A DNA stretch of 64,000 nt, taken from NCBI GenBank assembly GCA_027483645.1, contig JAIXUD010000010.1:64001-128000 (forward strand), given 5' to 3'. The notes under the pieces were generated by a model. It worked only from the letters and a program-made list of their open reading frames with translations. It was not told the DNA's origin and ran no database searches. Origin of the DNA: Sphingobacteriales bacterium (lineage in GTDB: Bacteria; Bacteroidota; Bacteroidia; Chitinophagales; CAIOSU01). A program made the translations under genes and the position numbers. This document shows positions 1 to 64,000 of the stretch, one piece after another (the stretch's first letter is position 1; each line of letters starts with the position of its first letter).

Positions 1-1
1 T

Positions 2-151
2 TTCGAGGTGATGGACAAAGCCGGTGCATACGCCGTGCAAGAAGGCATTGGCCTTATTGGCATAACCGGCATGGACGGCGACTATTTCAACGTAATGGGC
101 CTACCGATGAACCGCCTGTATCGTGAGCTGCAAGTGTTTGTAGAGGAGTAG
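2..151 (+). CDS. maf: Maf family nucleoside triphosphate pyrophosphatase, C-terminal end
   Basis: Only the last 49 codons are inside the window; the frame runs in from the left edge and stops with TAG at 149-151. The tail carries the features typical of the Maf C-terminus: DKAGAYAVQ followed by IGLIGITGMDGDYFNVMGLP, where Maf proteins have the conserved D-K-A-G-A-Y and G-D-Y-x-N-V-x-G-L-P blocks. Maf enzymes are cytoplasmic pyrophosphatases that hydrolyse modified or canonical nucleoside triphosphates (house-cleaning) and have been tied to septum control in some bacteria. The next gene begins within about 60 bp on the same strand, so the two may be co-transcribed. The identification rests on a short but distinctive tail. 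Confidence 0.85.
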   Translation, partial: FEVMDKAGAYAVQEGIGLIGITGMDGDYFNVMGLPMNRLYRELQVFVEE

Positions 152-208
152 TAATAAGATTTGGAAATTTTATTTCCACTTTTTATTTTCGCAAAAAAGC
201 GTAATGAA

Positions 209-1129
209 ATGGGCCTGGACGCAGACAGGAATTACCACTTCAAATATAGACACCATTGCAACATGTGCGGTGCCTCGCTAGATAAAAGCAAGGTGCTCGG
301 CATAAGGCTAAACACTAGCCAAGGTTTAAAACCTAAATCGGTTTTTGGTATTGGTGTATCAGTAATGAAATGTGGCGTTTGTGGATTACACTACTCCAAT
401 CCGCAGCCAATTCCTCATAATATTGAAGAACACTACAATATTGACCCGAGTGAGTATTGGGCAGAGGAATACTTTTCTGGTGAAGAGCATAAAATGACCT
501 ATCATGAAATGATACTAAAGAAGTACCTTGATTTTAAACCTGGTATGCGGGCTCTAGACATCGGTACGGGTGTTGGTTTCAGCATGTTGGAGATGGAAAA
601 AATAGGCTTTGATACCTATGGTATAGAACCATCGGAGAAATTTATAAAATATGCTATTGAAAAAAACGGTATCAAACCCGAGAAGATTAAATTGGGTATG
701 ATAGAGGATAGTTTGTATGAAAAGGAATATTTCGACTTTATTATGTTGCGGGTAGTGTTAGAGCACGTATATGACCCAGCAAAGTGTATTGAACAAGCTA
801 TGAGCTGGCTTAAGCCAAACGGAATACTGCATATAGAGGTACCGAGCAGTAATCATTTGATAGCAAAGCTTATTAACCTCTATTATAAGTTAATTGGTAC
901 CAGCTACGTTACCAACCTAAGCCCCGCGCACTCGCCATACCATTTACACGAGTTTAGTGCGGAAGCTTTTAGAAGGCACGGTGAAAGGGCGAATTATGAA
1001 GTGTTACTTGTAGAACACTATCCTGCCCAAGTGTTCTTTTTCCCTAAGTTTTTGCACCCGCTATTTATAAAAATAATGAGCCACACCAACTCTGGTATGC
1101 AATTGGCTGTGTGGCTTAAGAAAAGGTAA
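209..1129 (+). CDS. Class I SAM-dependent methyltransferase with N-terminal Cys4 motif
   Basis: The protein (306 aa from ATG 209) has two CxxC pairs near the N-terminus (CNMCG and CGVCG), a likely zinc site, followed by a Rossmann methyltransferase core with motif I ALDIGTGVGF, an acidic post-I segment (YGIEPSE), and a motif around MLRVVLEHVYDP. This is the layout of the Methyltransf_23 group often found with surface-sugar or natural-product genes. The open frame extends upstream to a TTG at 161, giving 16 hydrophobic and basic extra residues; I prefer ATG 209 because the cysteine motif then sits close to the N-terminus as in relatives. It ends 3 bp from the convergent DUF4442 gene. The substrate cannot be told from sequence. 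Confidence 0.85.
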   Translation: MGLDADRNYHFKYRHHCNMCGASLDKSKVLGIRLNTSQGLKPKSVFGIGVSVMKCGVCGLHYSNPQPIPHNIEEHYNIDPSEYWAEEYFSGEEHKMTYHEMILKKYLDFKPGMRALDIGTGVGFSMLEMEKIGFDTYGIEPSEKFIKYAIEKNGIKPEKIKLGMIEDSLYEKEYFDFIMLRVVLEHVYDPAKCIEQAMSWLKPNGILHIEVPSSNHLIAKLINLYYKLIGTSYVTNLSPAHSPYHLHEFSAEAFRRHGERANYEVLLVEHYPAQVFFFPKFLHPLFIKIMSHTNSGMQLAVWLKKR

Positions 1130-1132
1130 TGT

Positions 1133-1627
1133 TTAACTTTTTTTAATTCGCAGAGCTAGCTTCTCCTTATAATGCTCCTTACTAGCTATATAAAGCAACT
1201 TCTCTACCGATGCGTGTACCACACCGTTTTTATCTACAATATTTAAGTGAAAGGTATGGTTTACTTCGCCGTGGGCGGCCACTTGTTGCTGTATCTCGGC
1301 TAATACCTCATTGGTAATAATGAAGGTGGCATATAGCGTATGCGTGCCAGGCTTTTTGAACTTAATGTTGGCGGCTTTATCCCACACCACAAAGTTTTTG
1401 CCCAATATCTTCATCAGCATAAGCATATACATAGGGTCTACCGCTGCATATATGCTGCCACCATAGATGGTACCCACGTAATTTCTGGTGCGCCAACTTA
1501 GCGGTATCTTTAACCGTAGCTCCCTGTAATCTCCCGCTATATAAGTGATAGTAGCCCCTGTGCCGACATACACCGGAAAAAGCTTAAACATCCACCGCAT
1601 TTTGCGGCTTTCCCAACTTTCTGCCAT
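1133..1627 (-). CDS. DUF4442 hotdog-fold thioesterase-like protein
   Basis: About 164 aa from ATG 1627; an upstream in-frame start at 1705 would add 26 residues with little family character, so 1627 is preferred (MAESWESRKMRW). The pattern of a short helix region with PVYVGTGATI, then RNYVGTIYGGSIYAAVDPM and FKKPG is that of the PaaI/YiiD-like DUF4442 family, which adopts the hotdog fold of acyl-CoA thioesterases. The family usually lacks a proven substrate. The gene is convergent with the methyltransferase and has no obvious operon partner. Function inferred from fold family only. Confidence 0.8.
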   Translation of the reverse strand: MAESWESRKMRWMFKLFPVYVGTGATITYIAGDYRELRLKIPLSWRTRNYVGTIYGGSIYAAVDPMYMLMLMKILGKNFVVWDKAANIKFKKPGTHTLYATFIITNEVLAEIQQQVAAHGEVNHTFHLNIVDKNGVVHASVEKLLYIASKEHYKEKLALRIKKS

Positions 1628-2107
1628 AAGAACAAAGTTATGAAATGTATGGGCTTTGAAAATGAATGCTAAGCTCAATTCTTTAGAACTATGGCGTATA
1701 TACAAAGTATCATTAGAGTGAAGCCCTAGGTGGTCTGCGGTCAGACGGCTACGGTGATGCGAGTATTAAAGTTGAAGCATCCAGAAACTTGAATTGAATT
1801 CGAACAGCCGTCCGAACGCTATTGCTGTGCGGCCTTTGCCCCAAGTATGGCGAAAGTTTTTGTTTGTATGCTTTGAAAGCACGTCTTGCTTTGGAGTACA
1901 ACGCCGTAGTGGTCGGACGACCATTCCGATTATAATTCTTTGCTTCCAGCGACTTTACAGCTCGAACAAAAGTAGTCATCTGCCCGCCTTCGAATTCAGG
2001 CAGTTTGGCGGTTCGATTTATTTAAACTTAATATTTCCACCCATCCTCTCCATTTACTTGGCTGTTTGTAAAGTAATTGTTAATTTAATTCGATAAACCC
2101 GCTAACT
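1628..2107. other. Intergenic region with copies of a dispersed hairpin element
   Basis: This gap of roughly 480 bp has no convincing gene; the open frames on both strands here (around 1749-1979 minus and 1794-2096 plus) overlap each other and look like chance reading through repeats. It contains one copy of the dispersed hairpin element (1737-1819) and a related half-copy with GTGGTCGGACGACC near 1909-1922. The last 60 bp before the esterase gene are AT-rich and may hold its promoter. Confidence 0.6.
1737..1819. repeat. Dispersed ~80-bp imperfect hairpin element, copy 1
   Basis: The left arm GCGGTCAGACGGCT (1737-1750) is complementary to the right arm AGCCGTCCGAACGC (1806-1819) at 12 of 14 positions. 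The left half, including CTACGGTGATGCGAGTAT, is recognisably similar to elements at 29447-29526 and, inverted, at 29610-29686. All copies are intergenic. Confidence 0.65.
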
Positions 2108-3358
2108 ATGAAATTCTTTACCCTCACTTTGGCCATTTTATGGTCCCTAACCGCTATAGGGCAAGCCAATTCTTGCGACGGCGGTCGTTTTTTCGACAAG
2201 ATTTTCAATGATGTGGACGTCACCACAAACGTGGAGTACGGCGAGAACCGCAATTTCTCCGGTCAAACCCAAAAGCTGCGCTTCAATTTTTATGAGCCAC
2301 AAGGCGATACCTTGGAAAAGAGGCCGCTCATCATTTGGGCTTTTGGCGGCAGCTTTTTGTTTGGCGATAAGCTTTCGCCGGATATTGTAAGGCTTAGCAA
2401 CGAGTTTGCTGAGCGCGGCTACACCTGCGCGGCTATTGATTATCGGTTGTTTTTCTTTCCTATCAACCAAGAGCAAACCCTTAAAGCAGTGGTACGTGCC
2501 GTGCACGATATGAGGGCCGCTGTCCGCTATTTCCGTAAAGATGCTGCCACCGACAACCGTTTCAACATTGACCCCGAGCGCATTTTTGTGGGCGGTGTAT
2601 CTGCCGGGGGCATCACCGCTGTGCAGGTAGGTTATTTGGATGACTCTTTGGAGATACCTTCCGTTATTGCCAATGGCTCAGGTGCTGATACCGCCTTTAA
2701 CAGTGTTGAGGGCGTAAGTGGCAACCCAAATTATTCTTCAAAGCCTAACCTGGTTATTAACCTGTGCGGTGCTGTCGGCGATACCAATTGGATTCAGCCA
2801 GGCGATGTGCCCATTGTAAGCTTGCACGGCACTAGCGATGGCACGGTGCCTTACGGCAGCCAAGAGATAGAGGTAACAGGCACACCTATCGGGTTTTTTG
2901 TAGATGGCAGCGGCTCGTTGCATGTAAGGGCCGATAATATGGGCGTGGCTAATCTATTGTATACCTGGCCGGGCGTGGGCCATACCCCTTTTATTAATAC
3001 CAGCAATGGTGCCGTGGATGAGGAATATATGGATACCGTGGTGCGAACCGTGCGCGACTTTATTCTGCCATACGCATGCCGCGAGTTAACCGCAACCGTT
3101 GGTGTGGCCGATGCGGCTAAATTGGCTAACCTTAAGGTGTTCCCCAACCCCACCGACGGGCAAGTGAGTGTTGAAGTGCCCAAGGCGATAAATGGCTATG
3201 GTATTGCGTTGCGCAACATGCAAGGCCAGTTGGTAAGTAGCTACACCGCCTTGTCGCCTAAGTTCATACTCAATACCGATGGGCTGGATGCGGGCATGTA
3301 CCTCATTACCATACAATTGGGCAATGAGCAGATACAGAAAAAGCTAATGGTGTACTAG
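2108..3358 (+). CDS. Secreted alpha/beta-hydrolase (carboxylesterase-like) with T9SS type A sorting domain
   Basis: 416 aa. An N-terminal signal peptide (about residues 1-20, ending IGQA) is followed by an alpha/beta-hydrolase domain. The nucleophile elbow is GVSAGG with Ser165; FGGSF near residues 79-83 takes the place of the HGGG oxyanion motif, and HGTSDGTVPY and GVGHTPF give plausible acid and His residues. From about residue 340 the tail LKVFPNPTDGQ through a final KKLMVY is a type A C-terminal sorting domain, so the enzyme should cross the outer membrane through the T9SS and be released or anchored at the surface. Likely acts on an ester substrate outside the cell; the substrate is unknown. 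The gene stands alone. Confidence 0.9.
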   Translation: MKFFTLTLAILWSLTAIGQANSCDGGRFFDKIFNDVDVTTNVEYGENRNFSGQTQKLRFNFYEPQGDTLEKRPLIIWAFGGSFLFGDKLSPDIVRLSNEFAERGYTCAAIDYRLFFFPINQEQTLKAVVRAVHDMRAAVRYFRKDAATDNRFNIDPERIFVGGVSAGGITAVQVGYLDDSLEIPSVIANGSGADTAFNSVEGVSGNPNYSSKPNLVINLCGAVGDTNWIQPGDVPIVSLHGTSDGTVPYGSQEIEVTGTPIGFFVDGSGSLHVRADNMGVANLLYTWPGVGHTPFINTSNGAVDEEYMDTVVRTVRDFILPYACRELTATVGVADAAKLANLKVFPNPTDGQVSVEVPKAINGYGIALRNMQGQLVSSYTALSPKFILNTDGLDAGMYLITIQLGNEQIQKKLMVY

Positions 3359-3389
3359 CATACGGGCTGAAAGTGTTATTTTAGCACTA

Positions 3390-4226
3390 ATGGAAAAGTT
3401 GCCTTACTTAAACCTGGGCTGTGGTACCCGGTTTCATACTGCTTGGGTGAATGTTGATATGGTATCGAGCAGCCCGCATGTGCTGGCACGAGACCTTACC
3501 AAAGGCATTCCTTTCCCTGCTAATACTTTTGAGGTAGTGTATCATTCGCACGTGCTGGAACATATACCGCCGGCCATTGCGCCGGTGTTTATTGCCGATT
3601 GCTACCGAGTGCTGAAACCCGGCGGTGTACTTCGAGTTGCCGTGCCCGATTTGGAGCAGATTACGCGTGAGTATTTGCGCTTGCTTGACCAGAACTTGGC
3701 CAACGAAACTCCAAAAACTGCCGAAAACTATGACTATGTGCTGCTTGAATTGCTCGACCAATTGGCACGCAACCAAAGCGGCGGTTTGTTGGCGGAGTTT
3801 ATTGCCAAAGAAGATGTGAAAGACCTTGACTTTGTATACAAGCGTGGCGGTGAAGAAGCACGCCATTTAAGGGAGCACCAAGCAGCCCAAAAGGGTACCA
3901 GCAAAGTGGGTATATTGATGGAAAAGGTGAAAAAAGGGGAGTTCCGCTCTATTAAGAATGAATTTAAGAAGCGGATTTGGAGCAAAATGTTTGGTAAGAA
4001 TTATGAAATTGGTAGCTTTAGGCAAAGCGGCGAAACGCACCAGTGGATGTACGATCAATATTCGCTGCCAAGGTTGCTGACGAGCCAAGGCTTTGAAGCA
4101 GCGCGTAAAACCGGTGCATTTGATAGCCAAATTGCCAACTGGCCTAGTTTTGAGCTGGATGGCAAAGATGGAATGATTTTTAAACCGGATTCGTTGTTTG
4201 TGGAGGCCAAGAAGCCGATGAAGTAG
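3390..4226 (+). CDS. SAM-dependent methyltransferase (Methyltransf_11 type)
   Basis: 278 aa. Begins almost directly with motif I (LNLGCGTRFHTAW), then NVDMV, the DLTKGIPFP segment and VVYHSHVLEHI, and RVLKPGGVLRVAVPDLE, which are the standard blocks of a class I methyltransferase. This short variant that starts with NLGCG is common in clusters for surface polysaccharides. The C-terminal half contains a basic helix region (KVKKGEFRSIKNEFKKRIW) and a second domain not recognised. It follows the esterase by 31 bp and may share its transcript. Substrate unknown. Confidence 0.85.
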   Translation: MEKLPYLNLGCGTRFHTAWVNVDMVSSSPHVLARDLTKGIPFPANTFEVVYHSHVLEHIPPAIAPVFIADCYRVLKPGGVLRVAVPDLEQITREYLRLLDQNLANETPKTAENYDYVLLELLDQLARNQSGGLLAEFIAKEDVKDLDFVYKRGGEEARHLREHQAAQKGTSKVGILMEKVKKGEFRSIKNEFKKRIWSKMFGKNYEIGSFRQSGETHQWMYDQYSLPRLLTSQGFEAARKTGAFDSQIANWPSFELDGKDGMIFKPDSLFVEAKKPMK

Positions 4227-4359
4227 TAATAGGGCAACAATAGACAGCTAAGAACGTATTGTTGATTACTTTATAGGTGGTGATGCTATATAAGGGGGCA
4301 GATAGCTATAATTTTAGAGGAGCAATATACGCTACCTAAATTTTGATTCAGGCTTAGGC

Positions 4360-5607
4360 ATGGCAAAGTCGTTGAGTATTTTCGGTTTCTTCTTGGTTTT
4401 AGTGGCACTGCTATTGGTGTTCACGGAGCTTACCGTGCCACAGTTTTCGTTTATCAGGCCCAACGATTTTTGCCCTACCGAATACGAAAAGCAAGAGCAA
4501 CTCATCACCGCCCAGCGCACCGCTAAGCAACAGAAAACCTATTGGGTTGATAGTTTGGTGAACGATTGGTATGCCAACCAACGCTTTAACGGTACTATTT
4601 TAGTGGCCGAAAAAGGCGAAGTTATTTACCGCGGTGCATTGGGCTATGGTAATTTGGATACGAAGGATACGCTCTCGCTAGATGCGCCTTTCCAATTGGC
4701 TTCTGTTTCTAAACCAATTACTGCTATTGCGGTATTGATGCTACTTGAACAGGGCAAGCTTACTTTGGATAGCCCTGTAAAAAAGTATCTGCCCACCTTG
4801 CCTTACGATAACATTACCGTAAGGCACTTGCTTACGCACCGCTCGGGCTTGTCGCGATATATGTACTTGAGCGACAACTATTGGGAAAACAAGAAAGTTG
4901 CCTTAAGCAATTGTGACATGTTCGAACTCTTTGTAAAGCACCAACTGCCGCTGGAGTTTACCCCCGGCACCAAGTTTGTGTACAACAACTCCAATTATGC
5001 CGTATTGGCCACGTTGGTAGAAGAGTTGAGTAAGCAGGATTTTGACGAGTTTGTACACCAATCTATCTTTTTGCCTCTGGGGATGACCAACTCCTTCATC
5101 TACACCAAGTGCAAGCACGAAGAAATACCTAACCGCGTACTGGGCTATGTGCCAGGTGGCAGGGGTAAATTTGGTGAGGTGGACAACGACTACTTGAACG
5201 GGGTAACTGGTGATAAAGGCGCCTACTCAACCGTAGAGGATTTGTTTAAGCTCGATCAAGCGCTGTATGATGAAACATTACTAAAGAAGTCAACACTGGA
5301 TGCGGCCTTTACGCCATACGGCAACCTACCCAATAATTATAAAGACGACTACGGGCTTGGCTGGCGCATTGATAAGTACCGCCCCAACATTGTATACCAC
5401 ACTGGCTGGTGGAAGGGTTTTCGTGCGATGTTTATTCGCAAGTTGGACACGAGGCACACCATCATCGCCCTCAACAACCAAGAAAACATGTTGCCCTACA
5501 AGCTTTGCTGGGAAATACTAGACCAGCTAAACAACATGCCCGATGCAGCTCCTATGCTGGCAACGCCTGAGGGCGAAACTGGGGAGCAACTGGGTGGAGG
5601 GTTGTAA
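4360..5607 (+). CDS. Serine hydrolase of the beta-lactamase/DD-peptidase (class C) family
   Basis: 415 aa. An N-terminal hydrophobic stretch (residues 8-22) works as membrane anchor or signal. The catalytic SxxK is S115-V-S-K118 in FQLASVSKP; the second motif is Y208-N-N in FVYNNSNY; the third is HTG in YHTGWWKGF in place of KTG, as in many esterase-type members. The family includes AmpC-like beta-lactamases, D-alanyl-D-alanine peptidases and esterases; without further evidence the enzyme is best called a serine hydrolase acting in the periplasm. No T9SS tail. Stand-alone gene. Confidence 0.88.
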   Translation: MAKSLSIFGFFLVLVALLLVFTELTVPQFSFIRPNDFCPTEYEKQEQLITAQRTAKQQKTYWVDSLVNDWYANQRFNGTILVAEKGEVIYRGALGYGNLDTKDTLSLDAPFQLASVSKPITAIAVLMLLEQGKLTLDSPVKKYLPTLPYDNITVRHLLTHRSGLSRYMYLSDNYWENKKVALSNCDMFELFVKHQLPLEFTPGTKFVYNNSNYAVLATLVEELSKQDFDEFVHQSIFLPLGMTNSFIYTKCKHEEIPNRVLGYVPGGRGKFGEVDNDYLNGVTGDKGAYSTVEDLFKLDQALYDETLLKKSTLDAAFTPYGNLPNNYKDDYGLGWRIDKYRPNIVYHTGWWKGFRAMFIRKLDTRHTIIALNNQENMLPYKLCWEILDQLNNMPDAAPMLATPEGETGEQLGGGL

Positions 5608-5622
5608 TACCGCTAGCCGTTA

Positions 5623-5720
5623 AATGTGGTCGGACGGCTTCTATTCGATGCTTAGGTTGTGCTTAATGATGTGGTAAAATTGTCTAAGCGTCGCGCTTTG
5701 GCGTGGCCGATCACTGCCGT
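5623..5720. repeat. Degenerate copy of the dispersed hairpin element
   Basis: GTGGTCGGACGGCTTCTATTCGATGC begins at about 5626 and resembles the left arm of the element at 1737. No clear complementary right arm is visible, so this is a partial or decayed copy. Confidence 0.35.
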
Positions 5721-5744
5721 TTAGAATCTCAAATTCTGCACCCC

Positions 5745-6554
5745 TCAATAATACGCCTCGTAAAACTTAATGAGCACTATCCGCAACTCATCAGTGGTGA
5801 TGTTTTGGTGTAGCCTACCATTGCGGGCATAACTGATGGAAAAACGCTCTTCGGATATAACAATGGAAAGGGCATCGCTCAGCTCTGTAATACCCACGGT
5901 GGCCTTATGCCTCATACCGATGCGGTTAGGCAGTTCTGGGTTGTCGGAAACAGGTAGAACGCAGCCAGCGGCTATTATGCGCAGGTCTGATATGATCACA
6001 GCCCCATCATGCATCGGGGAGTTTTTCTCAAAGATGCTTTCCAGCAACTTGCTGCTCACCAAGCTATCCATCAGCACGCCCGTATTGGCATAGAATTGCA
6101 GCCTAGAGCTTTCGCAGAGTACCAGTATCGCGCCCGTGCCACGCTCGCGCATGTGGTCGACAGCTGAGAGGATGCTTTTTACAATAGGGTAGTATTCGGC
6201 CTCGTTGCGGCTAGTGCGCGAGAAGAGTTTGCGAATGGAAATACCTTTCTTAAACAAGTGCCCACGGCCAAGGTACAGCAAAAATTTCCGCACCTCGGGT
6301 TGAAAAACAATCAGCAGCGCAATTACGCCTACTTCAATAAACTGTCCCAGTATGGATGTCAGTAAGCGCATTTCGAGGAGGCCCACCAAGAACCATACGA
6401 AATATACCAGCACTAATCCCAAGAAAATATTGAGCGCCAAACTACCCTTCAGCAATCGGTATATCTGATAGATGAGCAACCCAACCAGAAAGATATCCAG
6501 CAGGTCGGCAAATCCAATTTCCAGAAAACCTAGCTTAACAAACAGGTACAACAA
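5745..6554 (-). CDS. cdaA: Diadenylate cyclase CdaA (c-di-AMP synthase)
   Basis: 269 aa. Three N-terminal membrane segments (within residues 1-80) precede a DisA_N cyclase domain with the two signature motifs: DGAVII at 183-188 and RHKATVG at 215-221 (usual form RHRAA). It makes cyclic di-AMP from two ATP at the membrane; in related bacteria this messenger controls K+ balance and wall homeostasis. Reading shows that the frame starts with TTG at 6554 (no ATG in a usable position; an in-frame stop lies just upstream), so translation may be weak. A TATATTTG box lies 18 bp upstream. No regulator gene (YbbR/CdaR) is adjacent. Confidence 0.93.
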   Translation of the reverse strand: MLYLFVKLGFLEIGFADLLDIFLVGLLIYQIYRLLKGSLALNIFLGLVLVYFVWFLVGLLEMRLLTSILGQFIEVGVIALLIVFQPEVRKFLLYLGRGHLFKKGISIRKLFSRTSRNEAEYYPIVKSILSAVDHMRERGTGAILVLCESSRLQFYANTGVLMDSLVSSKLLESIFEKNSPMHDGAVIISDLRIIAAGCVLPVSDNPELPNRIGMRHKATVGITELSDALSIVISEERFSISYARNGRLHQNITTDELRIVLIKFYEAYY

Positions 6555-6571
6555 CAGGTATGGGGTTTATA

Positions 6572-6579
6572 CAAATATA
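6572..6579 (-). promoter_or_regulatory. Putative -7 promoter box of cdaA
   Basis: The minus strand reads TATATTTG, an exact match to the Bacteroidetes TAnnTTTG -7 element, 18 bp before the TTG start. No good -33 TTTG is seen at the usual 19-bp spacing, so this is tentative. Confidence 0.4.
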
Positions 6580-6694
6580 GCTACCTAGTTGTAATAAGTG
6601 GGGCTTGATGGAAAGGAATTAGAAAATAGTGGTTGGAAGCTATAATGCGAATGCTACAAAGCAGCATCATAATGCTAACGGAGCGTTCATGTTC

Positions 6695-7894
6695 TCACAA
6701 AAAACATTGCCCCTCACCCCGATAAGTAGGAGTGGAGCCGACTATCTTACCATTGCTCACCAGGTGCAGCGCGGTGAAGCGTTCGCACAGTTCACCGGCT
6801 TTGCTGTGGCGTAAGTATATAGGGTCGCCCAGTTGCAGTTTTTCAGGGCCTGTATATACAATTGGGGTTTGCACTTCGCCTGCACCTTCTTGGTCTAGCA
6901 GTTTAATGCCGGCAGGCAGGTATGGTACAGGCAGTTTATCTTTCCCAGCCGCACCGGATGCAGCATAACCGCCGCCGTGGCAGGTATATAGGTTGGGCTT
7001 GGGCAGGCGCACTATCTCCACGCCATAGGCCGCGCTAGGGTAGTGGCGGAAGTTGGTATAGTTATCAAATAGGCCCGAGTTATATAACCCCGAGCCCACC
7101 GTTACCTCGGTTACCCAAGGCTCTTGTATAGTCCACTCAAGGCTGCCGGTGCCGCCGCCGTTTATCAGTTTCATATCGGCTCCAGCAGCTTTTAGCGCTT
7201 CTACAGTTTCACCCCGGCGCTTTGCTATTTCTTTTACCGAGATGCCTTTCAAAAATTTCACCACCGCGTTCATAGCCCCTTTACCAGGCCAGTTGTCGCC
7301 TACGCCCGCAATCTGTGCTTCATAGCCCATCAGGCCATTTAGTTTTACGTTGGGGCATGCTTTTATAGTGTCCCACAGCTTTAAGGCATCGGATTTGCCG
7401 CGCACGGCGCTGCGCCACACACCAAAGTGCAGGCCGGGGTAATCGCTGCTCATATCCAAATCGATGCAAATAGTCGCTACTACACCGGCTTGTTTAGCAA
7501 TTTTATCCAACTGCTTCACATGCTCGGGCAAGTCCACCATGAAGATGATGGTTTTGCCTTTGGCAATTTCGGCGCAGGCTTCTTGCACTTGGCTATCTTG
7601 CCAGCTAGGGTAGCCTATTAGCAAGTCGTCAAAGCCTTCTTGGCTCAGCCATACCGCTTCCAGGGTGGTGTAGCACATTAGGCCTTGGTAAATAGGGTCG
7701 GCGGCTAGGGTGCGCTTAAGTAACTCCTTGCACCGCACCGATTTGGATGCAATGCGGATGGTTTTGTTGCCCGCCCGTTTGGCAATCTGCCTCACGTTCT
7801 CGTCAAACAAATCCAAATCCACAAAGGCATAGGGGAAACCTACGCCCTTAAATAGGTCTCGATAGTAACTGTAATTGCGGTCGAATTGGCTCAT
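6695..7894 (-). CDS. D-threonine aldolase-like / alanine racemase N-domain PLP enzyme
   Basis: 399 aa. Fold-type III PLP enzyme: the N-terminal barrel begins with YAFVDLDLFDENV and carries the PLP lysine in IASKSVR (Lys51); LINGGGTGS is the phosphate-binding glycine loop; the C-terminal beta domain contains CHGGGYA and HSKAGELCERF, the region where D-threonine aldolases bind their metal. The family is usually annotated amino acid deaminase/aldolase and cleaves or racemises beta-hydroxy-D-amino acids. Its ATG overlaps the TGA of the upstream ceramidase-like gene (ATGA, 7891-7894), so the two are translationally coupled and should work in one pathway. Substrate not known. Confidence 0.85.
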   Translation of the reverse strand: MSQFDRNYSYYRDLFKGVGFPYAFVDLDLFDENVRQIAKRAGNKTIRIASKSVRCKELLKRTLAADPIYQGLMCYTTLEAVWLSQEGFDDLLIGYPSWQDSQVQEACAEIAKGKTIIFMVDLPEHVKQLDKIAKQAGVVATICIDLDMSSDYPGLHFGVWRSAVRGKSDALKLWDTIKACPNVKLNGLMGYEAQIAGVGDNWPGKGAMNAVVKFLKGISVKEIAKRRGETVEALKAAGADMKLINGGGTGSLEWTIQEPWVTEVTVGSGLYNSGLFDNYTNFRHYPSAAYGVEIVRLPKPNLYTCHGGGYAASGAAGKDKLPVPYLPAGIKLLDQEGAGEVQTPIVYTGPEKLQLGDPIYLRHSKAGELCERFTALHLVSNGKIVGSTPTYRGEGQCFL

Positions 7895-9630
7895 TTGCGT
7901 TTGCTGCTATAGGCAAATATACGTTTGTTCAACTCCTCCTCGGTAAACTCGATAGGGGTAATGCTGGTATCAATCTGTCGGTCTTCTGGCAATTTCAGCA
8001 ACTGCAATGCAAGGTCTTTAAACTTGGTTTGGAAAGCTGCCAAAGTCCACTGCCCATAAGGGGTGTGGCCGCCTTCGTAGCACTGCAATTGGTACTCTTC
8101 AAAGGTGGTAATGTAGCCACAATAGGCATTGCAATAGCTTACAATGATTACCTCTTGCACGCCACGTGGGCTGAGGCTATCTTGTATGGCTTGCTTCAGC
8201 CTTGCCGATGCCACGGTAGTAATCTCAGCCGGCAAAGCCACAAATGCCACTTGGCCCAGCACTACTATTTGCAAAGGCAGGGTTTGTGGGGTCCACGGTT
8301 TATGGTCGAGCCCACCCGATTTGTGGAACACCTTAAAGTACTTTATAGTAGGGTCAACAAAAGCCGGTACAATAAGGCCAGTTATGTTGCGCGTACCCAG
8401 TACCTTGCGGTCGCCAGTTTCAATCAATATTTTCTTCTTGCCGTGTATTCGGTATTTTTCATGAATTTTCTTCCGCTCCCCTGGGTTAAGGAAAAGTGCC
8501 CGAAAGTGGTCGTAACCCTTCACTATATTGGAGGCAAACGTAGCAATCGCCACTAGGGGAGGCTCCATGCCAGGGCCTTCTTTGGTGCCTTTAAAAAAGG
8601 CTACTCCATGGCAAGAGAGGTACGTTTTGGCATCTGGGTGGTTATCAGTAAACTCAGGGTCGCAGGTTACGTTGGCAAAGTTGGCGTGGCTTAGCGCAAA
8701 GTCAATGCCTACTTGCACCGTTTCACCGTTTTCGGCTGCTTGGTGGTGCAATTCTAGCGCTTTATCAAACTGCATTTTGCCATTGTACTTGGCCGACTCT
8801 ATATCGTTTTCCTTAGGCCCCGCGGTCCATTTTTTCTTTTTGTTCCACACGTAGTTGGGGGTTACATCACCGGCTGCTTTCTGGGCAAATGCGGCAATGT
8901 AATCAGGGTTTTCCTTACCTATTTCCGCTTCTAAGTAGTTGGCGGCGTAGCCTTTGTTATCGGCGTTTATCTTGGTGTTATCATTATGTACGCTGGTGGT
9001 ATGCACCCCAAAAAAGTTGAAGCTACCCATCGGCTTGCCATTCATATCATCCACCCTAAAAAAGTGCATCTCCCTGTCTACTGCCAGGTTGGCCTCGGCT
9101 TCTGTCAGCTTGGTTACTTCAGGGTTTTGGTTGTAGGCTTTTACGGAGCGGTTGAAGGCAACATCTTTGTCTGGGGCAAACGAGCCCTTCGTAAAGCTGA
9201 TGCGTGCTGGGCGTACCTTGCCGTCGGCTTCTACTATGGCGCTTACTATGCCATCAACTATGGTTTGGTATACCTCGGGCACAAACCCTGGCACCGCTAT
9301 GTTATATAGCCCGTAGTGGCTGTACCCGCCCGGTCCGCTATGGGTATGCTGGGCACTAAGCAATACATTATCGGCTTCAAAGCCCAGCTCGGCATGGTGG
9401 CGTTTCAATTTTTTCATCACCCCACGCTTAATGGAAATGGTGATGAAGGCAATTTCGGCATTTACGAAAACTACCTTGCGCTTGGTGGTAAGGTCTCTAA
9501 TTACGAAAGCCCGAACCTTTAGTGGGGTTTCAACACCAGTAATGCGGTTATGGAACATGCCATAACCCATCATGCCAACATCTTTTTTGAAGGCTGTAAT
9601 GTCTGCTTTGCCTGTGCCTACTTCGTACAT
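7891..9630 (-). CDS. Neutral ceramidase-like amidohydrolase
   Basis: 579 aa. Starts VGTGKADIT, the N-terminal block of neutral ceramidases, and has the zinc-binding LSAQHTHSGPGGYS (His95, His97), GVHTTSVHNDNT followed by DNKGYAA, and AAFAQKAAGDVTPNY, all conserved blocks of the neutral/alkaline ceramidase N-terminal domain. Family members hydrolyse the amide bond of ceramide to a sphingoid base and fatty acid. Unlike characterised secreted ceramidases there is no signal peptide at the N-terminus, so it appears cytoplasmic, and it is somewhat shorter than the usual 640-670 aa. It is coupled by ATGA overlap to the PLP aldolase-like gene. The true amide substrate could be another lipid. Confidence 0.85.
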   Translation of the reverse strand: MYEVGTGKADITAFKKDVGMMGYGMFHNRITGVETPLKVRAFVIRDLTTKRKVVFVNAEIAFITISIKRGVMKKLKRHHAELGFEADNVLLSAQHTHSGPGGYSHYGLYNIAVPGFVPEVYQTIVDGIVSAIVEADGKVRPARISFTKGSFAPDKDVAFNRSVKAYNQNPEVTKLTEAEANLAVDREMHFFRVDDMNGKPMGSFNFFGVHTTSVHNDNTKINADNKGYAANYLEAEIGKENPDYIAAFAQKAAGDVTPNYVWNKKKKWTAGPKENDIESAKYNGKMQFDKALELHHQAAENGETVQVGIDFALSHANFANVTCDPEFTDNHPDAKTYLSCHGVAFFKGTKEGPGMEPPLVAIATFASNIVKGYDHFRALFLNPGERKKIHEKYRIHGKKKILIETGDRKVLGTRNITGLIVPAFVDPTIKYFKVFHKSGGLDHKPWTPQTLPLQIVVLGQVAFVALPAEITTVASARLKQAIQDSLSPRGVQEVIIVSYCNAYCGYITTFEEYQLQCYEGGHTPYGQWTLAAFQTKFKDLALQLLKLPEDRQIDTSITPIEFTEEELNKRIFAYSSKRK

Positions 9631-9647
9631 TTGGTTGATTTGTTATA

Positions 9648-9694
9648 GGTTGATTGGTTATTGGTCAACAGTCGACTGTCCACAGCCCACAGTT
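9648..9694. repeat. Degenerate heptad tandem repeat
   Basis: Reads as seven-base units GGTTGAT-TGGTTAT-TGGTCAA-CAGTCGA-CTGTCCA-CAGCCCA-CAGTTCC. Units differ but keep the 7-bp register. An inverse array lies at 10001-10033. Confidence 0.6.
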
Positions 9695-10000
9695 CCTTTT
9701 GATTGATTAGTTACTATATTTTTTTGTGGTGAAAGTGATTGCCCTTGTTTCGGATTCACCATAATTAATAGTCGACGGAGCTTGGTAAAAATTTTATGGT
9801 TTTGATGCCGCCTTCTACTTCAGTTCAACTACTGCTTATGATTGAGTACATACGCAAATGGTTGCTCGTTAGGCAAGATAATGCCTAATGATATAAATTC
9901 CAATTTTTTATGGTAATGGGAAGAAAGGTGGGGTTGGATTTATAACGACCCGAATTGTGCAGCACCAATGAGTCTCACCCAAAAGCGCGGCAGGCTAATG

Positions 10001-10033
10001 TCCAATAAACAATCAACAAATAACCAATCAACC
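10001..10033. repeat. Heptad tandem repeat, inverse partner of 9648-9694
   Basis: AATCAACAAATAACCAATCAACC with approximate 7-bp periodicity; 10019-10033 is the exact reverse complement of 9648-9662. It ends 3 bp before the TonB receptor stop codon. Confidence 0.55.
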
Positions 10034-10036
10034 ACA

Positions 10037-12406
10037 TCAAAATTGGTAGGCCAACTGTAACGTATAATTGCGTGGTGCCTCCATAAATGCTGGGCGCAGG
10101 GTGTATTGGTTGTTGGCTATGTTCTTTACTATTACCGATACTTTGGCATCTTCGGTTATGTTGTAGGCCATGCGCAAATCTAGCACCGCTTCGCCCTTAT
10201 CATATTCTTGGCGGTAGTTGCTCACGTTGTTAATGCCGAAGTTGCCGATGTTTTTCATAAAGCTGAAGTAGGTGCCGGTTAGGCCCAGAGTTATACTTTT
10301 GTAAGTAGCTTCTATATCGGCTTTCCAAGAGTGTTTGAAACGAAAAACCAAATACTTGGTATCGGCATTTGTTGGCGTTTCCACGTAGTTTAGGTCAATT
10401 GGCGAAATGTAGGTATAGCCAACCATAATATTTACTGGTATGGCAAATATTTTGCCCTGCCCCACCATCGATACGTCAACACCCGAAATGCGGGCATCGG
10501 TATAGTTTTGTGCTTGGGTGGTAAGGCCGGTTCCGCCTTCAATCGGGTTAAACTCAATCATGTCCATGTATTGGGTCACAAAGCCCGCCACGTCAACATA
10601 GCCTTTCCAGTCGTCAGTTATTCGCAGTAGTTGCTTAATACCTATTTCGGCATTCCAGCCATATTCTGGTTGCAGGTCGGGGTTAGGTATTACGTTAATG
10701 CCCGAGCGCCTGGTGGCTACAAACTTTTCGGCAATGGTAGGGTAGCGGTAGCCTTGCCCAAATGATGCCCTAAGGTAGGTAGCTGATGTTATCTGCAAGT
10801 TAAGGCCGGTGCGTACTATGGGGTATACTACCGGGTCAAGTGTATCTATCTGGTTGTACTCGGCCCGTACACCAATATTCAAGGTAAGGCGGCCAAAAAA
10901 TTTCTTATCCATTTGCAAAAATACCGCTGCATTGGTGGCCTCCCGCTTGCCAAAGGTCTCGCTAGTTACGTTGGTATAGTAGCCTGCCGCGCCGGTTACA
11001 AAATTCAAACCCATGCGCTTAAGCTCGCTGTGGTAGTTGTACTCTCCATAAATTTGGTTGGCTGCCGAGCTTTCGCCCGAGGTGTTGCTGTAGCGTGTGC
11101 GGTAGTATCTCGATTTGAAGCTGTGTTGGTTATCCTTTTTATCAAAAAAAGTAAGCCACGGGTCGAAACTAACCGGTATACTGCTAAACTCTCCCACCTC
11201 GCTAGGTATGTATGAGTAGGCGTCGCGGGGAATTTGGCTTTTTATCTCTGTAGCTATTTCATCGTGCTGCTGGCCTGCATCAAGCGCATCTACATATTGC
11301 TGCAGGTATATAATGCTTGAGTCGGTTATTTGGTCATTGGGGGTGTTGGCCCATCCTCTCCACAAAAAGAAGAAACCACCACTTTGTGAGCTTATATTGG
11401 TATTGATGCCCATACTTAAGCGGTCATTCTTTTTGCTTATGTACCTAAGTTTTACAAACGTGTTTACCCTGCGCTGGTTGTTGCCATATAGGTAGTTCCC
11501 ATCTTCAAAGTAGCTGCCACTCACTACTAGGTCTAGGTTACTTTTTTTAAACCGCCTGCGGTGGGCAAAGTTGGCGCCACCAAACATCGGGCGGTTTTCC
11601 CACCATATCAGTTCTTTCTTTTTGCCGCTAAAAGGGTTTTCGTAGATGCCGAAGAAGGTGGTTAACTTGGTAAATGGCGTATCGGAGGGATTGCTAGTAA
11701 TAAGGTTAATGATACCGTTGAGCGCCGAGGAGCCATACAGTGCCGAGGAGGCTCCTTTTATCACCTCAATCTGCTGGATGTTCTCCATTGGCAGCGATGC
11801 GAAATCTATAATGCCGTTATCGGGTTTCATCAGTGGTATGCCATCCAGTAGCATCATTACACGGCTACCGGCACCTGCGGCGTAGCCTGCGCCACCGCGT
11901 ATGTTTACCTGTTCGCCAATCATATTTACACCCGGCACCTTATCCAGCGCTTTATCAATACTGGTAGCATTGCTGTTGGCAATAAAGGTAGGGGTAAGTA
12001 TCTCTATTGATACCGTTTGCTCACCTATGTTTTTCTTGTACTTGGTACCAGTAATTACGGTAATATCAATTTGTGTAACGGTATCTTTAAGTACAAACAC
12101 TAGGTCGACCACTTGGCCTGGCTCCACCTTTACTTTTTTGTACGATGGCTGTAGGCCCATATAGGTTACGGCCAGCTCATAGTTGCCAGGCTCAAGCTCC
12201 ATGGAAAACAGGCCGTCAAAATCGGTAGTGGTGCCCATACCGGGTGCATAGGTAACTGCCGCCGATACCACAGGCTCGCCCGTTTTGTCAACTTTTACAA
12301 TGCCCTTAATCGTGCCTTTGGCAAGGCCTGTATTGTTTTGTGCGGAAACAAGTAGCGGGCAATAAATTAAAAAGCAGCATAAAATATAAGTAAAGCTATT
12401 CTTCAT
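10037..12406 (-). CDS. TonB-dependent outer-membrane receptor (paralogue A)
   Basis: 789 aa from ATG 12406 (a GTG two codons upstream is also open). Signal peptide ends near LLVSAQ. A CarboxypepD_reg-like domain (GTIKGIVKVDKTGEPV to about residue 115) is followed by a plug domain with VNIRGGAGYAAGAGSRVMML and VIKGASSALYGSSALNGIINLI, then a 22-strand barrel region ending in an aromatic residue (LQLAYQF). It takes up a ligand across the outer membrane using TonB energy. No SusD partner is adjacent, so a polysaccharide system is not indicated; siderophore, cofactor or peptide import is possible. About 300 bp separates it from paralogue B on the same strand. Confidence 0.93.
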   Translation of the reverse strand: MKNSFTYILCCFLIYCPLLVSAQNNTGLAKGTIKGIVKVDKTGEPVVSAAVTYAPGMGTTTDFDGLFSMELEPGNYELAVTYMGLQPSYKKVKVEPGQVVDLVFVLKDTVTQIDITVITGTKYKKNIGEQTVSIEILTPTFIANSNATSIDKALDKVPGVNMIGEQVNIRGGAGYAAGAGSRVMMLLDGIPLMKPDNGIIDFASLPMENIQQIEVIKGASSALYGSSALNGIINLITSNPSDTPFTKLTTFFGIYENPFSGKKKELIWWENRPMFGGANFAHRRRFKKSNLDLVVSGSYFEDGNYLYGNNQRRVNTFVKLRYISKKNDRLSMGINTNISSQSGGFFFLWRGWANTPNDQITDSSIIYLQQYVDALDAGQQHDEIATEIKSQIPRDAYSYIPSEVGEFSSIPVSFDPWLTFFDKKDNQHSFKSRYYRTRYSNTSGESSAANQIYGEYNYHSELKRMGLNFVTGAAGYYTNVTSETFGKREATNAAVFLQMDKKFFGRLTLNIGVRAEYNQIDTLDPVVYPIVRTGLNLQITSATYLRASFGQGYRYPTIAEKFVATRRSGINVIPNPDLQPEYGWNAEIGIKQLLRITDDWKGYVDVAGFVTQYMDMIEFNPIEGGTGLTTQAQNYTDARISGVDVSMVGQGKIFAIPVNIMVGYTYISPIDLNYVETPTNADTKYLVFRFKHSWKADIEATYKSITLGLTGTYFSFMKNIGNFGINNVSNYRQEYDKGEAVLDLRMAYNITEDAKVSVIVKNIANNQYTLRPAFMEAPRNYTLQLAYQF

Positions 12407-12527
12407 ATACACCAGTTGGGTGAATGCAATTGCAATTGTGCGGGTTTCGGTACCAAAATTAACAAAACGGCGTAACTAAACCGTTCGGATGGACGCAGTT
12501 GGACTTCCAAAAAATGTGGAAAACAAA

Positions 12528-12569
12528 AACCGGTTAACGCTACTGTTGTTTCCTGAGCGTTAACCGGTT
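12528..12569 (-). terminator. Rho-independent terminator of TonB receptor B
   Basis: Perfect 14-bp arms AACCGGTTAACGCT (12528-12541) and AGCGTTAACCGGTT (12556-12569) with a 14-nt loop. On the minus strand the stem is followed by TTTGTTTTCC, a T-rich tract, so it should end transcripts coming from the gene at 12704-15121. Confidence 0.8.
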
Positions 12570-12587
12570 GATAATTTGTGGATTGCT

Positions 12588-12700
12588 ACTGGTTATTAGT
12601 TATTGTTTACTGGTTATTAGTAGTGGTTAATGATATTCCGTTTTATCTCTTATCGGCAATGTAGTTTTACCAATAACTAATAACCAATAACCATTCAACC
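12588..12700. repeat. Paired inverted degenerate heptad repeats
   Basis: Left array TGGTTATTAGTTATTG (12590-12605) with a second similar unit to 12632; right array 12668-12700 reads ACCAATA-ACTAATA-ACCAATA-ACCATTC. The 16-bp segment 12590-12605 is exactly complementary to 12671-12686. The right array ends 3 bp before the stop codon of the downstream-strand gene. Confidence 0.6.
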
Positions 12701-12703
12701 AAA

Positions 12704-15121
12704 CTAGAATTCAACTGAAAGCTGGGTAGTGTAGTTGCGTGGCTGGCTCATGTAGGCTGGGCGCTCCATTTGGTCTTGGTTAAGCACATTTTTGCATATC
12801 GCCGATATTTTTATTTTCGGGGATATGTTATATGCTATCCTCAGGTCCAACAGGGTATTGCCACGTTCGTTTACTTTGCGATACTCTCTCAAGCCACTAA
12901 ATGCCTTTGTGTCAATCAATGGCGGATTAGCGATTGGGTCAGCCGGATCAGATAAGTTAATTAAGGTTTGGCTTACGAATAGGTAATCGATGTTCTCCAT
13001 AAAGCTAACATACTGTAGGCTCACACCAAACTCAAATTTCTTAACGCCGATTTGAGCATCCAACTTAATGGTATGGCGGAAACGGTATTTTAACATATTG
13101 GTTTCTGAAGAAGATGTTCCAGCATAGGTAGGCTGTGCATCCCTAGTAAAACCTGGGGCAAATGCACTTTCGGTTCCGGCAAGGTTGGTTATTACTAGCG
13201 TATCGTTCCAGTTTAACGACCTAGGATCGATGTAAGTATAGCCTGCTAGTATTTGTAAAGGGAATTTATTGGCAATTTCGCCTTGTCCAATTAACGTAGT
13301 TTCTAGACCCAAGATGCGAGTATCGCCAATGTTTTGAGAGCTGAATCCTAGTCCGAATAGCGGATCTACCAGTACATCGCCAAACTGACCGAAGGTGAAC
13401 TCCATCATGTTGTTGTACTGGTTGATGAAACCTGCTACGTCAACATAGCCTAGCCATTTGCCCAATTTCAAACCTTGCTTAATACCTATCTCTGCGCTCC
13501 ATCCTTTTTCTGGTTGTAGGTTAGGGTTCGGATAAATACCGATACCTCCCACGTTGGTTCTTACAAACTTCTCAGCCATAGTTGGGAAACGGTATCCTTG
13601 GCCAATGGAAGCCCTGATAAAAGTGGCCGCTGCAGCTTGGTAGTTAACACCGAAACGGAACACAGGCAAGGCATCGCTCTTAAAGGTATCAATACGGAAG
13701 TACTCATAGCGTACACCGAAACCCAAGGTAAGTTTGTCAAAAAACTTTTTCTCCACCTGCGCATAGGCTGCGAAGTTGCTACCATTGTGCTTGCCGATTA
13801 GTGAAGTACCATCAGAACCACCAGGAGGGCGCACATCAGCATAATAGCCGGCAATACCTCCTACCACGTTCAATCCTAAACGGTTAAACCTACGCTGGTA
13901 TTGAAACTCACCATAATATAATTGTGGCAAAGAGCCTTGGCCAGTGTTGTTAGTGTTTAAAGCATTGAAATAACGGGCAGTAAGTTTATAACGGTTATCA
14001 TGCTTATCAAAGTAAGTAATAAATGGATCCACCGTTAAGCGGAAGGTAGAATACTCTGATGTAGAGCCCGGTAGTGGCTTGTATATGCTACTATCAATAC
14101 CATCCCAAAGGAAGAAAGTGCTACCAGTGCTGTTATAGCCATTTAAGTTTACGCCGTATGATAGTCCTTTTACTTTAGAGGGCCTGTGGCGGAGTTTTAT
14201 GGTTGCGCGCACCTCTTGGTTACTACCATCTTGCAAGTGGCTTTTGGTAGTGTTGTAGCTGGCGCTGCTTACAAAATCCCACTGGCCAAATTTTTGGCGG
14301 TGTACTATGTTTCCACCCCCAAATAGTGGTTGGTTGCGGCCCCACCATACATAAGCACCATCGCGAGGGTTTTCGGTAAAGCCGCTGTACATTATCACTT
14401 TGGTGTAGGGCTCGTTTTTAGGCCAGGCGGTTATCACGTTTATTACCCCGTTCAAAGCCGAAGAGCCATATAATGCCGATGCGGCACCTTTTACAACTTC
14501 TACTTGCTCTACGTTTTCGGTAGGTATAAAGCTCCACTTCACGTCGGCCGCGTCGGCAGTCATTAGTGGTATGTCGTCCACCAACACTAGTACGCGGCTA
14601 CCGGCGCCATAGCTCCAGCCGCTACCGCCACGTATGTTGGCTTGGCCATCTACTATGGTTACGCCAGGCACTTTTTCCATGGCTTCATCCATATCAAAGG
14701 CACTGCTGTTGTCAATAATGTTACGGTCCAATACTTCCACCGTTACAATTTCTTCGCCTAGTTCCTTTTTAAACTTGCCACCTACAGCGGTTACCACGCC
14801 TAAGCGGGTGGTTTGGGTATTACCTTTGTGGTTCAAGGTGGTGGTTTGCCCTTCGGTAATGGTTACGGTGTAGGTACTGTCGGTGTAGCCTACTATCTTA
14901 AACAGTACTTTTTGCGTGCCCACGGGTAGGGTAAGGGTGTAGATGCCATCAAAGTCGGTAGTGGTGCCATTGTTGTTTGGCCCTATTACATAGGCCGTAG
15001 GTACAGGTTCTCCGGTGGTAGCATCGGTAAAGGTACCGGTAAGGGTGCCTGTTTGTGCCCATGCGGCCCCAAACCACAAGGTAAGTACGGCAATAAGCAA
15101 ACTTGGTTTAAAAGTGCTCAT
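12704..15121 (-). CDS. TonB-dependent outer-membrane receptor (paralogue B)
   Basis: 805 aa. Signal peptide ending FGAAWAQ, CarboxypepD_reg-like domain (GTLTGTFTDATTGEPVP to about residue 105), plug with ANIRGGSGWSYGAGSRVLVL and VVKGAASALYGSSALNGVINVI, and a barrel ending YTTQLSVEF with a C-terminal Phe. The same blocks in the same order as in paralogue A (for example QGYRFPTMAEKFV against QGYRYPTIAEKFV) show that the two arose by duplication. No SusD neighbour. A strong terminator lies downstream at 12528-12569, so A and B are probably separate transcription units. Ligand unknown. Confidence 0.93.
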   Translation of the reverse strand: MSTFKPSLLIAVLTLWFGAAWAQTGTLTGTFTDATTGEPVPTAYVIGPNNNGTTTDFDGIYTLTLPVGTQKVLFKIVGYTDSTYTVTITEGQTTTLNHKGNTQTTRLGVVTAVGGKFKKELGEEIVTVEVLDRNIIDNSSAFDMDEAMEKVPGVTIVDGQANIRGGSGWSYGAGSRVLVLVDDIPLMTADAADVKWSFIPTENVEQVEVVKGAASALYGSSALNGVINVITAWPKNEPYTKVIMYSGFTENPRDGAYVWWGRNQPLFGGGNIVHRQKFGQWDFVSSASYNTTKSHLQDGSNQEVRATIKLRHRPSKVKGLSYGVNLNGYNSTGSTFFLWDGIDSSIYKPLPGSTSEYSTFRLTVDPFITYFDKHDNRYKLTARYFNALNTNNTGQGSLPQLYYGEFQYQRRFNRLGLNVVGGIAGYYADVRPPGGSDGTSLIGKHNGSNFAAYAQVEKKFFDKLTLGFGVRYEYFRIDTFKSDALPVFRFGVNYQAAAATFIRASIGQGYRFPTMAEKFVRTNVGGIGIYPNPNLQPEKGWSAEIGIKQGLKLGKWLGYVDVAGFINQYNNMMEFTFGQFGDVLVDPLFGLGFSSQNIGDTRILGLETTLIGQGEIANKFPLQILAGYTYIDPRSLNWNDTLVITNLAGTESAFAPGFTRDAQPTYAGTSSSETNMLKYRFRHTIKLDAQIGVKKFEFGVSLQYVSFMENIDYLFVSQTLINLSDPADPIANPPLIDTKAFSGLREYRKVNERGNTLLDLRIAYNISPKIKISAICKNVLNQDQMERPAYMSQPRNYTTQLSVEF

Positions 15122-15545
15122 AATTGTGCGGGTTGTTTAATAACAGGTTTCGAGAGGTTTTATAGTAGGTGCAATACGGTATTGGTAGTAATAAATTTAG
15201 CGGTTATAAAGCGTATGTTAAGTTGAAGTTGACAAAGATAATTTTCTTTTCCAAAAAACACACTTCGGTAACAATATTCGATAAACTTCAAAAAAAGGCT
15301 AGCGTGGGGGCGGTAGCACAATAATTGTACAAACACATAAGTGACCAATAGGTAAATACTGTTTGGGTATAATGCCCTAATATAAGGAAAGCCCTTGCAG
15401 TGTATTAAGGTATTGTAGGCGATAGCAACAACCCAATGTGGAAAAAAATATAAATGGCATAGGTACAGTGTATTATAAAAGCTATAACTTAGCCGTAATT
15501 ATTAAACCCATTAAAACCCAAAAAACCATAACAAAACTTTACGCC
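15122..15545. other. AT-rich divergent intergenic region
   Basis: 424 bp between the divergent TonB receptor B and the first tandem T9SS protein. AT-rich, no gene-like frame with coding character; the open frame upstream of ATG 15546 lacks a signal peptide in the right place and is taken as untranslated leader. It should hold promoters for both genes, but I cannot fix a clean TTTG-N19-TAnnTTTG pair. Confidence 0.5.
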
Positions 15546-16385
15546 ATGAAAAAACTTTTCTCTATCCTATTGCTTTCTGCAGTGATGATGACTGCTGCAC
15601 AAGCACAAGTTTGTGCCATTGACGACACCTTGACCGTACCAGGTTTGTACCCTGATCCTGATCAGATTCCTTGCTTGGTAAAAAATGAGGCAACTGACCT
15701 TACTGTACAGTTTGTAAACTTTGACTCTGCTACTTACCAAGGTTTGCGTATCCGTGTGGAGTATTTGATTATTGATAGCATCACCAACTTGCCATGTGGC
15801 GTGAAATGGACTACCAGCAAACAGAATGCTGCTACCCCTCACCGTTTTGAGAACCAAGAGAATGGTTGTATCCGTTTCTTGGGCACCACTGCCGATGATG
15901 CTGGTCAATACAAATTGGAAGTATATGTTCGTGCCAAAACCAACTTGGCTTCTACCGCAATCCCAGTTACTGCTTCTAGCGTAGGTTTGGATGTGTGGGT
16001 ACGTGTTAAAGACTTGCCTGCTGACGCTTGCCCAGCGATTGATACTACTGCTAATCCTGCTAACGCTCGTATTTCAACCTGTGCTGGCGGCGATACTCTT
16101 GTACCTGTAGGTATCAACAACATCACTGCTATCAACAATTTCAGCTTCTACCCTAACCCTACCAACAACACTGCTAGCGTTAGCTTCACTGCTGAGAAAC
16201 CTGCTACTTACACTACCCGCATCATCAACATCTACGGTGCTGAAGTAAGCCGCGACGTGGTAAACGTATCTGCTGGCCTAAACGTAACCAAATTAGACGT
16301 TTCTAGCCTGGCAAACGGCGTATACATCTATACCATCACTGATGGCAAAAATGTACAAACTCAACGTTTCGTAGTAGAGAAGTAA
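15546..16385 (+). CDS. T9SS-secreted protein, tandem paralogue 1
   Basis: 279 aa from ATG 15546, chosen because MKKLFSILLLSAVMMTAAQA is a good signal peptide; an in-frame ATG at 15438 would bury it. The body (about residues 22-190) has VQFVNFDSATYQGLRIRVEY, DSITNLPCGVKWTTSK, a GC motif and GQYKLEVYVR, resembling small Ig-like domains and including several Cys residues. The last ~80 residues (FSFYPNPTNNTASVSF to QRFVVEK) are a type A sorting domain for the T9SS. Function unknown; probably a surface or released protein. Followed by a terminator and by two paralogues on the same strand. Confidence 0.88.
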   Translation: MKKLFSILLLSAVMMTAAQAQVCAIDDTLTVPGLYPDPDQIPCLVKNEATDLTVQFVNFDSATYQGLRIRVEYLIIDSITNLPCGVKWTTSKQNAATPHRFENQENGCIRFLGTTADDAGQYKLEVYVRAKTNLASTAIPVTASSVGLDVWVRVKDLPADACPAIDTTANPANARISTCAGGDTLVPVGINNITAINNFSFYPNPTNNTASVSFTAEKPATYTTRIINIYGAEVSRDVVNVSAGLNVTKLDVSSLANGVYIYTITDGKNVQTQRFVVEK

Positions 16386-16406
16386 TCTCGCTACCACTTA
16401 ATACAG

Positions 16407-16440
16407 AAATCCTCATCCGCAGTGCGGGTGGGGATTTTTG
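16407..16440 (+). terminator. Rho-independent terminator of tandem paralogue 1
   Basis: Arms AAATCCTCATCCGC and GCGGGTGGGGATTT pair with two G-U pairs around an AGT loop, followed by TTTG/TTTT. Confidence 0.8.
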
Positions 16441-16484
16441 TTTTATAATGTTTTGTGGTTATATTGTTGTAAAATTAGACAGCA

Positions 16485-17324
16485 ATGAAGAAGTACTACT
16501 TAATGCTTTTGATGGCAACCTTATCGTGCAGCACACTGTTCGGGCAGATTTGCACCATTGATACTTCCTTTACCGAACCGGGGCTTTACCCAGTACCCGA
16601 TTCATTGCCTTGCATTGTTAGGGACACCCAAACCGACATTACAGTACAGTTTGTAAATTTTGATTCTGCCACTTACCAAGGTTTGACTATCCGCGTTGAG
16701 TATTTGATTGTTGATAGCATCACCAACCTGCCTTGTGGAATCGACTGGTATACTAGCAAACAAGGCGGTTCTACTCCTCACCGGTTTGAAAACCAAGAGA
16801 AAGGCTGCATCCGTTTCTTTGGCAATACTAGTGATTGTAGCGGGCAATATAAATTGGAGGTTTATGTAAGGGTTAAAACCAACTTGGCTGTTACCGCAAT
16901 CCCAGTAACTGCTTCTAGCGTAGGTTTTAATGTTTATGTAAGGGTAAAGGATGAGGTAAGTGCCATTTGCACTGATATTGATACCTCTAGCAATGCGGTT
17001 AATGCCCGCGAGGCTGTTGACGAATGCTATTATGCCTCTTGCAGGGTAGGTATCAACAACATCACTGCTATCAGCAATTTCAGCTTCTACCCTAACCCTA
17101 CCAACAACACTGCTAGCGTTAGCTTTACTGCCGGGAAAGCTGCTACGTACACTACCCGCATCATCAACATCTATGGTGCTGAAGTAAGCCGCGACGTGGT
17201 AAACGTATCTGCTGGCCTAAACGTAACCAAATTGGATGTTTCTAGCCTTGCAAACGGCGTATACATCTATACCATCACTGATGGCAAAAATGTACAAACC
17301 CAACGTTTCGTAGTAGAGAAGTAA
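16485..17324 (+). CDS. T9SS-secreted protein, tandem paralogue 2
   Basis: 279 aa. Signal peptide MKKYYLMLLMATLSCSTLFG; body with the same blocks as paralogue 1 (VQFVNFDSATYQG, DSITNLPCGIDW, HRFENQE, GCIRFFG) and a type A sorting domain almost identical to that of paralogue 1. At the DNA level the last ~275 nt differ from paralogue 1 at only about a dozen positions by eye, while the middle is more diverged. Probably secreted to the surface by the T9SS; no enzymatic motif seen. Directly downstream are heptad repeats (17331-17365). Confidence 0.88.
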   Translation: MKKYYLMLLMATLSCSTLFGQICTIDTSFTEPGLYPVPDSLPCIVRDTQTDITVQFVNFDSATYQGLTIRVEYLIVDSITNLPCGIDWYTSKQGGSTPHRFENQEKGCIRFFGNTSDCSGQYKLEVYVRVKTNLAVTAIPVTASSVGFNVYVRVKDEVSAICTDIDTSSNAVNAREAVDECYYASCRVGINNITAISNFSFYPNPTNNTASVSFTAGKAATYTTRIINIYGAEVSRDVVNVSAGLNVTKLDVSSLANGVYIYTITDGKNVQTQRFVVEK

Positions 17325-17330
17325 TTACAG

Positions 17331-17365
17331 GGTCCATCGTCTATGGTCTATTGTCCATGGTCCAT
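17331..17365. repeat. Degenerate heptad tandem repeat, five units
   Basis: Reads GGTCCAT-CGTCTAT-GGTCTAT-TGTCCAT-GGTCCAT, five 7-bp units starting 6 bp after a stop codon. Confidence 0.7.
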
Positions 17366-17492
17366 CTGGCAAGTTAATTGCTTAATAATCAAATGTTTGG
17401 TGTTTATCCGTACCAGCCTATAGTGCCCGTACTTGTCAAGTTAGGGTTAATATCCGTAGTTTTACCGAAATGTTAACCCCAAAAATCAAAAT

Positions 17493-18299
17493 ATGAAATC
17501 AATAATTTTTACCCTACTATTAGTTGCCACTAGCTTGGTTGCTTTGGCTCAATGTACTCCTCTTTCAAGCACGGTAAACTCAGGCTTGTCATATGCCAAC
17601 AATGAAGTTCCGTGTTTCGAGAAGGATTCATTTGGTAGCTATACCGTGTATTTCAAAAACTTTGGCGACAACGTGGAAGCGGTTGGCACCACTGTAAACA
17701 TCGATTCTATTATTGTGGATAGCGTAGGCGGTTTGCCTTGCGGCGTAACCTGGACCACCAACAAGGCGGCACAAGGCCACAAGTTTGTTAGGGAGGAACT
17801 CGGTTGCTTTCAAGTAAGCGGTACCCCTACCGATGGCGAAGGGGTATATGAGGGCGTATTGTACATTATTGCTTATGTAAACAACCAGCCAAACCCGCTG
17901 CCGCGCCAGCCTTCTACCTTGTTTCAAAATACCCGCATTGTGGTAAAGGTAGTATTGGACGGGGCTAGCTGCGCTACCGAAACCGATACTGTGCTTTCAA
18001 CCTGCTCTACCCCGTTTACCGGCATCAATAGCGTAACTAGCAATGTAAGTGCTTTCGGCAACAACCCTAACCCTTTCAGCAGCTTTACCAACATACAGTT
18101 TACTGCGCAAAACAGTGCGGTATATACCTTGAAAGTGGTAAACATGCTAGGCGCGGTAGTATATACCGAGCAAGTAGCGGCCGAGCCAGGCAACAACATC
18201 ATACGCATGGAGCGCAACAACTTGCCTGCTGGTGTTTATGTTTACAGCATTAGCAACGGTACCCACAGCATCAACAACCGTATGGTAGTTGCCCAATAA
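17493..18299 (+). CDS. T9SS-secreted protein, tandem paralogue 3
   Basis: 268 aa. Signal peptide MKSIIFTLLLVATSLVALAQ; body related to the two preceding proteins through VYFKNFGDNVEAVG, VDSVGGLPCGVTWTTNK, ELGCFQVSGTPTDGEGVYEG; type A sorting domain from FGNNPNPFSSFTNIQF to NNRMVVAQ. Its sorting domain is clearly different from those of paralogues 1 and 2. The GTPTDGEGVY segment recalls the G-T-P-T-x-A-G-T-Y of putative Ig (He_PIG) domains. Function unknown, expected at the cell surface. A strong terminator follows. Confidence 0.87.
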   Translation: MKSIIFTLLLVATSLVALAQCTPLSSTVNSGLSYANNEVPCFEKDSFGSYTVYFKNFGDNVEAVGTTVNIDSIIVDSVGGLPCGVTWTTNKAAQGHKFVREELGCFQVSGTPTDGEGVYEGVLYIIAYVNNQPNPLPRQPSTLFQNTRIVVKVVLDGASCATETDTVLSTCSTPFTGINSVTSNVSAFGNNPNPFSSFTNIQFTAQNSAVYTLKVVNMLGAVVYTEQVAAEPGNNIIRMERNNLPAGVYVYSISNGTHSINNRMVVAQ

Positions 18300-18324
18300 A
18301 TTTTATGAATGGCCAAACAATATG

Positions 18325-18361
18325 AAAAGCCCCGTCTCGTTTTAAACGAAATGGGGCTTTT
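18325..18361 (+). terminator. Rho-independent terminator of tandem paralogue 3
   Basis: AAAAGCCCC pairs with GGGGCTTTT across a GTCTCGTTTTAAACGAAAT loop that can itself pair (TCGTTTAAACGA), followed by TGTTT. Confidence 0.85.
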
Positions 18362-18433
18362 GTTTATGCTTGCTTTTGCATAACTTTATCAGTACTTGCA
18401 CATTATAAGCGTTCACCTTAAAAATGCTCCCTC

Positions 18434-18916
18434 ATGAAGACTGTTGACCAATGGCTAGATGAATATGGCGAAAGCCACAAAAACGCTACCAATAAGCTCA
18501 TTCACTGGATTTGCATACCACTTATTATGTTCAGTCTGTTTGGCATATTGTGGGCCATACCAGTACCTTCGCAATTTGAAAAGGTAAGCCCGTTACTCAA
18601 TTGGAGTACCATTTTATTGGTTTTAGCCATTCTGTTTTATGTTCGCCTGTCCATTCCATTGTTTATCGGTTTCATATTTATTGCTGCGGCCATTGTTTTT
18701 GGCAACCATCTACTTTTTAATTTCCTTGGTGGAAATTGGCAATTGCAAGTTGCAGCCTCGCTTCTCATTTTTATAGCGGCATGGATAGGGCAGTTTATTG
18801 GTCATAATATTGAAGGCAAAAAACCATCATTTTTAAAAGACCTCCAGTTCTTGTTGATTGGCCCAGCTTGGTTGCTACATTTCGCATTAAAAAAGGTAGG
18901 ATTGCCCTACAAATAA
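18434..18916 (+). CDS. Mpo1-like protein (DUF962 family)
   Basis: 160 aa, four predicted membrane segments. Matches the DUF962/YGL010w family: MKTVDQWLDEYGESHKN, NKLIHWICIPL, QFIGHNIEGKKPSFLKDL and LIGPAWLLHF, including the conserved His residues of the His-rich iron site. Yeast Mpo1 is an Fe(II) dioxygenase that alpha-oxidises 2-hydroxy fatty acids during phytosphingosine breakdown; bacterial members are barely studied. The role here is an inference from the family. Stand-alone gene between two terminators. Confidence 0.85.
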   Translation: MKTVDQWLDEYGESHKNATNKLIHWICIPLIMFSLFGILWAIPVPSQFEKVSPLLNWSTILLVLAILFYVRLSIPLFIGFIFIAAAIVFGNHLLFNFLGGNWQLQVAASLLIFIAAWIGQFIGHNIEGKKPSFLKDLQFLLIGPAWLLHFALKKVGLPYK

Positions 18917-19009
18917 AATATTTCGCTTGATAGAACGACATACACATTTTGGCACTAATTTTGCGAAGCCGTGTGCTATTGTTTAAAAACCCTAATCTAC
19001 CACCCTCAA

Positions 19010-19879
19010 ATGAAAAAACCAGTTGTATTACTTATGCTTGCTTTGGTAAGCATCGTTAGCTTACGTTTTACTTACGTATATGCCAAAGACGCTAATGCCC
19101 AAAGTGCCCGAGCGATTGTTACCAATATGCTATCGGCAATTGATAAAACTACCACCTTACAATTTACCTTAAAAGGCTGGGAGCGCGTAAATAAAAAGGA
19201 CAATTATAGTGAAGTGGATTGTAAGATGAATGTGAATCCCTTTAAGGTATACATAAATAGCAAAGCCGAGCCTAACGATGGTGTGCAGATTATTTACAAC
19301 GAGTCGGCATTTGGTAAAAAGGCGTTTGTAAACCCAGGTGCATTTTTGCCAAACGTAAAGCTTGATCCCTATGGCTCAAAAATGCGCAAAGGCCAGCACC
19401 ATACCATTCTTAACTCGGGCTTTACCTTTTTGGCCAAAATAGTACGTGGGGCAATTGTAAAAGCTGATAAAGAGGCTGCTGGCGAGTTTGAGAAGCACTT
19501 TGTATATGAGGGCGATGTGGTATGGAACAACCGCAAATGCTACAAGATAGTAATTGACGACCCAACCTTTAAATATGAAAACTACACCGTGAAAACTGGG
19601 GAAACCGTTGATAAGATAGCCCTAGCCCGAAACATTTGTGGCTTTTTGATTGTGGAGAAAAACGGTTTGGATGATTTTGAAGACATCTCCGTTGGGCAGA
19701 CTTTAAAAATACCTAGCACCTATGCTAAGAAAACCACCTTGTACATTGACCAGCAATACAATCTACCCATAGTGCAGATATTGCAAGATGAGGTTGGCCA
19801 ATTTGAGCGCTATGAGTTCCATAGCTTGGTAGTTGGCCCTAAATTCTCAGATGCAACTTTTACCGATTTCCCAGATTGA
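19010..19879 (+). CDS. DUF1571 lipoprotein-carrier-like protein with an inserted LysM segment
   Basis: 289 aa from ATG 19010 (MKKPVVLLMLALVSIVSL signal peptide); an earlier frame start at 18971 lacks support. The main part (ARAIVTNMLSAIDKTTTLQFTLKGWERV, NPFKVYI, AFGKKAFVNP) fits DUF1571, a periplasmic family with a likely LolA/LppX-like fold. Between the segment ending DDPTFKYE and the segment beginning TTLYIDQQYNLP lies YTVKTGETVDKIALARNICG plus DISVGQTLKIPS, a LysM-like peptidoglycan-binding module. A -7-like box TAATTTTG is at 18956. Function unknown; periplasmic and wall-associated by inference. Confidence 0.8.
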   Translation: MKKPVVLLMLALVSIVSLRFTYVYAKDANAQSARAIVTNMLSAIDKTTTLQFTLKGWERVNKKDNYSEVDCKMNVNPFKVYINSKAEPNDGVQIIYNESAFGKKAFVNPGAFLPNVKLDPYGSKMRKGQHHTILNSGFTFLAKIVRGAIVKADKEAAGEFEKHFVYEGDVVWNNRKCYKIVIDDPTFKYENYTVKTGETVDKIALARNICGFLIVEKNGLDDFEDISVGQTLKIPSTYAKKTTLYIDQQYNLPIVQILQDEVGQFERYEFHSLVVGPKFSDATFTDFPD

Positions 19880-19906
19880 TAGGATAGGAGCTGCAGAAAT
19901 GAATAT

Positions 19907-19941
19907 AAAAAGGCGCCCGAATTGATTTGGGCGCCTTTTTA
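19907..19941. terminator. Bidirectional Rho-independent terminator
   Basis: AAAAAGGCGCCC and GGGCGCCTTTTT form a perfect stem with a GAATTGATTT loop between two convergent genes, with T runs on both strands. Confidence 0.88.
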
Positions 19942-19942
19942 T

Positions 19943-20356
19943 TTACAGCAGTTTTTTCCAGTTGGTTCTCGATTGCTTTTTAAGCGAGTTTACCTTTTTT
20001 GATTGTATCCGCTTCTCTTTCACTATGCGGGGTATTAATGGCGGTTTGCGCGGTTTTTCAACCTCAAGGGCCTTGTTTAATAGTGCTTGTAGGTTGGCAA
20101 TGGCGGTATCCTTATTCGTTAATTGAGAGCGTGTGCGCTGGCAGGTTACACTAACGTAGCCTTCTTTGCTTATCCGCTTGGCCAGTTTGGCAAGTATGGT
20201 TTGGCGCTGCTCTTCGGTAAGAAATGCAGCCGTGGGTAAGTGCAACATAGCCTCAACCCTGGTGTCGGTTTTATTCACATTTTGGCCGCCTGGCCCCGAG
20301 CTTCTCGAAACCCTAAATTCCAGCACATCGGGCGGTATTTTTATCATCTCGGCCAT
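19943..20356 (-). CDS. arfB: Alternative ribosome-rescue factor ArfB (peptidyl-tRNA hydrolase)
   Basis: 137 aa. Carries the class I release factor signature SSGPGGQNVNKT (GGQ at residues 23-25) without a codon-recognition domain, followed by VEAMLHL, and a basic C-terminal tail (KKVNSLKKQSRTNWKKLL) that in ArfB enters the empty mRNA channel. It rescues ribosomes stalled on truncated mRNA by hydrolysing peptidyl-tRNA. Codon 4 is also ATG (20347), an alternative start. The TAACTTTG box at 20361-20368 sits so close to the start that the mRNA may be leaderless. Confidence 0.95.
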   Translation of the reverse strand: MAEMIKIPPDVLEFRVSRSSGPGGQNVNKTDTRVEAMLHLPTAAFLTEEQRQTILAKLAKRISKEGYVSVTCQRTRSQLTNKDTAIANLQALLNKALEVEKPRKPPLIPRIVKEKRIQSKKVNSLKKQSRTNWKKLL

Positions 20357-20360
20357 GGTA

Positions 20361-20368
20361 CAAAGTTA
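20361..20368 (-). promoter_or_regulatory. Putative -7 promoter box of arfB
   Basis: The minus strand reads TAACTTTG, an exact TAnnTTTG, ending 5 bp before the arfB ATG. No clear -33 partner. Confidence 0.4.
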
Positions 20369-20405
20369 TACAAAACCTTTTTGATGGTTCGGAGGTTTTA
20401 AGGGT

Positions 20406-20726
20406 ATGCAAGTGGTAATTATTGGGCTATTGTTGGTATTGCTACAGCTTGGCGCCGCTGCACAAGACTCTATTCCATTAAACCCGCTGAGTAATATGAA
20501 CAAGCAATCTGTTCTATTGTTCCCTGGTGAAGTTACATTGGTTAAACCAACTGTAACTAACCTGCTTTTAACGCCTTCCACTGTTCCTTTAAACTTTACG
20601 GCGCCTTGCTACGCCTACAACCAAGGCAAACTTCCCTTTTTCTGTGCCTTTGAAGACCGCATCTGGCGGCGCACCGGCTTACCCGTGCAATTTAGGATTG
20701 CCGAGCGCCCAATTGGCACGTGGTAG
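20406..20726 (+). CDS. Small secreted protein of unknown function
   Basis: 106 aa. Clear signal peptide (MQVVIIGLLLVLLQLGAAAQ). The mature part is short, with a C-terminal block LPFFCAFEDRIWRRTGLPVQFRIA that resembles a motif seen in other small Bacteroidetes exported proteins (F-C-x-x-E-D-x-x-x-x-x-x-x-x-P-V-x-F-R). Function unknown. It is divergent from arfB with 49 bp between, and upstream of the PAS protein. Coding character is supported by the signal peptide and by the conserved-looking tail. Confidence 0.65.
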   Translation: MQVVIIGLLLVLLQLGAAAQDSIPLNPLSNMNKQSVLLFPGEVTLVKPTVTNLLLTPSTVPLNFTAPCYAYNQGKLPFFCAFEDRIWRRTGLPVQFRIAERPIGTW

Positions 20727-20875
20727 ACCCAAGTTGCCACACTTAGCAATTTACCAACTGATAAGTTATTCCTTTCAACGGTAGATAAGGGCATCTTAAC
20801 GAAAAGTTTAATGCAAGGTAGCCCTATGCCCGTACATTTACATTGCCTTATTAAATAACCCGATTGTAAAGGCAT

Positions 20876-21259
20876 ATGTTAAAATTAGTTGGAAAGATGG
20901 ATAACAATTTGATAAAGAACGGTCATGTGAATTCCGTCTATGAAGAAAGTCCGTATGGTATATTGGTATTCAACTCAGCACTGGAAGTAATGGATTGGAA
21001 CCCAGCGGTTGAAAAGCTTATCGGGCTGGGCAGGGATGCATGCATGGGTAAGAAGCTGTTAGAGGTTTTTCCATTTGTAAGCGCGCAAACACACAACAAT
21101 GTTTCCGAATTAAAAGGCACCATGGTAGTGGCCGAAGCCATTTCCGGCTATTTTTTAACCGGTGTGCTCAATGGGCTTAAAATCTCTATAATTGTTGATA
21201 AAAGCGGTGCCGTAAACGGTGGCACCCTTATTCTTACATCTCGCATCACGGCTAACTAG
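20876..21259 (+). CDS. Stand-alone PAS domain protein
   Basis: 127 aa. A single PAS domain: YEESPYGILVFNSALEVMDWNPAVEKLIGL, GKKLLEVFPF, then GYFLTGVLNGLKISIIVDKSG, the usual PAS order of strands. There is no kinase, HTH, cyclase or other output domain and no partner gene beside it, so it may sense a small ligand and act through protein contact. An in-frame ATG at 20897 is an alternative start. Confidence 0.75.
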   Translation: MLKLVGKMDNNLIKNGHVNSVYEESPYGILVFNSALEVMDWNPAVEKLIGLGRDACMGKKLLEVFPFVSAQTHNNVSELKGTMVVAEAISGYFLTGVLNGLKISIIVDKSGAVNGGTLILTSRITAN

Positions 21260-21350
21260 ACGGTTGTTATCCAATGTTATTGTGCATGGTCATAAAATAT
21301 TAATGTCCGATATTAGAATTATCGCCATTTTTTTACCATTTTTGAGATAC

Positions 21351-21380
21351 TTGTGATGCAAAGCATTTTACTTAATTTTG
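21351..21380 (+). promoter_or_regulatory. Putative Bacteroidetes-type promoter of the first PorP/SprF gene
   Basis: TTG at 21351-21353, 19 bp, then TAATTTTG at 21373-21380, fitting TTG-N19-TAnnTTTG. The leader to ATG 21432 would be about 45 nt. Confidence 0.5.
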
Positions 21381-21431
21381 CTGCAAGCGCCAATAAGGGG
21401 TGATAAACTAACTGACCGATAACTGACCGTT

Positions 21432-22463
21432 ATGAAACTAAAAGCTCTAGCTTGTTTGCTCGCGCTCACTATTTTTTCCCTTGCCGCTAATGCGCAGGAT
21501 TACCAGTTTACTCAGTTTTTCAACTCGCCATTAACCCTTAACCCTGCCCTTACCGGCAAGGTGAACGGTTCTTTTAGGGCCGCTTTGAACTACCGCAACC
21601 AGTGGTTCAACCCTTCCGAAAGGCCTTTTATTACTTACGCAGGTTCTTTTGATGCCCCCATCATGATTAACAAAGATGCTCTGGGCTTGGGCTTGGTAAT
21701 TGTAAACGACCAGACCAATGATGGCTTGTACAACAATACCGTTATTATGGGTTCGGCCGCTTATCACAAGGCGTTAGACAAAAAAGGCAAGCACTCTTTG
21801 AGCTTGGGCGTGCAGGCTGGCTACTATCAGCGTCGATTAGATCGCAACGATTTGCGTTTCTACAATCAGTTTCAAGATGGGGTGTTCAATGGTGGCTTGC
21901 CAAACAACGAAGGACAGATTGCTACCAAAGATGGTAACTTCGATTTGCAAGTAGGTTTGTTGGGCTTTAACCAATTGAGCAAGAAAGTATCAATATACTA
22001 TGGTGGAGCTATGTTTCACATTTTGCAACCTAAGGAGCAGTTGTTGGGTGCAAGTGAGTATGAGCTTAAGCGCCGCTATGTAGCCCACGCCGGTGCTGAG
22101 TTCGCAGTCGGTAAAGTAGTGCGCCTTATACCTTCATTGGTGTTTCTTAGCCAAGCAAAAGAGAATGCGTTGAACCTTGGTTTTTCGGTAGGTTTTGATA
22201 TGACCAAAGATGTGTTTTTGCACACGGGTGCCTATTACCGCATGACTGATAAACTTGATGGTAAGTTCGGCGCATCTGATGCCGGTATCTTTTACGCAGC
22301 TTTCGAATACAAAGTGGTGCGCATCGGCTTTAGCTACGATGCTACCTTGTCTACCTTAAAAAATACCCCTAAGCCTACCGGTGCTTTCGAAATGTCGTTG
22401 GTACTGATGGGTCTGCCAAGGGTTGTTGATAATAAGTCGTTGTTGTTCTGCCCAAGGTTCTAA
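21432..22463 (+). CDS. PorP/SprF family T9SS outer-membrane protein (copy 1)
   Basis: 343 aa. Signal peptide MKLKALACLLALTIFSLAANAQ followed by DYQFTQFFNSPLTLNPALTGKVNGSFRAALNYRNQW, the signature start of PorP/SprF proteins, and a beta-rich barrel with the family closing segment. PorP/SprF proteins sit in the outer membrane; PorP of Porphyromonas is needed for T9SS, and SprF works with the adhesin SprB in gliding Flavobacteria. It precedes the giant PKD protein by about 300 bp and may act on it or on other cargo. Confidence 0.93.
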   Translation: MKLKALACLLALTIFSLAANAQDYQFTQFFNSPLTLNPALTGKVNGSFRAALNYRNQWFNPSERPFITYAGSFDAPIMINKDALGLGLVIVNDQTNDGLYNNTVIMGSAAYHKALDKKGKHSLSLGVQAGYYQRRLDRNDLRFYNQFQDGVFNGGLPNNEGQIATKDGNFDLQVGLLGFNQLSKKVSIYYGGAMFHILQPKEQLLGASEYELKRRYVAHAGAEFAVGKVVRLIPSLVFLSQAKENALNLGFSVGFDMTKDVFLHTGAYYRMTDKLDGKFGASDAGIFYAAFEYKVVRIGFSYDATLSTLKNTPKPTGAFEMSLVLMGLPRVVDNKSLLFCPRF

Positions 22464-22779
22464 AATCTGCTGATGTACTGGGTGTTTTTACCCTGTTAGC
22501 ACGCTGTTGAATATTTGTTGGCTTGTGTCTACCCTTTAGTTTTACTGGCTAAGGAGGTTCTTTCTGGTTCTTGACAATCCATAGAAAGAAGAGCTAGGTT
22601 TTATCTAGTAGTTGTAGTGTACCGTTTTTTACTGATGCTGTAGTGTGCTATTAATGCTACGCATGTATGCCAAGTGCTGCATATACTTAGTATATTGTTG
22701 TAAATATTCGCTACCTATATTTAGTTAATTCCGAGCTTTTTTGTAATTTTCAGTAACGCCGTTATTGAGGGCTGGAAAT
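22464..22779. other. Intergenic gap before the giant PKD gene
   Basis: 316 bp, increasingly AT-rich toward the gene. No gene, hairpin or repeat that I can support; likely contains the PKD gene promoter. Confidence 0.5.
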
Positions 22780-25700
22780 ATGGGTTGGAACCGTTGTTAT
22801 AAGGTTATCGTTTTGTTTGTCTTGCTAGTAGTTTCTACTAGTGCAAGTGCGCAATTAGTTGGTTCTTTTAGGATTACCGATTTCATGGGCGACTCCATTA
22901 CACAAGGGTGTGAGCCTTTGGTTGTCACGCTAGTGGATAGTTCCGAAATAAATGGGATACCGGTTCCTTACGTTTCTACAGGCACTGGTGGTGCTTATAA
23001 CAGCCATACTTGGTCATTCGGTACATTAGGTGTCCCCTCTACCCAACAACGCCCAAGTTTTGTATATCCCAATGCTGGCACCTACACTATTACCCTGACG
23101 GTAACTGCAGATGGTATTACCTTCCAGACCGTTACCAAAACCTTAACGGTGCACCCCCAGCCTGTTGTTGGCTTTTATTGCACGCCGCTTAGTGGTTGCA
23201 GCCCTCTCACGGTTACATGTTATGATACCTCGTCCAATACTACTAATTGTACCTGGTCGTTGGGCGATGGAACCGTAATTGCCAATCAATGCACCATTAC
23301 GCATACCTACAGCCAAAGTGCTGGTATCATTGCCAACTGTTTTCCGGTTACCCTAATAGCTACCAACCAATTTGGTTGCCAAGCAACACTTACTAAGAGC
23401 AATTATGTTTGCATCAGCCCCAAGCCTAGAGCTCTTTTTACCGCCGATAATGTTTTGGTATGCGATTCTCCCTTTACCGTAAATTTTACTGATACTTCAG
23501 TATCAGCTAATGGCTTAAGCTATTTTTGGCGGTTCGATCATCCCAATACCAACCCTTTCTCCACAGCCCAAAACCCAACCCACACTTTCCCTGTGGGTAC
23601 TAGGTCATACACGGTTTCGCTGGTAGTGCGCGATTTGGTTTGCAATACCGCCGATACCATCATCAAAACAGGCTACATTAACACCAGTAATGTAAATGTT
23701 GATTTCTCGATAGATACTAACGAGGTGTGTCAGGGCAATTCGGTTAGGTTCACTTCGCTCATTACTGGCGCCTACAACAATGTGCTGTGGGAGTTTGGGC
23801 CAAACGGCAGCCTCGGTACCAGCACCCAAGTAAACCCTGTACAACCGTTTAACACCCCGGGCACTTTTGATGTTAGGCTACGGGTGTTTGCGGCCAATGG
23901 TTGCGAGCACGATACTACGTATACTGGGCTCATCACCGTAAGGCCAAGGCCCGTTGCCGCATTTACCTACAACCCCAACCCAGCTACAAGTTGCCAAGCG
24001 CCATTTCAGGTTAACTTTGTGAACCAATCTACCGGTGCGGTAAGCTATAACTGGCTTTTTCAGCACCCTTCGCCTATTTTTAATACAAATCAGCAGAACC
24101 CATCATTTACCTATCAAGCCCCAGGAACTTACTCGGTAAGTTTGCAGGTGTTGAACCAATTTGGTTGCCAAAGCCAATTGGTAAGCCCCAATATCATTCA
24201 GATTCAGCCTACTATTGTAGCCTTTACTGTGGATAGCCAAGGGGGTTGTGCGCCTTCGGTAGTCACCTTTACCGATGGAAGTACTTCACCGGCCAATAAC
24301 CCTATCATCGGCTGGAGCTGGGACTTTGACGACCCAAGTTCTGGCCTGGCCAACAATTCTACGCTTCCCAATCCAGTGCATACTTACAACGGCGTAGGTA
24401 TCTATGATGCTTGCTTAACCATTGTTACCCAATCGGGTTGCGTAGGCACTGTTTGCCAGCAAATAACCGCTGGCAATGCGCCTACTGCATCATTCACTAT
24501 TTCACCATTAACAGTATGTACTGGTGAGCCATTTTTTATCACGAACAATTCTACAGGGGTAATTACTGATTATACTTGGACTTTTGGTGCCCCCAATGGG
24601 CCAACCAGTACCATCCAAAATCCACCTCCATATGTATTTGAAGAGCCTGATGTTTATACTATTGAGCTTACGGTTGCACAAAATGGCTGCGAAGATGATA
24701 CTTCTATTGTAGTTACAGTGTTGCCCCCGCAAGCTGATTTCGATGTATCGGTTAATTGCGCAGCGCCCGGCACTGTAAGGTTTACTGATCTTTCACAAGG
24801 GGCCGATATTTACGATTGGGATTTTGGGGATGGCAACTCATCCAGCCTTGCTAGCCCAGTGCATACATATGCCACCTCGGGTATCTATACGGTAGTACTT
24901 ACCGTTACCAACTTAGCCACTGGTTGTACCCATGAGTATGAAGAAGATGTAGAAGTCTCGGTGTTGAACGCCGCATTTATTACCAATAGAGTAGGTGGCT
25001 GCGCACCTACCAACATCACCTTTACCAACCAATCTACCGGTGCGGGCATTACCTACGCTTGGAATTTTGGCGACCCAGCTTCTGGCCCCAGCAATGTTAG
25101 CGCTGCAAGAAACGATGTGCATAATTACTTTACCCCCGGTATTTTTAGCCCTAGGCTAATTGTTACTGATGTGTATGGTTGTAGGGATACCTTTATAGCC
25201 ACCAATTTGATAAGGATATCGGGCGTGGAAGCGCGTTTTACCTCAAGTAGTCGGTTGGCCTGTATACCATCCAACAACTCATCCTTCCCAACGGTGTCGT
25301 TCACCAGCCAGTCGGTGGCATTTACAGGTTCATCCATTGTAAGCCACGTTTGGGATTTTGGCGATCCGTTATCGGGAGCCAACAATACCAGCACACTTAC
25401 TAACCCAACACACCGCTTTGATAGGCCTGGCGAATATGACATAAGCCTTACAGTGACTAATGATGATGGCTGTACCTCTACCTTAACTTTGGTAGATCAA
25501 ATTTCAATTAGGAGACCGCTAGCCGATTTTACTTCTGCGTTCAACCTCTTCTGTGTTGGGCAACCGGTGCAGTTTACCAATCTTTCAACTGGCTTGATTA
25601 GTGGAACTTCTTATACTTGGGATTTTGGCGATGCGGGCAATGCAGATACTTCTCGGCTAGAAAACCCAAGCTATGCCTATAGCGATACTGGCTCGTACAC

Positions 25701-28302
25701 CGTAAGGCTGATAGTGCGGGAGGGCCCACTAGGCTGTACCGACACAGTGACAAAGGTTAACAGCGTAAGGATTGATGTACCCGACCTACGGTTTACTGCC
25801 AACGATACTTTTAGGTATTGCCCACCACACTTGGTGAACTTTACCAACTTTGCCAACCTAGATACCTTGCAAGTACGGAACGTAAGGTGGGATTTTGGGG
25901 ATCAGCAGGGCTTTTCTACACTATTGCAACCATCCTACATTTACAACCAGGCAGGTAGCTTCACCGTGTGCCTTTGGGTAGAATTTGTGAACGGTTGTAC
26001 CGATAGCATCTGCTACCCTAATTACATTAACATTGGCGGTGCCGTGGGCAACATTACTGCTTTACCCGATACAGGATGTTCGCCATTGGAAGTGTGCTTT
26101 AATGCCAATACCGATAGCTCGGCTACTAGGCATATTTGGTTTTTTGGAGATAACAACCCTTGGGTATCGGGCACTGATAGCATCTGCCATACCTATACCG
26201 AGGCAGGTTTGTACCAACCAGCTGTATTGCTTATTGATACACAAGTACCAGCCTGCCAGTATGTGCTAACCTATGATGATACCATTGTAGTGGATAGCGT
26301 AATTGCTGGTTTCTACTTCGACTCTGATACCGTATGCGAAAGTGAGCCGATGCAGTTTACAGATTCATCGAAAACGATTGCTGGTAGAGCCATAGTAGCC
26401 TGGGAGTGGGACTTTGATGACAACTCACCGATTGATACCAATCAAAACCCGATACATCGCTTTCAGGCATCGGGGATTAGGAATGTAACACTCACGGCAT
26501 ACAGTAGTTTGGGTTGCATAGGCTCCATAACCCGTCAAATATTTGTGAGAGATCGGCCTACTGCAGCGTTTGATGCATCGGATACCATTGGTTGCGAGGT
26601 ATTGTTGGTATCCTTTACCGATCAATCCACCGAAGGCGATACCACCATTGCTAGTTGGTACTGGAATTTTGGGGTAGTAGATTCTACCAACGATACCAGT
26701 ATTGTTCAAAATCCGCCTGACTATTTCTATGGTGATACCGGCCAGTATGTGGTATCGTTGTTGGTGATAGATGAAAACGGATGCAGGGATACAACTTTGC
26801 AAGAAATAAATGTATACCCTAATCCCAACGGCCTGGCCAACCCTGATACCGTATCAATTTGCTTGAATGATACCATTTGGCTGATGGGCGATACCAGCTA
26901 CGCTAATTATAACTGGACACCAGGTATTTGGTTAAGCGATTCTACGGTGGCGAGGCCGTTAGCGGTGCCGCTGGATACTATTGATTACGAGTTGATTACT
27001 ACCGATCAATACGGTTGCTTTACTATTGATAGTATCCATATAATAGTGAATCCTTTGCCAACGCTGATTGTGAGCCCGTACCCTGACACCGCTATTTGCG
27101 AAGGGCAAACCGTGCAATTGACGGCTGTGGGTAGTGGTATAGGCTATATATGGACACCCGCAACGGGGCTTGATAATCCTAACGCATCCAACCCGCTGGC
27201 AACCCCACCGCAAACCACCACTTATGAGGTATATACGGTAGATGCTAATGGTTGCAACATAACCGATACGGTGAGGATTGTAGTAAATAGATTCTTTACC
27301 GATTTTGTAGCAGAGCGAGTTTGCTTGGGCGACCGTACGGATATTTTAGACTTAAGCACCACCAGCGATTTGCCGATTACCACTTGGCAATGGAACTTTG
27401 GAGACCCTGACACAAGTGCTAACGATGTTTCTAGTATCCGAAACCCGAACTACACCTATACCGACTCTGGCAGCTATACGGTAACCTTGGTACTTACCGA
27501 TGTGCTAGGCTGCACCGATACCTTGCAAGAGATTGCTAGGGTAGACCATCCATCGGAACCAGCGGCAGGGCCTGATACTATTATTTGCTTTGGCGATGCC
27601 ATACAGTTGACAGCCAGCGGTGGTGACACCATTTATTGGACTCCGGCTATTGATATTGATGATGCCAACAGCTTTACTCCAACAGTATCGCCACAGGTAA
27701 CCACGCTGTATGTGGCAAACATTACTTACGGGGTATGTCCGTTTGATACGGCTAGGGTAGTGGTGGAGGTAAATCCGACACCACAGTTGGAAGTTGACGA
27801 AATAGTTGATATCTTAAAGGGAGATTCCGTGGTTTTGGAAACAACAACTGGCCTGTACGATACCATTTATTGGGAGCCGGCCACTTGGCTAAGCTGTACC
27901 GATTGTCCGTCGCCACAATCGAAACCGGATAGTACCATTACCTATACTGTAACGGTAATTGATAGTCTGGGCTGCGTAAATACTAAGCAGGTACTGGTAA
28001 GGGTAGAAGAACGGTGCAGCGAAGACCAGATATTTGTGGGTAACGGTTTCACCCCTAACGGTGATGGGGTAAATGATATAGCTTATGCGCGTTTGCGTGG
28101 GTTGAAGGGATTAATAATCTACCGGGTATTTGACCGATGGGGCGATTTGGTTTTTGAAACCAATAATCCGTACGAGGGGTGGGACGGTAAAAATACCAAG
28201 GGGGAGCAACTTAATTCAGGCGTTTACGTATATATCGTCGAGGCCGAATGTTTTAGTGGGCGCAAGCTAATTAAAACGGGCAATGTGGCGATAATAAAAT
28301 AA
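22780..28302 (+). CDS. Giant PKD-repeat adhesin-like protein with gliding-motility (CHU_C, type B) C-terminus
   Basis: 1840 aa from ATG 22780, preferred to the TTG at 22765 because it gives a proper signal peptide (MGWNRCYKVIVLFVLLVVSTSASA). The body is a string of about a dozen PKD-type domains, each with a central F-x-W-x-F-G-D block such as YTWDFGDA, WEWDFDDNS, VRWDFGDQQ, then several Ig-like repeats (GPDTIICFGD, YPDTAICEGQ) and a C-terminal CHU_C/type B sorting domain (QIFVGNGFTPNGDGVND, RVFDRWGDLVFE, GWDGKNTKGEQLNSGVYVY). This is the plan of SprB-like surface adhesins exported by the T9SS. It is followed after 6 bp by a PorP/SprF gene, the usual partner. Expected role: adhesion or gliding at the cell surface. 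Confidence 0.93.
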   Translation: MGWNRCYKVIVLFVLLVVSTSASAQLVGSFRITDFMGDSITQGCEPLVVTLVDSSEINGIPVPYVSTGTGGAYNSHTWSFGTLGVPSTQQRPSFVYPNAGTYTITLTVTADGITFQTVTKTLTVHPQPVVGFYCTPLSGCSPLTVTCYDTSSNTTNCTWSLGDGTVIANQCTITHTYSQSAGIIANCFPVTLIATNQFGCQATLTKSNYVCISPKPRALFTADNVLVCDSPFTVNFTDTSVSANGLSYFWRFDHPNTNPFSTAQNPTHTFPVGTRSYTVSLVVRDLVCNTADTIIKTGYINTSNVNVDFSIDTNEVCQGNSVRFTSLITGAYNNVLWEFGPNGSLGTSTQVNPVQPFNTPGTFDVRLRVFAANGCEHDTTYTGLITVRPRPVAAFTYNPNPATSCQAPFQVNFVNQSTGAVSYNWLFQHPSPIFNTNQQNPSFTYQAPGTYSVSLQVLNQFGCQSQLVSPNIIQIQPTIVAFTVDSQGGCAPSVVTFTDGSTSPANNPIIGWSWDFDDPSSGLANNSTLPNPVHTYNGVGIYDACLTIVTQSGCVGTVCQQITAGNAPTASFTISPLTVCTGEPFFITNNSTGVITDYTWTFGAPNGPTSTIQNPPPYVFEEPDVYTIELTVAQNGCEDDTSIVVTVLPPQADFDVSVNCAAPGTVRFTDLSQGADIYDWDFGDGNSSSLASPVHTYATSGIYTVVLTVTNLATGCTHEYEEDVEVSVLNAAFITNRVGGCAPTNITFTNQSTGAGITYAWNFGDPASGPSNVSAARNDVHNYFTPGIFSPRLIVTDVYGCRDTFIATNLIRISGVEARFTSSSRLACIPSNNSSFPTVSFTSQSVAFTGSSIVSHVWDFGDPLSGANNTSTLTNPTHRFDRPGEYDISLTVTNDDGCTSTLTLVDQISIRRPLADFTSAFNLFCVGQPVQFTNLSTGLISGTSYTWDFGDAGNADTSRLENPSYAYSDTGSYTVRLIVREGPLGCTDTVTKVNSVRIDVPDLRFTANDTFRYCPPHLVNFTNFANLDTLQVRNVRWDFGDQQGFSTLLQPSYIYNQAGSFTVCLWVEFVNGCTDSICYPNYINIGGAVGNITALPDTGCSPLEVCFNANTDSSATRHIWFFGDNNPWVSGTDSICHTYTEAGLYQPAVLLIDTQVPACQYVLTYDDTIVVDSVIAGFYFDSDTVCESEPMQFTDSSKTIAGRAIVAWEWDFDDNSPIDTNQNPIHRFQASGIRNVTLTAYSSLGCIGSITRQIFVRDRPTAAFDASDTIGCEVLLVSFTDQSTEGDTTIASWYWNFGVVDSTNDTSIVQNPPDYFYGDTGQYVVSLLVIDENGCRDTTLQEINVYPNPNGLANPDTVSICLNDTIWLMGDTSYANYNWTPGIWLSDSTVARPLAVPLDTIDYELITTDQYGCFTIDSIHIIVNPLPTLIVSPYPDTAICEGQTVQLTAVGSGIGYIWTPATGLDNPNASNPLATPPQTTTYEVYTVDANGCNITDTVRIVVNRFFTDFVAERVCLGDRTDILDLSTTSDLPITTWQWNFGDPDTSANDVSSIRNPNYTYTDSGSYTVTLVLTDVLGCTDTLQEIARVDHPSEPAAGPDTIICFGDAIQLTASGGDTIYWTPAIDIDDANSFTPTVSPQVTTLYVANITYGVCPFDTARVVVEVNPTPQLEVDEIVDILKGDSVVLETTTGLYDTIYWEPATWLSCTDCPSPQSKPDSTITYTVTVIDSLGCVNTKQVLVRVEERCSEDQIFVGNGFTPNGDGVNDIAYARLRGLKGLIIYRVFDRWGDLVFETNNPYEGWDGKNTKGEQLNSGVYVYIVEAECFSGRKLIKTGNVAIIK

Positions 28303-28308
28303 CCGACT

Positions 28309-29328
28309 ATGATGAGATGTGTGTGGAGCCCGGTGGTGGTAGTCATGTTCTGTCTTACCTTTTTTAAGGTACAGGCACAGGACATTCATTTTTCCCAGTA
28401 TAATCAACAACCTTTGTTTCTAAACCCAGCTTTTGCGGGTGTTAATGGGTGCGATTATCGTGTAGCAGCTACTTACCGCTCGCAGTGGGCAGGTTTGGGT
28501 AGGTTTAATACCGTAGCTGCCAGTGCCGATATGGCGATATTGAAGAAAACTAAAAAATCGAATTACGGGGGTATAGGTATCTCGTTCTTTAATGATAGGG
28601 CAGGCGACTTGAGCTTCTCTACCACGCAAGCCAACATACACCTAAGCTATACCGTATTGCTGAACAACAAAGGCACGCAAACCCTTACAACCGGTTTGGT
28701 GGGCGGCGTTGGCCAGCGCAGTATCGATTTCTCGAAGATAACTACTGATAGTCAATTTGGCGATATGGGCTTTGACCCTACTGCTGCTACTGGCGAGAAC
28801 TTTGCAAACAACCGCAAATTGTATGCGGATGTAGGCGCCGGTATGTTGTGGAGCTATACGCACAAAAAGAATACCAACGTATACATGGGTGTGGCCATAA
28901 CTCACGTGAACCAGCCGAACTTATCGTTTTTTGACGACCGTACCGAGAAGCTGTACATGAAAGCTACCATACATGGTGGTGCATACTTTAAGATGAGCCG
29001 CATGACACAGTTGATGCCGAGCTTTATGTACCTTAACCAGGGCCCGCACAACCAATTGAACGTAGGTGCGCTGGTAAAAATGCGCCTGTCATCAATCCCT
29101 AGCAACACTACGGCTTTTTATGTTGGTGGTTACTACCGCTTGCAAGATGCCATCATTTTGGCCGCAAGGTTCGATATTTCTGGTTTCAACATCGGCGTAA
29201 GCTATGACTTGAACGTATCGAAACTGACTAAAGCTACTAAGCTTAATGGCGGGCCAGAGATTTCGTTGATATACTCTGGTTGCTTGAAAAACAAGAAGAG
29301 CAACGCGGTTTTCTGCCCAGTTATGTAA
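28309..29328 (+). CDS. PorP/SprF family T9SS outer-membrane protein (copy 2)
   Basis: 339 aa. Signal peptide (MMRCVWSPVVVVMFCLTFFKVQAQ), then DIHFSQYNQQPLFLNPAFAGVNGCDYRVAATYRSQW, the PorP/SprF signature. It starts 6 bp after the giant PKD gene, so the pair is one operon in the arrangement known from sprB-sprF, where the SprF-like protein is needed for surface presentation of its type B substrate. A terminator follows. Confidence 0.94.
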   Translation: MMRCVWSPVVVVMFCLTFFKVQAQDIHFSQYNQQPLFLNPAFAGVNGCDYRVAATYRSQWAGLGRFNTVAASADMAILKKTKKSNYGGIGISFFNDRAGDLSFSTTQANIHLSYTVLLNNKGTQTLTTGLVGGVGQRSIDFSKITTDSQFGDMGFDPTAATGENFANNRKLYADVGAGMLWSYTHKKNTNVYMGVAITHVNQPNLSFFDDRTEKLYMKATIHGGAYFKMSRMTQLMPSFMYLNQGPHNQLNVGALVKMRLSSIPSNTTAFYVGGYYRLQDAIILAARFDISGFNIGVSYDLNVSKLTKATKLNGGPEISLIYSGCLKNKKSNAVFCPVM

Positions 29329-29378
29329 AAGCACTTGATGAAGCAAACTATACTTTAGAGAATCATGATTGAAATCAT

Positions 29379-29411
29379 AAAAAAGCAGCAGGAGCAATCT
29401 TTCTGCTTTTT
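29379..29411 (+). terminator. Rho-independent terminator after PorP/SprF copy 2
   Basis: AAAAAAGCAG pairs with CTGCTTTTTT around an 11-15 nt loop, followed by TTTTGTTTTTG. Confidence 0.75.
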
Positions 29412-29446
29412 TTGTTTTTGTGCCAAGTTATAAAAGAGAGTGGATT

Positions 29447-29526
29447 GCGGTCAGATGACTATGGTAGTGCGGGTGTAAATATTAAGTAATCGGGTTGATT
29501 TACACACGGAGAGGGCATCCGACCGC
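29447..29526 (+). repeat. Dispersed ~80-bp hairpin element, copy 2
   Basis: Left end GCGGTCAGATG (29447-29457) pairs with right end CATCCGACCGC (29516-29526) with one mismatch. Interior CTATGGTAGTGCGGGTGTAAA resembles copy 1. Confidence 0.65.
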
Positions 29527-29609
29527 TATAAACCGAGCGGCTATGTTAAAGGCATAAATGCTACTTGTAACAGTTAGGTGGTAGCGGTGACATTGGATTC
29601 AATCGATTA

Positions 29610-29686
29610 GCGGTCGGACGCGCTCTCCGATATAACGCTATTTATCAATCCAAGATATACTCGAATCACCATAACCGTCTGACCGC
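29610..29686 (-). repeat. Dispersed ~80-bp hairpin element, copy 3 (inverted)
   Basis: Read on the minus strand it begins GCGGTCAGACGGTTATGGTGATTCGAGTAT and ends CGCGTCCGACCGC, aligning end to end with copy 2. Confidence 0.65.
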
Positions 29687-29782
29687 TTCCAATACCCCTT
29701 ATATTGTCATCTCCGCTTTTGGGACGCACCGAGTTGCAGTTATTCGCAATGGCCTTCATTTTTTAGCGATGATTCGGAGGTG

Positions 29783-30913
29783 TTATTTCCTATTCAAAAT
29801 CAACCAAGCGGCAGGGTGCCCTTGTTGTTTTTGGGTGGCGAGTTGCTGATAAGCACTCTCAGTATTGGCACCAACTGGCAGTGCTACCCGCAATAACCCG
29901 TTTGAAGGGATGATGATTAGGCCCGTAAGGTTTTGCTGCTCCTTAATGAATTTGTTGGCATTAGCTTTTGATGAATATGCACCCAAAACCATGTAATAGC
30001 CGGCTTCAATATCGGCATTGTTGGTATTAGTAATGTGCGGTGCAACAACGGGTGTAGCGTCTTTAATAGGTGCTGCCTTCTTGATTGGGGCAGCTTCCTT
30101 TACTGGTGTGGTTTCAATAGGTGTGGTGGCCGGGGTGCTTTCTACGGCAACGGGCTCATTGGTAGCTGCAACCGCTTCTGGGATTGGGGCAACTTCCAGC
30201 GTGCCAGTTACTTCCATAGTGCCTGGCAAAACTGGCTCATGGGCAATTGGAGAGTGTATGGTATTGGGGGTTGATTCCTCCGCATTAAAAAAAGCTGGTG
30301 GGCTAAAGAACCCGAACTGATCTAGCGTTAATGGCTTGAAATAGATTTCTTGGGTAATAAATAGCCCTAATACGAGCACAGCAGCAATGGAAACGCCATA
30401 GGTACTAATAAACCTGCGGGTTTTGCTTTTGCCAGTTCGGGCAGCTTGTAGCGGGGTTTCTATATACTCAGTCGAATCAATAGATGATAGTGCATCGAAG
30501 GTTTGGCGGTAATGTACTGGCTTTAACCCAAAAGACTCTTGCAACAAGTTGCGGCCGGGGGTAGGGTAGAAGCTAATGATGCCTTCATTATCGGCCATCA
30601 ATTTACCCACTTCAGGAAACATGATAAGGCCGCTTTGCTCTAGGCGTTTTTTGCTCTCTTTTACAAATTGGTACACTTCATCCTCAGCCACATCGTAGCT
30701 AATGGCTTTGGTGATGGATACATGGTGAATCAACAAGCCATCGTTGCGCTGCAGTTGGCCATTGAAAGTAATGCGCTTGCCCGGCGGGTTGATGCTTTTG
30801 GTAACAGGTTGCTGCTCAGCACCTATCGGGCTGCCAATAAATCCTCCCAAGCCAGGTATCACCACGCAATCGTGCTCCAGCAACAGGTCTTTTATATAGC
30901 GGTTTATCTCCAC
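29783..30913 (-). CDS. CCDC81-type HU domain protein with SPOR domain
   Basis: 376 aa. N-terminal part (MEINRYIKDLLLEHDCVVIPGLGGFIG) is the CCDC81-like prokaryotic HU domain of Bacteroidetes, continuing to about residue 140; a transmembrane helix follows at about 172-190 (GVSIAAVLVLGLF); then a Pro/Ala/Thr-rich linker with KKAAPIK-type repeats; residues ~305-376 (GYYMVLGAYSSKANANKF to AAWLILNRK) are a SPOR domain that binds denuded peptidoglycan at division sites. So a cytoplasmic HU-like module is linked across the inner membrane to a periplasmic SPOR. It may join nucleoid or cytosolic partners to the division site; the role is inferred. Confidence 0.88.
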   Translation of the reverse strand: MEINRYIKDLLLEHDCVVIPGLGGFIGSPIGAEQQPVTKSINPPGKRITFNGQLQRNDGLLIHHVSITKAISYDVAEDEVYQFVKESKKRLEQSGLIMFPEVGKLMADNEGIISFYPTPGRNLLQESFGLKPVHYRQTFDALSSIDSTEYIETPLQAARTGKSKTRRFISTYGVSIAAVLVLGLFITQEIYFKPLTLDQFGFFSPPAFFNAEESTPNTIHSPIAHEPVLPGTMEVTGTLEVAPIPEAVAATNEPVAVESTPATTPIETTPVKEAAPIKKAAPIKDATPVVAPHITNTNNADIEAGYYMVLGAYSSKANANKFIKEQQNLTGLIIIPSNGLLRVALPVGANTESAYQQLATQKQQGHPAAWLILNRK

Positions 30914-31074
30914 GGTAGTTGTTTTTACCGGCTACCATACTGCCGGAGCCATGCAATTTACACTAAATTGTTTTTAGTATCAAGTGGTTCCCGTTCGATT
31001 ACGCTCAGGATGACAATATAATCAAGATAAAACAGGAAGAAGGAATTAAGAAATTGACATGACTATAGCAGCCT

Positions 31075-31773
31075 TCAATCCTTCATCAGCCGCTTTATGG
31101 CTACTTGGCCTTCTTGGTTTATAAGTGCTATATAGTACAAGCCTGTGGGCAGTGCTTGGGTACCGATGGTAATAGTGTTGGTACTGGTAGCCCACGGTGC
31201 TGCAAGTTGCTGGCCCAAGGTGTTAATGATTGCTATGCTGGTTACCAGGTGGGCTTCGGTAGTGGTTATGTGCACATCCCCACTCGTAGGCTGGGGGTAC
31301 AGCAGCCCATCGGCGAGCCATGGTTGCGGTTCGCTCACATCAGTAAGCACCCTATAGGCATTGCCTTGGAAGGTAAGCAATGCACTATCCGCAGGGTTGT
31401 TAGCAGGGAATAGCTTAAGCGCTACGGTAGAGCGCCCCTCAATATTATCAGGGAAGAAACTAACGATGATGTACTGCGCTGGGCCGTTAACGGCAGGCAT
31501 AAAAAACGTAGTGGTATCGGGTATGCCGCGGTATAGGCTATCTAGGTCTTCCAGCCAAGTATCCCAACCTGCGGGCTTTCGGTCTTGTACTTTTACGCAG
31601 CGCATCTCTAGCAAGGCACCTGTGTTATTGGTAATCTCTATCCAAGGGTAAAACACGTAGGCATTGGCAGGGTAGGACGTCTCCACGTAGTTGGTATCCG
31701 CAGTAAAGCTCACTTGGGCATAGCCCGAAGTAATGGATACCGCAAATAGAACCAATAATATAAACCGCTGCAT
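31075..31773 (-). CDS. T9SS-secreted protein of unknown function
   Basis: 232 aa. Signal peptide MQRFILLVLFAVSITSGYAQ; a beta-rich body of about 130 residues with WIEITNNTGALLEMRCVKVQ and FFPDNIEGRSTVALKLFPANNP, similar in feel to small Ig-like/DUF modules of T9SS cargo; and a type A sorting domain from LYPQPTSGDVHI to AIKRLMKD. No catalytic motif. Lies 24 bp downstream of the GNAT gene on the same strand. Confidence 0.82.
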   Translation of the reverse strand: MQRFILLVLFAVSITSGYAQVSFTADTNYVETSYPANAYVFYPWIEITNNTGALLEMRCVKVQDRKPAGWDTWLEDLDSLYRGIPDTTTFFMPAVNGPAQYIIVSFFPDNIEGRSTVALKLFPANNPADSALLTFQGNAYRVLTDVSEPQPWLADGLLYPQPTSGDVHITTTEAHLVTSIAIINTLGQQLAAPWATSTNTITIGTQALPTGLYYIALINQEGQVAIKRLMKD

Positions 31774-31797
31774 AGTGTAAAGATAAGGAAAGCTGGC

Positions 31798-32328
31798 TCA
31801 TCCTAACGCATTAAACTCTTTTGAGTACTGCGCCAAGCCACGGGCATTTGTGAGGCCTTCGGGTTTCAGTTCCAGCGCCATCCAATGCTCATCTTCCACC
31901 TCAGGATATGGACAAATAATGCCCCATTTGCTGGCAGGCTCAAAACCAAACTTGTGATAATAGTGCTCATGCCCCAAAACAATAACGCCAGGGTAAGGCA
32001 GTTTTGAGGCGCGCTTTAGTCCTTCCAGCACCAACAAACTGCCAATGCCTTGCTGTTGCAAGGTGGGCAACACTGCCATGGGTGACAAGGCTAGCACTTC
32101 TACAGAAGTATCCTTGGTTTTACGAATCGATATCTTGCTAAAAAGTATATGTCCTACAACCGAACCATCTTTTACAGCTACCAAGCTTAGCTCGGCAATG
32201 AAGGCCTTGCTATCGCGCAACAGCTCCACTAAGTAACCCTCGGCGGGCTGGCCAAACGCAAGGGTATGCAAAGCCGTAATGGCCTCGTATTCTTTGTATT
32301 TATCTTGTCTAATGATGATGTTGTCCAT
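31798..32328 (-). CDS. GNAT family N-acetyltransferase
   Basis: 176 aa. The acetyl-CoA binding region is LSPMAVLPTLQQQGIGSLLV, with the R/Q-x-x-G-x-G/A pattern, followed by VLGHEHYYHKFGFEPA, typical of the YhbS-like GNAT group. Transfers acetyl from acetyl-CoA to a small molecule or protein amine; substrate unknown. It follows the symporter by 2 bp, so the two are one operon. Confidence 0.9.
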   Translation of the reverse strand: MDNIIIRQDKYKEYEAITALHTLAFGQPAEGYLVELLRDSKAFIAELSLVAVKDGSVVGHILFSKISIRKTKDTSVEVLALSPMAVLPTLQQQGIGSLLVLEGLKRASKLPYPGVIVLGHEHYYHKFGFEPASKWGIICPYPEVEDEHWMALELKPEGLTNARGLAQYSKEFNALG

Positions 32329-32330
32329 CT

Positions 32331-34070
32331 CTACAGTAACTCTGGCGCATCTATTATTTTCTCCCCATCCAATGTATTGCCATCTTTCGGAAATACCAGT
32401 TGCAGCAGCGCCGCAACCACCAGTACGGCTACACAGCCTATTACATTAAACCACAGGAAACTAATCTCTTTATGAAAAAAGTATAGGTAGATAACTAGTG
32501 TTTCAGCAACGATGGCTGCAATAAATACCGCATTGCCCTTTACCCACTTCATTAAGAACGCCACCAAGAAGATACCTAAAATGGTACCATAAAAGATGGA
32601 GCCGATAATGTTGACCAACTGGATCAAGTTCTCGAACAATGGCGCAATAGAGGCGAATACAATGGCCAAGATGCCCCACAATAACGTAAACCACTTGGAT
32701 GCGGTAACGTAGTGCTGCTCACTGCCACCGGCATTTATAGAGCGCTTATAAAAGTCCACACAAGTAGTGGATGCCAAGGCGTTCAGCTCTGATGCGGTAG
32801 ATGACATAGCCGCACAGAACACCGTAGCGAAAAGCAGCCCTACCAAGCCGACGGGCATGTGGTCCATCACGAAAGTGATAAACACGTAATCAGTGTCTTT
32901 CACCTTGGCGGTTTTGTCGGTTTTAAGTACCAAAGCCCTCACTGAATCGCGCACCATCCGTTGCTCGTCTTGGTTATCGAGCATCTGCATTTTCAAGGTA
33001 TTCACGTTGCCTTGGTTGCCATTTTCAATCTCTACCAGCATCAACTGCAATGCTTCTTTGTTATCCAAGAACAACGTTTCGTATTGCCCTTTCCATTTTT
33101 CCAGTTCGGGGGCATTAGCGCTTTGCTCTACCTTATCCAGCTCTGCACTGTTGAAGAATACGGGCGGCTGGTTGAACTGGTAAAACAAAAATACCAGTAT
33201 ACCCGTGAGCAGGATAAAGAACTGCATCGGTATTTTAAAAATGCCATTGAACAATAGCCCCAACCGCATCTCCGCAATCGATTTTCCACCTAGGTAACGG
33301 GCCACTTGGCTTTGGTCGGTACCGAAGTACGATAGTGCCAAAAACCCTCCCCCAATTAGCCCCGCGTATATGTTGTAGCGCTCTGAGATATCAAACTTCG
33401 TGTTTACTATCTCCATCTTCCCCAAGTTGCCCGCAGCCTCCATTAATGTGCCGAAACTGGCATCGGGCAACTTGCTGAGCAATACAAAAAACGCTACCGC
33501 CATGCCACCAATCATAATAGCCATCTGCTGTTTTTGGGTAACACTTACCGCCTTGCTACCGCCGGATACGGTGTATATAATGACTGTAACACCCAATAGA
33601 ATATTAATGGGCAACAGCGGCCAGCCGAATATGCTGGATAGGATAATGGCAGGCGCATAAATGGTAATACCCGCAGCCAAACCGCGCTGTATAAGGAAAA
33701 GCATTGCGGTAATCCATCGCGTCTTTAGGTCGAAGCGGTTCTCTAAAAACTCATAGGCGGTATATACCTTAAGCTTAAAGTAGAGTGGAATAAAGAAGAT
33801 GCAAATGAGCACCATGGCGATGGGCAGCCCAAAATAGAACTGCACGAACCCCATACCTGACTCAAACGCTTGCCCAGGGGTGGACAGGAACGTAATGGCA
33901 CTTGCCTGTGTAGCCATAACGGATAGGCCGATGCTCCACCACTTAAGGTTGCTATCGCCACGCAGGTAGCCTTCAATATTGGTGCTGCCGCGGGTTTTCC
34001 AGGCACCGTACACTACTATAAACAATAAAGTACCACCCAGTACCAGCCAGTCGATAATGCTCATTCCCAC
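32331..34070 (-). CDS. Sodium:solute symporter (SSS family)
   Basis: 579 aa with about 13 membrane segments. Starts IIDWLVLGGTLLFIVVYGAWKTRG and contains SVMATQASAITFLSTPGQAFESGMGFVQFYFGLP, a sodium-site region of the SSS family, and AMSSTASELNALAS in the second half. A hydrophilic insertion of roughly 85 residues (around residues 305-390, ELDKVEQSANAPELEKWKG onwards) splits the transmembrane core, as in other Bacteroidetes members. Imports an organic solute with Na+. Overlaps a tiny upstream gene and the GNAT gene follows. Beside a PIG-L deacetylase, a neighbour pairing seen in this phylum. Confidence 0.92.
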   Translation of the reverse strand: MGMSIIDWLVLGGTLLFIVVYGAWKTRGSTNIEGYLRGDSNLKWWSIGLSVMATQASAITFLSTPGQAFESGMGFVQFYFGLPIAMVLICIFFIPLYFKLKVYTAYEFLENRFDLKTRWITAMLFLIQRGLAAGITIYAPAIILSSIFGWPLLPINILLGVTVIIYTVSGGSKAVSVTQKQQMAIMIGGMAVAFFVLLSKLPDASFGTLMEAAGNLGKMEIVNTKFDISERYNIYAGLIGGGFLALSYFGTDQSQVARYLGGKSIAEMRLGLLFNGIFKIPMQFFILLTGILVFLFYQFNQPPVFFNSAELDKVEQSANAPELEKWKGQYETLFLDNKEALQLMLVEIENGNQGNVNTLKMQMLDNQDEQRMVRDSVRALVLKTDKTAKVKDTDYVFITFVMDHMPVGLVGLLFATVFCAAMSSTASELNALASTTCVDFYKRSINAGGSEQHYVTASKWFTLLWGILAIVFASIAPLFENLIQLVNIIGSIFYGTILGIFLVAFLMKWVKGNAVFIAAIVAETLVIYLYFFHKEISFLWFNVIGCVAVLVVAALLQLVFPKDGNTLDGEKIIDAPELL

Positions 34071-34177
34071 CGGATTGTGAGCCAGTAGTATATGCCTATT
34101 TGCACCAGCAAAATTGCCAGTACCAGCACATACAACAGCGGCCAGTTAAAAGATGGTTTTTCTTGTTTTTCTTGCAT
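34061..34177 (-). CDS. 38-residue single-pass membrane protein, companion of the SSS symporter
   Basis: MQEKQEKPSFNWPLLYVLVL followed by a hydrophobic helix ending WLTIRWE; start ATG at 34177. It overlaps the symporter start by 10 bp in another frame, which indicates translational coupling. One clean transmembrane helix with charged ends. Probably an accessory subunit of the transporter; I know no function. Often missed because of its size. Confidence 0.6.
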   Translation of the reverse strand: MQEKQEKPSFNWPLLYVLVLAILLVQIGIYYWLTIRWE

Positions 34178-34211
34178 CCTGTTTTGTTTCGTGAACCCTT
34201 TGAGGTGCAAT

Positions 34212-34300
34212 GTTAACCACAAAGGACACCAAGGAATTTTCACAAAGAACACGAAGTATTTCTTTGTGTCCTTTGTGTTTTTGTCTTCGTGTTCTTAGTG
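34212..34300. repeat. Degenerate inverted short-repeat tract
   Basis: CACAAAGAACACGAAG (34241-34256) is complementary at 14 of 16 bases to CTTTGTGTCCTTTGTG (34262-34277); outer words (AACCACAAAGGACACC and its inverse near 34285-34305) extend the symmetry. Period about 8-9 bp. Confidence 0.5.
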
Positions 34301-34329
34301 GTTTCAAGCATTTGCTCTTATTTATGCGC

Positions 34330-34376
34330 ACGTCTGGAGACGTAATGTCCGTTACATCCTCGTTTTAAAACGAGGA
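34330..34376. repeat. REP-like palindrome cluster
   Basis: Three adjacent short palindromes: ACGTCTGGAGACGT (34330-34343), TAATGTCCGTTACA, and TCCTCGTTTTAAAACGAGGA (34357-34376). Confidence 0.55.
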
Positions 34377-34388
34377 CGAGTAATTGTG

Positions 34389-34730
34389 CTATCGCTCTTG
34401 TAAATACTGTTTAGTTTTTTCGAGCAATAACTCCTTCAATCCTGCATCCCCAAAATCATAAATGTCTTGAATGCCCAGTACCTTCATTTTAGCAGTATAG
34501 GCAGTCCCCAACTTTTCTTTTATAAACTTAAAGTGCTTCTGTTCCATTACCAGTATCAAGTCTGCCTCATTCAATAGCTCATTATTAATAAACTCCGTAC
34601 CCAGTTGCATGCATATCTTTTGGTTGGTACCTGCCGAAATGAAGGTGTGCTGCGGGTATTGCTCCGACAAAAAAATCTCGGCGGTTTTAGACCGGTCCTT
34701 ATTAGCTGAACAAACGAAAAGTATATGCAT
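34389..34730 (-). CDS. Low-molecular-weight protein tyrosine phosphatase-like protein
   Basis: 113 aa. Starts with the P-loop FVCSANKDRSKTAE, giving C-x5-R-S with Cys7; LMW-PTPs normally read C-x-G-N-x-C-R-S, so the second Cys and the Gly are replaced. The Rossmann-like continuation (TFISAGTNQKI, DLILVMEQKHFKFI) fits the family, but the C-terminal general-acid DP motif is not obvious; DIYDFGD may supply the acid. Short for the family (140-160 aa). Phosphatase activity likely but not assured. Begins 7 bp after the PIG-L gene. Confidence 0.8.
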   Translation of the reverse strand: MHILFVCSANKDRSKTAEIFLSEQYPQHTFISAGTNQKICMQLGTEFINNELLNEADLILVMEQKHFKFIKEKLGTAYTAKMKVLGIQDIYDFGDAGLKELLLEKTKQYLQER

Positions 34731-34737
34731 AAGCAGG

Positions 34738-37227
34738 TCACTCTTTTCCTAAGGAGATCAAATTAGCAAACAACCGGTACGCTCCCGGCACGCCCGCGGG
34801 CAACTGCCTAAAAAACGATAGACCCGTATATACAAACCACCCCTCGCCATACGGTGCTACCAACAGACTGCCTGTGCAAGATGCCTCATCGGCATCATTG
34901 CAGGCCAATAGCGGGGTATACTCACTGCCCCACTCACTAGGGAAGTAAAGTCCGCGCTCCTGCACCCAGTTATCGAAGTCCTTTTCGGTAATCTTGTTGG
35001 GGCTGTTCAGCGCAGGGTGTTTAGGGTCGAGGATGTTTACCAATGCATCTTCTTCCGTAACGCGCTGCCTAGAAATCGTAATCGGGTACGGGGCAAAATC
35101 GGGTGTTACCAAGCGGTGGTTGGTGTTGTACTGCACCACCACGGTGCCCCCAGCCTTGGCATACTCTAACAGTACCGGCATCTGGAATTTAAGGTTATCA
35201 ATCGTGTTCAACGCGCGCACACCCAGTATCACGGCATCAAACTCTTTCAACAAGGCCAGTGAAAGGTCTTGCCCTTGCAGTTGTGTTACTTGGTAGCCAA
35301 TCTGCTGTAGGTTGGCAGGTACATCATCGCCAGCGCCTGCAATGTAGCCAAGCTTCTGGCCCTTCATTTTCAAATCGAGCCGCACCAGTTTAGCCGATGC
35401 CTTAGGGAAGACCACCAAACGCGGAATGTGCGGGTAATCAATCACTACTGAGCTTAAGCTGTATACGCCCGTTGGCAATTGCACCACTACCTCCAGCTCG
35501 CCGTTGCTTTCGGTGGCAGATGGCAATACATTAAACTCCACCAGAGTCTCTGCGCCTTTGGCACCCAACTTTATCAGTTGGCTTGCGGGGGTGGCCGTCC
35601 AACCTGCGGGCAGCTTTAGGCTTACTTGGCCTTCCAAATTGTTCACCCAGCCCTTAACGGATACGGCCACTTTCTTGCTCTTATTGTCGGCAAATACCAG
35701 CACCTTATCTGGTATATTGGTGGTTACAGGCGGAGTAATGGATACGTGCCGGTAAATTTCTCCTTTTGACGGCTCGGTAAACTTGTATTGGACGGGCGCA
35801 GTGTAAGTCATAAGGGTGCCGCCAATTTCTAAGTGAAACACTACTTGCAGCGGGGCCTGTACTATGGGCAGGTTGCGCTGCTGTTGGTCTTCCACATTAA
35901 ACATACCCAATGAGCCGTCCTTACGCAGGTAGTGCGGCTGGGTGGTGCCCATGGTGCTTGGCACGGTGGTGGCATTGCTCCAGCTTAAGCCTTTGTTGCC
36001 CACCAAGTTGAAATTCAATACCGTATCCGTGGAGGTATAAGGATAGCTCACCTTCACCACCTTCACGGGCACCGTGGAGCGATTGATTACTTCCAACTTT
36101 AGACTGAAGGCTTGCCCAGCAGTAAGGTATTCTTCGGGGGCTACTGCTTCCAGGTATAGACCTAGCGCGCCTTTGATTGCGGCATCCAGTTCGGTAAGCT
36201 TTACATCGCGCCAGTAGCCTTTGGGCAAAGCTTCTACCAATTTGCGGGCTTCCATTAGCTTAGGTACCGAGGCCGCAGGGTTAGTCGGTTGGTATTGGGT
36301 ATAAACGGCATTAAGCAGCGTGCCGATGGCTTTGCCATTTGGCAGGCGCTCCCAAGTAGTATTAATGTCTTCAAAGATGCTCTTCTGGGCCATGTCGCCA
36401 GCTACATACTCCAAGTATTCCCATTCCTCGCCGCGCACCTCGGCCGTGCCGAAGCCTTGACTGCTGTGCTTGCTTCGGCTAAGGGCGGCCAACTCGGTAT
36501 AAGAGCAGCCTAGCAATGGGTTGTAGGCACCCACGTTCATTTTCAGTTTACCGGCGGTATCCATTTCCACGCCTTGGTTTTTGTAAAACCAAGTGCTGGT
36601 GTTCCAATATAAGCGTTTGGGTTGCCAAGTGCTTACATACTTTAGTTGCTCGGGGAAACGCTTTGGGTCGCCCGCGGCGGCAAACGCTTCCTCAGCTAAT
36701 ATGGCTGAGGCCGTGTGGTGGCCGTGGGTATCATAATTGTATTTTGCGGGCGGAAAGCGGCTAATCAACACATCGGGCTGAAACACGCGAATGGTATAAA
36801 CCAAGTCGGCCAATACCTGGTCTTTGTTCCAAATACGGAAGGTTTCGGCAGCCGTTTTGCTAAAGCCAAAGTCGTTGGCGCGGGTAAAGAATTGCATGCC
36901 GCCATCCAGCTTGCGGGCTTCCAGCAGCTCATGTGTGCGTATGAGCCCGAGCAGTTCGCGTATCTCAGGGCCAATCAGGTTTTGCCCGCCATCGCCCCGC
37001 GTGAGCGATATGTAGGCGGTGCGTACCATTTCTTGGTTTGCCAAGTACGTTATCAGTCTAGTATTTTCGTCATCGGGGTGGGCGGCAATGTACAGTGCAC
37101 TGCTTAGTACGGTAAGCTTTTTTAGCTGGTGCTGTAGCTCGGCAGCGCTAGGCTGGGCAGGCTTTTGCGCCAAAGCTGGGGATAGTAATGTGGTTAATAC
37201 CAGTATGGAAAGAAGAAACTGTTTCAT
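34738..37227 (-). CDS. Secreted PIG-L family N-acetylglucosamine deacetylase-like protein
   Basis: 829 aa from ATG 37227 (MKQFLLSILVLTTLLSPALAQ signal peptide); an upstream start at 37263 is unlikely. The N-terminal PIG-L domain has the zinc motif AAHPDDEN (residues 48-55), SLTRGDGGQNLIGPE, and HGHHTASA. The long C-terminal part includes beta-sandwich modules and a last domain resembling a class I glutamine amidotransferase-like fold (LKEFDAVILGVRALNT, PVLLEYAKAGGTVVVQYN). Family members deacetylate N-acetylglucosamine conjugates; the secreted large form is common in Bacteroidetes and its substrate is unknown. In operon with the LMW-PTP-like gene. Confidence 0.9.
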   Translation of the reverse strand: MKQFLLSILVLTTLLSPALAQKPAQPSAAELQHQLKKLTVLSSALYIAAHPDDENTRLITYLANQEMVRTAYISLTRGDGGQNLIGPEIRELLGLIRTHELLEARKLDGGMQFFTRANDFGFSKTAAETFRIWNKDQVLADLVYTIRVFQPDVLISRFPPAKYNYDTHGHHTASAILAEEAFAAAGDPKRFPEQLKYVSTWQPKRLYWNTSTWFYKNQGVEMDTAGKLKMNVGAYNPLLGCSYTELAALSRSKHSSQGFGTAEVRGEEWEYLEYVAGDMAQKSIFEDINTTWERLPNGKAIGTLLNAVYTQYQPTNPAASVPKLMEARKLVEALPKGYWRDVKLTELDAAIKGALGLYLEAVAPEEYLTAGQAFSLKLEVINRSTVPVKVVKVSYPYTSTDTVLNFNLVGNKGLSWSNATTVPSTMGTTQPHYLRKDGSLGMFNVEDQQQRNLPIVQAPLQVVFHLEIGGTLMTYTAPVQYKFTEPSKGEIYRHVSITPPVTTNIPDKVLVFADNKSKKVAVSVKGWVNNLEGQVSLKLPAGWTATPASQLIKLGAKGAETLVEFNVLPSATESNGELEVVVQLPTGVYSLSSVVIDYPHIPRLVVFPKASAKLVRLDLKMKGQKLGYIAGAGDDVPANLQQIGYQVTQLQGQDLSLALLKEFDAVILGVRALNTIDNLKFQMPVLLEYAKAGGTVVVQYNTNHRLVTPDFAPYPITISRQRVTEEDALVNILDPKHPALNSPNKITEKDFDNWVQERGLYFPSEWGSEYTPLLACNDADEASCTGSLLVAPYGEGWFVYTGLSFFRQLPAGVPGAYRLFANLISLGKE

Positions 37228-37461
37228 GTAACGATTAAGAATACTTGGACGAATGATGCCCATGAAACTAAGGAAAAACAGGCTAACGTGTATGGTGAGG
37301 ATGGTAGGATTAAGGAGTTTTAACGTTTAATGTGTCGGTAGTATCAAATTCCGCTTCTTTCAAGAATATTATATTAACAATTAACATTAAACATATTTGA
37401 CATTAGCCAAACTAATTTAATTATAGTGCGTTTACCAATATGTACTAATCATCCCACAAAT

Positions 37462-37773
37462 ATGCCCGATTGCCAAATCACCATTTTTAGAAATGCTAAT
37501 TGTTCAGGAAGTGCCTTAGTATTTGATGGCCCTGCCGAATTCAGGGATTTGAGTAATCTCCCAGGTGCAATGCAATGCTGGGCTAACCAGATAGGGGGGT
37601 TAAGAACTGGGTTGAAATGTTGGGCGATACTTTATGAGGAAGAAAATTTTCAAGGTGCATCGGTAATAATAACTCCCGGTGGGACCTTATTGCCAAGAGG
37701 AGTTGATGAAAAAGGCATTTTTTCAATAAAACTATTCCGCTACAACCCAGAGGCGTTTATTAACCTAAACTGA
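37462..37773 (+). CDS. Small beta/gamma-crystallin-like protein
   Basis: 103 aa from ATG 37462; an in-frame GTG at 37426 would add 12 residues. CQITIFRNANCSGSALVFDG and WAILYEEENFQGASVIITPG look like two Greek-key half-modules with the Y/F-E-x-x-x-F-x-G pattern of the beta/gamma-crystallin fold. No signal peptide. Microbial members often bind Ca2+. Stand-alone. Assignment by motif only. Confidence 0.65.
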   Translation: MPDCQITIFRNANCSGSALVFDGPAEFRDLSNLPGAMQCWANQIGGLRTGLKCWAILYEEENFQGASVIITPGGTLLPRGVDEKGIFSIKLFRYNPEAFINLN

Positions 37774-37982
37774 TAAGGTTAAAGCTAACTTTGGAGTTTT
37801 CAACTTTATTATTCTTGTCAACCAATCCACTATTGAAACGGATAAACTAAGCGAGGGATTCTGTTTGCTTCATTTTATCGGTACTAATTTTAAGCAAGTA
37901 GAGCGCTTAATGGTTTGGTAAGGTTGCGATAGGGTATTGCATTACTGCTATTTAACCACAATTAACCTAAACGACAATGTAA

Positions 37983-38010
37983 CTGTGGACTGTTGACTGT
38001 GGGCCATCGA
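37983..38010. repeat. Degenerate heptad tandem repeat upstream of ftsX
   Basis: CTGTGGA-CTGTTGA-CTGTGGG-CCATCGA, four 7-bp units. The same words in inverse orientation occur at 9669-9694. Confidence 0.6.
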
Positions 38011-38020
38011 CTAAATTTCA

Positions 38021-38028
38021 TACTTTTG
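38021..38028 (+). promoter_or_regulatory. Putative -7 box of the ftsX operon
   Basis: TACTTTTG matches TAnnTTTG, 20 bp before the ftsX ATG; the -33 position falls inside the heptad repeat (GTG only). Confidence 0.4.
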
Positions 38029-38048
38029 CCCTCAAAGCAATCACCCTT

Positions 38049-38921
38049 ATGGCTCACCAAGCCGGAAAACAAACCACCAAGCGCGCCAAGCCATCATACG
38101 CATACGCCATTGTGAGCGTTACGCTTACTTTGTTTATGCTAGGGCTGGTGGGTAGTTTGCTGTTGTATTCCGAAAGTGGCTCTCGGTATTTAAAGGAGCA
38201 GATTGAGATTAACCTAGAGCTAAAAGAATCGGCTACGGAGGTAGATATCCTACAATTACAAAAGAAGCTGGATAAAGAGCCATACGTAAAGGCCAGCAAA
38301 TACTATAGCAAAGAAGATGCGGCCAAAATGATGATGGATGAAATGGGTGCCGACCTTGATTTGCTGGGCTACAACCCTTTCTACGCCAAAATATCCCTCA
38401 ACTTTAAGCACGAGTACACGCACCCTGATTCATTGGAAAAGCTGACTGCCGAATTGAAGAAAAACCCATTGGTAGCTGATGTGGATTACCTAAGCGAAAT
38501 AGCCAACTTGGCTAACGTGGGCCTTAAGCGGGCTGGCTATGTACTGGGAGCATTGGGCTTGATGGTGCTGTTTATTTCGCTGGTACTTATCGATAATACC
38601 ATCCGCTTGATGATGTACTCCAACCGTTTCCTTATAAAGAGCATGCAGTTGGTGGGTGCGACACGCTGGTTCATTATTAAGCCCTTTATTATGCGCGGCA
38701 TATTCAATGGTTTCATTAGCGGTGCCGCGGCCATTTTGGCCTTGCTGGGCTTTATTTACTGGTACCTTACCCAATACTCCGAAATGACGCTGGATATACC
38801 CTTGCTGAGCTTTGCGGCCCTGTTTTTGGGTGTAATGATTACCGGACTTGCCATTTCTACTTTCAGTACTTATCGTGCTGTTTCCAAATATCTTACGTTA
38901 AAATTAGACGAGCTTTATTAA
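38049..38921 (+). CDS. ftsX: Cell division protein FtsX (permease-like)
   Basis: 290 aa with one N-terminal and three C-terminal membrane helices and a periplasmic domain between (SKYYSKEDAAKMMMDEMGADLDLLGYNPF is the FtsX extracellular block). The C-terminal part (SMQLVGATRWFIIKPFIMRGIFNG) is the FtsX permease motif. With the ATPase FtsE it controls peptidoglycan hydrolases at the septum; ftsE is not adjacent here. First gene of a tight operon with DUF3098, uppP, truB and ribF. Confidence 0.93.
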   Translation: MAHQAGKQTTKRAKPSYAYAIVSVTLTLFMLGLVGSLLLYSESGSRYLKEQIEINLELKESATEVDILQLQKKLDKEPYVKASKYYSKEDAAKMMMDEMGADLDLLGYNPFYAKISLNFKHEYTHPDSLEKLTAELKKNPLVADVDYLSEIANLANVGLKRAGYVLGALGLMVLFISLVLIDNTIRLMMYSNRFLIKSMQLVGATRWFIIKPFIMRGIFNGFISGAAAILALLGFIYWYLTQYSEMTLDIPLLSFAALFLGVMITGLAISTFSTYRAVSKYLTLKLDELY

Positions 38922-38931
38922 CTTTGATGCC

Positions 38932-39219
38932 ATGAGCACCCAACAGACCCAAAAGAACGTTATCCAACCCAACCCTGCCGCTAGCCAAACTGCGGCGCGC
39001 CAGCCCCTTTTCGGCCCTAAGAACTATATATTAATGGCCGTAGGCGCAGTGTTGATGATATTGGGCTATGTATTGATGGTGGGCGGTAGCAGCGATGCTA
39101 ACCCAGAAGTATTTAACAAGGCGGAAAAGTATAGCACTATGCGCATCACCATTGCCCCGCTATTGATTTTGGCTGGCATGGTTATTCAAATTCCTGCCAT
39201 TTTATTGCGCAACAAGTAA
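38932..39219 (+). CDS. DUF3098 small membrane protein
   Basis: 95 aa. A hydrophilic, Gln/Ala-rich N-terminus, then two helices (YILMAVGAVLMILGYVLMVGG and ITIAPLLILAGMVIQIPAIL) around GSSDANPEVFN. This is the Bacteroidetes family DUF3098, almost always between ftsX and uppP. Function unknown; position suggests envelope or division work. Its stop codon shares a base with the uppP start. Confidence 0.88.
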   Translation: MSTQQTQKNVIQPNPAASQTAARQPLFGPKNYILMAVGAVLMILGYVLMVGGSSDANPEVFNKAEKYSTMRITIAPLLILAGMVIQIPAILLRNK

Positions 39220-40016
39220 TGAGTTGGCTAGAAGCATTAATCCTGGGTATTATACAGGGTTTGGGCGAGTTTTTGCCCATTAGTAGTAGCGGCCACGTAG
39301 CCCTCGGCGCGGAGTTGATGGGTATACAGCAAACCGGGGAGGAAAACCTCTTATTTACGGTAGTGGTGCACGTAGCCACAGCATTGAGTACTATCATCGT
39401 TTTCCGTAAGGATATCGTACAGATTTTTAAAGGTCTTTTCGCTTTTAAATGGAACGAGGAAACCCAATTCTCATTGAAGATTATTATTTCCATGATACCG
39501 GCCGTATTTATCGGGCTGTTGTTCGAAGAGGATTTGGATGCCTTCTTCGAAGGACAGGTAATACTTATCGGCTTTATGCTCTTGGTTACGGGGCTATTAT
39601 TGTTTTTGGCTGATAGGGCTAAGTTTACCGGAAAGCCAGTGAGTTTTAGCAATGCGGTAATTATCGGTATTTCACAGGCTATTGCCATATTGCCGGGTCT
39701 ATCGCGCTCAGGTACTACTATTTCTACCTCGGTATTGTTGGGTGTAGATAGGGCCAAAGCTGCACGTTTCTCCTTCTTGATGGTGATACCGTTAATATTG
39801 GGAAAAATGAGCAAAGACTTGATGGATGGAAACGTAACCACTAGTAGTGAGAACGTTTTACCATTAGCAGTAGGCTTTGTTGCAGCCTTTGTTGTAGGCC
39901 TGTTCACCTGCAGCATCATGATTAAGTTGGTGCGCAACAGTAAGCTGAAGTATTTTTCTTATTACTGCTTTGTTGCAGGTACCACGGCCATAGTACTTGG
40001 CTATCTTGTAGTATGA
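39219..40016 (+). CDS. uppP: Undecaprenyl-diphosphatase UppP/BacA
   Basis: 265 aa integral membrane protein. Motifs GLGEFLPISSSGHVALG near the start and LPGLSRSGTTISTSVL at about residues 155-175 are the two BacA signatures. Dephosphorylates undecaprenyl pyrophosphate at the inner membrane to recycle the lipid carrier for peptidoglycan and other envelope polymers. Overlaps truB by 4 bp. Confidence 0.96.
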   Translation: MSWLEALILGIIQGLGEFLPISSSGHVALGAELMGIQQTGEENLLFTVVVHVATALSTIIVFRKDIVQIFKGLFAFKWNEETQFSLKIIISMIPAVFIGLLFEEDLDAFFEGQVILIGFMLLVTGLLLFLADRAKFTGKPVSFSNAVIIGISQAIAILPGLSRSGTTISTSVLLGVDRAKAARFSFLMVIPLILGKMSKDLMDGNVTTSSENVLPLAVGFVAAFVVGLFTCSIMIKLVRNSKLKYFSYYCFVAGTTAIVLGYLVV

Positions 40017-40741
40017 TTTTTACCAAAGATTCCCAGAATTTCGATTTCCAGACCGGTCAGATTATTTTGATTGATAAGCCGCTGGATTGGACATCATTTG
40101 ATGTGGTGAACAAGCTAAAACACGCCACCAAAGCCAAAACTGGCCACGCGGGTACTTTGGACCCATTGGCGACTGGCTTGGTGATACTGTGCACCGGCAA
40201 ATTCACCAAGCGCATACAAGAGTTACAAGACCAAGAAAAGGAATATACTGGCACTATTTGCTTGGGCGCCACCCGCCCCAGTTACGACCAAGAGACGGAG
40301 ATAAACGCCACCTTCGAGACTAGCCACATTACCCCAGAGCTCATACACAAGGCTACCAAACAGTTCCTAGGTGAGATTGACCAGATACCGCCCATCTTTT
40401 CCGCCATTAAAATGGATGGTAAAACCTCTTACGACCTCGCCCGCGCGGGTAAGGAAGTCGAGATGAAGAGCCGCCGCCTTACTATATACGAGTTTGAGAT
40501 TACGGGTATCGAAATGCCGCTAGTACATTTTAGGGTGCGCTGTAGCAAGGGTACCTACATTCGCTCGCTGGCGTACGACTTTGGCAAGGCGTTGAACAGC
40601 GGTGCATACCTGCACGACCTGCGCCGAACCAAGAGCGGCCCGCATACCGTGGAAAACGCTTGGACCATACCCGAAATAACCGACTACCTGTTTGCCCACA
40701 AAGACGTAATTTTGCACCATGCGGGTATTCAGAAACGTTGA
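40013..40741 (+). CDS. truB: tRNA pseudouridine-55 synthase TruB
   Basis: 242 aa. Catalytic block GHAGTLDPLATGLVILCTG with Asp50, plus PPIFSAIKMDGKTSYDLARAG and CSKGTYIRSLAYDFG. Makes pseudouridine at U55 of the T-loop in tRNAs. Overlaps uppP by 4 bp at its start and ribF by 23 bp at its end, indicating translational coupling in one operon. Confidence 0.96.
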   Translation: MIFTKDSQNFDFQTGQIILIDKPLDWTSFDVVNKLKHATKAKTGHAGTLDPLATGLVILCTGKFTKRIQELQDQEKEYTGTICLGATRPSYDQETEINATFETSHITPELIHKATKQFLGEIDQIPPIFSAIKMDGKTSYDLARAGKEVEMKSRRLTIYEFEITGIEMPLVHFRVRCSKGTYIRSLAYDFGKALNSGAYLHDLRRTKSGPHTVENAWTIPEITDYLFAHKDVILHHAGIQKR

Positions 40742-41645
40742 CAGTCTACCGGAGTTTAAGAACGGGGTACTCACCATCGGTACTTTCGATGGGGTACACC
40801 TGGGCCATCAACAAATCATTAAGCGCATCAACCAACTAGCTGCCGAAAATGGCGGCGAGAGCATCATCCTTACCTTCCACCCGCACCCGCGCCTAGTAGT
40901 AAACCCCAACGATACTAGCCTAAAGCTGTTGAATACCCTTGAAGAAAAGATACAACTGCTGGAGCATTACGGCGTAGATAATTTAATTGTGGCGCCGTTC
41001 TCGGTAGAGTTTTCGCAGCTTACGGCTAGGCAGTATGTAGAAGATTTCCTTTGGAAGAACATCCACCCAAACAAAGTTGTTATCGGCTACGACCATCACT
41101 TTGGCAACAACCGTGATGGCGGATTAGAGCTTTTTTTGGAACTGGGGGAGGAGCTAGGCTTTGAGGTAGAAGAGATAGAAAAACAGATGGTGGACGACCT
41201 GGCCGTGAGCAGCACCAAAGTGCGCAATGCCCTGCAAGCCGGCGATGTAAGCCAAGCCAACCACTTGCTGGGCCACGAGTACAGCCTGCACGGCACGGTG
41301 GTAGAAGGCCACCAGATGGGCAGGAAACTGGGTTACCCCACAGCCAACATACACCCTAATAACCCGAACAAACTAATACCGGCTAAGGGCGTGTATGCAG
41401 TACGAGTAAAGCTGGAAGGCCAACTGTACCCAGCCATGATGAACATTGGCGACAACCCAACGTTTGAGAACCGCGCAGCCAGCATTGAGGCGCATCTGTT
41501 CGATTTTGATAGGGATATTTATGGCACGGAGGTGGATGTATACTTGGTGCAGCGCTTGAGGGATGAACTGAAGTTTGATGGCATAGAACCGCTCATCGCA
41601 CAGTTGAGAGGGGATGAAAAGCTATCGAGAAAGTTGCTATATTAG
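40719..41645 (+). CDS. ribF: Bifunctional riboflavin kinase/FAD synthetase RibF
   Basis: 308 aa. N-terminal FAD synthetase (nucleotidyltransferase) with GTFDGVHLGHQ and VIGYDHHFG; C-terminal flavokinase with GRKLGYPTANI and VYAVRVKLEGQLYPAMMNIGDNPTF. Converts riboflavin to FMN and FAD. The start lies inside truB, as common in this order. Last gene of the ftsX operon; degenerate heptad repeats follow directly after its stop. Confidence 0.96.
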   Translation: MRVFRNVDSLPEFKNGVLTIGTFDGVHLGHQQIIKRINQLAAENGGESIILTFHPHPRLVVNPNDTSLKLLNTLEEKIQLLEHYGVDNLIVAPFSVEFSQLTARQYVEDFLWKNIHPNKVVIGYDHHFGNNRDGGLELFLELGEELGFEVEEIEKQMVDDLAVSSTKVRNALQAGDVSQANHLLGHEYSLHGTVVEGHQMGRKLGYPTANIHPNNPNKLIPAKGVYAVRVKLEGQLYPAMMNIGDNPTFENRAASIEAHLFDFDRDIYGTEVDVYLVQRLRDELKFDGIEPLIAQLRGDEKLSRKLLY

Positions 41646-41651
41646 TATTTG

Positions 41652-41686
41652 TTAGACGCAAGATATTAGACACAAGACACAAGACT
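41652..41686. repeat. Degenerate heptad tandem repeat, five units
   Basis: TTAGACG-CAAGATA-TTAGACA-CAAGACA-CAAGACT, starting 6 bp after the ribF stop. Confidence 0.65.
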
Positions 41687-41698
41687 GCTGCATTTTAT

Positions 41699-41807
41699 CT
41701 GAATCAGAATTTACAGAATTGAAGAATTACCGAATTCATTTTGTAAATTTTAACGTATTGATTGTTACTGATTCTATAATTTTATAATTCTGTAAATTCT
41801 GATTCAG
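41699..41807. repeat. Long inverted repeat of period-8 units
   Basis: CTGAATCAGAATTTACAGAATT (41699-41720) is the exact complement of 41786-41807 (22 bp). The left side continues with GAATT every ~8 bp (GAATTTAC, GAATTGAA, GAATTACC). It lies just upstream of the LRR gene and could form a large hairpin in its leader. Confidence 0.65.
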
Positions 41808-41812
41808 GCAAT

Positions 41813-42289
41813 ATGAAAAACCCATTCCTAAACTCCGTTCTCCTGTTGCTGCTTACTATCGCATGCACCGGTACTTTGCTCGCGCAAAACGAAGTGGCTA
41901 TTGATAATAAGATGTTCAGTGGCAACTGGTTTGATAATATGGAGGATGCCAAGAAAAGCCCCGAGAAGGTATTTTATTTGGATTTGAGCCTTCAAAAGCT
42001 GAAAACCTTCCCCTTGGAGATTTTCACCTTTACCAACCTGCAAGAGTTGCACCTGCCTTATAACTACTGGGCCAGCATACCCGCAGAAGGTTGGGCCAAA
42101 CTAGCCAAATTGGAAATACTAGACCTCAGCGGCAATTACTACCTCAATAAGCTACCCATTGATGGCTTAGCCCAATTGAAAGCCCTAAAATCGCTATTGC
42201 TGAAAGACAACAAACTGAACGCCGGCGAAGCAGATAAAGCCGCCAAAGCCCTGCCCCAAGCCAAAGTAGAAGCCAGCGCCCATAAATAA
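41813..42289 (+). CDS. Secreted leucine-rich-repeat protein
   Basis: 158 aa. Signal peptide MKNPFLNSVLLLLLTIACTGTLLAQ; four LRR units with the LxxLxLxxNxL pattern (LDLSLQKLKTFP, LQELHLPYNYWASIP, LEILDLSGNYYLNKLP, LKSLLLKDNKLN). No sorting domain. Periplasmic protein-binding role by inference. Its leader overlaps the 22-bp inverted repeat. Confidence 0.8.
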   Translation: MKNPFLNSVLLLLLTIACTGTLLAQNEVAIDNKMFSGNWFDNMEDAKKSPEKVFYLDLSLQKLKTFPLEIFTFTNLQELHLPYNYWASIPAEGWAKLAKLEILDLSGNYYLNKLPIDGLAQLKALKSLLLKDNKLNAGEADKAAKALPQAKVEASAHK

Positions 42290-42336
42290 AAGAATGCGTG
42301 ATTCACATGTGCCATCTTAGAAGGCCAAAAAAAACG

Positions 42337-42420
42337 GCGTTATTGCGAAGGCCAACATGATGTTGCAATTCAGAAATGACTTCAAGTGGCCTGAAGCAAT
42401 CCCCCGCGTAATGTGCTGAA
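42337..42420. repeat. Dispersed intergenic repeat (ATTGCGAAGGCC family), copy 1
   Basis: GCGTTATTGCGAAGGCCAAC, then ATGATGTTGC, then GAAGCAATCCCCCGC. Shares the order of words with 50631-50740. Confidence 0.45.
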
Positions 42421-42461
42421 CTACCCCAACCGCTTAATCAAAAACAACCCATAAGCAAGAA

Positions 42462-43046
42462 ATGAAGCTCCTAATGCTCCTATTAATCACCATCATCCTC
42501 ACAGGCGACTACACCGCCACCGTAGAAGCCTTCCGCAAACAAAAAGACACGGACTTTAAAAATGCGGATAAGTCGCCATTTTTAAGCCGGAAAGCCCGTA
42601 AACAGTTTGTGGCGTTACACTATTTCCCGGTGAATGAGCAATACAAAGTAACGGCCAAATATGTGCCACTTACGGCAGAAGATACGCTGGAATTTATGAC
42701 CTCTTCGGGTAAGATAAAGCTGTTTGCGCAGGTAGCGCGGCTAGAGTTTACTTTGAATGGGCAAAGCCTTACCTTGCCTGCCTTCCAAGGCATAGAAATA
42801 CGGAAACGGGAAGGCTACGCTAAGCACCTATTTATCCCCTTTACCGATGAAACCAGCGGAACTGAAAGTTACGGCGGTGGCCGCTACATCGACCTTGAAC
42901 TACCCGAAAGCAACACTCTAGAACTGGACTTCAACTATGCCTACAACCCCCTATGCGCCTATACCAGCGGCTATTCTTGCCCCATCCCCAAGCCGGAGAG
43001 CAGGTTGACGGTGCGGATTGAGGCTGGGGAGAAGGTGTATCATTGA
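42462..43046 (+). CDS. DUF1684 protein
   Basis: 194 aa. N-terminal signal-like stretch (MKLLMLLLITIILTG), then ATVEAFRKQKDTDFKNADKSPF, the typical start of DUF1684, LHYFPVNEQYKV, and the conserved C-terminal YGGGRYIDLELP, LDFNYAYNPLCAYTSGYSCPIPKPES. The C-terminal N-P-x-C-A-Y-x-x-x-Y-x-C-P-x-P block is diagnostic. The family's biochemical role is unknown. A REP-like cluster follows. Confidence 0.92.
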   Translation: MKLLMLLLITIILTGDYTATVEAFRKQKDTDFKNADKSPFLSRKARKQFVALHYFPVNEQYKVTAKYVPLTAEDTLEFMTSSGKIKLFAQVARLEFTLNGQSLTLPAFQGIEIRKREGYAKHLFIPFTDETSGTESYGGGRYIDLELPESNTLELDFNYAYNPLCAYTSGYSCPIPKPESRLTVRIEAGEKVYH

Positions 43047-43067
43047 GAACAAATTTGATTGCCTCTC

Positions 43068-43187
43068 GTCCTCGCTTCCAGCGAGGATGCCATAACGCTG
43101 AGCCTTCGGCTCACACATCATTCGGGCCCGTATTGCGAGTTGAGCCGAAAGCTCAAGGTTAGTAAATCCTCGCTGGAAGCGAGGATT
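43068..43187. repeat. Nested REP/BIME-like palindrome cluster
   Basis: Four hairpins in the order A-B-B'-A': CCTCGCTTCCAGCGAGG (43070-43086), TGAGCCTTCGGCTCA (43099-43113), TGAGCCGAAAGCTCA (43141-43155) and CCTCGCTGGAAGCGAGG (43168-43184). A' is the reverse complement of A, and B' of B with one mismatch. Confidence 0.75.
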
Positions 43188-43214
43188 AGTAAGGAAGCAC
43201 TTATAAACACTGAA

Positions 43215-43820
43215 TTAATACTCCAAAATATTTTCATATATTCTCCAAAATTCCACCCCTCTTTCCACCACGCCATCCCATTCCTCCAGCGGCATTTTAA
43301 ACGCCAATTTCACAAAATCCCACTCAGCTAAAAACGCAGCCAAACCCGCTTCATTCCCAATAACCTCATCAAACAACCTATAATTATCCTCCCCAAAATG
43401 ATGCTCCCACATGGTGCTGTTAATGCAGAGGTATAACCCGTCTTGTGATTTTAACAAAGAATAATTGGCAAGCAAAGCAGCTTGGTGCTTCTTCAAATAC
43501 TCGCCCGAAAGTTGCAGCGTAAAGCTAAACTCATACCCCCAGCGGCAAATGGTGCGGTAGGCGAGGATGCTCTCCTGCCCAAAATCTGCCGGATAATCGA
43601 GGACCCAATAGGGTAGGCCCCGGTAATTTTCGCCCTTGGAAATCTTGGGCGGTTTGGTGGCGATGGAGGCGGACAGTGGCTCTTTACTGAGCGCAGTAGC
43701 CAACTGCAGCAGCAACGCCTGTACCTTATCGTTAATAAGCCGTTTGGTGAGCAGAAAATCAGTATCGAGCAAACATACCAGTTCGTGCTGCGAAATCGTT
43801 ATTTTTGTTTCGGAGTCCAT
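43215..43820 (-). CDS. Conserved-looking protein of unknown function
   Basis: 201 aa from ATG 43820 (MDSETKITISQHELVCLLDTDF); the frame is open further upstream, but those codons run antisense through the LptF/G gene. No signal peptide or membrane segment. Notable segments: ENYRGLPYWVLDYPADFGQ, WGYEFSFTLQLSGEYLKKH, STMWEHHFGEDNYRLF. Coding evidence is the low-complexity-free, aromatic-rich composition and frame length. I do not recognise the family. Divergent from the LptF/G operon, 18 bp apart. Confidence 0.7.
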   Translation of the reverse strand: MDSETKITISQHELVCLLDTDFLLTKRLINDKVQALLLQLATALSKEPLSASIATKPPKISKGENYRGLPYWVLDYPADFGQESILAYRTICRWGYEFSFTLQLSGEYLKKHQAALLANYSLLKSQDGLYLCINSTMWEHHFGEDNYRLFDEVIGNEAGLAAFLAEWDFVKLAFKMPLEEWDGVVERGVEFWRIYENILEY

Positions 43821-43838
43821 AATGCCTACTAAAGATAA

Positions 43839-45290
43839 GTGAAAAAGATAGACCAGCTGGTGTTGCGCAATTTCGTTGGGCCCTTTATGCTCACCTTCCT
43901 CATCACGCTCTTTATTTTCGTGATGCAGTTTCTGTGGAAGTATATTGACGACTTGGTGGGCAAGGGCCTCGAGTGGCATATCGTAATGGAGCTCATCAGT
44001 TATGCGAGTGCCAGCTTTGTGCCGTTAGCGTTGCCGCTGGCGGTACTCCTCAGCAGCATTATGACCTACGGCAGCCTCGGCGAACACTACGAGCTGGTGG
44101 CGATGAAGGCCGCCGGCGTATCGCTATATCGGTTTCAGCTACCGTTGATGATAGTGGCAGTAATGATAAGCGGCGTAGCATTTTACTTTGCCAACAACCT
44201 CTTGCCGCTGGCCAACCTCAAATTTGTAACCCTGCTGCATACCGTGCGCCACCAAAAGCCTGCGCTTAACATTAAAGCAGGCGTTTTCTATACCGATATT
44301 GAGGGCTACAGCATTAGGGTAGGCGATAAGGGTGAGGATAACCGCACTATTTATGATGTATTGATTTACGACCATAGTGCTGGCAACAACGATAATGTGC
44401 TCTCTGCCAAGAGTGGCGAAATGTTTACACAGAGTGATAACCGTTACTTGGTGCTGCGCCTGTATGATGGGCATCGCTACAGCGAGGGCAAGCCGGGCAT
44501 AGGCGGAGATCAACTGTATGAGCACTACAGCACGCACTTTGATGAGTTTGAAAAGTGGTTTGATTTGGGCGACCTTGCCTTTCAAAAGCAGGACGAAAGC
44601 TCGTGGAGCAACCACTACCAAATGCTGAACCTGAGCGAGTTGCAGTTGGCGCTGGATACGTTGGAAATGGAGCGCGACAACCGTATAGTAGATTACAGCA
44701 AAAATGTGGGGCAGTTCCTGCAGATTCGTAATCCTGACTTAGATACTGTGAAAACGGTGGCGGTGAACGACTCTATGCAAGCTGTTTGGGAAAAGAACTT
44801 GCGGGTAATCCCTATAAAAGTAAAGGAGCTACAGGCTTATGAAAAGGCCCTGCAACAAGCCCGAAACGTAAAGAGCTTTTCAGGCGTAGCCACTCGAGAC
44901 GTGCAGTACCGTATGAAAAACATTCGCCGCCATAAAGTGGAGTGGAACCGTAAGTTTAGCCTGTCGTTTGCCTGTTTAGTGATGTTTATGATAGGCGCGC
45001 CTCTTGGGTCCATTATCCGCAAGGGCGGGCTGGGGTTGCCGTTGTTGTTGTCTATCATCTTGTTTGTGGTTTTCCACGTATCGAGCATGGGGGGCGAAAA
45101 GATGGCAGAAAAGGGTGTGCTGGAGCCGGTAATCGGTATTTGGCTGCCCAACTTTATCTTACTGCCACTAGGCATTTTTCTATTGATAAAGGCTAGGGAC
45201 GACTCGCCTTTGTTTACCCTCGATTGGTATTACGCCCTCATTCGCCGTTTCAAAAAATTCCAAGAACCCAATGCGAAAACTGCGGATTAA
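43839..45290 (+). CDS. LptF/LptG family lipopolysaccharide-transport permease
   Basis: 483 aa. Starts with GTG at 43839 (KKIDQLVLRNFVGPFMLTFLITLFIFVMQFLWKYID, the LptF/G N-terminal helix block) and ends with three membrane helices (FSLSFACLVMFMIGAPLGSIIRKGGLGLP). These permeases, with LptB, extract LPS from the inner membrane. The periplasmic domain lies between. A tiny frame ATGCCTACTAAAGATAAGTGA (43822-43842) ends over the GTG. Overlaps the PAP2 gene by 20 bp in an operon with a PAP2 phosphatase and an ArnT-like transferase. Confidence 0.93.
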   Translation: MKKIDQLVLRNFVGPFMLTFLITLFIFVMQFLWKYIDDLVGKGLEWHIVMELISYASASFVPLALPLAVLLSSIMTYGSLGEHYELVAMKAAGVSLYRFQLPLMIVAVMISGVAFYFANNLLPLANLKFVTLLHTVRHQKPALNIKAGVFYTDIEGYSIRVGDKGEDNRTIYDVLIYDHSAGNNDNVLSAKSGEMFTQSDNRYLVLRLYDGHRYSEGKPGIGGDQLYEHYSTHFDEFEKWFDLGDLAFQKQDESSWSNHYQMLNLSELQLALDTLEMERDNRIVDYSKNVGQFLQIRNPDLDTVKTVAVNDSMQAVWEKNLRVIPIKVKELQAYEKALQQARNVKSFSGVATRDVQYRMKNIRRHKVEWNRKFSLSFACLVMFMIGAPLGSIIRKGGLGLPLLLSIILFVVFHVSSMGGEKMAEKGVLEPVIGIWLPNFILLPLGIFLLIKARDDSPLFTLDWYYALIRRFKKFQEPNAKTAD

Positions 45291-45930
45291 CCCTTGGTAC
45301 TATGTGCCCTACTTGCTGTTGTTAGTGGTGGCGGGCATCTACTTGCTATCCAACCCACACGGTACGTTTTTGCTTTGGGTAAATAGCCATCATACACCTT
45401 TTTTGGATGATATCTTTATGATTACCAACGCTCTGGGCGAGTGGATATTTGCTAGTGTGGTAGTATTGGCGCTAATGGTGTTTACCAATTATGCGTCGGG
45501 AATTGCCGCGATTGCTTCATGGTGCGTATCGGGCATCATTACGCAAACCTTGAAACGCTTAATATTCGACGATGTGGCCCGCCCTTTCCGTTTTTTCGAA
45601 GGCGTACACGATATTTACTTTGTGGAGGGCGTGGAGATGAGCAAATACTTCAGCTTTCCTTCGGGGCACACCACGGTGGCATTTGCGCTGTGCTCGGTGC
45701 TGGCGCTGGCCATTAAGCATCGACCATTGGGCCTGTTTTTCTTTGTAATGGCTGTGGTTGCGGGCTTTTCGCGTATCTACCTGGCCCAGCATTTTTTGGT
45801 GGATACGTATTTCGGATCCTTAATTGGCACTACGGTCGGCATATTGGTATATAACGCCGTACAACATTATTTGGCCGATAAGCCTGACCATCTGCTGCAC
45901 CGCAACGTGCTAAAAAGTGTGAGAAGTTGA
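45271..45930 (+). CDS. PAP2-family membrane phosphatase
   Basis: 219 aa, about six membrane segments. Motifs: KRLIFDDVARPFRF, PSGHTTVAFALCSVL and SRIYLAQHFLVDT, the three PAP2 phosphatase motifs with His in the second and third. Acts on lipid phosphates or pyrophosphates at the inner membrane; in this operon, lipid A or undecaprenyl carriers are the likely substrates. Its TGA overlaps the TTG start of the next gene. Confidence 0.9.
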   Translation: MRKLRINPWYYVPYLLLLVVAGIYLLSNPHGTFLLWVNSHHTPFLDDIFMITNALGEWIFASVVVLALMVFTNYASGIAAIASWCVSGIITQTLKRLIFDDVARPFRFFEGVHDIYFVEGVEMSKYFSFPSGHTTVAFALCSVLALAIKHRPLGLFFFVMAVVAGFSRIYLAQHFLVDTYFGSLIGTTVGILVYNAVQHYLADKPDHLLHRNVLKSVRS

Positions 45931-47654
45931 AGGGCATTACTCCCCGTATATCGCCCTACGTAGTCATCGCCCTATTGGGCATCTTGTTGTTTACCCCATT
46001 TTTAGGCCAAGTACACCTATTTGATTGGGACGAAATCAACTTTGCTGAGTCCGCCCGCGAAATGCTGCTTACCGGCGATTATGGCCGAGTTACTATCAAC
46101 TTCCAACCCTTCTGGGAAAAGCCACCTCTTTTTATCTGGATGCAGGTATTAAGCATGAAAGTGTTTGGGGTAAATGAGTTTGCTGCCCGCTTCCCCAATG
46201 CGCTTTGCGGAATAGCCACACTGATGGTGCTATTCCATTATGGGCGTAAGTATAGGGATGCTTCTTTCGGATGGCTGTGGGTGCTGGTGTATGTGGGTAC
46301 TTGGCTGCCGCATGTATATTTCAAGTCTGGCATTATCGATCCAGTTTTTAACCTGTTTATATTTCTGGGGATGCTGCACTTGGCGCAGTGGGCCGATGTA
46401 GCAGAACGGAATCGGCAACTGAAATATGCCGCTTTTACAGGCTTATTCTTAGGTTTGGCAGTGCTTACCAAGGGGCCGGTGGGGTTGTTGTTGCCCGGCT
46501 TTGCGGCTTTTATATGGATGGCTGTGAGGCGCAAGTGGTTTATCAAACTATGGCCACAATTGCTGGGCGCGCTAGTGTTTTTGGCAGTCTCCTTTGCCTG
46601 GTATGGTATGGAAACCATTCGCAACGGCTGGTGGTTTTTGGGTGAGTTTTTAGAGTATAACCTACGCCTTGCCCAAACCGAAGACTCTGGCCATGGCGGG
46701 CCGTTTTATTACCATTTCGTTGTATTGCTGTTAGGTTGTTTCCCGGCATCCATCCTCTTGTTTTATCAGCCCAAAACCGCACCGCAGCCTTCCGAAACCC
46801 AAACGCCATCCTTGCGAGACCTCCGCCTGTGGATGTGGATATTGCTGGGTGTTACGTTGCTAGTGTTCTCCATCGTTCAAACCAAGATTATTCACTACTC
46901 TTCGCTGGCCTATTTCCCTATCACCTTTTTGGCCGCCAGCGTACTATATAGATGGAAAGACGAGTTTTTGAAGGTCCCCAAAACATTGGTAGTTGGCATA
47001 GCGGCTGGGGTGTTTGTTTTTGGCCTAGCATTGGTGGGCGGTACTTTATTTATGAGCACTGATTGGGGCTGGGGCGTGGTACAAAACGCTGTTGGAGTAT
47101 CTGGCGCTGTACTGCAAGGAAGCCCATGGCCGCTATCTTTCATGCTCATTGGGCTGTTGTTTGTGGCCATAGCTGTTATTGGTGTGCGGTATATGTGGGT
47201 TGGCCGGTTGTTTTCGGGTGCGGTATGGGTTTTGCTGGCCACGGCGTTTACTACCAATGTGGCTTATCTAACCCTTTTGCCGCATGTGGAGCCCATCAGC
47301 CAAGGGAGTATGATTGAGTTCTTAAAACTGCAATCGAAAGAAGACGTCTATATCAATGTGCTGGGCTTTAAAAGTTTTGCCCATTACTATTATGGAAACA
47401 AACAGCTCAAAGACTTGGAAAGCCCTAATTTCCTTAATATGCTTACTGAACATAAGCAGAAACACCAGCTTGCCCGCCTCACCCCAACCGAGTTCAACGA
47501 CCTAGAGCGTTGGTGGCACTTGGAAGGAAATATTGATAAGCCCGTGGTATTTGTGGTGCGAGCCATAAAGGCTGAGCGTATTCAACACGAAAACCCCCAA
47601 CTGAAGCGGATTGGCGGGAGTGGCGGGTATGTGTTTTTGAAGAGGGAACCCTAA
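45927..47654 (+). CDS. ArnT/PMT-like membrane glycosyltransferase (GT39/GT83)
   Basis: 575 aa, many membrane helices. LFDWDEINFAESAREMLLTGDYG contains the acidic DE of the first periplasmic loop, and PFWEKPPLFIWMQVLSMKVFGVNEFAARFPNAL is the strongly conserved ArnT-like segment. Uses a polyprenyl-phosphate sugar to modify lipid A or a glycan on the periplasmic face. Starts with TTG overlapping the previous stop (TTGA, 45927-45930). Last gene of the LptF/G-PAP2-GT operon. Confidence 0.9.
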   Translation: MKGITPRISPYVVIALLGILLFTPFLGQVHLFDWDEINFAESAREMLLTGDYGRVTINFQPFWEKPPLFIWMQVLSMKVFGVNEFAARFPNALCGIATLMVLFHYGRKYRDASFGWLWVLVYVGTWLPHVYFKSGIIDPVFNLFIFLGMLHLAQWADVAERNRQLKYAAFTGLFLGLAVLTKGPVGLLLPGFAAFIWMAVRRKWFIKLWPQLLGALVFLAVSFAWYGMETIRNGWWFLGEFLEYNLRLAQTEDSGHGGPFYYHFVVLLLGCFPASILLFYQPKTAPQPSETQTPSLRDLRLWMWILLGVTLLVFSIVQTKIIHYSSLAYFPITFLAASVLYRWKDEFLKVPKTLVVGIAAGVFVFGLALVGGTLFMSTDWGWGVVQNAVGVSGAVLQGSPWPLSFMLIGLLFVAIAVIGVRYMWVGRLFSGAVWVLLATAFTTNVAYLTLLPHVEPISQGSMIEFLKLQSKEDVYINVLGFKSFAHYYYGNKQLKDLESPNFLNMLTEHKQKHQLARLTPTEFNDLERWWHLEGNIDKPVVFVVRAIKAERIQHENPQLKRIGGSGGYVFLKREP

Positions 47655-47761
47655 TGAGGAGCTTTACTAAAATTGAAATGTTACGCTGGGCTACTCCATT
47701 TGACACAAAATTTTCAGCTACCTTTTAGTAACCAAACCCAATAACCACGAGCCGCGGATTT

Positions 47762-47968
47762 GTGAAGGAATATGAAGACCAGTGGCTTGGCGACGTGGAT
47801 GCCACCGTGCCAGCGCTTGGCAGGTTCCTTACCGCTGATAATAGCGGTGTACGGGTAACGGAAACCAAGAGCTTCCGTAATGCTAACGGCCGTGAAGTGC
47901 ACGAAATGAGTAACGGCCTATCTTACGTGCTAGATGATAACGATAGATGGGCGGTGGTATTCGAATAG
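47762..47968 (+). CDS. Small hypothetical protein
   Basis: 68 aa starting at GTG 47762 (KEYEDQWLGDVDATVPALGR). The composition (no rare residues in runs, balanced charges, aromatic residues spaced) looks coding. Ends 11 bp before the rplS terminator. No family recognised; could also be a chance frame. Confidence 0.45.
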   Translation: MKEYEDQWLGDVDATVPALGRFLTADNSGVRVTETKSFRNANGREVHEMSNGLSYVLDDNDRWAVVFE

Positions 47969-47979
47969 TGTTTGCAACG

Positions 47980-48014
47980 AAAAAAGCCCCCTACGAATCT
48001 TCGCAGAGGGCTTT
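47980..48014 (-). terminator. Rho-independent terminator of rplS
   Basis: On the minus strand CAAAGCCCTCTGCG and CGTAGGGGGCTTTTTTCG form a stem around AAGATT and end in a T run. Confidence 0.75.
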
Positions 48015-48047
48015 GTATATGTGACCACGCTTGAGGCGTGGAAATAT

Positions 48048-48422
48048 TTATGCTTTTGCAGCAGCAGGGGCAACAGCCTGGCGCTTCTCAGCGATACGGG
48101 CTTTTTTACCGCTAAGGTCGCGCTGATAGAAGATACGTGCACGACGTACTTTACCTACTTTGTGAATTTCTATCTTATCGATGTTTGGCGAGAAGAAAGG
48201 GAACACACGCTCAACACCTACACCGTTGCTGATTTTACGAACGGTAAAAGTAGCAGTAGTGCCACTTCCACGACGTTGAATAACATCACCACGGAACGGC
48301 TGTACGCGCTCTTTATCGCCTTCAATAATGCGGTAGTAAACAGTAATATTATCACCGGCTTTGAACGACGGGTGGTCTTTGCCTACAACTAGTAACTCGG
48401 TAACTTCTTTTATCAGGTTCAT
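48048..48422 (-). CDS. rplS: 50S ribosomal protein L19
   Basis: 124 aa. [32 protein letters not shown] and [43 protein letters not shown] are the L19 blocks. Sits at the 30S-50S interface of the ribosome. C-terminal Ala/Lys tail (VAPAAAKA) is a common extension in this phylum. A TATCTTTG box precedes it at 48456-48463. Confidence 0.98.
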
Positions 48423-48455
48423 GGCCTAGAACATTGGATTTTTAAAACGTGACTG

Positions 48456-48463
48456 CAAAGATA
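48456..48463 (-). promoter_or_regulatory. Putative -7 box of rplS
   Basis: The minus strand reads TATCTTTG (TAnnTTTG) 33 bp before the ATG; TTTG 15 bp further upstream is closer than the usual 19. Confidence 0.45.
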
Positions 48464-48482
48464 ATGCTTTTTAACTTCCAAA

Positions 48483-49169
48483 CTAATTTTTTTCGTCACT
48501 TAGTAGGTCAGGGCGTCTATTTTTTGTCCTTTCCATAGCCATATCGTGCCGCCAGATGTCAATTTGCTTGGTATTGCCGCTTAGCAACAGCTCCGGAACC
48601 TTGAGCCCATTATAGTCGGCGGGGCGGGTATACACAGGCGGGGCCAGCAACCCATCTTGAAAAGAATCGAACAAGGCCGAGGTTTCGTCATTCAGCACAC
48701 CGGGTATCAATCGGCCAATCGTATCCACCAAAATAGCCGCCGCCAGCTCTCCGCCAGAGAGCACATAATCGCCCACCGATATTTCTTTGGTAATATACAG
48801 CTCGCGTACGCGCTCGTCCACGCCCTTGTAGTGCCCACAAAGGATGATGATGTTCTGCTTCATCGAGAGGGTGTTACAGGTGCGTTGGTTCAGGGTTTCG
48901 CCATCGGGCGTCATATAAATGATCTCGTCGTACGTGCGCTCGGTTTTGAGGTGCTCAATGCAGCGTGCAATGGGCTCTATCATCATTACCATGCCCGCAC
49001 CTCCGCCGTATTGGTAGTGGTCGACCTGTTTGTGCTTATCGGTAGTGTATTCGCGTATGTCGTGCATGCGTACCTCTAGCAACCCCTTGTCTTGGGCGCG
49101 CTTGAGTATGGAGTGGGAGAGGGGGCTCTCCAGCAAGCCAGGCAGTACGGTGAGGATGTCGATGCGCAT
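48483..49169 (-). CDS. trmD: tRNA (guanine-37-N1)-methyltransferase TrmD
   Basis: 228 aa. MRIDILTVLPGLLESPLSHSILKRAQDKGLLEVRMHDIREYTTDKHKQVDHYQYGGGAGMVM, ILCGHYKGVDERV and ISVGDYVLSGGELAAAI (the trefoil-knot SAM site) identify TrmD. Methylates G37 next to the anticodon to prevent frameshifting. Upstream of rplS on the same strand, the usual order, though rplS has its own likely promoter. Heptad repeats abut its start codon. Confidence 0.97.
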   Translation of the reverse strand: MRIDILTVLPGLLESPLSHSILKRAQDKGLLEVRMHDIREYTTDKHKQVDHYQYGGGAGMVMMIEPIARCIEHLKTERTYDEIIYMTPDGETLNQRTCNTLSMKQNIIILCGHYKGVDERVRELYITKEISVGDYVLSGGELAAAILVDTIGRLIPGVLNDETSALFDSFQDGLLAPPVYTRPADYNGLKVPELLLSGNTKQIDIWRHDMAMERTKNRRPDLLSDEKN

Positions 49170-49172
49170 TTT

Positions 49173-49204
49173 GGTTACGGGTTACGGGTTGCGAGTTACG
49201 AGTT
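49173..49204. repeat. Heptad repeat array upstream of trmD
   Basis: GGTTACG-GGTTACG-GGTTGCG-AGTTACG-AGTT, 4 bp from the trmD start; positions 49174-49197 are the exact reverse complement of 49256-49279. Confidence 0.75.
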
Positions 49205-49255
49205 TTGCATTTTTAAGTCTTTTTTTGTCGAATAGGGTTCGAATCACAGTTATAC

Positions 49256-49285
49256 AACTCGCAACCCGTAACCCGTAACTCGCAA
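49256..49285. repeat. Heptad repeat array abutting the rocD stop
   Basis: AACTCGC-AACCCGT-AACCCGT-AACTCGC-AA, ends at the rocD stop codon; inverse partner of 49173-49204 (24 bp exact). Confidence 0.75.
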
Positions 49286-50518
49286 CTACTTTTCAAATTC
49301 TCTCACCGTCTTTGCAATTATCGCAATGCACTCCCTAAGCTGCTGCTCCGTCATTACCAGTGGTGGGGCGAAGCGTATTTTGTCGCCGTGGGTGGGTTTG
49401 GCTAGTAGGCCGTTGTCGCGCAGGCGGAGGCAGAAGTTCCAGCCGAGGTCTTTGTCGGTGGTGTTGAGTACAATGGCGTTTAGGAGGCCTTTGCCGCGTA
49501 CCAGCTTTATGAGCGGGCTGTTAAGTGCCCGCAGCTCTTTGCGCAATATCTCGCCTAGGCACTGGGCGTTTTCGGCAAGGTTTTCGTCTTTTACTACTTG
49601 CAACGCAGCCATTGCCACCTTGGCTGCCAATGGGTTGCCCCCAAAAGTAGAGCCATGCTGCCCAGGCTTGATAACCAGCATTATGTCATCGTCCGCCAGT
49701 ACAGCCGAAACGGGGTAAACCCCGCCGCTTATAGCTTTGCCGAGTATTACGATGTCGGGGCGTACGTCCTCATGGTCGCAAGCCAATAGCCTGCCCGTGC
49801 GGGCGATGCCGGTTTGCACCTCATCGGCCATAAACAGCACGTTGGCGGCTTTGCACAGGGCGGCTGCCTTGCTTAGGTAGCCGTCGCTGGGCACATCCAC
49901 ACCCGCTTCGCCTTGTATGGGTTCTATGAGAAAGCCCGCTATGGTTGGGTCTTTCAGCGCGTTTTCTAGCGCGATTAAGTCATTATAAGGGATGGTCACA
50001 AACCCAGGGGTGTAGGGGCCGAAGTTCTTTTTAGAGCCCTCATCACTGCTAAAGGACACGATGGTAGTGGTGCGCCCGTGGAAATTGTGCTCGCACACTA
50101 TGATTTTGGCTTCTTTTTCAGCAATGCCCTTCCGCTCGTAGGCCCATTTGCGGGTAAGCTTAATCGCGGTTTCCACGGCCTCGGCACCGGTGTTCATCGG
50201 CAGCACCTTGTCGTAGCCGAAGTACTCACTCATAAACTGCTCATACTCGCCCAAGCTATCGTTATAGAAGGCACGGCTGGTAAGGGTAAGCTTTTGCGCC
50301 TGCTCCACTAGCGCACCCACAATCTTGGGGTGGCAGTGGCCTTGGTTTACCGCCGAGTAAGCCGAGAGGAAGTCATAATACCGCTTACCGTCCACATCCC
50401 ACACGTACACGCCTTCGCCCCTGGCCAACACTACTGGCAGCGGGTGGTAGTTATGGGCGCCGTAGCGATCTTCCAATTCTATCAGTTCCTGTGAGCGGGT
50501 TGTGGTGATTGCTGCCAT
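49286..50518 (-). CDS. rocD: Ornithine--oxo-acid aminotransferase
   Basis: 410 aa class III PLP aminotransferase. Blocks: [29 protein letters not shown] (109-120), [33 protein letters not shown], and PLP lysine K261 in ILGKAISGG. The [10 protein letters not shown] sequence is typical of OAT rather than acetylornithine aminotransferase. Converts ornithine and 2-oxoglutarate to glutamate semialdehyde and glutamate. Divergent from a glutaminase gene; flanked on both sides by heptad arrays. Confidence 0.95.
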
Positions 50519-50553
50519 GGGTTACGTGTTTCGAGTTACGGATTGCGAGTTGG
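50519..50553. repeat. Heptad repeat array upstream of rocD
   Basis: GGTTACG-TGTTTCG-AGTTACG-GATTGCG-AGTTGGC, starting next to the ATG of rocD; same unit consensus as the array at 49173. Confidence 0.7.
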
Positions 50554-51253
50554 CTTAACTCAACAACTACATTCTATAACCAAACAAAGATACTATTTCG
50601 TTCGCGGGTTGTCCAATATTTATCCCCAAAGCGTCATTGCGAAGGCCTACTTGATGTTGCGGTTGGTAGTGCCCTCCAATGGCCTGTGGCTACTTTTCTC
50701 ACTGCTTGCAGTAATCCCCTGCACCGGAGCAAGGTGCTCACCTCCCAATAGTTTTGTCGTCCATGAAGTGAGTTTTGATGCGGGTTTCAGCGGGTTGCTG
50801 AGCAGTGTGTCATGGAAGATGCAAGTGGTTAATAGTCTTGGATTTACGCGCACAAGGATTGCTTAAAAAGTTGAATTTCAATTTTTTATATTTTCAATAA
50901 TGCGTTCGTCATTCCGTCTCGCCTTTGGCGAAATCACGAGGAACCTTCGGTCACCGATGTGCTGAGGTTGAATTGCCGTGTTATGCTTTTGTACTTAGTA
51001 CGGCTAATAAGTAAATCCTTGCATCATAGTAGACATCCCGTTTTAAGAGGAACGCTGGATAAAAATGGGGATACGGAGACTATATAAATGCGTCGCCTAA
51101 ATGTATATTAGTTTTCCTAAAACGATTTTTACTAAAAAAGCATTGCCACAAATAATTTATGAACTTCTTATTGACTTTTATTGAAAATTGGCCTAATGTT
51201 AACGTTGTTATAACATTAAATTGCGAATTTAGCCTAGTTATAAAAATCTGATT
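50554..51253. other. Long divergent intergenic region rich in repeat remnants
   Basis: 700 bp. Contains an ATTGCGAAGGCC-type dispersed repeat (50631-50740) and a fragment with CGTCATTCCGTCTCGCCTTTGGCGAAATCACGAGG (about 50908-50942), a kind of intergenic word I have seen in Bacteroidetes. The last 150 bp before the glutaminase are AT-rich. No credible gene. Confidence 0.55.
50631..50740. repeat. Dispersed intergenic repeat (ATTGCGAAGGCC family), copy 2
   Basis: GCGTCATTGCGAAGGCCTAC, TTGATGTTGC, GGCCTGTGGC, GTAATCCCCTGC in the same order as at 42337-42420 with an insertion of about 20 bp. Confidence 0.45.
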
Positions 51254-52864
51254 ATGCCTGCAAAAGAAAAATTAAACACCATCGCCCTCCCAAAGCAAGA
51301 CCATGAAATACTTGCCGCTTCCAACATTACGGAAGAATACTTGGAGATGCAATACATCTTTTCCTCCATACACCCCAATAGCAACAATGAGCTGAGTGTT
51401 TCCCGATTTTGGAAAGCCCTTACCCGCACCGGTATATTGCACGACGACCCTCGTTTGAACAGCCTTAAAAGCTATCTTTCCAATATCTCGAGCGGCGATG
51501 AGGATCAAACGATGATTACGTTCGAGCAGTTTCGGGAGTTGATAAACCAAAATGCCATAGTTCGAAATGCACTTAAGGGTACTTTGTCGATACCGGCGTT
51601 TAGCGACTTCTGTGGCGATATAGAAGAAATATATCTGGAAACAAAGAAAAACAAAGACGGCGAAGTGGCCACTTACATTCCTCAATTGGCCCGCGTAAAC
51701 CCCGATTATTATGCCATATCGGTATGTACTATCGATGGGCAGCGGTTCTCTATTGGCGATAGCGAGGAGCGTTTTTGCCTGCAAAGCACTAGTAAACCCA
51801 TTACATATTGCCTGGCGCATGAGGAGTTTGGCGAGGAGTATGTGCACTTGCATGTAGGCCGCGAGCCCAGTGGGCAAAAATTCAACGAGATTACCCTTAA
51901 TAACAAGGGATTGCCGCATAACCCGCTCATAAACGCAGGTGCCATAATGAGCTGTGCCCTAATCAATAACAAGAAAGACACGGCCGATGTATTTGAGAAA
52001 GTAATGGATACTTGGAAACGCCTTAGCGGCGGCAAAAAACCAGGTTTCAACAACTCCGTATACCAAAGCGAGCGCGGCACTGCCGACCGTAACTTCGCCC
52101 TTGCATACTTCATGCGAGAGAACAAGGGTTTCCCCGAGCATACCAATATCGTGGATACGTTGGAGTTTTACTTCCAGTGCTGCTCTATTGAGGTGGATGC
52201 CGATATGCTTTCCATTGTGGCGGCCTCGTTGGCCAACATGGGCATCTGCCCGCTTACGGGCGACCGCGTGTTCAGCCCCAAAACCGTACAGAACTGCCTA
52301 TCGTTGATGAGCTCTTGCGGCATGTACGATTATTCGGGCGAGTTTGCCTTTACCATTGGCTTGCCGGCAAAGAGCGGCGTATCGGGGGCATTGATGGTGG
52401 TAATACCCAATGTGGGCGGCTTTGCGGTTTGGGCACCTAGGCTTGATAAAATTGGAAACTCCGTAAAGGGCGTGGAGTTTTGCAAAAAGCTTATTGGCAA
52501 ATACAACTTCCATAAGTACGACAATGTAATAAACGACGGAATAAAGAAGGACCCACGGCTGAAGAAATACGAGAGCAAAACCAACAACATCATGTCGCTT
52601 ATATGGGCGGCTACCTATGGGGATATTGAGGAGATACACCGCCTAGAAGCCAATGGAATCGACCTAAACGCTGCGGACTACGATGGCCGCACCGCACTGC
52701 ATCTAGCCGCAGCAGAGGGCCGTGTGGAAACCGTAGAGTATCTGTTGGTAAAAGGCGTAAACATTAACCCCATGGACCGCTGGAGCGGCACCCCACTAAT
52801 GGATGCCCAACGCGGAAACCATAAGCAAGTAGTGGAATTGCTGATAGCCAATGGTGGAAAGTAA
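51254..52864 (+). CDS. glsA: Animal-type glutaminase (EF-hand-like, glutaminase, ankyrin domains)
   Basis: 536 aa. Three parts as in animal GLS: an N-terminal EF-hand-like helical domain (residues ~25-115, LSVSRFWKALTRTG, DDPRLNSL), a serine-dependent beta-lactamase-fold glutaminase (~120-425) and two to three ankyrin repeats (~445-535, YDGRTALHLAAAEGRVETVEYLL, DRWSGTPLMDA). Catalytic SxxK is S178-T-S-K181 in FCLQSTSKP; supporting residues include Tyr141 (TYIPQL), Asn227 (INAGAI), Glu273 (QSER), Asn280 and Tyr358 (GMYDYSGEFAF). Hydrolyses glutamine to glutamate and ammonia. No signal peptide, so cytoplasmic. Typical bacterial glutaminases are ~300 aa with only the middle domain. Confidence 0.93.
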   Translation: MPAKEKLNTIALPKQDHEILAASNITEEYLEMQYIFSSIHPNSNNELSVSRFWKALTRTGILHDDPRLNSLKSYLSNISSGDEDQTMITFEQFRELINQNAIVRNALKGTLSIPAFSDFCGDIEEIYLETKKNKDGEVATYIPQLARVNPDYYAISVCTIDGQRFSIGDSEERFCLQSTSKPITYCLAHEEFGEEYVHLHVGREPSGQKFNEITLNNKGLPHNPLINAGAIMSCALINNKKDTADVFEKVMDTWKRLSGGKKPGFNNSVYQSERGTADRNFALAYFMRENKGFPEHTNIVDTLEFYFQCCSIEVDADMLSIVAASLANMGICPLTGDRVFSPKTVQNCLSLMSSCGMYDYSGEFAFTIGLPAKSGVSGALMVVIPNVGGFAVWAPRLDKIGNSVKGVEFCKKLIGKYNFHKYDNVINDGIKKDPRLKKYESKTNNIMSLIWAATYGDIEEIHRLEANGIDLNAADYDGRTALHLAAAEGRVETVEYLLVKGVNINPMDRWSGTPLMDAQRGNHKQVVELLIANGGK

Positions 52865-52978
52865 TTGGTTTGGCAGCCGCTGCATTCATGTGCACCTTCC
52901 CACCGCCTTCCATTGACTAATGCTCCGGACAGGTTTTTTTTAGGAGGGAAGCGTTACGTTTTATAACCTGCAACCAAC

Positions 52979-54907
52979 CTACTCCCACACCGCCAACGGC
53001 AGCAGCACCCTCGATGGATACTGCTCACTGCAATGCAGCGTCAACTGCGTGGGGCGCTCGGTGGGTGAGTCAAAGTGGAGTTTGTCGGCACCGGCGATGG
53101 AGATGCGGAGGCGGTGGCCGGCTTTAAACTGGTAGCTTATCGGCAACAGGTCCAGCGCAAATTCAGTTACTTCGCCAGGTACCATGGGCTGCATGTCGGC
53201 CTGGGTGTAGCTGTGGTAGGGGCCTATTTGCTTGTAGGTGTCCGTGTCTTCGGCCACTTTGCGGTGTATACCGCGCAACATGCCCTCGGTTACCATGTAT
53301 ACGGTTTTGCCGTCGGGGTGCACGTCCTCAATATATACAAACACGTCGGCGTTGGTGGCGTCGGCAGAGATGAAGAGGTGGGCTATGGCGCTGCCAGTAA
53401 GCTCTACATCGGTTTCGAAAGGAGCGTAATCATAGTGTAGCAGTTTGTCGCTGGGCTCTCTGCGGTTGCCGTAGGTGGTAGGGCCGTTTTTGTAGAGGGT
53501 AGTAAGGCTGTTCCAGCGAGAGTGGCTGTCGGTATTCGCCTCGTAGTCGATGGGGTAAATGGTGCTGCCGTTCTGCACGTCTTTAGCCTCGTAAACAATG
53601 CTATTATTGGCTGAGAGGTAAAAGGTTTGGTCCTTCACATACGCGGGTGGCCAAACGTTGGTGCTTTTCCATTTTTCCTCGCCCACGGTGTAGTAATGGA
53701 ATTTGTCGTCGTTGGGCAGTTGGTTGTCAATGCCCTTCAGGTGGAAATCGAAGTAGCGCAACATTTCGGCATAGATGTCGAACCCTCGCTCGGTAGTGGG
53801 CGACCACGGGCTGGCATTGTCGGCAGGGCCATGGTCCCAAGGGCCAATTAGTACCTTATCGGTATTGGGGGTGTTCCAAAAACCTTCGATTATTGATTTG
53901 GTAAGGGCACCATCATACCAGCCACCGATGCGGTAAATGGCACTCCCGCTGTTGGCTACTCGCTCTATTTGATAATGCGTGCTGAACTCGTTGCTGCTGC
54001 GCGAAAGATCGGGGTGCTTGTCTTCGCGGCAGGTAACCACCTTTATCCCTTCGTAAACATCGAAGTTACCCTTGTGTACCAGTAGGTTTTCGTTAAAGTA
54101 GGCCTTTTTTTTGTCGCCCTGCACGGGTTGTATACCCTTGATAAGGCGCTTGGCTTTTTTACCGAATACGGATAGGTCGTTTTGGTCGAGCGAGCGGGTG
54201 GTGAAGCCCCAAATATCAATAAATTGAGCTTGCCTCACCCCGCCGGGGAACATGATGTGGTTGTACAAATCGAGTATGCCCGAGCGCGGTATGCAAGCTT
54301 TTACGGCCGGGTGTTGGTTGAGCAATAGTTGCTCGGCGGTGGTGGCGCCGTAGCTGATGCCACTGGTACCCACTTTGCCGTTGCTCCACGGTTGGGCTAT
54401 TATCCAATCCACCACTTGGCCGCCATCAGCCACCTCTTCGGGGCTAAACTCCATAGTGCGGCGGCCGCTGCTGGCGCCTGTGCCACGGGCATCCACAATC
54501 AGTACGGCATAGCCATGGCTGGTAAAATACTTCACCTCGGCCTCATTCACTACAACCAATACGGGGTTTTTGAGCCAACTGAGCGGCCACTTGGCCCGCA
54601 ACGACCGCGTATAGCGGGTTACATATAGCAGCGTGGGCACTTTAGTGCCAGCTTTGATGCCCTTGGGCAGGAACACATCGGTAGCAATCATGGTGCTATC
54701 GGTCATGGTGAGGTATAGGCTGCTGTATTGGTAGCCTTTGTACTGTGGCTCGCCATAGCCTTGGTATTGGCCTACTTTGCTTACTTTTTCCACTGGTGCC
54801 TTACCCTTGGTTTTGTTGCCAGGCCCAGCTTGTGCAGTAAGGTTTATGCTGAAAAGTACAATCAACGCCAAGGCAAGGGCGCGCAACAAATGGGGTAGGG
54901 GCATCAT
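52979..54907 (-). CDS. Secreted CocE/NonD family hydrolase (X-Pro dipeptidyl-peptidase-like)
   Basis: 642 aa. Signal peptide (about residues 1-26, ending NLTAQA). The alpha/beta-hydrolase domain has VLIVDARGTGASSG and the nucleophile elbow GTSGISYGATTAEQLL (G-x-S-Y-G type), WYDGAL and GPWDHGPA for the catalytic His; the C-terminal jelly-roll domain holds FISADATNADVFVYIEDVHPDGKTV. These are the CocE/NonD/PepX_C hallmarks. Family members hydrolyse acyl or amide bonds (cocaine esterase, glutaryl-7-ACA acylase, X-Pro peptidase). The physiological substrate is unknown. Confidence 0.92.
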   Translation of the reverse strand: MMPLPHLLRALALALIVLFSINLTAQAGPGNKTKGKAPVEKVSKVGQYQGYGEPQYKGYQYSSLYLTMTDSTMIATDVFLPKGIKAGTKVPTLLYVTRYTRSLRAKWPLSWLKNPVLVVVNEAEVKYFTSHGYAVLIVDARGTGASSGRRTMEFSPEEVADGGQVVDWIIAQPWSNGKVGTSGISYGATTAEQLLLNQHPAVKACIPRSGILDLYNHIMFPGGVRQAQFIDIWGFTTRSLDQNDLSVFGKKAKRLIKGIQPVQGDKKKAYFNENLLVHKGNFDVYEGIKVVTCREDKHPDLSRSSNEFSTHYQIERVANSGSAIYRIGGWYDGALTKSIIEGFWNTPNTDKVLIGPWDHGPADNASPWSPTTERGFDIYAEMLRYFDFHLKGIDNQLPNDDKFHYYTVGEEKWKSTNVWPPAYVKDQTFYLSANNSIVYEAKDVQNGSTIYPIDYEANTDSHSRWNSLTTLYKNGPTTYGNRREPSDKLLHYDYAPFETDVELTGSAIAHLFISADATNADVFVYIEDVHPDGKTVYMVTEGMLRGIHRKVAEDTDTYKQIGPYHSYTQADMQPMVPGEVTEFALDLLPISYQFKAGHRLRISIAGADKLHFDSPTERPTQLTLHCSEQYPSRVLLPLAVWE

Positions 54908-55047
54908 GGTTGGTTGAGGATTAGCGGTGTGTGCTTGGTAGAAAGCTATATGTGTGAAATGGTTGCACTGGGGTGGAGATTTAATGTTGTGGTGACTTTT
55001 GCTGAATTCTATTTCCGGAAACGCTATTCCTGAAACGTATTGCGTTT

Positions 55048-55090
55048 ATAGGGCGATGCCCTATTCTAGTACCGCTAGTATAGGGCCTTT
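55048..55090. repeat. Short palindromes upstream of aroB
   Basis: ATAGGGCGATGCCCTAT (55048-55064) followed by a CTAGTACCGCTAG palindrome and TATAGGGCC. REP-like pieces inside the otherwise uninformative gap between cocE-like and aroB. Confidence 0.4.
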
Positions 55091-55163
55091 TCGACCTACG
55101 TATACAATGCATTTCAGAAAACAATTCTATCCTCCCCTCCTCCAAAACCCCTATCTTTACATC

Positions 55164-56228
55164 ATGCAACCCGCCCTAACATTTGGCAATTACCAAGCCC
55201 ATTTTGTGGATACGCTGCAGCAATTGGAGGCGCATGAGGTGTGGCAACGCCAGCCGTTTACTATAGTGCTGGTTGATAGCAACACCCGCGCCTATTGCCT
55301 GCCCAGGCTCATGGAGTTGGCGGTGTTTCAAGATGCCCTGATACTGGAAGTACCCGCTGGCGAAAGCACCAAAAACCTAGATATGTGTGAGCATATTTGG
55401 GAAAGTCTGCTAGCGGCAAAGGCGGGCCGCGATGCCGTACTGGTAAACCTAGGCGGCGGCATGGTGAGCGACCTGGGCGGTTTTGTGGCCGGGGCTTATA
55501 AGCGCGGTATCCCGTTTATTAATATTCCTACTACGGTACTGGCTATGGTGGATGCCACGGTGGGTGCCAAAACGGGCATTAACTTGGGCGGGGTTAAAAA
55601 CAGCATCGGGCTGTTCAATGAGCCTGAAGCTGTATTTTTCCACCTGCCGTTTTTAGAAACCTTGCCGCATGAAGAGGTGCTCAGCGGGTTTGCCGAGATG
55701 CTGAAACATGCGCTGCTCTCTGGGCAAGAGCATTGGGATGCCTTGGTAGCAGTTGGCCCTGAAGGGATAATTGCCAACCCGGAGCTAATTATCCGGTCGC
55801 TAAAGGTAAAGCAAGCCATTGTTGGGCAAGACCCGTTGGAGCAAGGCATTCGCAAAACCCTCAATTTAGGACATACCATTGGCCATGCCCTTGAGAGCGA
55901 AAGCATGCGCCTAGGCAAGCCCCTATTACACGGCCATACCGTAGCTTTGGGCATGGTGGCCGAGCTGTGGCTATCCATGCAAATACTGGGTTTTCCACAA
56001 AAAGATTTTAAAGCTGTCAGTAACTATTTACTGGGTTTGTATGGTTCTTTTTTGAATATTGACCTATCTCTTGATAATTTAGCCGAATTGGTTGGCAACG
56101 ATAAAAAAAACCGCTCCAAGCAATTCTCATTCAGCTTGTTACAACAATTTGGCAAGCCTGAATACAATTGCAACGTGAGTCGGGAACAGTTGCTGGAAGC
56201 ACTAGTTTATTTGAGGGGGAGCCTATGA
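55164..56228 (+). CDS. aroB: 3-dehydroquinate synthase
   Basis: 354 aa from ATG 55164 (MQPALTFGNYQAHFVDTL); upstream in-frame starts back to 54999 lie in palindromic noncoding sequence. Diagnostic blocks: LVNLGGGMVSDLGGFVAGAYKRG, PTTVLAMVDATVGAKTGIN, FAEMLKHALL and NLGHTIGHALE with zinc-binding Glu and His. Converts DAHP to 3-dehydroquinate, step two of the shikimate pathway, with NAD+ and a divalent metal. Overlaps aroA by 4 bp (ATGA). Confidence 0.96.
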   Translation: MQPALTFGNYQAHFVDTLQQLEAHEVWQRQPFTIVLVDSNTRAYCLPRLMELAVFQDALILEVPAGESTKNLDMCEHIWESLLAAKAGRDAVLVNLGGGMVSDLGGFVAGAYKRGIPFINIPTTVLAMVDATVGAKTGINLGGVKNSIGLFNEPEAVFFHLPFLETLPHEEVLSGFAEMLKHALLSGQEHWDALVAVGPEGIIANPELIIRSLKVKQAIVGQDPLEQGIRKTLNLGHTIGHALESESMRLGKPLLHGHTVALGMVAELWLSMQILGFPQKDFKAVSNYLLGLYGSFLNIDLSLDNLAELVGNDKKNRSKQFSFSLLQQFGKPEYNCNVSREQLLEALVYLRGSL

Positions 56229-57451
56229 AATACAAAGTAACGAAACGAGACAAAAAGCTGGTTGGCACCGTAACCTTAGAAGGTTCGAAAAGCATTACCA
56301 ACCGCGTAATTATTATAAAAGCATTGTGCCCGGAGTTTTTCGAAATCACAAATTTTTCTATCTCCGAGGATTCGGAAACGCTGGTAGAACTAATAAACAG
56401 TACAGAAAACGTGTTGGATGCCCGGGACGGGGGTACTACCTTCCGTTTTCTGACTGCTTTTCTAGCAGTACACGAAGGCGATGTGGTACTTACCGGTAGC
56501 GACCGACTGCAAAAACGCCCTGTGGGCCCGCTAGTGGAAGCACTGCGCAGCCTAGGTGCCGATATTGATTATGTGGGTGAGCACGGCTACCCGCCATTGC
56601 GCATTCGCGGCAAACGCTTAAACGGTAACCGCATTGAGATTGACGCAGGAGTGAGCAGCCAGTTTGTTTCTTCGCTACTAATGATTGCGCCTTTGCTGAA
56701 GGATGGGTTGATTATCCGCATGAAGGGCGAGCCGGTTTCGAGGCCATATATACAGATGACCCTGAACGTGATGAAGCACTTTGGTATTCATCATGAGTGG
56801 ACCCAGAGCGTTATCTCCGTTCCGCACCAAGAATACGTGGGCCGCAAATATAATGTTGAGGGCGACTGGACCGCAGCTAGCTACTACTACACCATGGCTG
56901 CCCTAAGCGACCATGTGGACCTGAAGATAATGGGCCTGAATAAATTCAGCTACCAAGGTGACTTTGCCATTGCCAACTTGATGCAACAGTTTGGCGTAAG
57001 TACGAGCTTTATTGAAGGCGGCATACACCTTACCAAAACCGACTACCGAACCAAATCCACAGAGCTGGATTTCCGCGATTACCCAGATTTGGCGCAGAGT
57101 GTATTGGTTGCTGCGGCGGCTACCGGCACCGCTGTAAAAGCACGTGGTCTAGAAACCCTAGAGATAAAAGAAACGAACCGCATTGAGGCTTTGGACACAG
57201 AGCTGCAAAAAATTGACTTAAAGCTGATACCGCTAGGCACTACGTGGAACCTGGGTGTGCGGGCAGATAAGCCTTTGGATAAAACTTTGGAAATAAACAC
57301 CTACAAAGACCACCGCATGGCGATGGCTTTTACGCCGCTTGCCATACCGTTTGGAGAGGTGATAATTGACGATCCTGCCGTGGTTACCAAATCGTACGCG
57401 GGTTTTTGGGAAGATATTGCGACCCTTGGATTTGAGGTAGAAAAGATATAA
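56225..57451 (+). CDS. aroA: 3-phosphoshikimate 1-carboxyvinyltransferase (EPSP synthase)
   Basis: 408 aa from ATG 56225. Blocks: EGSKSITNRVIIIKAL (substrate Ser-Lys), DGGTTFRFLTAFLAV (the DAGTAxRF-type loop with Gly-to-Gly change), SSQFVSSLLMIAPLL, IKETNRIEALDTEL, YKDHRMAMAFTPLAI. Joins shikimate-3-phosphate and PEP to EPSP. Directly coupled to aroB. A terminator follows. Confidence 0.95.
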   Translation: MKYKVTKRDKKLVGTVTLEGSKSITNRVIIIKALCPEFFEITNFSISEDSETLVELINSTENVLDARDGGTTFRFLTAFLAVHEGDVVLTGSDRLQKRPVGPLVEALRSLGADIDYVGEHGYPPLRIRGKRLNGNRIEIDAGVSSQFVSSLLMIAPLLKDGLIIRMKGEPVSRPYIQMTLNVMKHFGIHHEWTQSVISVPHQEYVGRKYNVEGDWTAASYYYTMAALSDHVDLKIMGLNKFSYQGDFAIANLMQQFGVSTSFIEGGIHLTKTDYRTKSTELDFRDYPDLAQSVLVAAAATGTAVKARGLETLEIKETNRIEALDTELQKIDLKLIPLGTTWNLGVRADKPLDKTLEINTYKDHRMAMAFTPLAIPFGEVIIDDPAVVTKSYAGFWEDIATLGFEVEKI

Positions 57452-57474
57452 TTTTTAACATAAACTGTAACGCC

Positions 57475-57515
57475 AAGCGGCCGTTTCTATTACGAAGCGG
57501 CCGCTTCGTGTTTTT
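57475..57515 (+). terminator. Rho-independent terminator of aroBA
   Basis: AAGCGGCCG (57475-57483) pairs with CGGCCGCTT (57498-57506); an alternative stem CGAAGCGGCCGCTTCG exists; followed by TGTTTTT. Confidence 0.75.
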
Positions 57516-57617
57516 GGTAAATGGCACCTTAGGTTAGGTGGATACAAAAACTACTTTTATGTAGCCGGTAATTTAATTATCTTAGCCTATCCTCAACATT
57601 TAGATAACACGCACACT

Positions 57618-60600
57618 ATGCGCTTTTTTAAGTTCTTGCTGTTATTGGTTTCTGCCCAAACCATGATGGCACAAAGCCCTGGCGACACTACCGTGGTACA
57701 AGCCTTTACTTTCGGTTCCCCGCAAGATTATTGGTTCCAGTTTCCGCCAGCCACCAATCGGTATCAGAAAATATTGATGCTTTATACCTTAAAATGCAAC
57801 CCCAATCAAAGCCCAGCCTGCGGCGAGTGGGACTATACCACCCACAGCTTTTTGTACGACCACTTGGGTATTTACGATTCTACGTTGCAGCAGCAGCCTA
57901 GCTTTACGGTGGATGGTACAAGCCCCGATACGTTCCCTTACCTTACTACACCTTCTTATAAATACATCCCTAGGGTAGAAACCAGGATAGTATATACCGA
58001 TACCTTGGCGCTAACGGCATCTACTGTCGGCGTGGGCGCTACCAACACCAACCTTGCCTTGCATTCTGCGGATAGCGATGGCGAGGCTTATTATCTATGG
58101 CGTGCTAGCGAGCTTACCAGTGCTGGTTTGGTTGCTGGGGAGATTACAGGATTGCGGCTCAATGTGGGTATTGCTGGCAGCTTTCTTAATAAACTGCGGG
58201 TCGATTTTGCCCCCATGATTGCGGATACCTTAACCGCGAATAGTGTTTTGCCCACAGCTTTTACTAAAGTTTACCAGTTTAGCCAAGCCTTGCCTAGCGG
58301 CTGGGTATCGTTGGCTTTTGCGACACCGTTTATATGGGATGGCACCTCTAATGTGTTAGTGAGGTTTAGTTTCGATAATGCAGCGAGCGGAACGGATTAC
58401 ACACTGGCCGCCGACAATGCAGTCTTTGCTTGTGCCAAAAACGGTACGGGCGATTATGTGCTCGATTTTGAAGGTGCGGACTATATTGAGGTGCCCGCTT
58501 CGGTTTTCAATACCGTTGATAGCCAAATAACCATCAGCTTTTGGCAGTATGGCGATCCATTGCTTCAACCACAAAACAATATTCTGTTTGAAGGTTTGGA
58601 TAATAATGGCTTGCGGGTGCTGAATGCCCACCTACCTTGGAGCGATGGAAAAGTGTATTGGGATGCTGGCAATGTAGGTACTTTGCTTGACCGTGGCAGC
58701 AAATCTGCTAGCCCAGCATTATATGAACAGGGCTGGAGCCATTGGGCATTTGTAAAAGATGCCCGCACAGGCAATATGCGTATATACTTAAACGGTACCC
58801 TTTGGTTAAACCTTACGGGTAAGTATGCCGCCATGACCAACATTAGCAAATTCCGTATTGGCTCGGGTGCGAATGGCGGCAACCACTATGATGGCTGGAT
58901 GAACGAGTTCCAAATATGGGATACTGCGTTGGATGTTGCAACCATAAAAAGCTGGATGAACAAAGATGTGGATGCCACCCACCCTTATTACCAAAACCTA
59001 CGATTGTACTATAAGTTTGATGAGGGCAATGGCTATGTGGCTACTGATGCTAGCCCCCATGCTCACAATGGTAACCAGTGGGGCGCACCGCAGTACACTA
59101 CTTTATTTGATAACATTGGCATCCGGAACCACCAGTATGCCGATGTGAGGCCTCAGGTAGTATTTGAGCAAGGCCAGTTTGTTCAAGATACCATTACTAC
59201 CGTAGTGGTGGATACGATAGTGAACGCACCATTGACTATTCAATACTTTAATAATGCCACAAACCCAACCGTGGCTACCGACAGCTTCTATTATTGGGCA
59301 CCCTACTACGCTGATTATGTTTATGATGCGAATGGCGTTGCAATTGATTCTACCCTGGTAGCGGGTACTGATACCCTTTTTAAAGCCAACCTGCCATACT
59401 ATCGCAAGTTTGAGGTGGTGGAACAGTATGAAATAGGCCGCTTTATCACCCCATACGGCATCAACCTTGATTTGGGGCCAGGCTTTACTTGGACGTATGA
59501 TGTAACCGATTATCGCCCGCTATTGGCAGATTCGGTGCACCTTGCGGCGGGCAACTGGCAGGAGTTGTTGGATGTAAAATTCCTGTTTATACACGGTACG
59601 CCGCCGCGCGATGTGATTAAGGTGGAGAACGTTTGGAAGGGCGAGTACTACCTAAGCAACATGGACCAAACCTTGCTGCCCAAAACCGTTACCCTTGAAC
59701 CGGCTGCCAAGAGTTTCCGCCTGAAGACGCGGGCTAGCGGTCACCTGTGGGACAATGCCACCAACTGTGCCGAGTTTTGCCCTAAAGTGCACCAAGTATA
59801 TGCCAATGGCAGCCAAGTTAGCAGCTGGCAAAACTGGACCGATTGCGGGTATGTGCCCGTTTATCCACAAGGCGGTACTTGGCTTATTGATAGGGCAGGA
59901 TGGTGCCCCGGCGAACCCGTAGATGAGTACGCCCATGAGCTTACCCCATTTATACCACAAGGAAGCACAGATGCGGAATTACTGTACACCGTAGAGACCG
60001 ACCAATATGGCCTGAACATATTGCATGTGCAGTTGGTAAGCTATGGCGATATAAACTTTCAGCGCGATGTGGAGCTTACTGGTATTGTAACCCCTACCAT
60101 TACCGACGAGCATAGCCGCTACAACCCAGTATGCAACTACCCCGTTGTGCGCATACGTAACTTGGGTGCACAAACGCTTACCCAAGCCGACTTTGCCTAT
60201 GGTGTAGATGGCGGTGCCGATTGCTATTATACTTGGACGGGTAGCCTTGGCTTTATGGAAGAGGTAGAGGTAACGCTACCTACTTTCGATTGGAACGGTT
60301 TGGATTTAAACAATCCAAGGTTTCATGTTACGGTGGACTACCCCAATGGCCGTAGCGACCAAAATCCATACAACAACTCCGCCAGCACCGCTTTCGAAAT
60401 GGTGCCTGTTTATGACTCAATCTTTATAATGATTACCCGTACCAATAATGCAGGCAACGAAACCTCGTATGAGTTTACCGATGAGAACGATAGTATCGTG
60501 TTTGCAAAAAGCAATTTCGCCAATAACGTTACTACAAACGACACCTTGCGCTTTGTGCCGGGCTGTTACAAACTAACTTTTAGAGATTCAGGTGAGGATG

Positions 60601-61061
60601 GGTTGAGTTTCTTTGCCAATAATGATGGCAATGGTGCAGTGCGTTTTCGCAAATATCCAGGCACAGCTATCTTCAAGAGTTTTGAGGCTGATTTTGGTGA
60701 AAAGTTTGAGCACCAGTTTATGGTAGGCTACCCAGCAGGCCAGTTCCCGCTGAAGGATGCCTGTACCGCCCCCGTTCGCGATACCACATCAGTGGGGCTT
60801 TTGGTTGCTCCGCAACCTTACGTTACCATGTACCCAAATCCTACACAGGGCAAAGTATTGCTCAGGGGTTTGTTTTATGAACCTACTGATTTAGTAGTGG
60901 AGGTTTACAACATTGTGGGTACCAGAATTGTTAGACAATATGAGAATGGTGTAACACAGCTTGATGTGCCAGTGGATATATCAAACCAACCTGCTGGTAC
61001 TTATATAGTAGTGGTGCGTGGCGCTGGTTCTAGTTTTGTGCATAAGCTATTGAAGGAATAG
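57618..61061 (+). CDS. Secreted PNGase F-like protein with LamG insertion and T9SS type A sorting domain
   Basis: 1147 aa. Signal peptide MRFFKFLLLLVSAQTMMAQ. The N-terminal PNGase F-like segment has FQFPPATNRYQKILMLYTLKC and CGEWDY (68-73). Residues ~278-465 (YVLDFEGADYIEVPASVFN to LRLYYKFDEGNGY) are a LamG/concanavalin-like carbohydrate-binding module placed inside it. The second PNGase F-type segment follows: GYVPVYPQGGTWLIDRAGWCPGEPV, NCAEFCPKVHQV. A type A sorting domain (YPNPTQGKVLL to FVHKLLKE) ends it. PNGase F removes N-glycans from glycoproteins; activity here is inferred. Confidence 0.88.
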   Translation: MRFFKFLLLLVSAQTMMAQSPGDTTVVQAFTFGSPQDYWFQFPPATNRYQKILMLYTLKCNPNQSPACGEWDYTTHSFLYDHLGIYDSTLQQQPSFTVDGTSPDTFPYLTTPSYKYIPRVETRIVYTDTLALTASTVGVGATNTNLALHSADSDGEAYYLWRASELTSAGLVAGEITGLRLNVGIAGSFLNKLRVDFAPMIADTLTANSVLPTAFTKVYQFSQALPSGWVSLAFATPFIWDGTSNVLVRFSFDNAASGTDYTLAADNAVFACAKNGTGDYVLDFEGADYIEVPASVFNTVDSQITISFWQYGDPLLQPQNNILFEGLDNNGLRVLNAHLPWSDGKVYWDAGNVGTLLDRGSKSASPALYEQGWSHWAFVKDARTGNMRIYLNGTLWLNLTGKYAAMTNISKFRIGSGANGGNHYDGWMNEFQIWDTALDVATIKSWMNKDVDATHPYYQNLRLYYKFDEGNGYVATDASPHAHNGNQWGAPQYTTLFDNIGIRNHQYADVRPQVVFEQGQFVQDTITTVVVDTIVNAPLTIQYFNNATNPTVATDSFYYWAPYYADYVYDANGVAIDSTLVAGTDTLFKANLPYYRKFEVVEQYEIGRFITPYGINLDLGPGFTWTYDVTDYRPLLADSVHLAAGNWQELLDVKFLFIHGTPPRDVIKVENVWKGEYYLSNMDQTLLPKTVTLEPAAKSFRLKTRASGHLWDNATNCAEFCPKVHQVYANGSQVSSWQNWTDCGYVPVYPQGGTWLIDRAGWCPGEPVDEYAHELTPFIPQGSTDAELLYTVETDQYGLNILHVQLVSYGDINFQRDVELTGIVTPTITDEHSRYNPVCNYPVVRIRNLGAQTLTQADFAYGVDGGADCYYTWTGSLGFMEEVEVTLPTFDWNGLDLNNPRFHVTVDYPNGRSDQNPYNNSASTAFEMVPVYDSIFIMITRTNNAGNETSYEFTDENDSIVFAKSNFANNVTTNDTLRFVPGCYKLTFRDSGEDGLSFFANNDGNGAVRFRKYPGTAIFKSFEADFGEKFEHQFMVGYPAGQFPLKDACTAPVRDTTSVGLLVAPQPYVTMYPNPTQGKVLLRGLFYEPTDLVVEVYNIVGTRIVRQYENGVTQLDVPVDISNQPAGTYIVVVRGAGSSFVHKLLKE

Positions 61062-61104
61062 GGATAGATTTGTAATTTAATTTCTTATACAGCCGTTGAG
61101 AATG

Positions 61105-61112
61105 TATCTTTG
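61105..61112 (+). promoter_or_regulatory. Putative -7 box of the BNR-propeller gene
   Basis: TATCTTTG (TAnnTTTG) 75 bp upstream of the ATG at 61187; no -33 TTTG at the usual spacing. Confidence 0.35.
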
Positions 61113-61186
61113 TTAATTCGGGATTAATTCAACGACTTCGAAATAAGGCTAAATATTTTAAAAAGATACTTAACAACCTACCAGTA

Positions 61187-63976
61187 ATGATTAGAAAGGC
61201 TTACTTGCCAGCCAGCGGAATGATGGCTATACTCTCGCTCGCTCTTATTTTCAATGCTTGCTCTCAGCAGCAGCCAGAGGCACAACAGCACTCTGCTGCC
61301 ATGTATAAAGAGCAGTTTAAGGATACCAAACGCATCAAGAAACGTGATGAGAAAGGCATTAAATATGCTAGCCGTTGGATGCAAGAGATGCGTATAAACC
61401 AAGTTACAGGTGTAGTAGATGTGAACGATGTTTACCGTGCCCGCCAGCAAGCCTTGCAAATGCGCGGTGCCAATGGCGCTAGCAAGCAAGGGCTGCTTAA
61501 CTTGGAGTGGGAAAGCTTAGGTCCTGATAATGTTGGTGGCCGTACCCGCGGTTTTATGATTGACCGAAACAATACCCAACGTTTACTTACCGGTGGCGTA
61601 ACTGGTGGCTTGTTTGTATCAAATGATGGTGGTTTGAATTGGACCGAGCACCCTGATAATGCTAGTTTTCTTTCTACCTCAATCAGCAGCATTGTGCAGG
61701 CCCAAAATGGGGATATATATGTAGGCACAGGAGAGACATTTGTATTTACCCAGCAAAATAACTTTGGGCATATTGGCGGTGGTGTTTACAAATCGGTTGA
61801 TAATGGTGCAACATTCCAACTGTTGCCATCTACACAACCTGCACCTAACAATGTTAACGATGATTGGGCATATGTAAGCGAATTGGAAGTAGACCCTTTT
61901 AGTGCAAATCGAGTTTACGCTGCTACTAACGGTGGATTGAAGTATACCACTGATGGTGGTGTTACTTGGCTTCCAGCAGCTGGCATAGCTCCAGCCGATG
62001 CTAACGGGGAAAGCAGGGATGTTAAGGTAAACTCCAATGGTGTAGTGTTCGCAGAAATTAACAGGAAATACTATCGTTCTGACAATGGTATTGATTATAC
62101 CCTTATTGGTGGTGGCACTAGTGGTTTCCCTACTACCAATGTAAAGCGTACAGAGTTTGCTGTATCTCCTCAAGATGCCAGCTACGTATATGCAGCAATA
62201 TGTAATAATGCTGACGGCCTACGTGGTATTTATCGCTCTATTGATGCCGGGCTAACATGGAAAGCGTATAGCCAAGAGAACTCGACGGTATTTAATCCAT
62301 TAGGTTCGCAAGGTGAGTATGATTTGGCTTTTGGTATAAACCCAACTAACAAAGATGAAGTAGTTATCGGTGGTCAGTTAGAACTGTGGAAAGGCGGATT
62401 GGATGTTGGCTGGAATTTGATAGCTTATTGGGCACCTGAAAGCCCAACAAATCCATATTATGTGCACGCCGATATGCACGCCATACAATTTGACCCAACC
62501 AATTCCGACATCATGTATGTATGCTCTGATGGTGGCATAAGTAAATCATTGAATGCCAATAACCAATTTCCAACATTTACCCCACGCAATAAAAACTATG
62601 TTACCACTCAATTTTATCACATGGCGGCTAGCCCAAGTGGTGAGGTAATAGCTGGAGCTCAGGATAACGGTACTGTGTACATCAATTACAAAGGAAACAC
62701 AGTTTTCACTGGCCTCGATGTAAATGGTGGTGATGGCGGTTATTGTGCAATTTCGAGCTTGAATCCTGACATCCTTTTCTCTGAATCACAGTTTGGCAAC
62801 CTGGAGCGCTCCTTGAACCGTGGTACAAGTTTTGGCGGTGTTTGGGATGCCTTTGCAACCGCGTTGGGTGCAGGTACCGAAGGTTTCTCCCAGTTTATCT
62901 CTCCTTATGATCTTTGGGAAGAGCAAACTCAGGTGGTAGATAGTATCATATTCAACCTTACTACTCTTGAAAATGATACGTTTTTCTCTATCAAAAACAA
63001 AGGATACCTCGTGTTCGGTGCTGGTGGTCGTATTCTGTTTACACCCGATGCCTTAGAGTCTGGCGGTATTTACTGGTATACGGCAACCCTTAGCGGCACA
63101 GTGAGCGCGGTTTCTCCAGCGCCAAATGGCGATTTTTATGTGGGCACTACTGGTGGAAATTTATATCTTGTTTCAGGTCTAAAATCAGCAAATTACAATC
63201 GTTCAAATAATACTGTTACTGGAGTAAATCTAAGGTTGCTAAGAGGGTCAAATACCTGGACGGGTACATCTTCACGCTATATCACCTCTATCGGGGTTGA
63301 CCCGCGCAACTCTGCGCACGTGGTGGTTACTTTTGGAGGATATGGCAACCAAACTAACGTTTTTGAAAGCCAAGATGCAGTTGCAAATACACCAGTGTTT
63401 ACGAGCATACAAGGCGACTTACCAAACATGCCTGTTTATGGTGCGGTTATTGATCAATACAACCCCACCAATATTATACTAGGTACCGACTTCGGCCTAT
63501 GGTCTACCATTGGCGGGGGCACTTGGAGCCAAGAGTTGAACGGGCTGTACAATACGCCAATATATAGCGTAATACAAAGGAATCTTTATAACGAAGATTG
63601 CGCCGTGATTTATGCTGCTACTTATGGTCGCGGTATGTTCCGCAGTACTACCCTTACAAGCCTCAACAATTCTAGTTGCAACTTGGCCGCTGGTATTATA
63701 GAAAACAAGCCAGTGACGCTTAATAAGGTTAACCTATATCCTAACCCAGTAAGCGATCAATTGTACTTGGATATGTACTTGGCAAAATCGGGCAAGGTTA
63801 CCGTTCGAATTATTGATTTGCTGGGCCGCGAAGTACTGAAACAAGGCTATGGCAACCAATCAGCTGGCAATATTAAGTTGACAACCAACGTAAATGCATT
63901 GCAAACTGGTGTTTACGTAGTAGCAATCGAAACGGCTTTGGGTATCGATACTAGGCAAATAGTTGTTTCCAAGTAA
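61187..63976 (+). CDS. Secreted BNR/sialidase-type beta-propeller protein with T9SS type A sorting domain
   Basis: 929 aa. N-terminus MIRKAYLPASGMMAILSLAL with a possible lipobox FNAC (Cys25). The body has repeated propeller blades with S/D-x-D-G-G-x-x-W motifs such as VSNDGGLNWTE, KSVDNGATFQ, TTDGGVTWLP, SIDAGLTWKA, typical of BNR/VPS10-like folds, and no clear catalytic sialidase triad. A type A sorting domain (LYPNPVSDQLYL to DTRQIVVSK) ends the protein. Having both a lipobox and a T9SS tail is unusual. Probably a surface adhesin or glycan-binding protein; no enzyme activity assured. Confidence 0.87.
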   Translation: MIRKAYLPASGMMAILSLALIFNACSQQQPEAQQHSAAMYKEQFKDTKRIKKRDEKGIKYASRWMQEMRINQVTGVVDVNDVYRARQQALQMRGANGASKQGLLNLEWESLGPDNVGGRTRGFMIDRNNTQRLLTGGVTGGLFVSNDGGLNWTEHPDNASFLSTSISSIVQAQNGDIYVGTGETFVFTQQNNFGHIGGGVYKSVDNGATFQLLPSTQPAPNNVNDDWAYVSELEVDPFSANRVYAATNGGLKYTTDGGVTWLPAAGIAPADANGESRDVKVNSNGVVFAEINRKYYRSDNGIDYTLIGGGTSGFPTTNVKRTEFAVSPQDASYVYAAICNNADGLRGIYRSIDAGLTWKAYSQENSTVFNPLGSQGEYDLAFGINPTNKDEVVIGGQLELWKGGLDVGWNLIAYWAPESPTNPYYVHADMHAIQFDPTNSDIMYVCSDGGISKSLNANNQFPTFTPRNKNYVTTQFYHMAASPSGEVIAGAQDNGTVYINYKGNTVFTGLDVNGGDGGYCAISSLNPDILFSESQFGNLERSLNRGTSFGGVWDAFATALGAGTEGFSQFISPYDLWEEQTQVVDSIIFNLTTLENDTFFSIKNKGYLVFGAGGRILFTPDALESGGIYWYTATLSGTVSAVSPAPNGDFYVGTTGGNLYLVSGLKSANYNRSNNTVTGVNLRLLRGSNTWTGTSSRYITSIGVDPRNSAHVVVTFGGYGNQTNVFESQDAVANTPVFTSIQGDLPNMPVYGAVIDQYNPTNIILGTDFGLWSTIGGGTWSQELNGLYNTPIYSVIQRNLYNEDCAVIYAATYGRGMFRSTTLTSLNNSSCNLAAGIIENKPVTLNKVNLYPNPVSDQLYLDMYLAKSGKVTVRIIDLLGREVLKQGYGNQSAGNIKLTTNVNALQTGVYVVAIETALGIDTRQIVVSK

Positions 63977-64000
63977 GAGATGTGAAATATGGGATATGAA

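Follow-up and report, generated by a model that had tools for sequence, protein, structure and literature searches.

Outward-facing heptad arrays at gene borders in a Sphingobacteriales genome: the trmD–rocD pair and its context

In most of the genomes surveyed by Mrazek et al. (2007, as quoted in PMC4692102 and PMC4679880), heptads are the commonest unit of long repeats. Those described by Rehm et al. (2015, PMC4692102) are GGGAATC in Xanthomonas and GGGGA(C/T)T in Nostoc; all of the units carry G-tracts, and their preference for four units is tied there to G-quadruplexes. Facing inverted pairs of these repeats are reported in 70 and 75 cases, with function unknown. TAACTGA direct repeats have been described from marine Beggiatoaceae, Cyanobacteria, and a few Bacteroidetes, and proposed as a site for an RNA- or DNA-binding protein (MacGregor, 2015, PMC4679880); in the Beggiatoaceae, 147 of 170 are directed toward a start and 12 toward a stop, mostly in two to four units. 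In Geobacter metallireducens (PMC2700814), paired octamers or heptamers have been designated “global regulator binding sites,” and four tandem GGACCGG heptamers are found at 49 places, within genes as well. A literature search, mainly outside subscription journals, found nothing beyond the Rehm, MacGregor, and Geobacter papers on the units described below, or on the rule that they follow here: at starts and stops alike, a defined strand of the array reads outward, away from the coding sequence.

The trmD–rocD locus

The window (the whole 64,000-nt stretch of DNA that was analyzed) includes trmD (48483–49169, minus strand; TrmD profile 304 bits, cut-off 220) and rocD, for ornithine--oxo-acid transaminase (49286–50518, minus strand; 660 bits, cut-off 378), with rplS downstream of the two (140 bits, cut-off 91). 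Three arrays of the heptad RGTTRCG adjoin trmD and rocD. Array 1 (49173–49204, plus strand) is 32 bp long, or ~4.6 heptads, without departure from the consensus; a gap of 3 bp separates it from the start codon of trmD (49167–49169), and it reads away from that gene. Array 2 (49255–49287, minus strand; 33 bp, again without departure) reads away from rocD and overlaps the stop codon of that gene (TAG), whose AG supplies the first two bases of the array. Array 3 (50519–50552, plus strand; 34 bp, 3 mismatches) also reads away from rocD, with a gap of 0 bp to the start codon. An earlier note on this DNA had described facing arrays between the two genes with 24 bp of exact complementarity, both abutting coding sequence. 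This is borne out, with the left arm at 49174–49197 (plus strand) and the right arm at 49256–49279 (minus strand). The third array that it placed beside the rocD start is present too, with its end at 50552 and not 50553; rocD is indeed bracketed by the family, as it had said, but such bracketing is unusual (4 of 114 array-bearing genes are capped at both ends).

The 24 bp are the longest exact inverted match in the window with arms no more than 200 bp apart, and in 30 sequences simulated from the window by a first-order Markov model the longest was 10–15 bp; longer, imperfect inverted repeats also occur elsewhere in the window. A dispersed repeat of ~35 bp (92–97% identical) lies at 50631–50664, 79–112 bp ahead of array 3, and is also found ahead of arrays at two other loci (L077 and L065).

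Four sister species of the same genus (G001–G004) were compared with the window's own genome (G000; 4.27 Mb in 23 contigs). Stretches of G002 and G004 are 100% identical to the MAGs JAIXOI01 (Sphingobacteriales bacterium C1_MAG_00009) and JAGYJT01 (Chitinophagales bacterium M30B48), respectively, which points to Bacteroidota as the phylum. In all four, trmD and rocD are adjacent, with a spacer of 59–87 bp by ORF calls in G001–G003 and 74 bp by eye in G004. None of them has an RGTTRCG array in this spacer, and the arrays are therefore not essential for trmD or rocD. By eye, there are AT-rich repeats at the same edges in the sisters, including lag-7 arrays in G002 (L092). The rocD stop codon is TAG here and TAA in three of the four sisters; in G004 (L089) the rocD matches are split over reading frames, through either decay or an error of assembly.

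Several other heptad arrays lie in the window. A GGTTGAT/GGTTATT-like array at 9631–9665 (plus strand, start edge) faces a similar one at 10002–10033 (minus strand, stop edge; ends set by eye) across a spacer at 9631–10036, both reading outward. A pair of GGTTATT arrays also face each other, the left member (12590–12621, plus strand) 183 bp from a start edge and the right one (12669–12693, minus strand) 10 bp outside a stop codon and outward. A GGTCYAT array (17332–17365, plus strand) is outward at a stop edge, and an AGACRCA array (41650–41685, plus strand) is outward 4 bp outside a stop codon. Behind the last of these is an inverted repeat (41691–41815) with arms of AGAATTNN-like octads, the right arm extending to the next start codon; the octad arms may be a sister class of the heptad arrays.

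Distribution, placement, and orientation of the arrays

A three-unit RGTTRCG pattern has 85 exact matches in G000 against none for the reversed pattern, used as a control; with up to three mismatches allowed, the numbers are 278 and 6. The pattern is found in all five genus genomes examined, with 19, 48, 133, and 19 matches in the other four; outside the genus, 2 of 55 genomes have one match each. Across the phylum, 17 of 296 genomes (G000 among them) have at least one match, and only G000 has more than 17. Scanning genome contigs for a 24-base pattern gave at least 114 stretches, from many phyla by record title, where our own arithmetic puts the chance expectation at ~0.1; at least three of these loci (L106, L112, and L113) belong to the genus itself. 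Viral contigs (IMG/VR, L323–L351) contain 29 stretches with RGTTRCG arrays. Long arrays made purely of AGACACA or GGTTATT lie at or close to the ends of five G000 contigs (C1, C2, C3, C10, and C15), and the count of the longest arrays is therefore probably too low.

Placement was counted in G000, G002, G003, and G004 as the distance from array end to nearest coding edge. Coding sequences were taken from our own longest-ORF calls, which leaves the starts uncertain and overlooks small genes; and since loci were picked by exact array matches, all rates are conditional on the presence of an array. The 5′ end of the G-strand lies at −3 to 10 bp from a start or stop in 88 of 169 RGTTRCG arrays, the 3′ end in none. 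This holds in each genome: 39 of 71 in G000, 29 of 58 in G003, 16 of 32 in G002, and 4 of 8 in G004, with 0 for the 3′ end every time. The G000 edge arrays are about equally divided between starts (21) and stops (18). Random placement in the same spacers gives a mean of 6.3 of 66 for either end, where 39 (5′) and 0 (3′) are observed; the corresponding means are 5.1 of 41 for AGACRCA and 1.9 of 22 for ATGTACR. A lack of further arrays in the genome, or of any preference for gene ends, would have counted against the earlier note; both the arrays and a strong preference are present. The pattern runs through the whole genome, and the trmD–rocD pair is an ordinary example of it. The same orientation is seen farther afield: among the matches listed in the many-phyla scan, 29 of 103 arrays (80 loci) have the 5′ end at a coding edge and 4 the 3′ end, one of the 29 being L106 from the genus itself, and in the viral contigs the count is 10 to 1 of 37 RGTTRCG arrays (−5 to 15 bp).

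Some features of the edges themselves were also compared. TAG is the stop codon before 32 of 75 arrays and at 108 of 502 array-free stops in the array loci of the four genomes; it is over-represented before arrays because its AG doubles as the first array bases. A T-rich connector precedes the arrays at both starts and stops in three families, with T at 0.65–0.85 at the last base against ~0.33 at array-free edges, a figure that is partly a product of how array ends are defined. The Bacteroidota promoter motif, TTG..TANNTTTG, is found ahead of 1 of 50 start-side arrays, compared to 24 of 397, numbers that are uninformative. Several possible causes of the polarity were considered and rejected. 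It does not come from general strand skew at gene edges: purine and GC skew are absent from the outward 33 bases of array-free edges (350 starts and 336 stops). An inward strand that offers stop codons in every frame does not account for it, as (by eye) TAA is provided by GTTACG, not by GTTGCG or several other units. Rho loading on C-rich inward RNA probably does not either, as some ATGTACR units, and TAACTGA, have no YC dinucleotide (by eye).

RGTTRCG is one of several unrelated units, the others being AGACRCA, ATGTACR, GGTTATT, and GGTCYAT. In 316 kb, consisting of the window and G000 loci chosen for RGTTRCG, there are 35 lag-7 arrays, 4 of lag 8, and 0–1 for each other lag; 2 of 10 lag-7 arrays with units other than RGTTRCG are inside called ORFs. 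Within −5 to 15 bp of a coding edge in G000, 5′ ends outnumber 3′ ends by 40 to 0 for RGTTRCG (of 67 arrays), 30 to 0 for AGACRCA (of 51), 11 to 0 for ATGTACR (of 25), and 6 to 1 for GGTTATT (of 9), which reads nearly alike backwards, making a reversed control uninformative. Widening the interval to −33 to 15 bp brings the 3′-end counts to 1, 0, 1, and 1, respectively. GGTCCAT-type arrays occur at gene edges in both orientations, and the outward rule is not claimed for them. Edge arrays of RGTTRCG are at 23 starts and 17 stops, those of AGACRCA at 7 and 23. Lengths of 31–34 bp are found for 55 of 67 RGTTRCG, 25 of 51 AGACRCA, and 13 of 25 ATGTACR arrays, and longer arrays (47–123 bp) also occur. 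AGACRCA has 91 exact matches in G000 and none in 246 other sampled genomes of the phylum, and is present in G002 (L245 and L247). ATGTACR has 55 matches with up to one mismatch; 11 of its 25 arrays, compared by eye from the 5′ end, are identical over four units, purines aside, the fourth unit being ARGTAC-like, which suggests that they originated by copying and not by independent slippage.

Arrays at opposite edges of a spacer face each other. Among arrays no more than 250 bp apart in the G000 loci of four families, 28 pairs are in the order plus then minus and none in the reverse order. Edge pairs of the same family are in excess (37 of 46), and plus precedes minus in 47 of 47, in loci that were chosen by family. 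Spacers of 40–400 bp in the loci of four genomes have RGTTRCG caps at both ends in 20 cases, at one end in 65, and at neither in 209; for genes in the same loci the numbers are 4, 110, and 271. With 20 doubly capped spacers against 4 doubly capped genes, coupling belongs to the spacer and not to the gene. The doubly capped spacers include 13 co-directional, 6 divergent, and 1 convergent; divergent spacers make up 23 of 85 with arrays versus 32 of 209 without. The longest run shared within an RGTTRCG pair is 8–28 bp, placing trmD–rocD (24) near the top.

At matching edges in sister species, arrays may be kept, absent, or exchanged. In 14 aligned pairs of retained arrays, differences are seen at 36 of 125 purine positions but only 8 of 304 non-purine ones, a comparison that takes the best in-phase shift and only arrays detected in both species, which favors conservation, and in which some members enter twice and two pairs do not involve G000. 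Array lengths differ between species at some matching edges. Elsewhere the family has switched: locus L058 has RGTTRCG at both edges, where in its G002 counterpart the stop edge carries AGACRCA and the start edge (by eye) a GGTTATT-like array, and RGTTRCG at L076 corresponds to ATTTACG in G002. The G003 counterpart of L087 lacks the start-side array, leaving a 45-column alignment gap with flanks that still match, and has another array deeper in the spacer.

Possible origins and roles

The most likely reason for border arrays, tentatively, is some role at RNA ends, with the arrays as dispersed gene-border repeats of ~33 bp that spread by copying and persist outside coding sequences in a single polarity. 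Each array consists of ~4.6 heptad copies, with one or two purine-degenerate positions, set directly outside the coding sequence with a defined strand outward. New arrays would arise by copying of an existing ~33-mer, by recombination or template switching between short repeats, and copies would be retained only outside coding sequences and in outward polarity. The polarity would be kept because a transcript entering the gene would receive a G-poor, weakly structured leader directly before the AUG, while one leaving it would receive the complementary strand directly after the stop. Where same-family arrays cap both edges of a spacer, RNA crossing it could zip the stop and start codons into one long stem, tolerant of purine variation through G-U pairs, that would set the two genes apart. 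Such a function is read from sequence patterns, and some of these do not fit it well: the arms of pairs do not co-vary at purine positions; 65 of the 85 array-bearing spacers are capped on one side only; divergent spacers hold pairs as well, and a promoter between the arrays would leave one arm per transcript. The proposed copying leaves no target-site duplication, and at trmD–rocD itself all four sister species do without RGTTRCG arrays.

Almost as likely as a role at RNA ends, if somewhat doubtful taken alone, is a spread without function and with purging: the heptads could be selfish or born of slippage, with harmful copies purged and the polarity simply what remains. Family turnover at matching edges, absence at orthologous sites, and the existence of 47–123 bp arrays are all in keeping with this, as is the dominance of period 7 among tandem arrays, which fits the idea of polymerase slippage quoted by Rehm et al. 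(2015, PMC4692102) and MacGregor (2015, PMC4679880). Slippage does not explain the sharp 31–34 bp length or the common 33-mer, however, and while purging would account for the avoidance of G-rich leaders before an AUG, it would not account for an equally strict polarity after stops, seen both for AGACRCA (23 stop, 7 start) and in the many-phyla scan (19 stop, 10 start, among the matches listed). That each heptad is the site of an RNA- or DNA-binding protein, with four sites in a row at transcript borders, is unlikely; the narrow range of unit numbers and the conserved non-purine positions would suit such a site, but several unrelated units per genome would call for several proteins of the same habit, and a given gene edge can carry different units in different species. 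A leader hairpin particular to trmD, coupling its translation to rocD or sensing a signal, is very unlikely. The earlier note had expected the inverted pair to fold in the trmD leader RNA, and a strong fold is predicted for RNA across the rocD–trmD spacer (−46.6 kcal/mol, z −7.1), in which the stop and start codons lie at the base. Between arrays 1 and 2 no sigma-70-like site was found and no TANNTTTG motif was seen by eye, making an RNA that spans the spacer plausible. A special trmD leader structure is nevertheless unsupported. The arrays are missing there in four sister species; such pairs accompany many unrelated genes, including divergent ones (13 of 37 RGTTRCG facing pairs); and Rfam has no match at E ≤ 1 in 48000–52000. 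Nor do the arms co-vary: in the 37 RGTTRCG pairs, complementarity between own arms is not higher than with arms reshuffled among pairs (P 0.17), by which the RNA hairpin was rejected as the selected object. In subsets the result is much the same (21 co-directional pairs, P 0.39; divergent pairs, P 0.08; 51 pairs of three families, P 0.42; 17 G000 pairs alone, P 0.055). With arms no more complementary within pairs than between them, the trmD hairpin has probably not been specifically selected.

Mobile inverted-repeat elements, either a MITE or a REPIN moved by a RAYT/Y1 transposase, are a highly improbable source. Y1_Tnp is found in all five genus genomes (18 matches), and G000 and G002 each have one RAYT between two array-capped gene edges (L068:7300–8250, L236, and L253), but only 2 of 10 RAYT loci examined have RGTTRCG arrays, and G004 keeps arrays at the same edges without the RAYT. 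By eye, the L068 RAYT is flanked by its own GTCCC..GGGAC palindromes, with arrays at the outer gene edges; the heptad array is thus not the palindromic REP that flanks RAYT, and a REPIN was rejected on this ground and on the persistence of the arrays in G004. A MITE was likewise rejected, for want of a conserved core or a target-site duplication: among 71 masked stretches ahead of G000 arrays there are only 4 matches between different arrays, which come from one ~35-bp repeat common to three spacers and from the palindromes that belong to one RAYT, and no excess of target-site duplications is found in three families. Barely credible, finally, is a telomerase-like reverse transcriptase adding repeats to DNA 3′ ends. 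It would account for the outward polarity and for inward-facing pairs at a healed break, the polarity in rule-obeying families is that of 3′-end extension, and bacterial reverse transcriptases that make tandem-repeat DNA have been described (DRT10). Against it, the sequence between paired arrays is unique, and an RVT_1 match is found in only one of the five genus genomes, not G000, for which reason this origin was rejected.

Comparison with described heptamer repeats

The arrays here are a G-tract-free, multi-family variant of a known heptamer border-repeat architecture. The repeats reported by Rehm et al. (2015, PMC4692102) resemble them in being heptamers with degenerate positions, in about four units, mostly in spacers; in having the antisense strand just before starts and the sense strand just after stops, which amounts to the outward rule; and in forming facing pairs, with lengths that vary between species at the same genes. 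The differences are that G-tracts are nearly absent here (four GGG runs in 1 of 67 RGTTRCG, 0 of 51 AGACRCA, and 0 of 25 ATGTACR arrays, or 1 of 143 overall); that several unrelated families share a genome and are swapped at orthologous edges; and that divergent spacers are not avoided, whereas the repeats in that report are described as rare between divergent genes. At least three unrelated G-tract-free units in one genome, exchanged at the same edges, argue against the G-quadruplex as the general reason for such repeats.

TAACTGA (MacGregor, 2015, PMC4679880) is likewise a heptamer found in spacers, in one orientation, with 1 nt upstream of a start as the commonest distance. Read outward it is TCAGTTA, close to RGTTRNN, and one set in Flexibacter litoralis, reversed and directly after a stop, fits the outward rule. 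It is not among the units seen here, and differs in being a single unit, and in the Beggiatoaceae one almost restricted to starts, where RGTTRCG here has 23 starts and 17 stops; the excerpted text of that paper does not draw an outward rule for both ends. The Geobacter sites (PMC2700814) share the organization into three to five tandem 7–8-mers, mostly as opposite-strand pairs at variable distance, but as far as the excerpts of that paper go have no reported edge rule, and insertion sequences lie at a fixed distance from some of them. The heptads of Mrazek et al. (2007), as quoted in PMC4692102 and PMC4679880, are a genome statistic, without a polarity or gene-border rule in those quotations.

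Taken with these precedents, the results suggest a little-studied kind of gene-border element, with nothing special to the trmD–rocD pair; trmD is merely one carrier of border arrays. It could conceivably be, though this is rather doubtful, that there is a general, sequence-independent class of such elements in bacteria, defined by architecture and subject to one common machinery or selective rule unrelated to G-quadruplexes. The architecture of that possible class would be ~4.5 heptads, outward at start and stop alike, with facing pairs and exchangeable families. If it exists, it would take in the GGGAATC, GGGGAYT, and TAACTGA repeats along with the families described here, and an old curiosity would become a testable question: what recognizes, or tolerates, only outward polarity at both gene ends.
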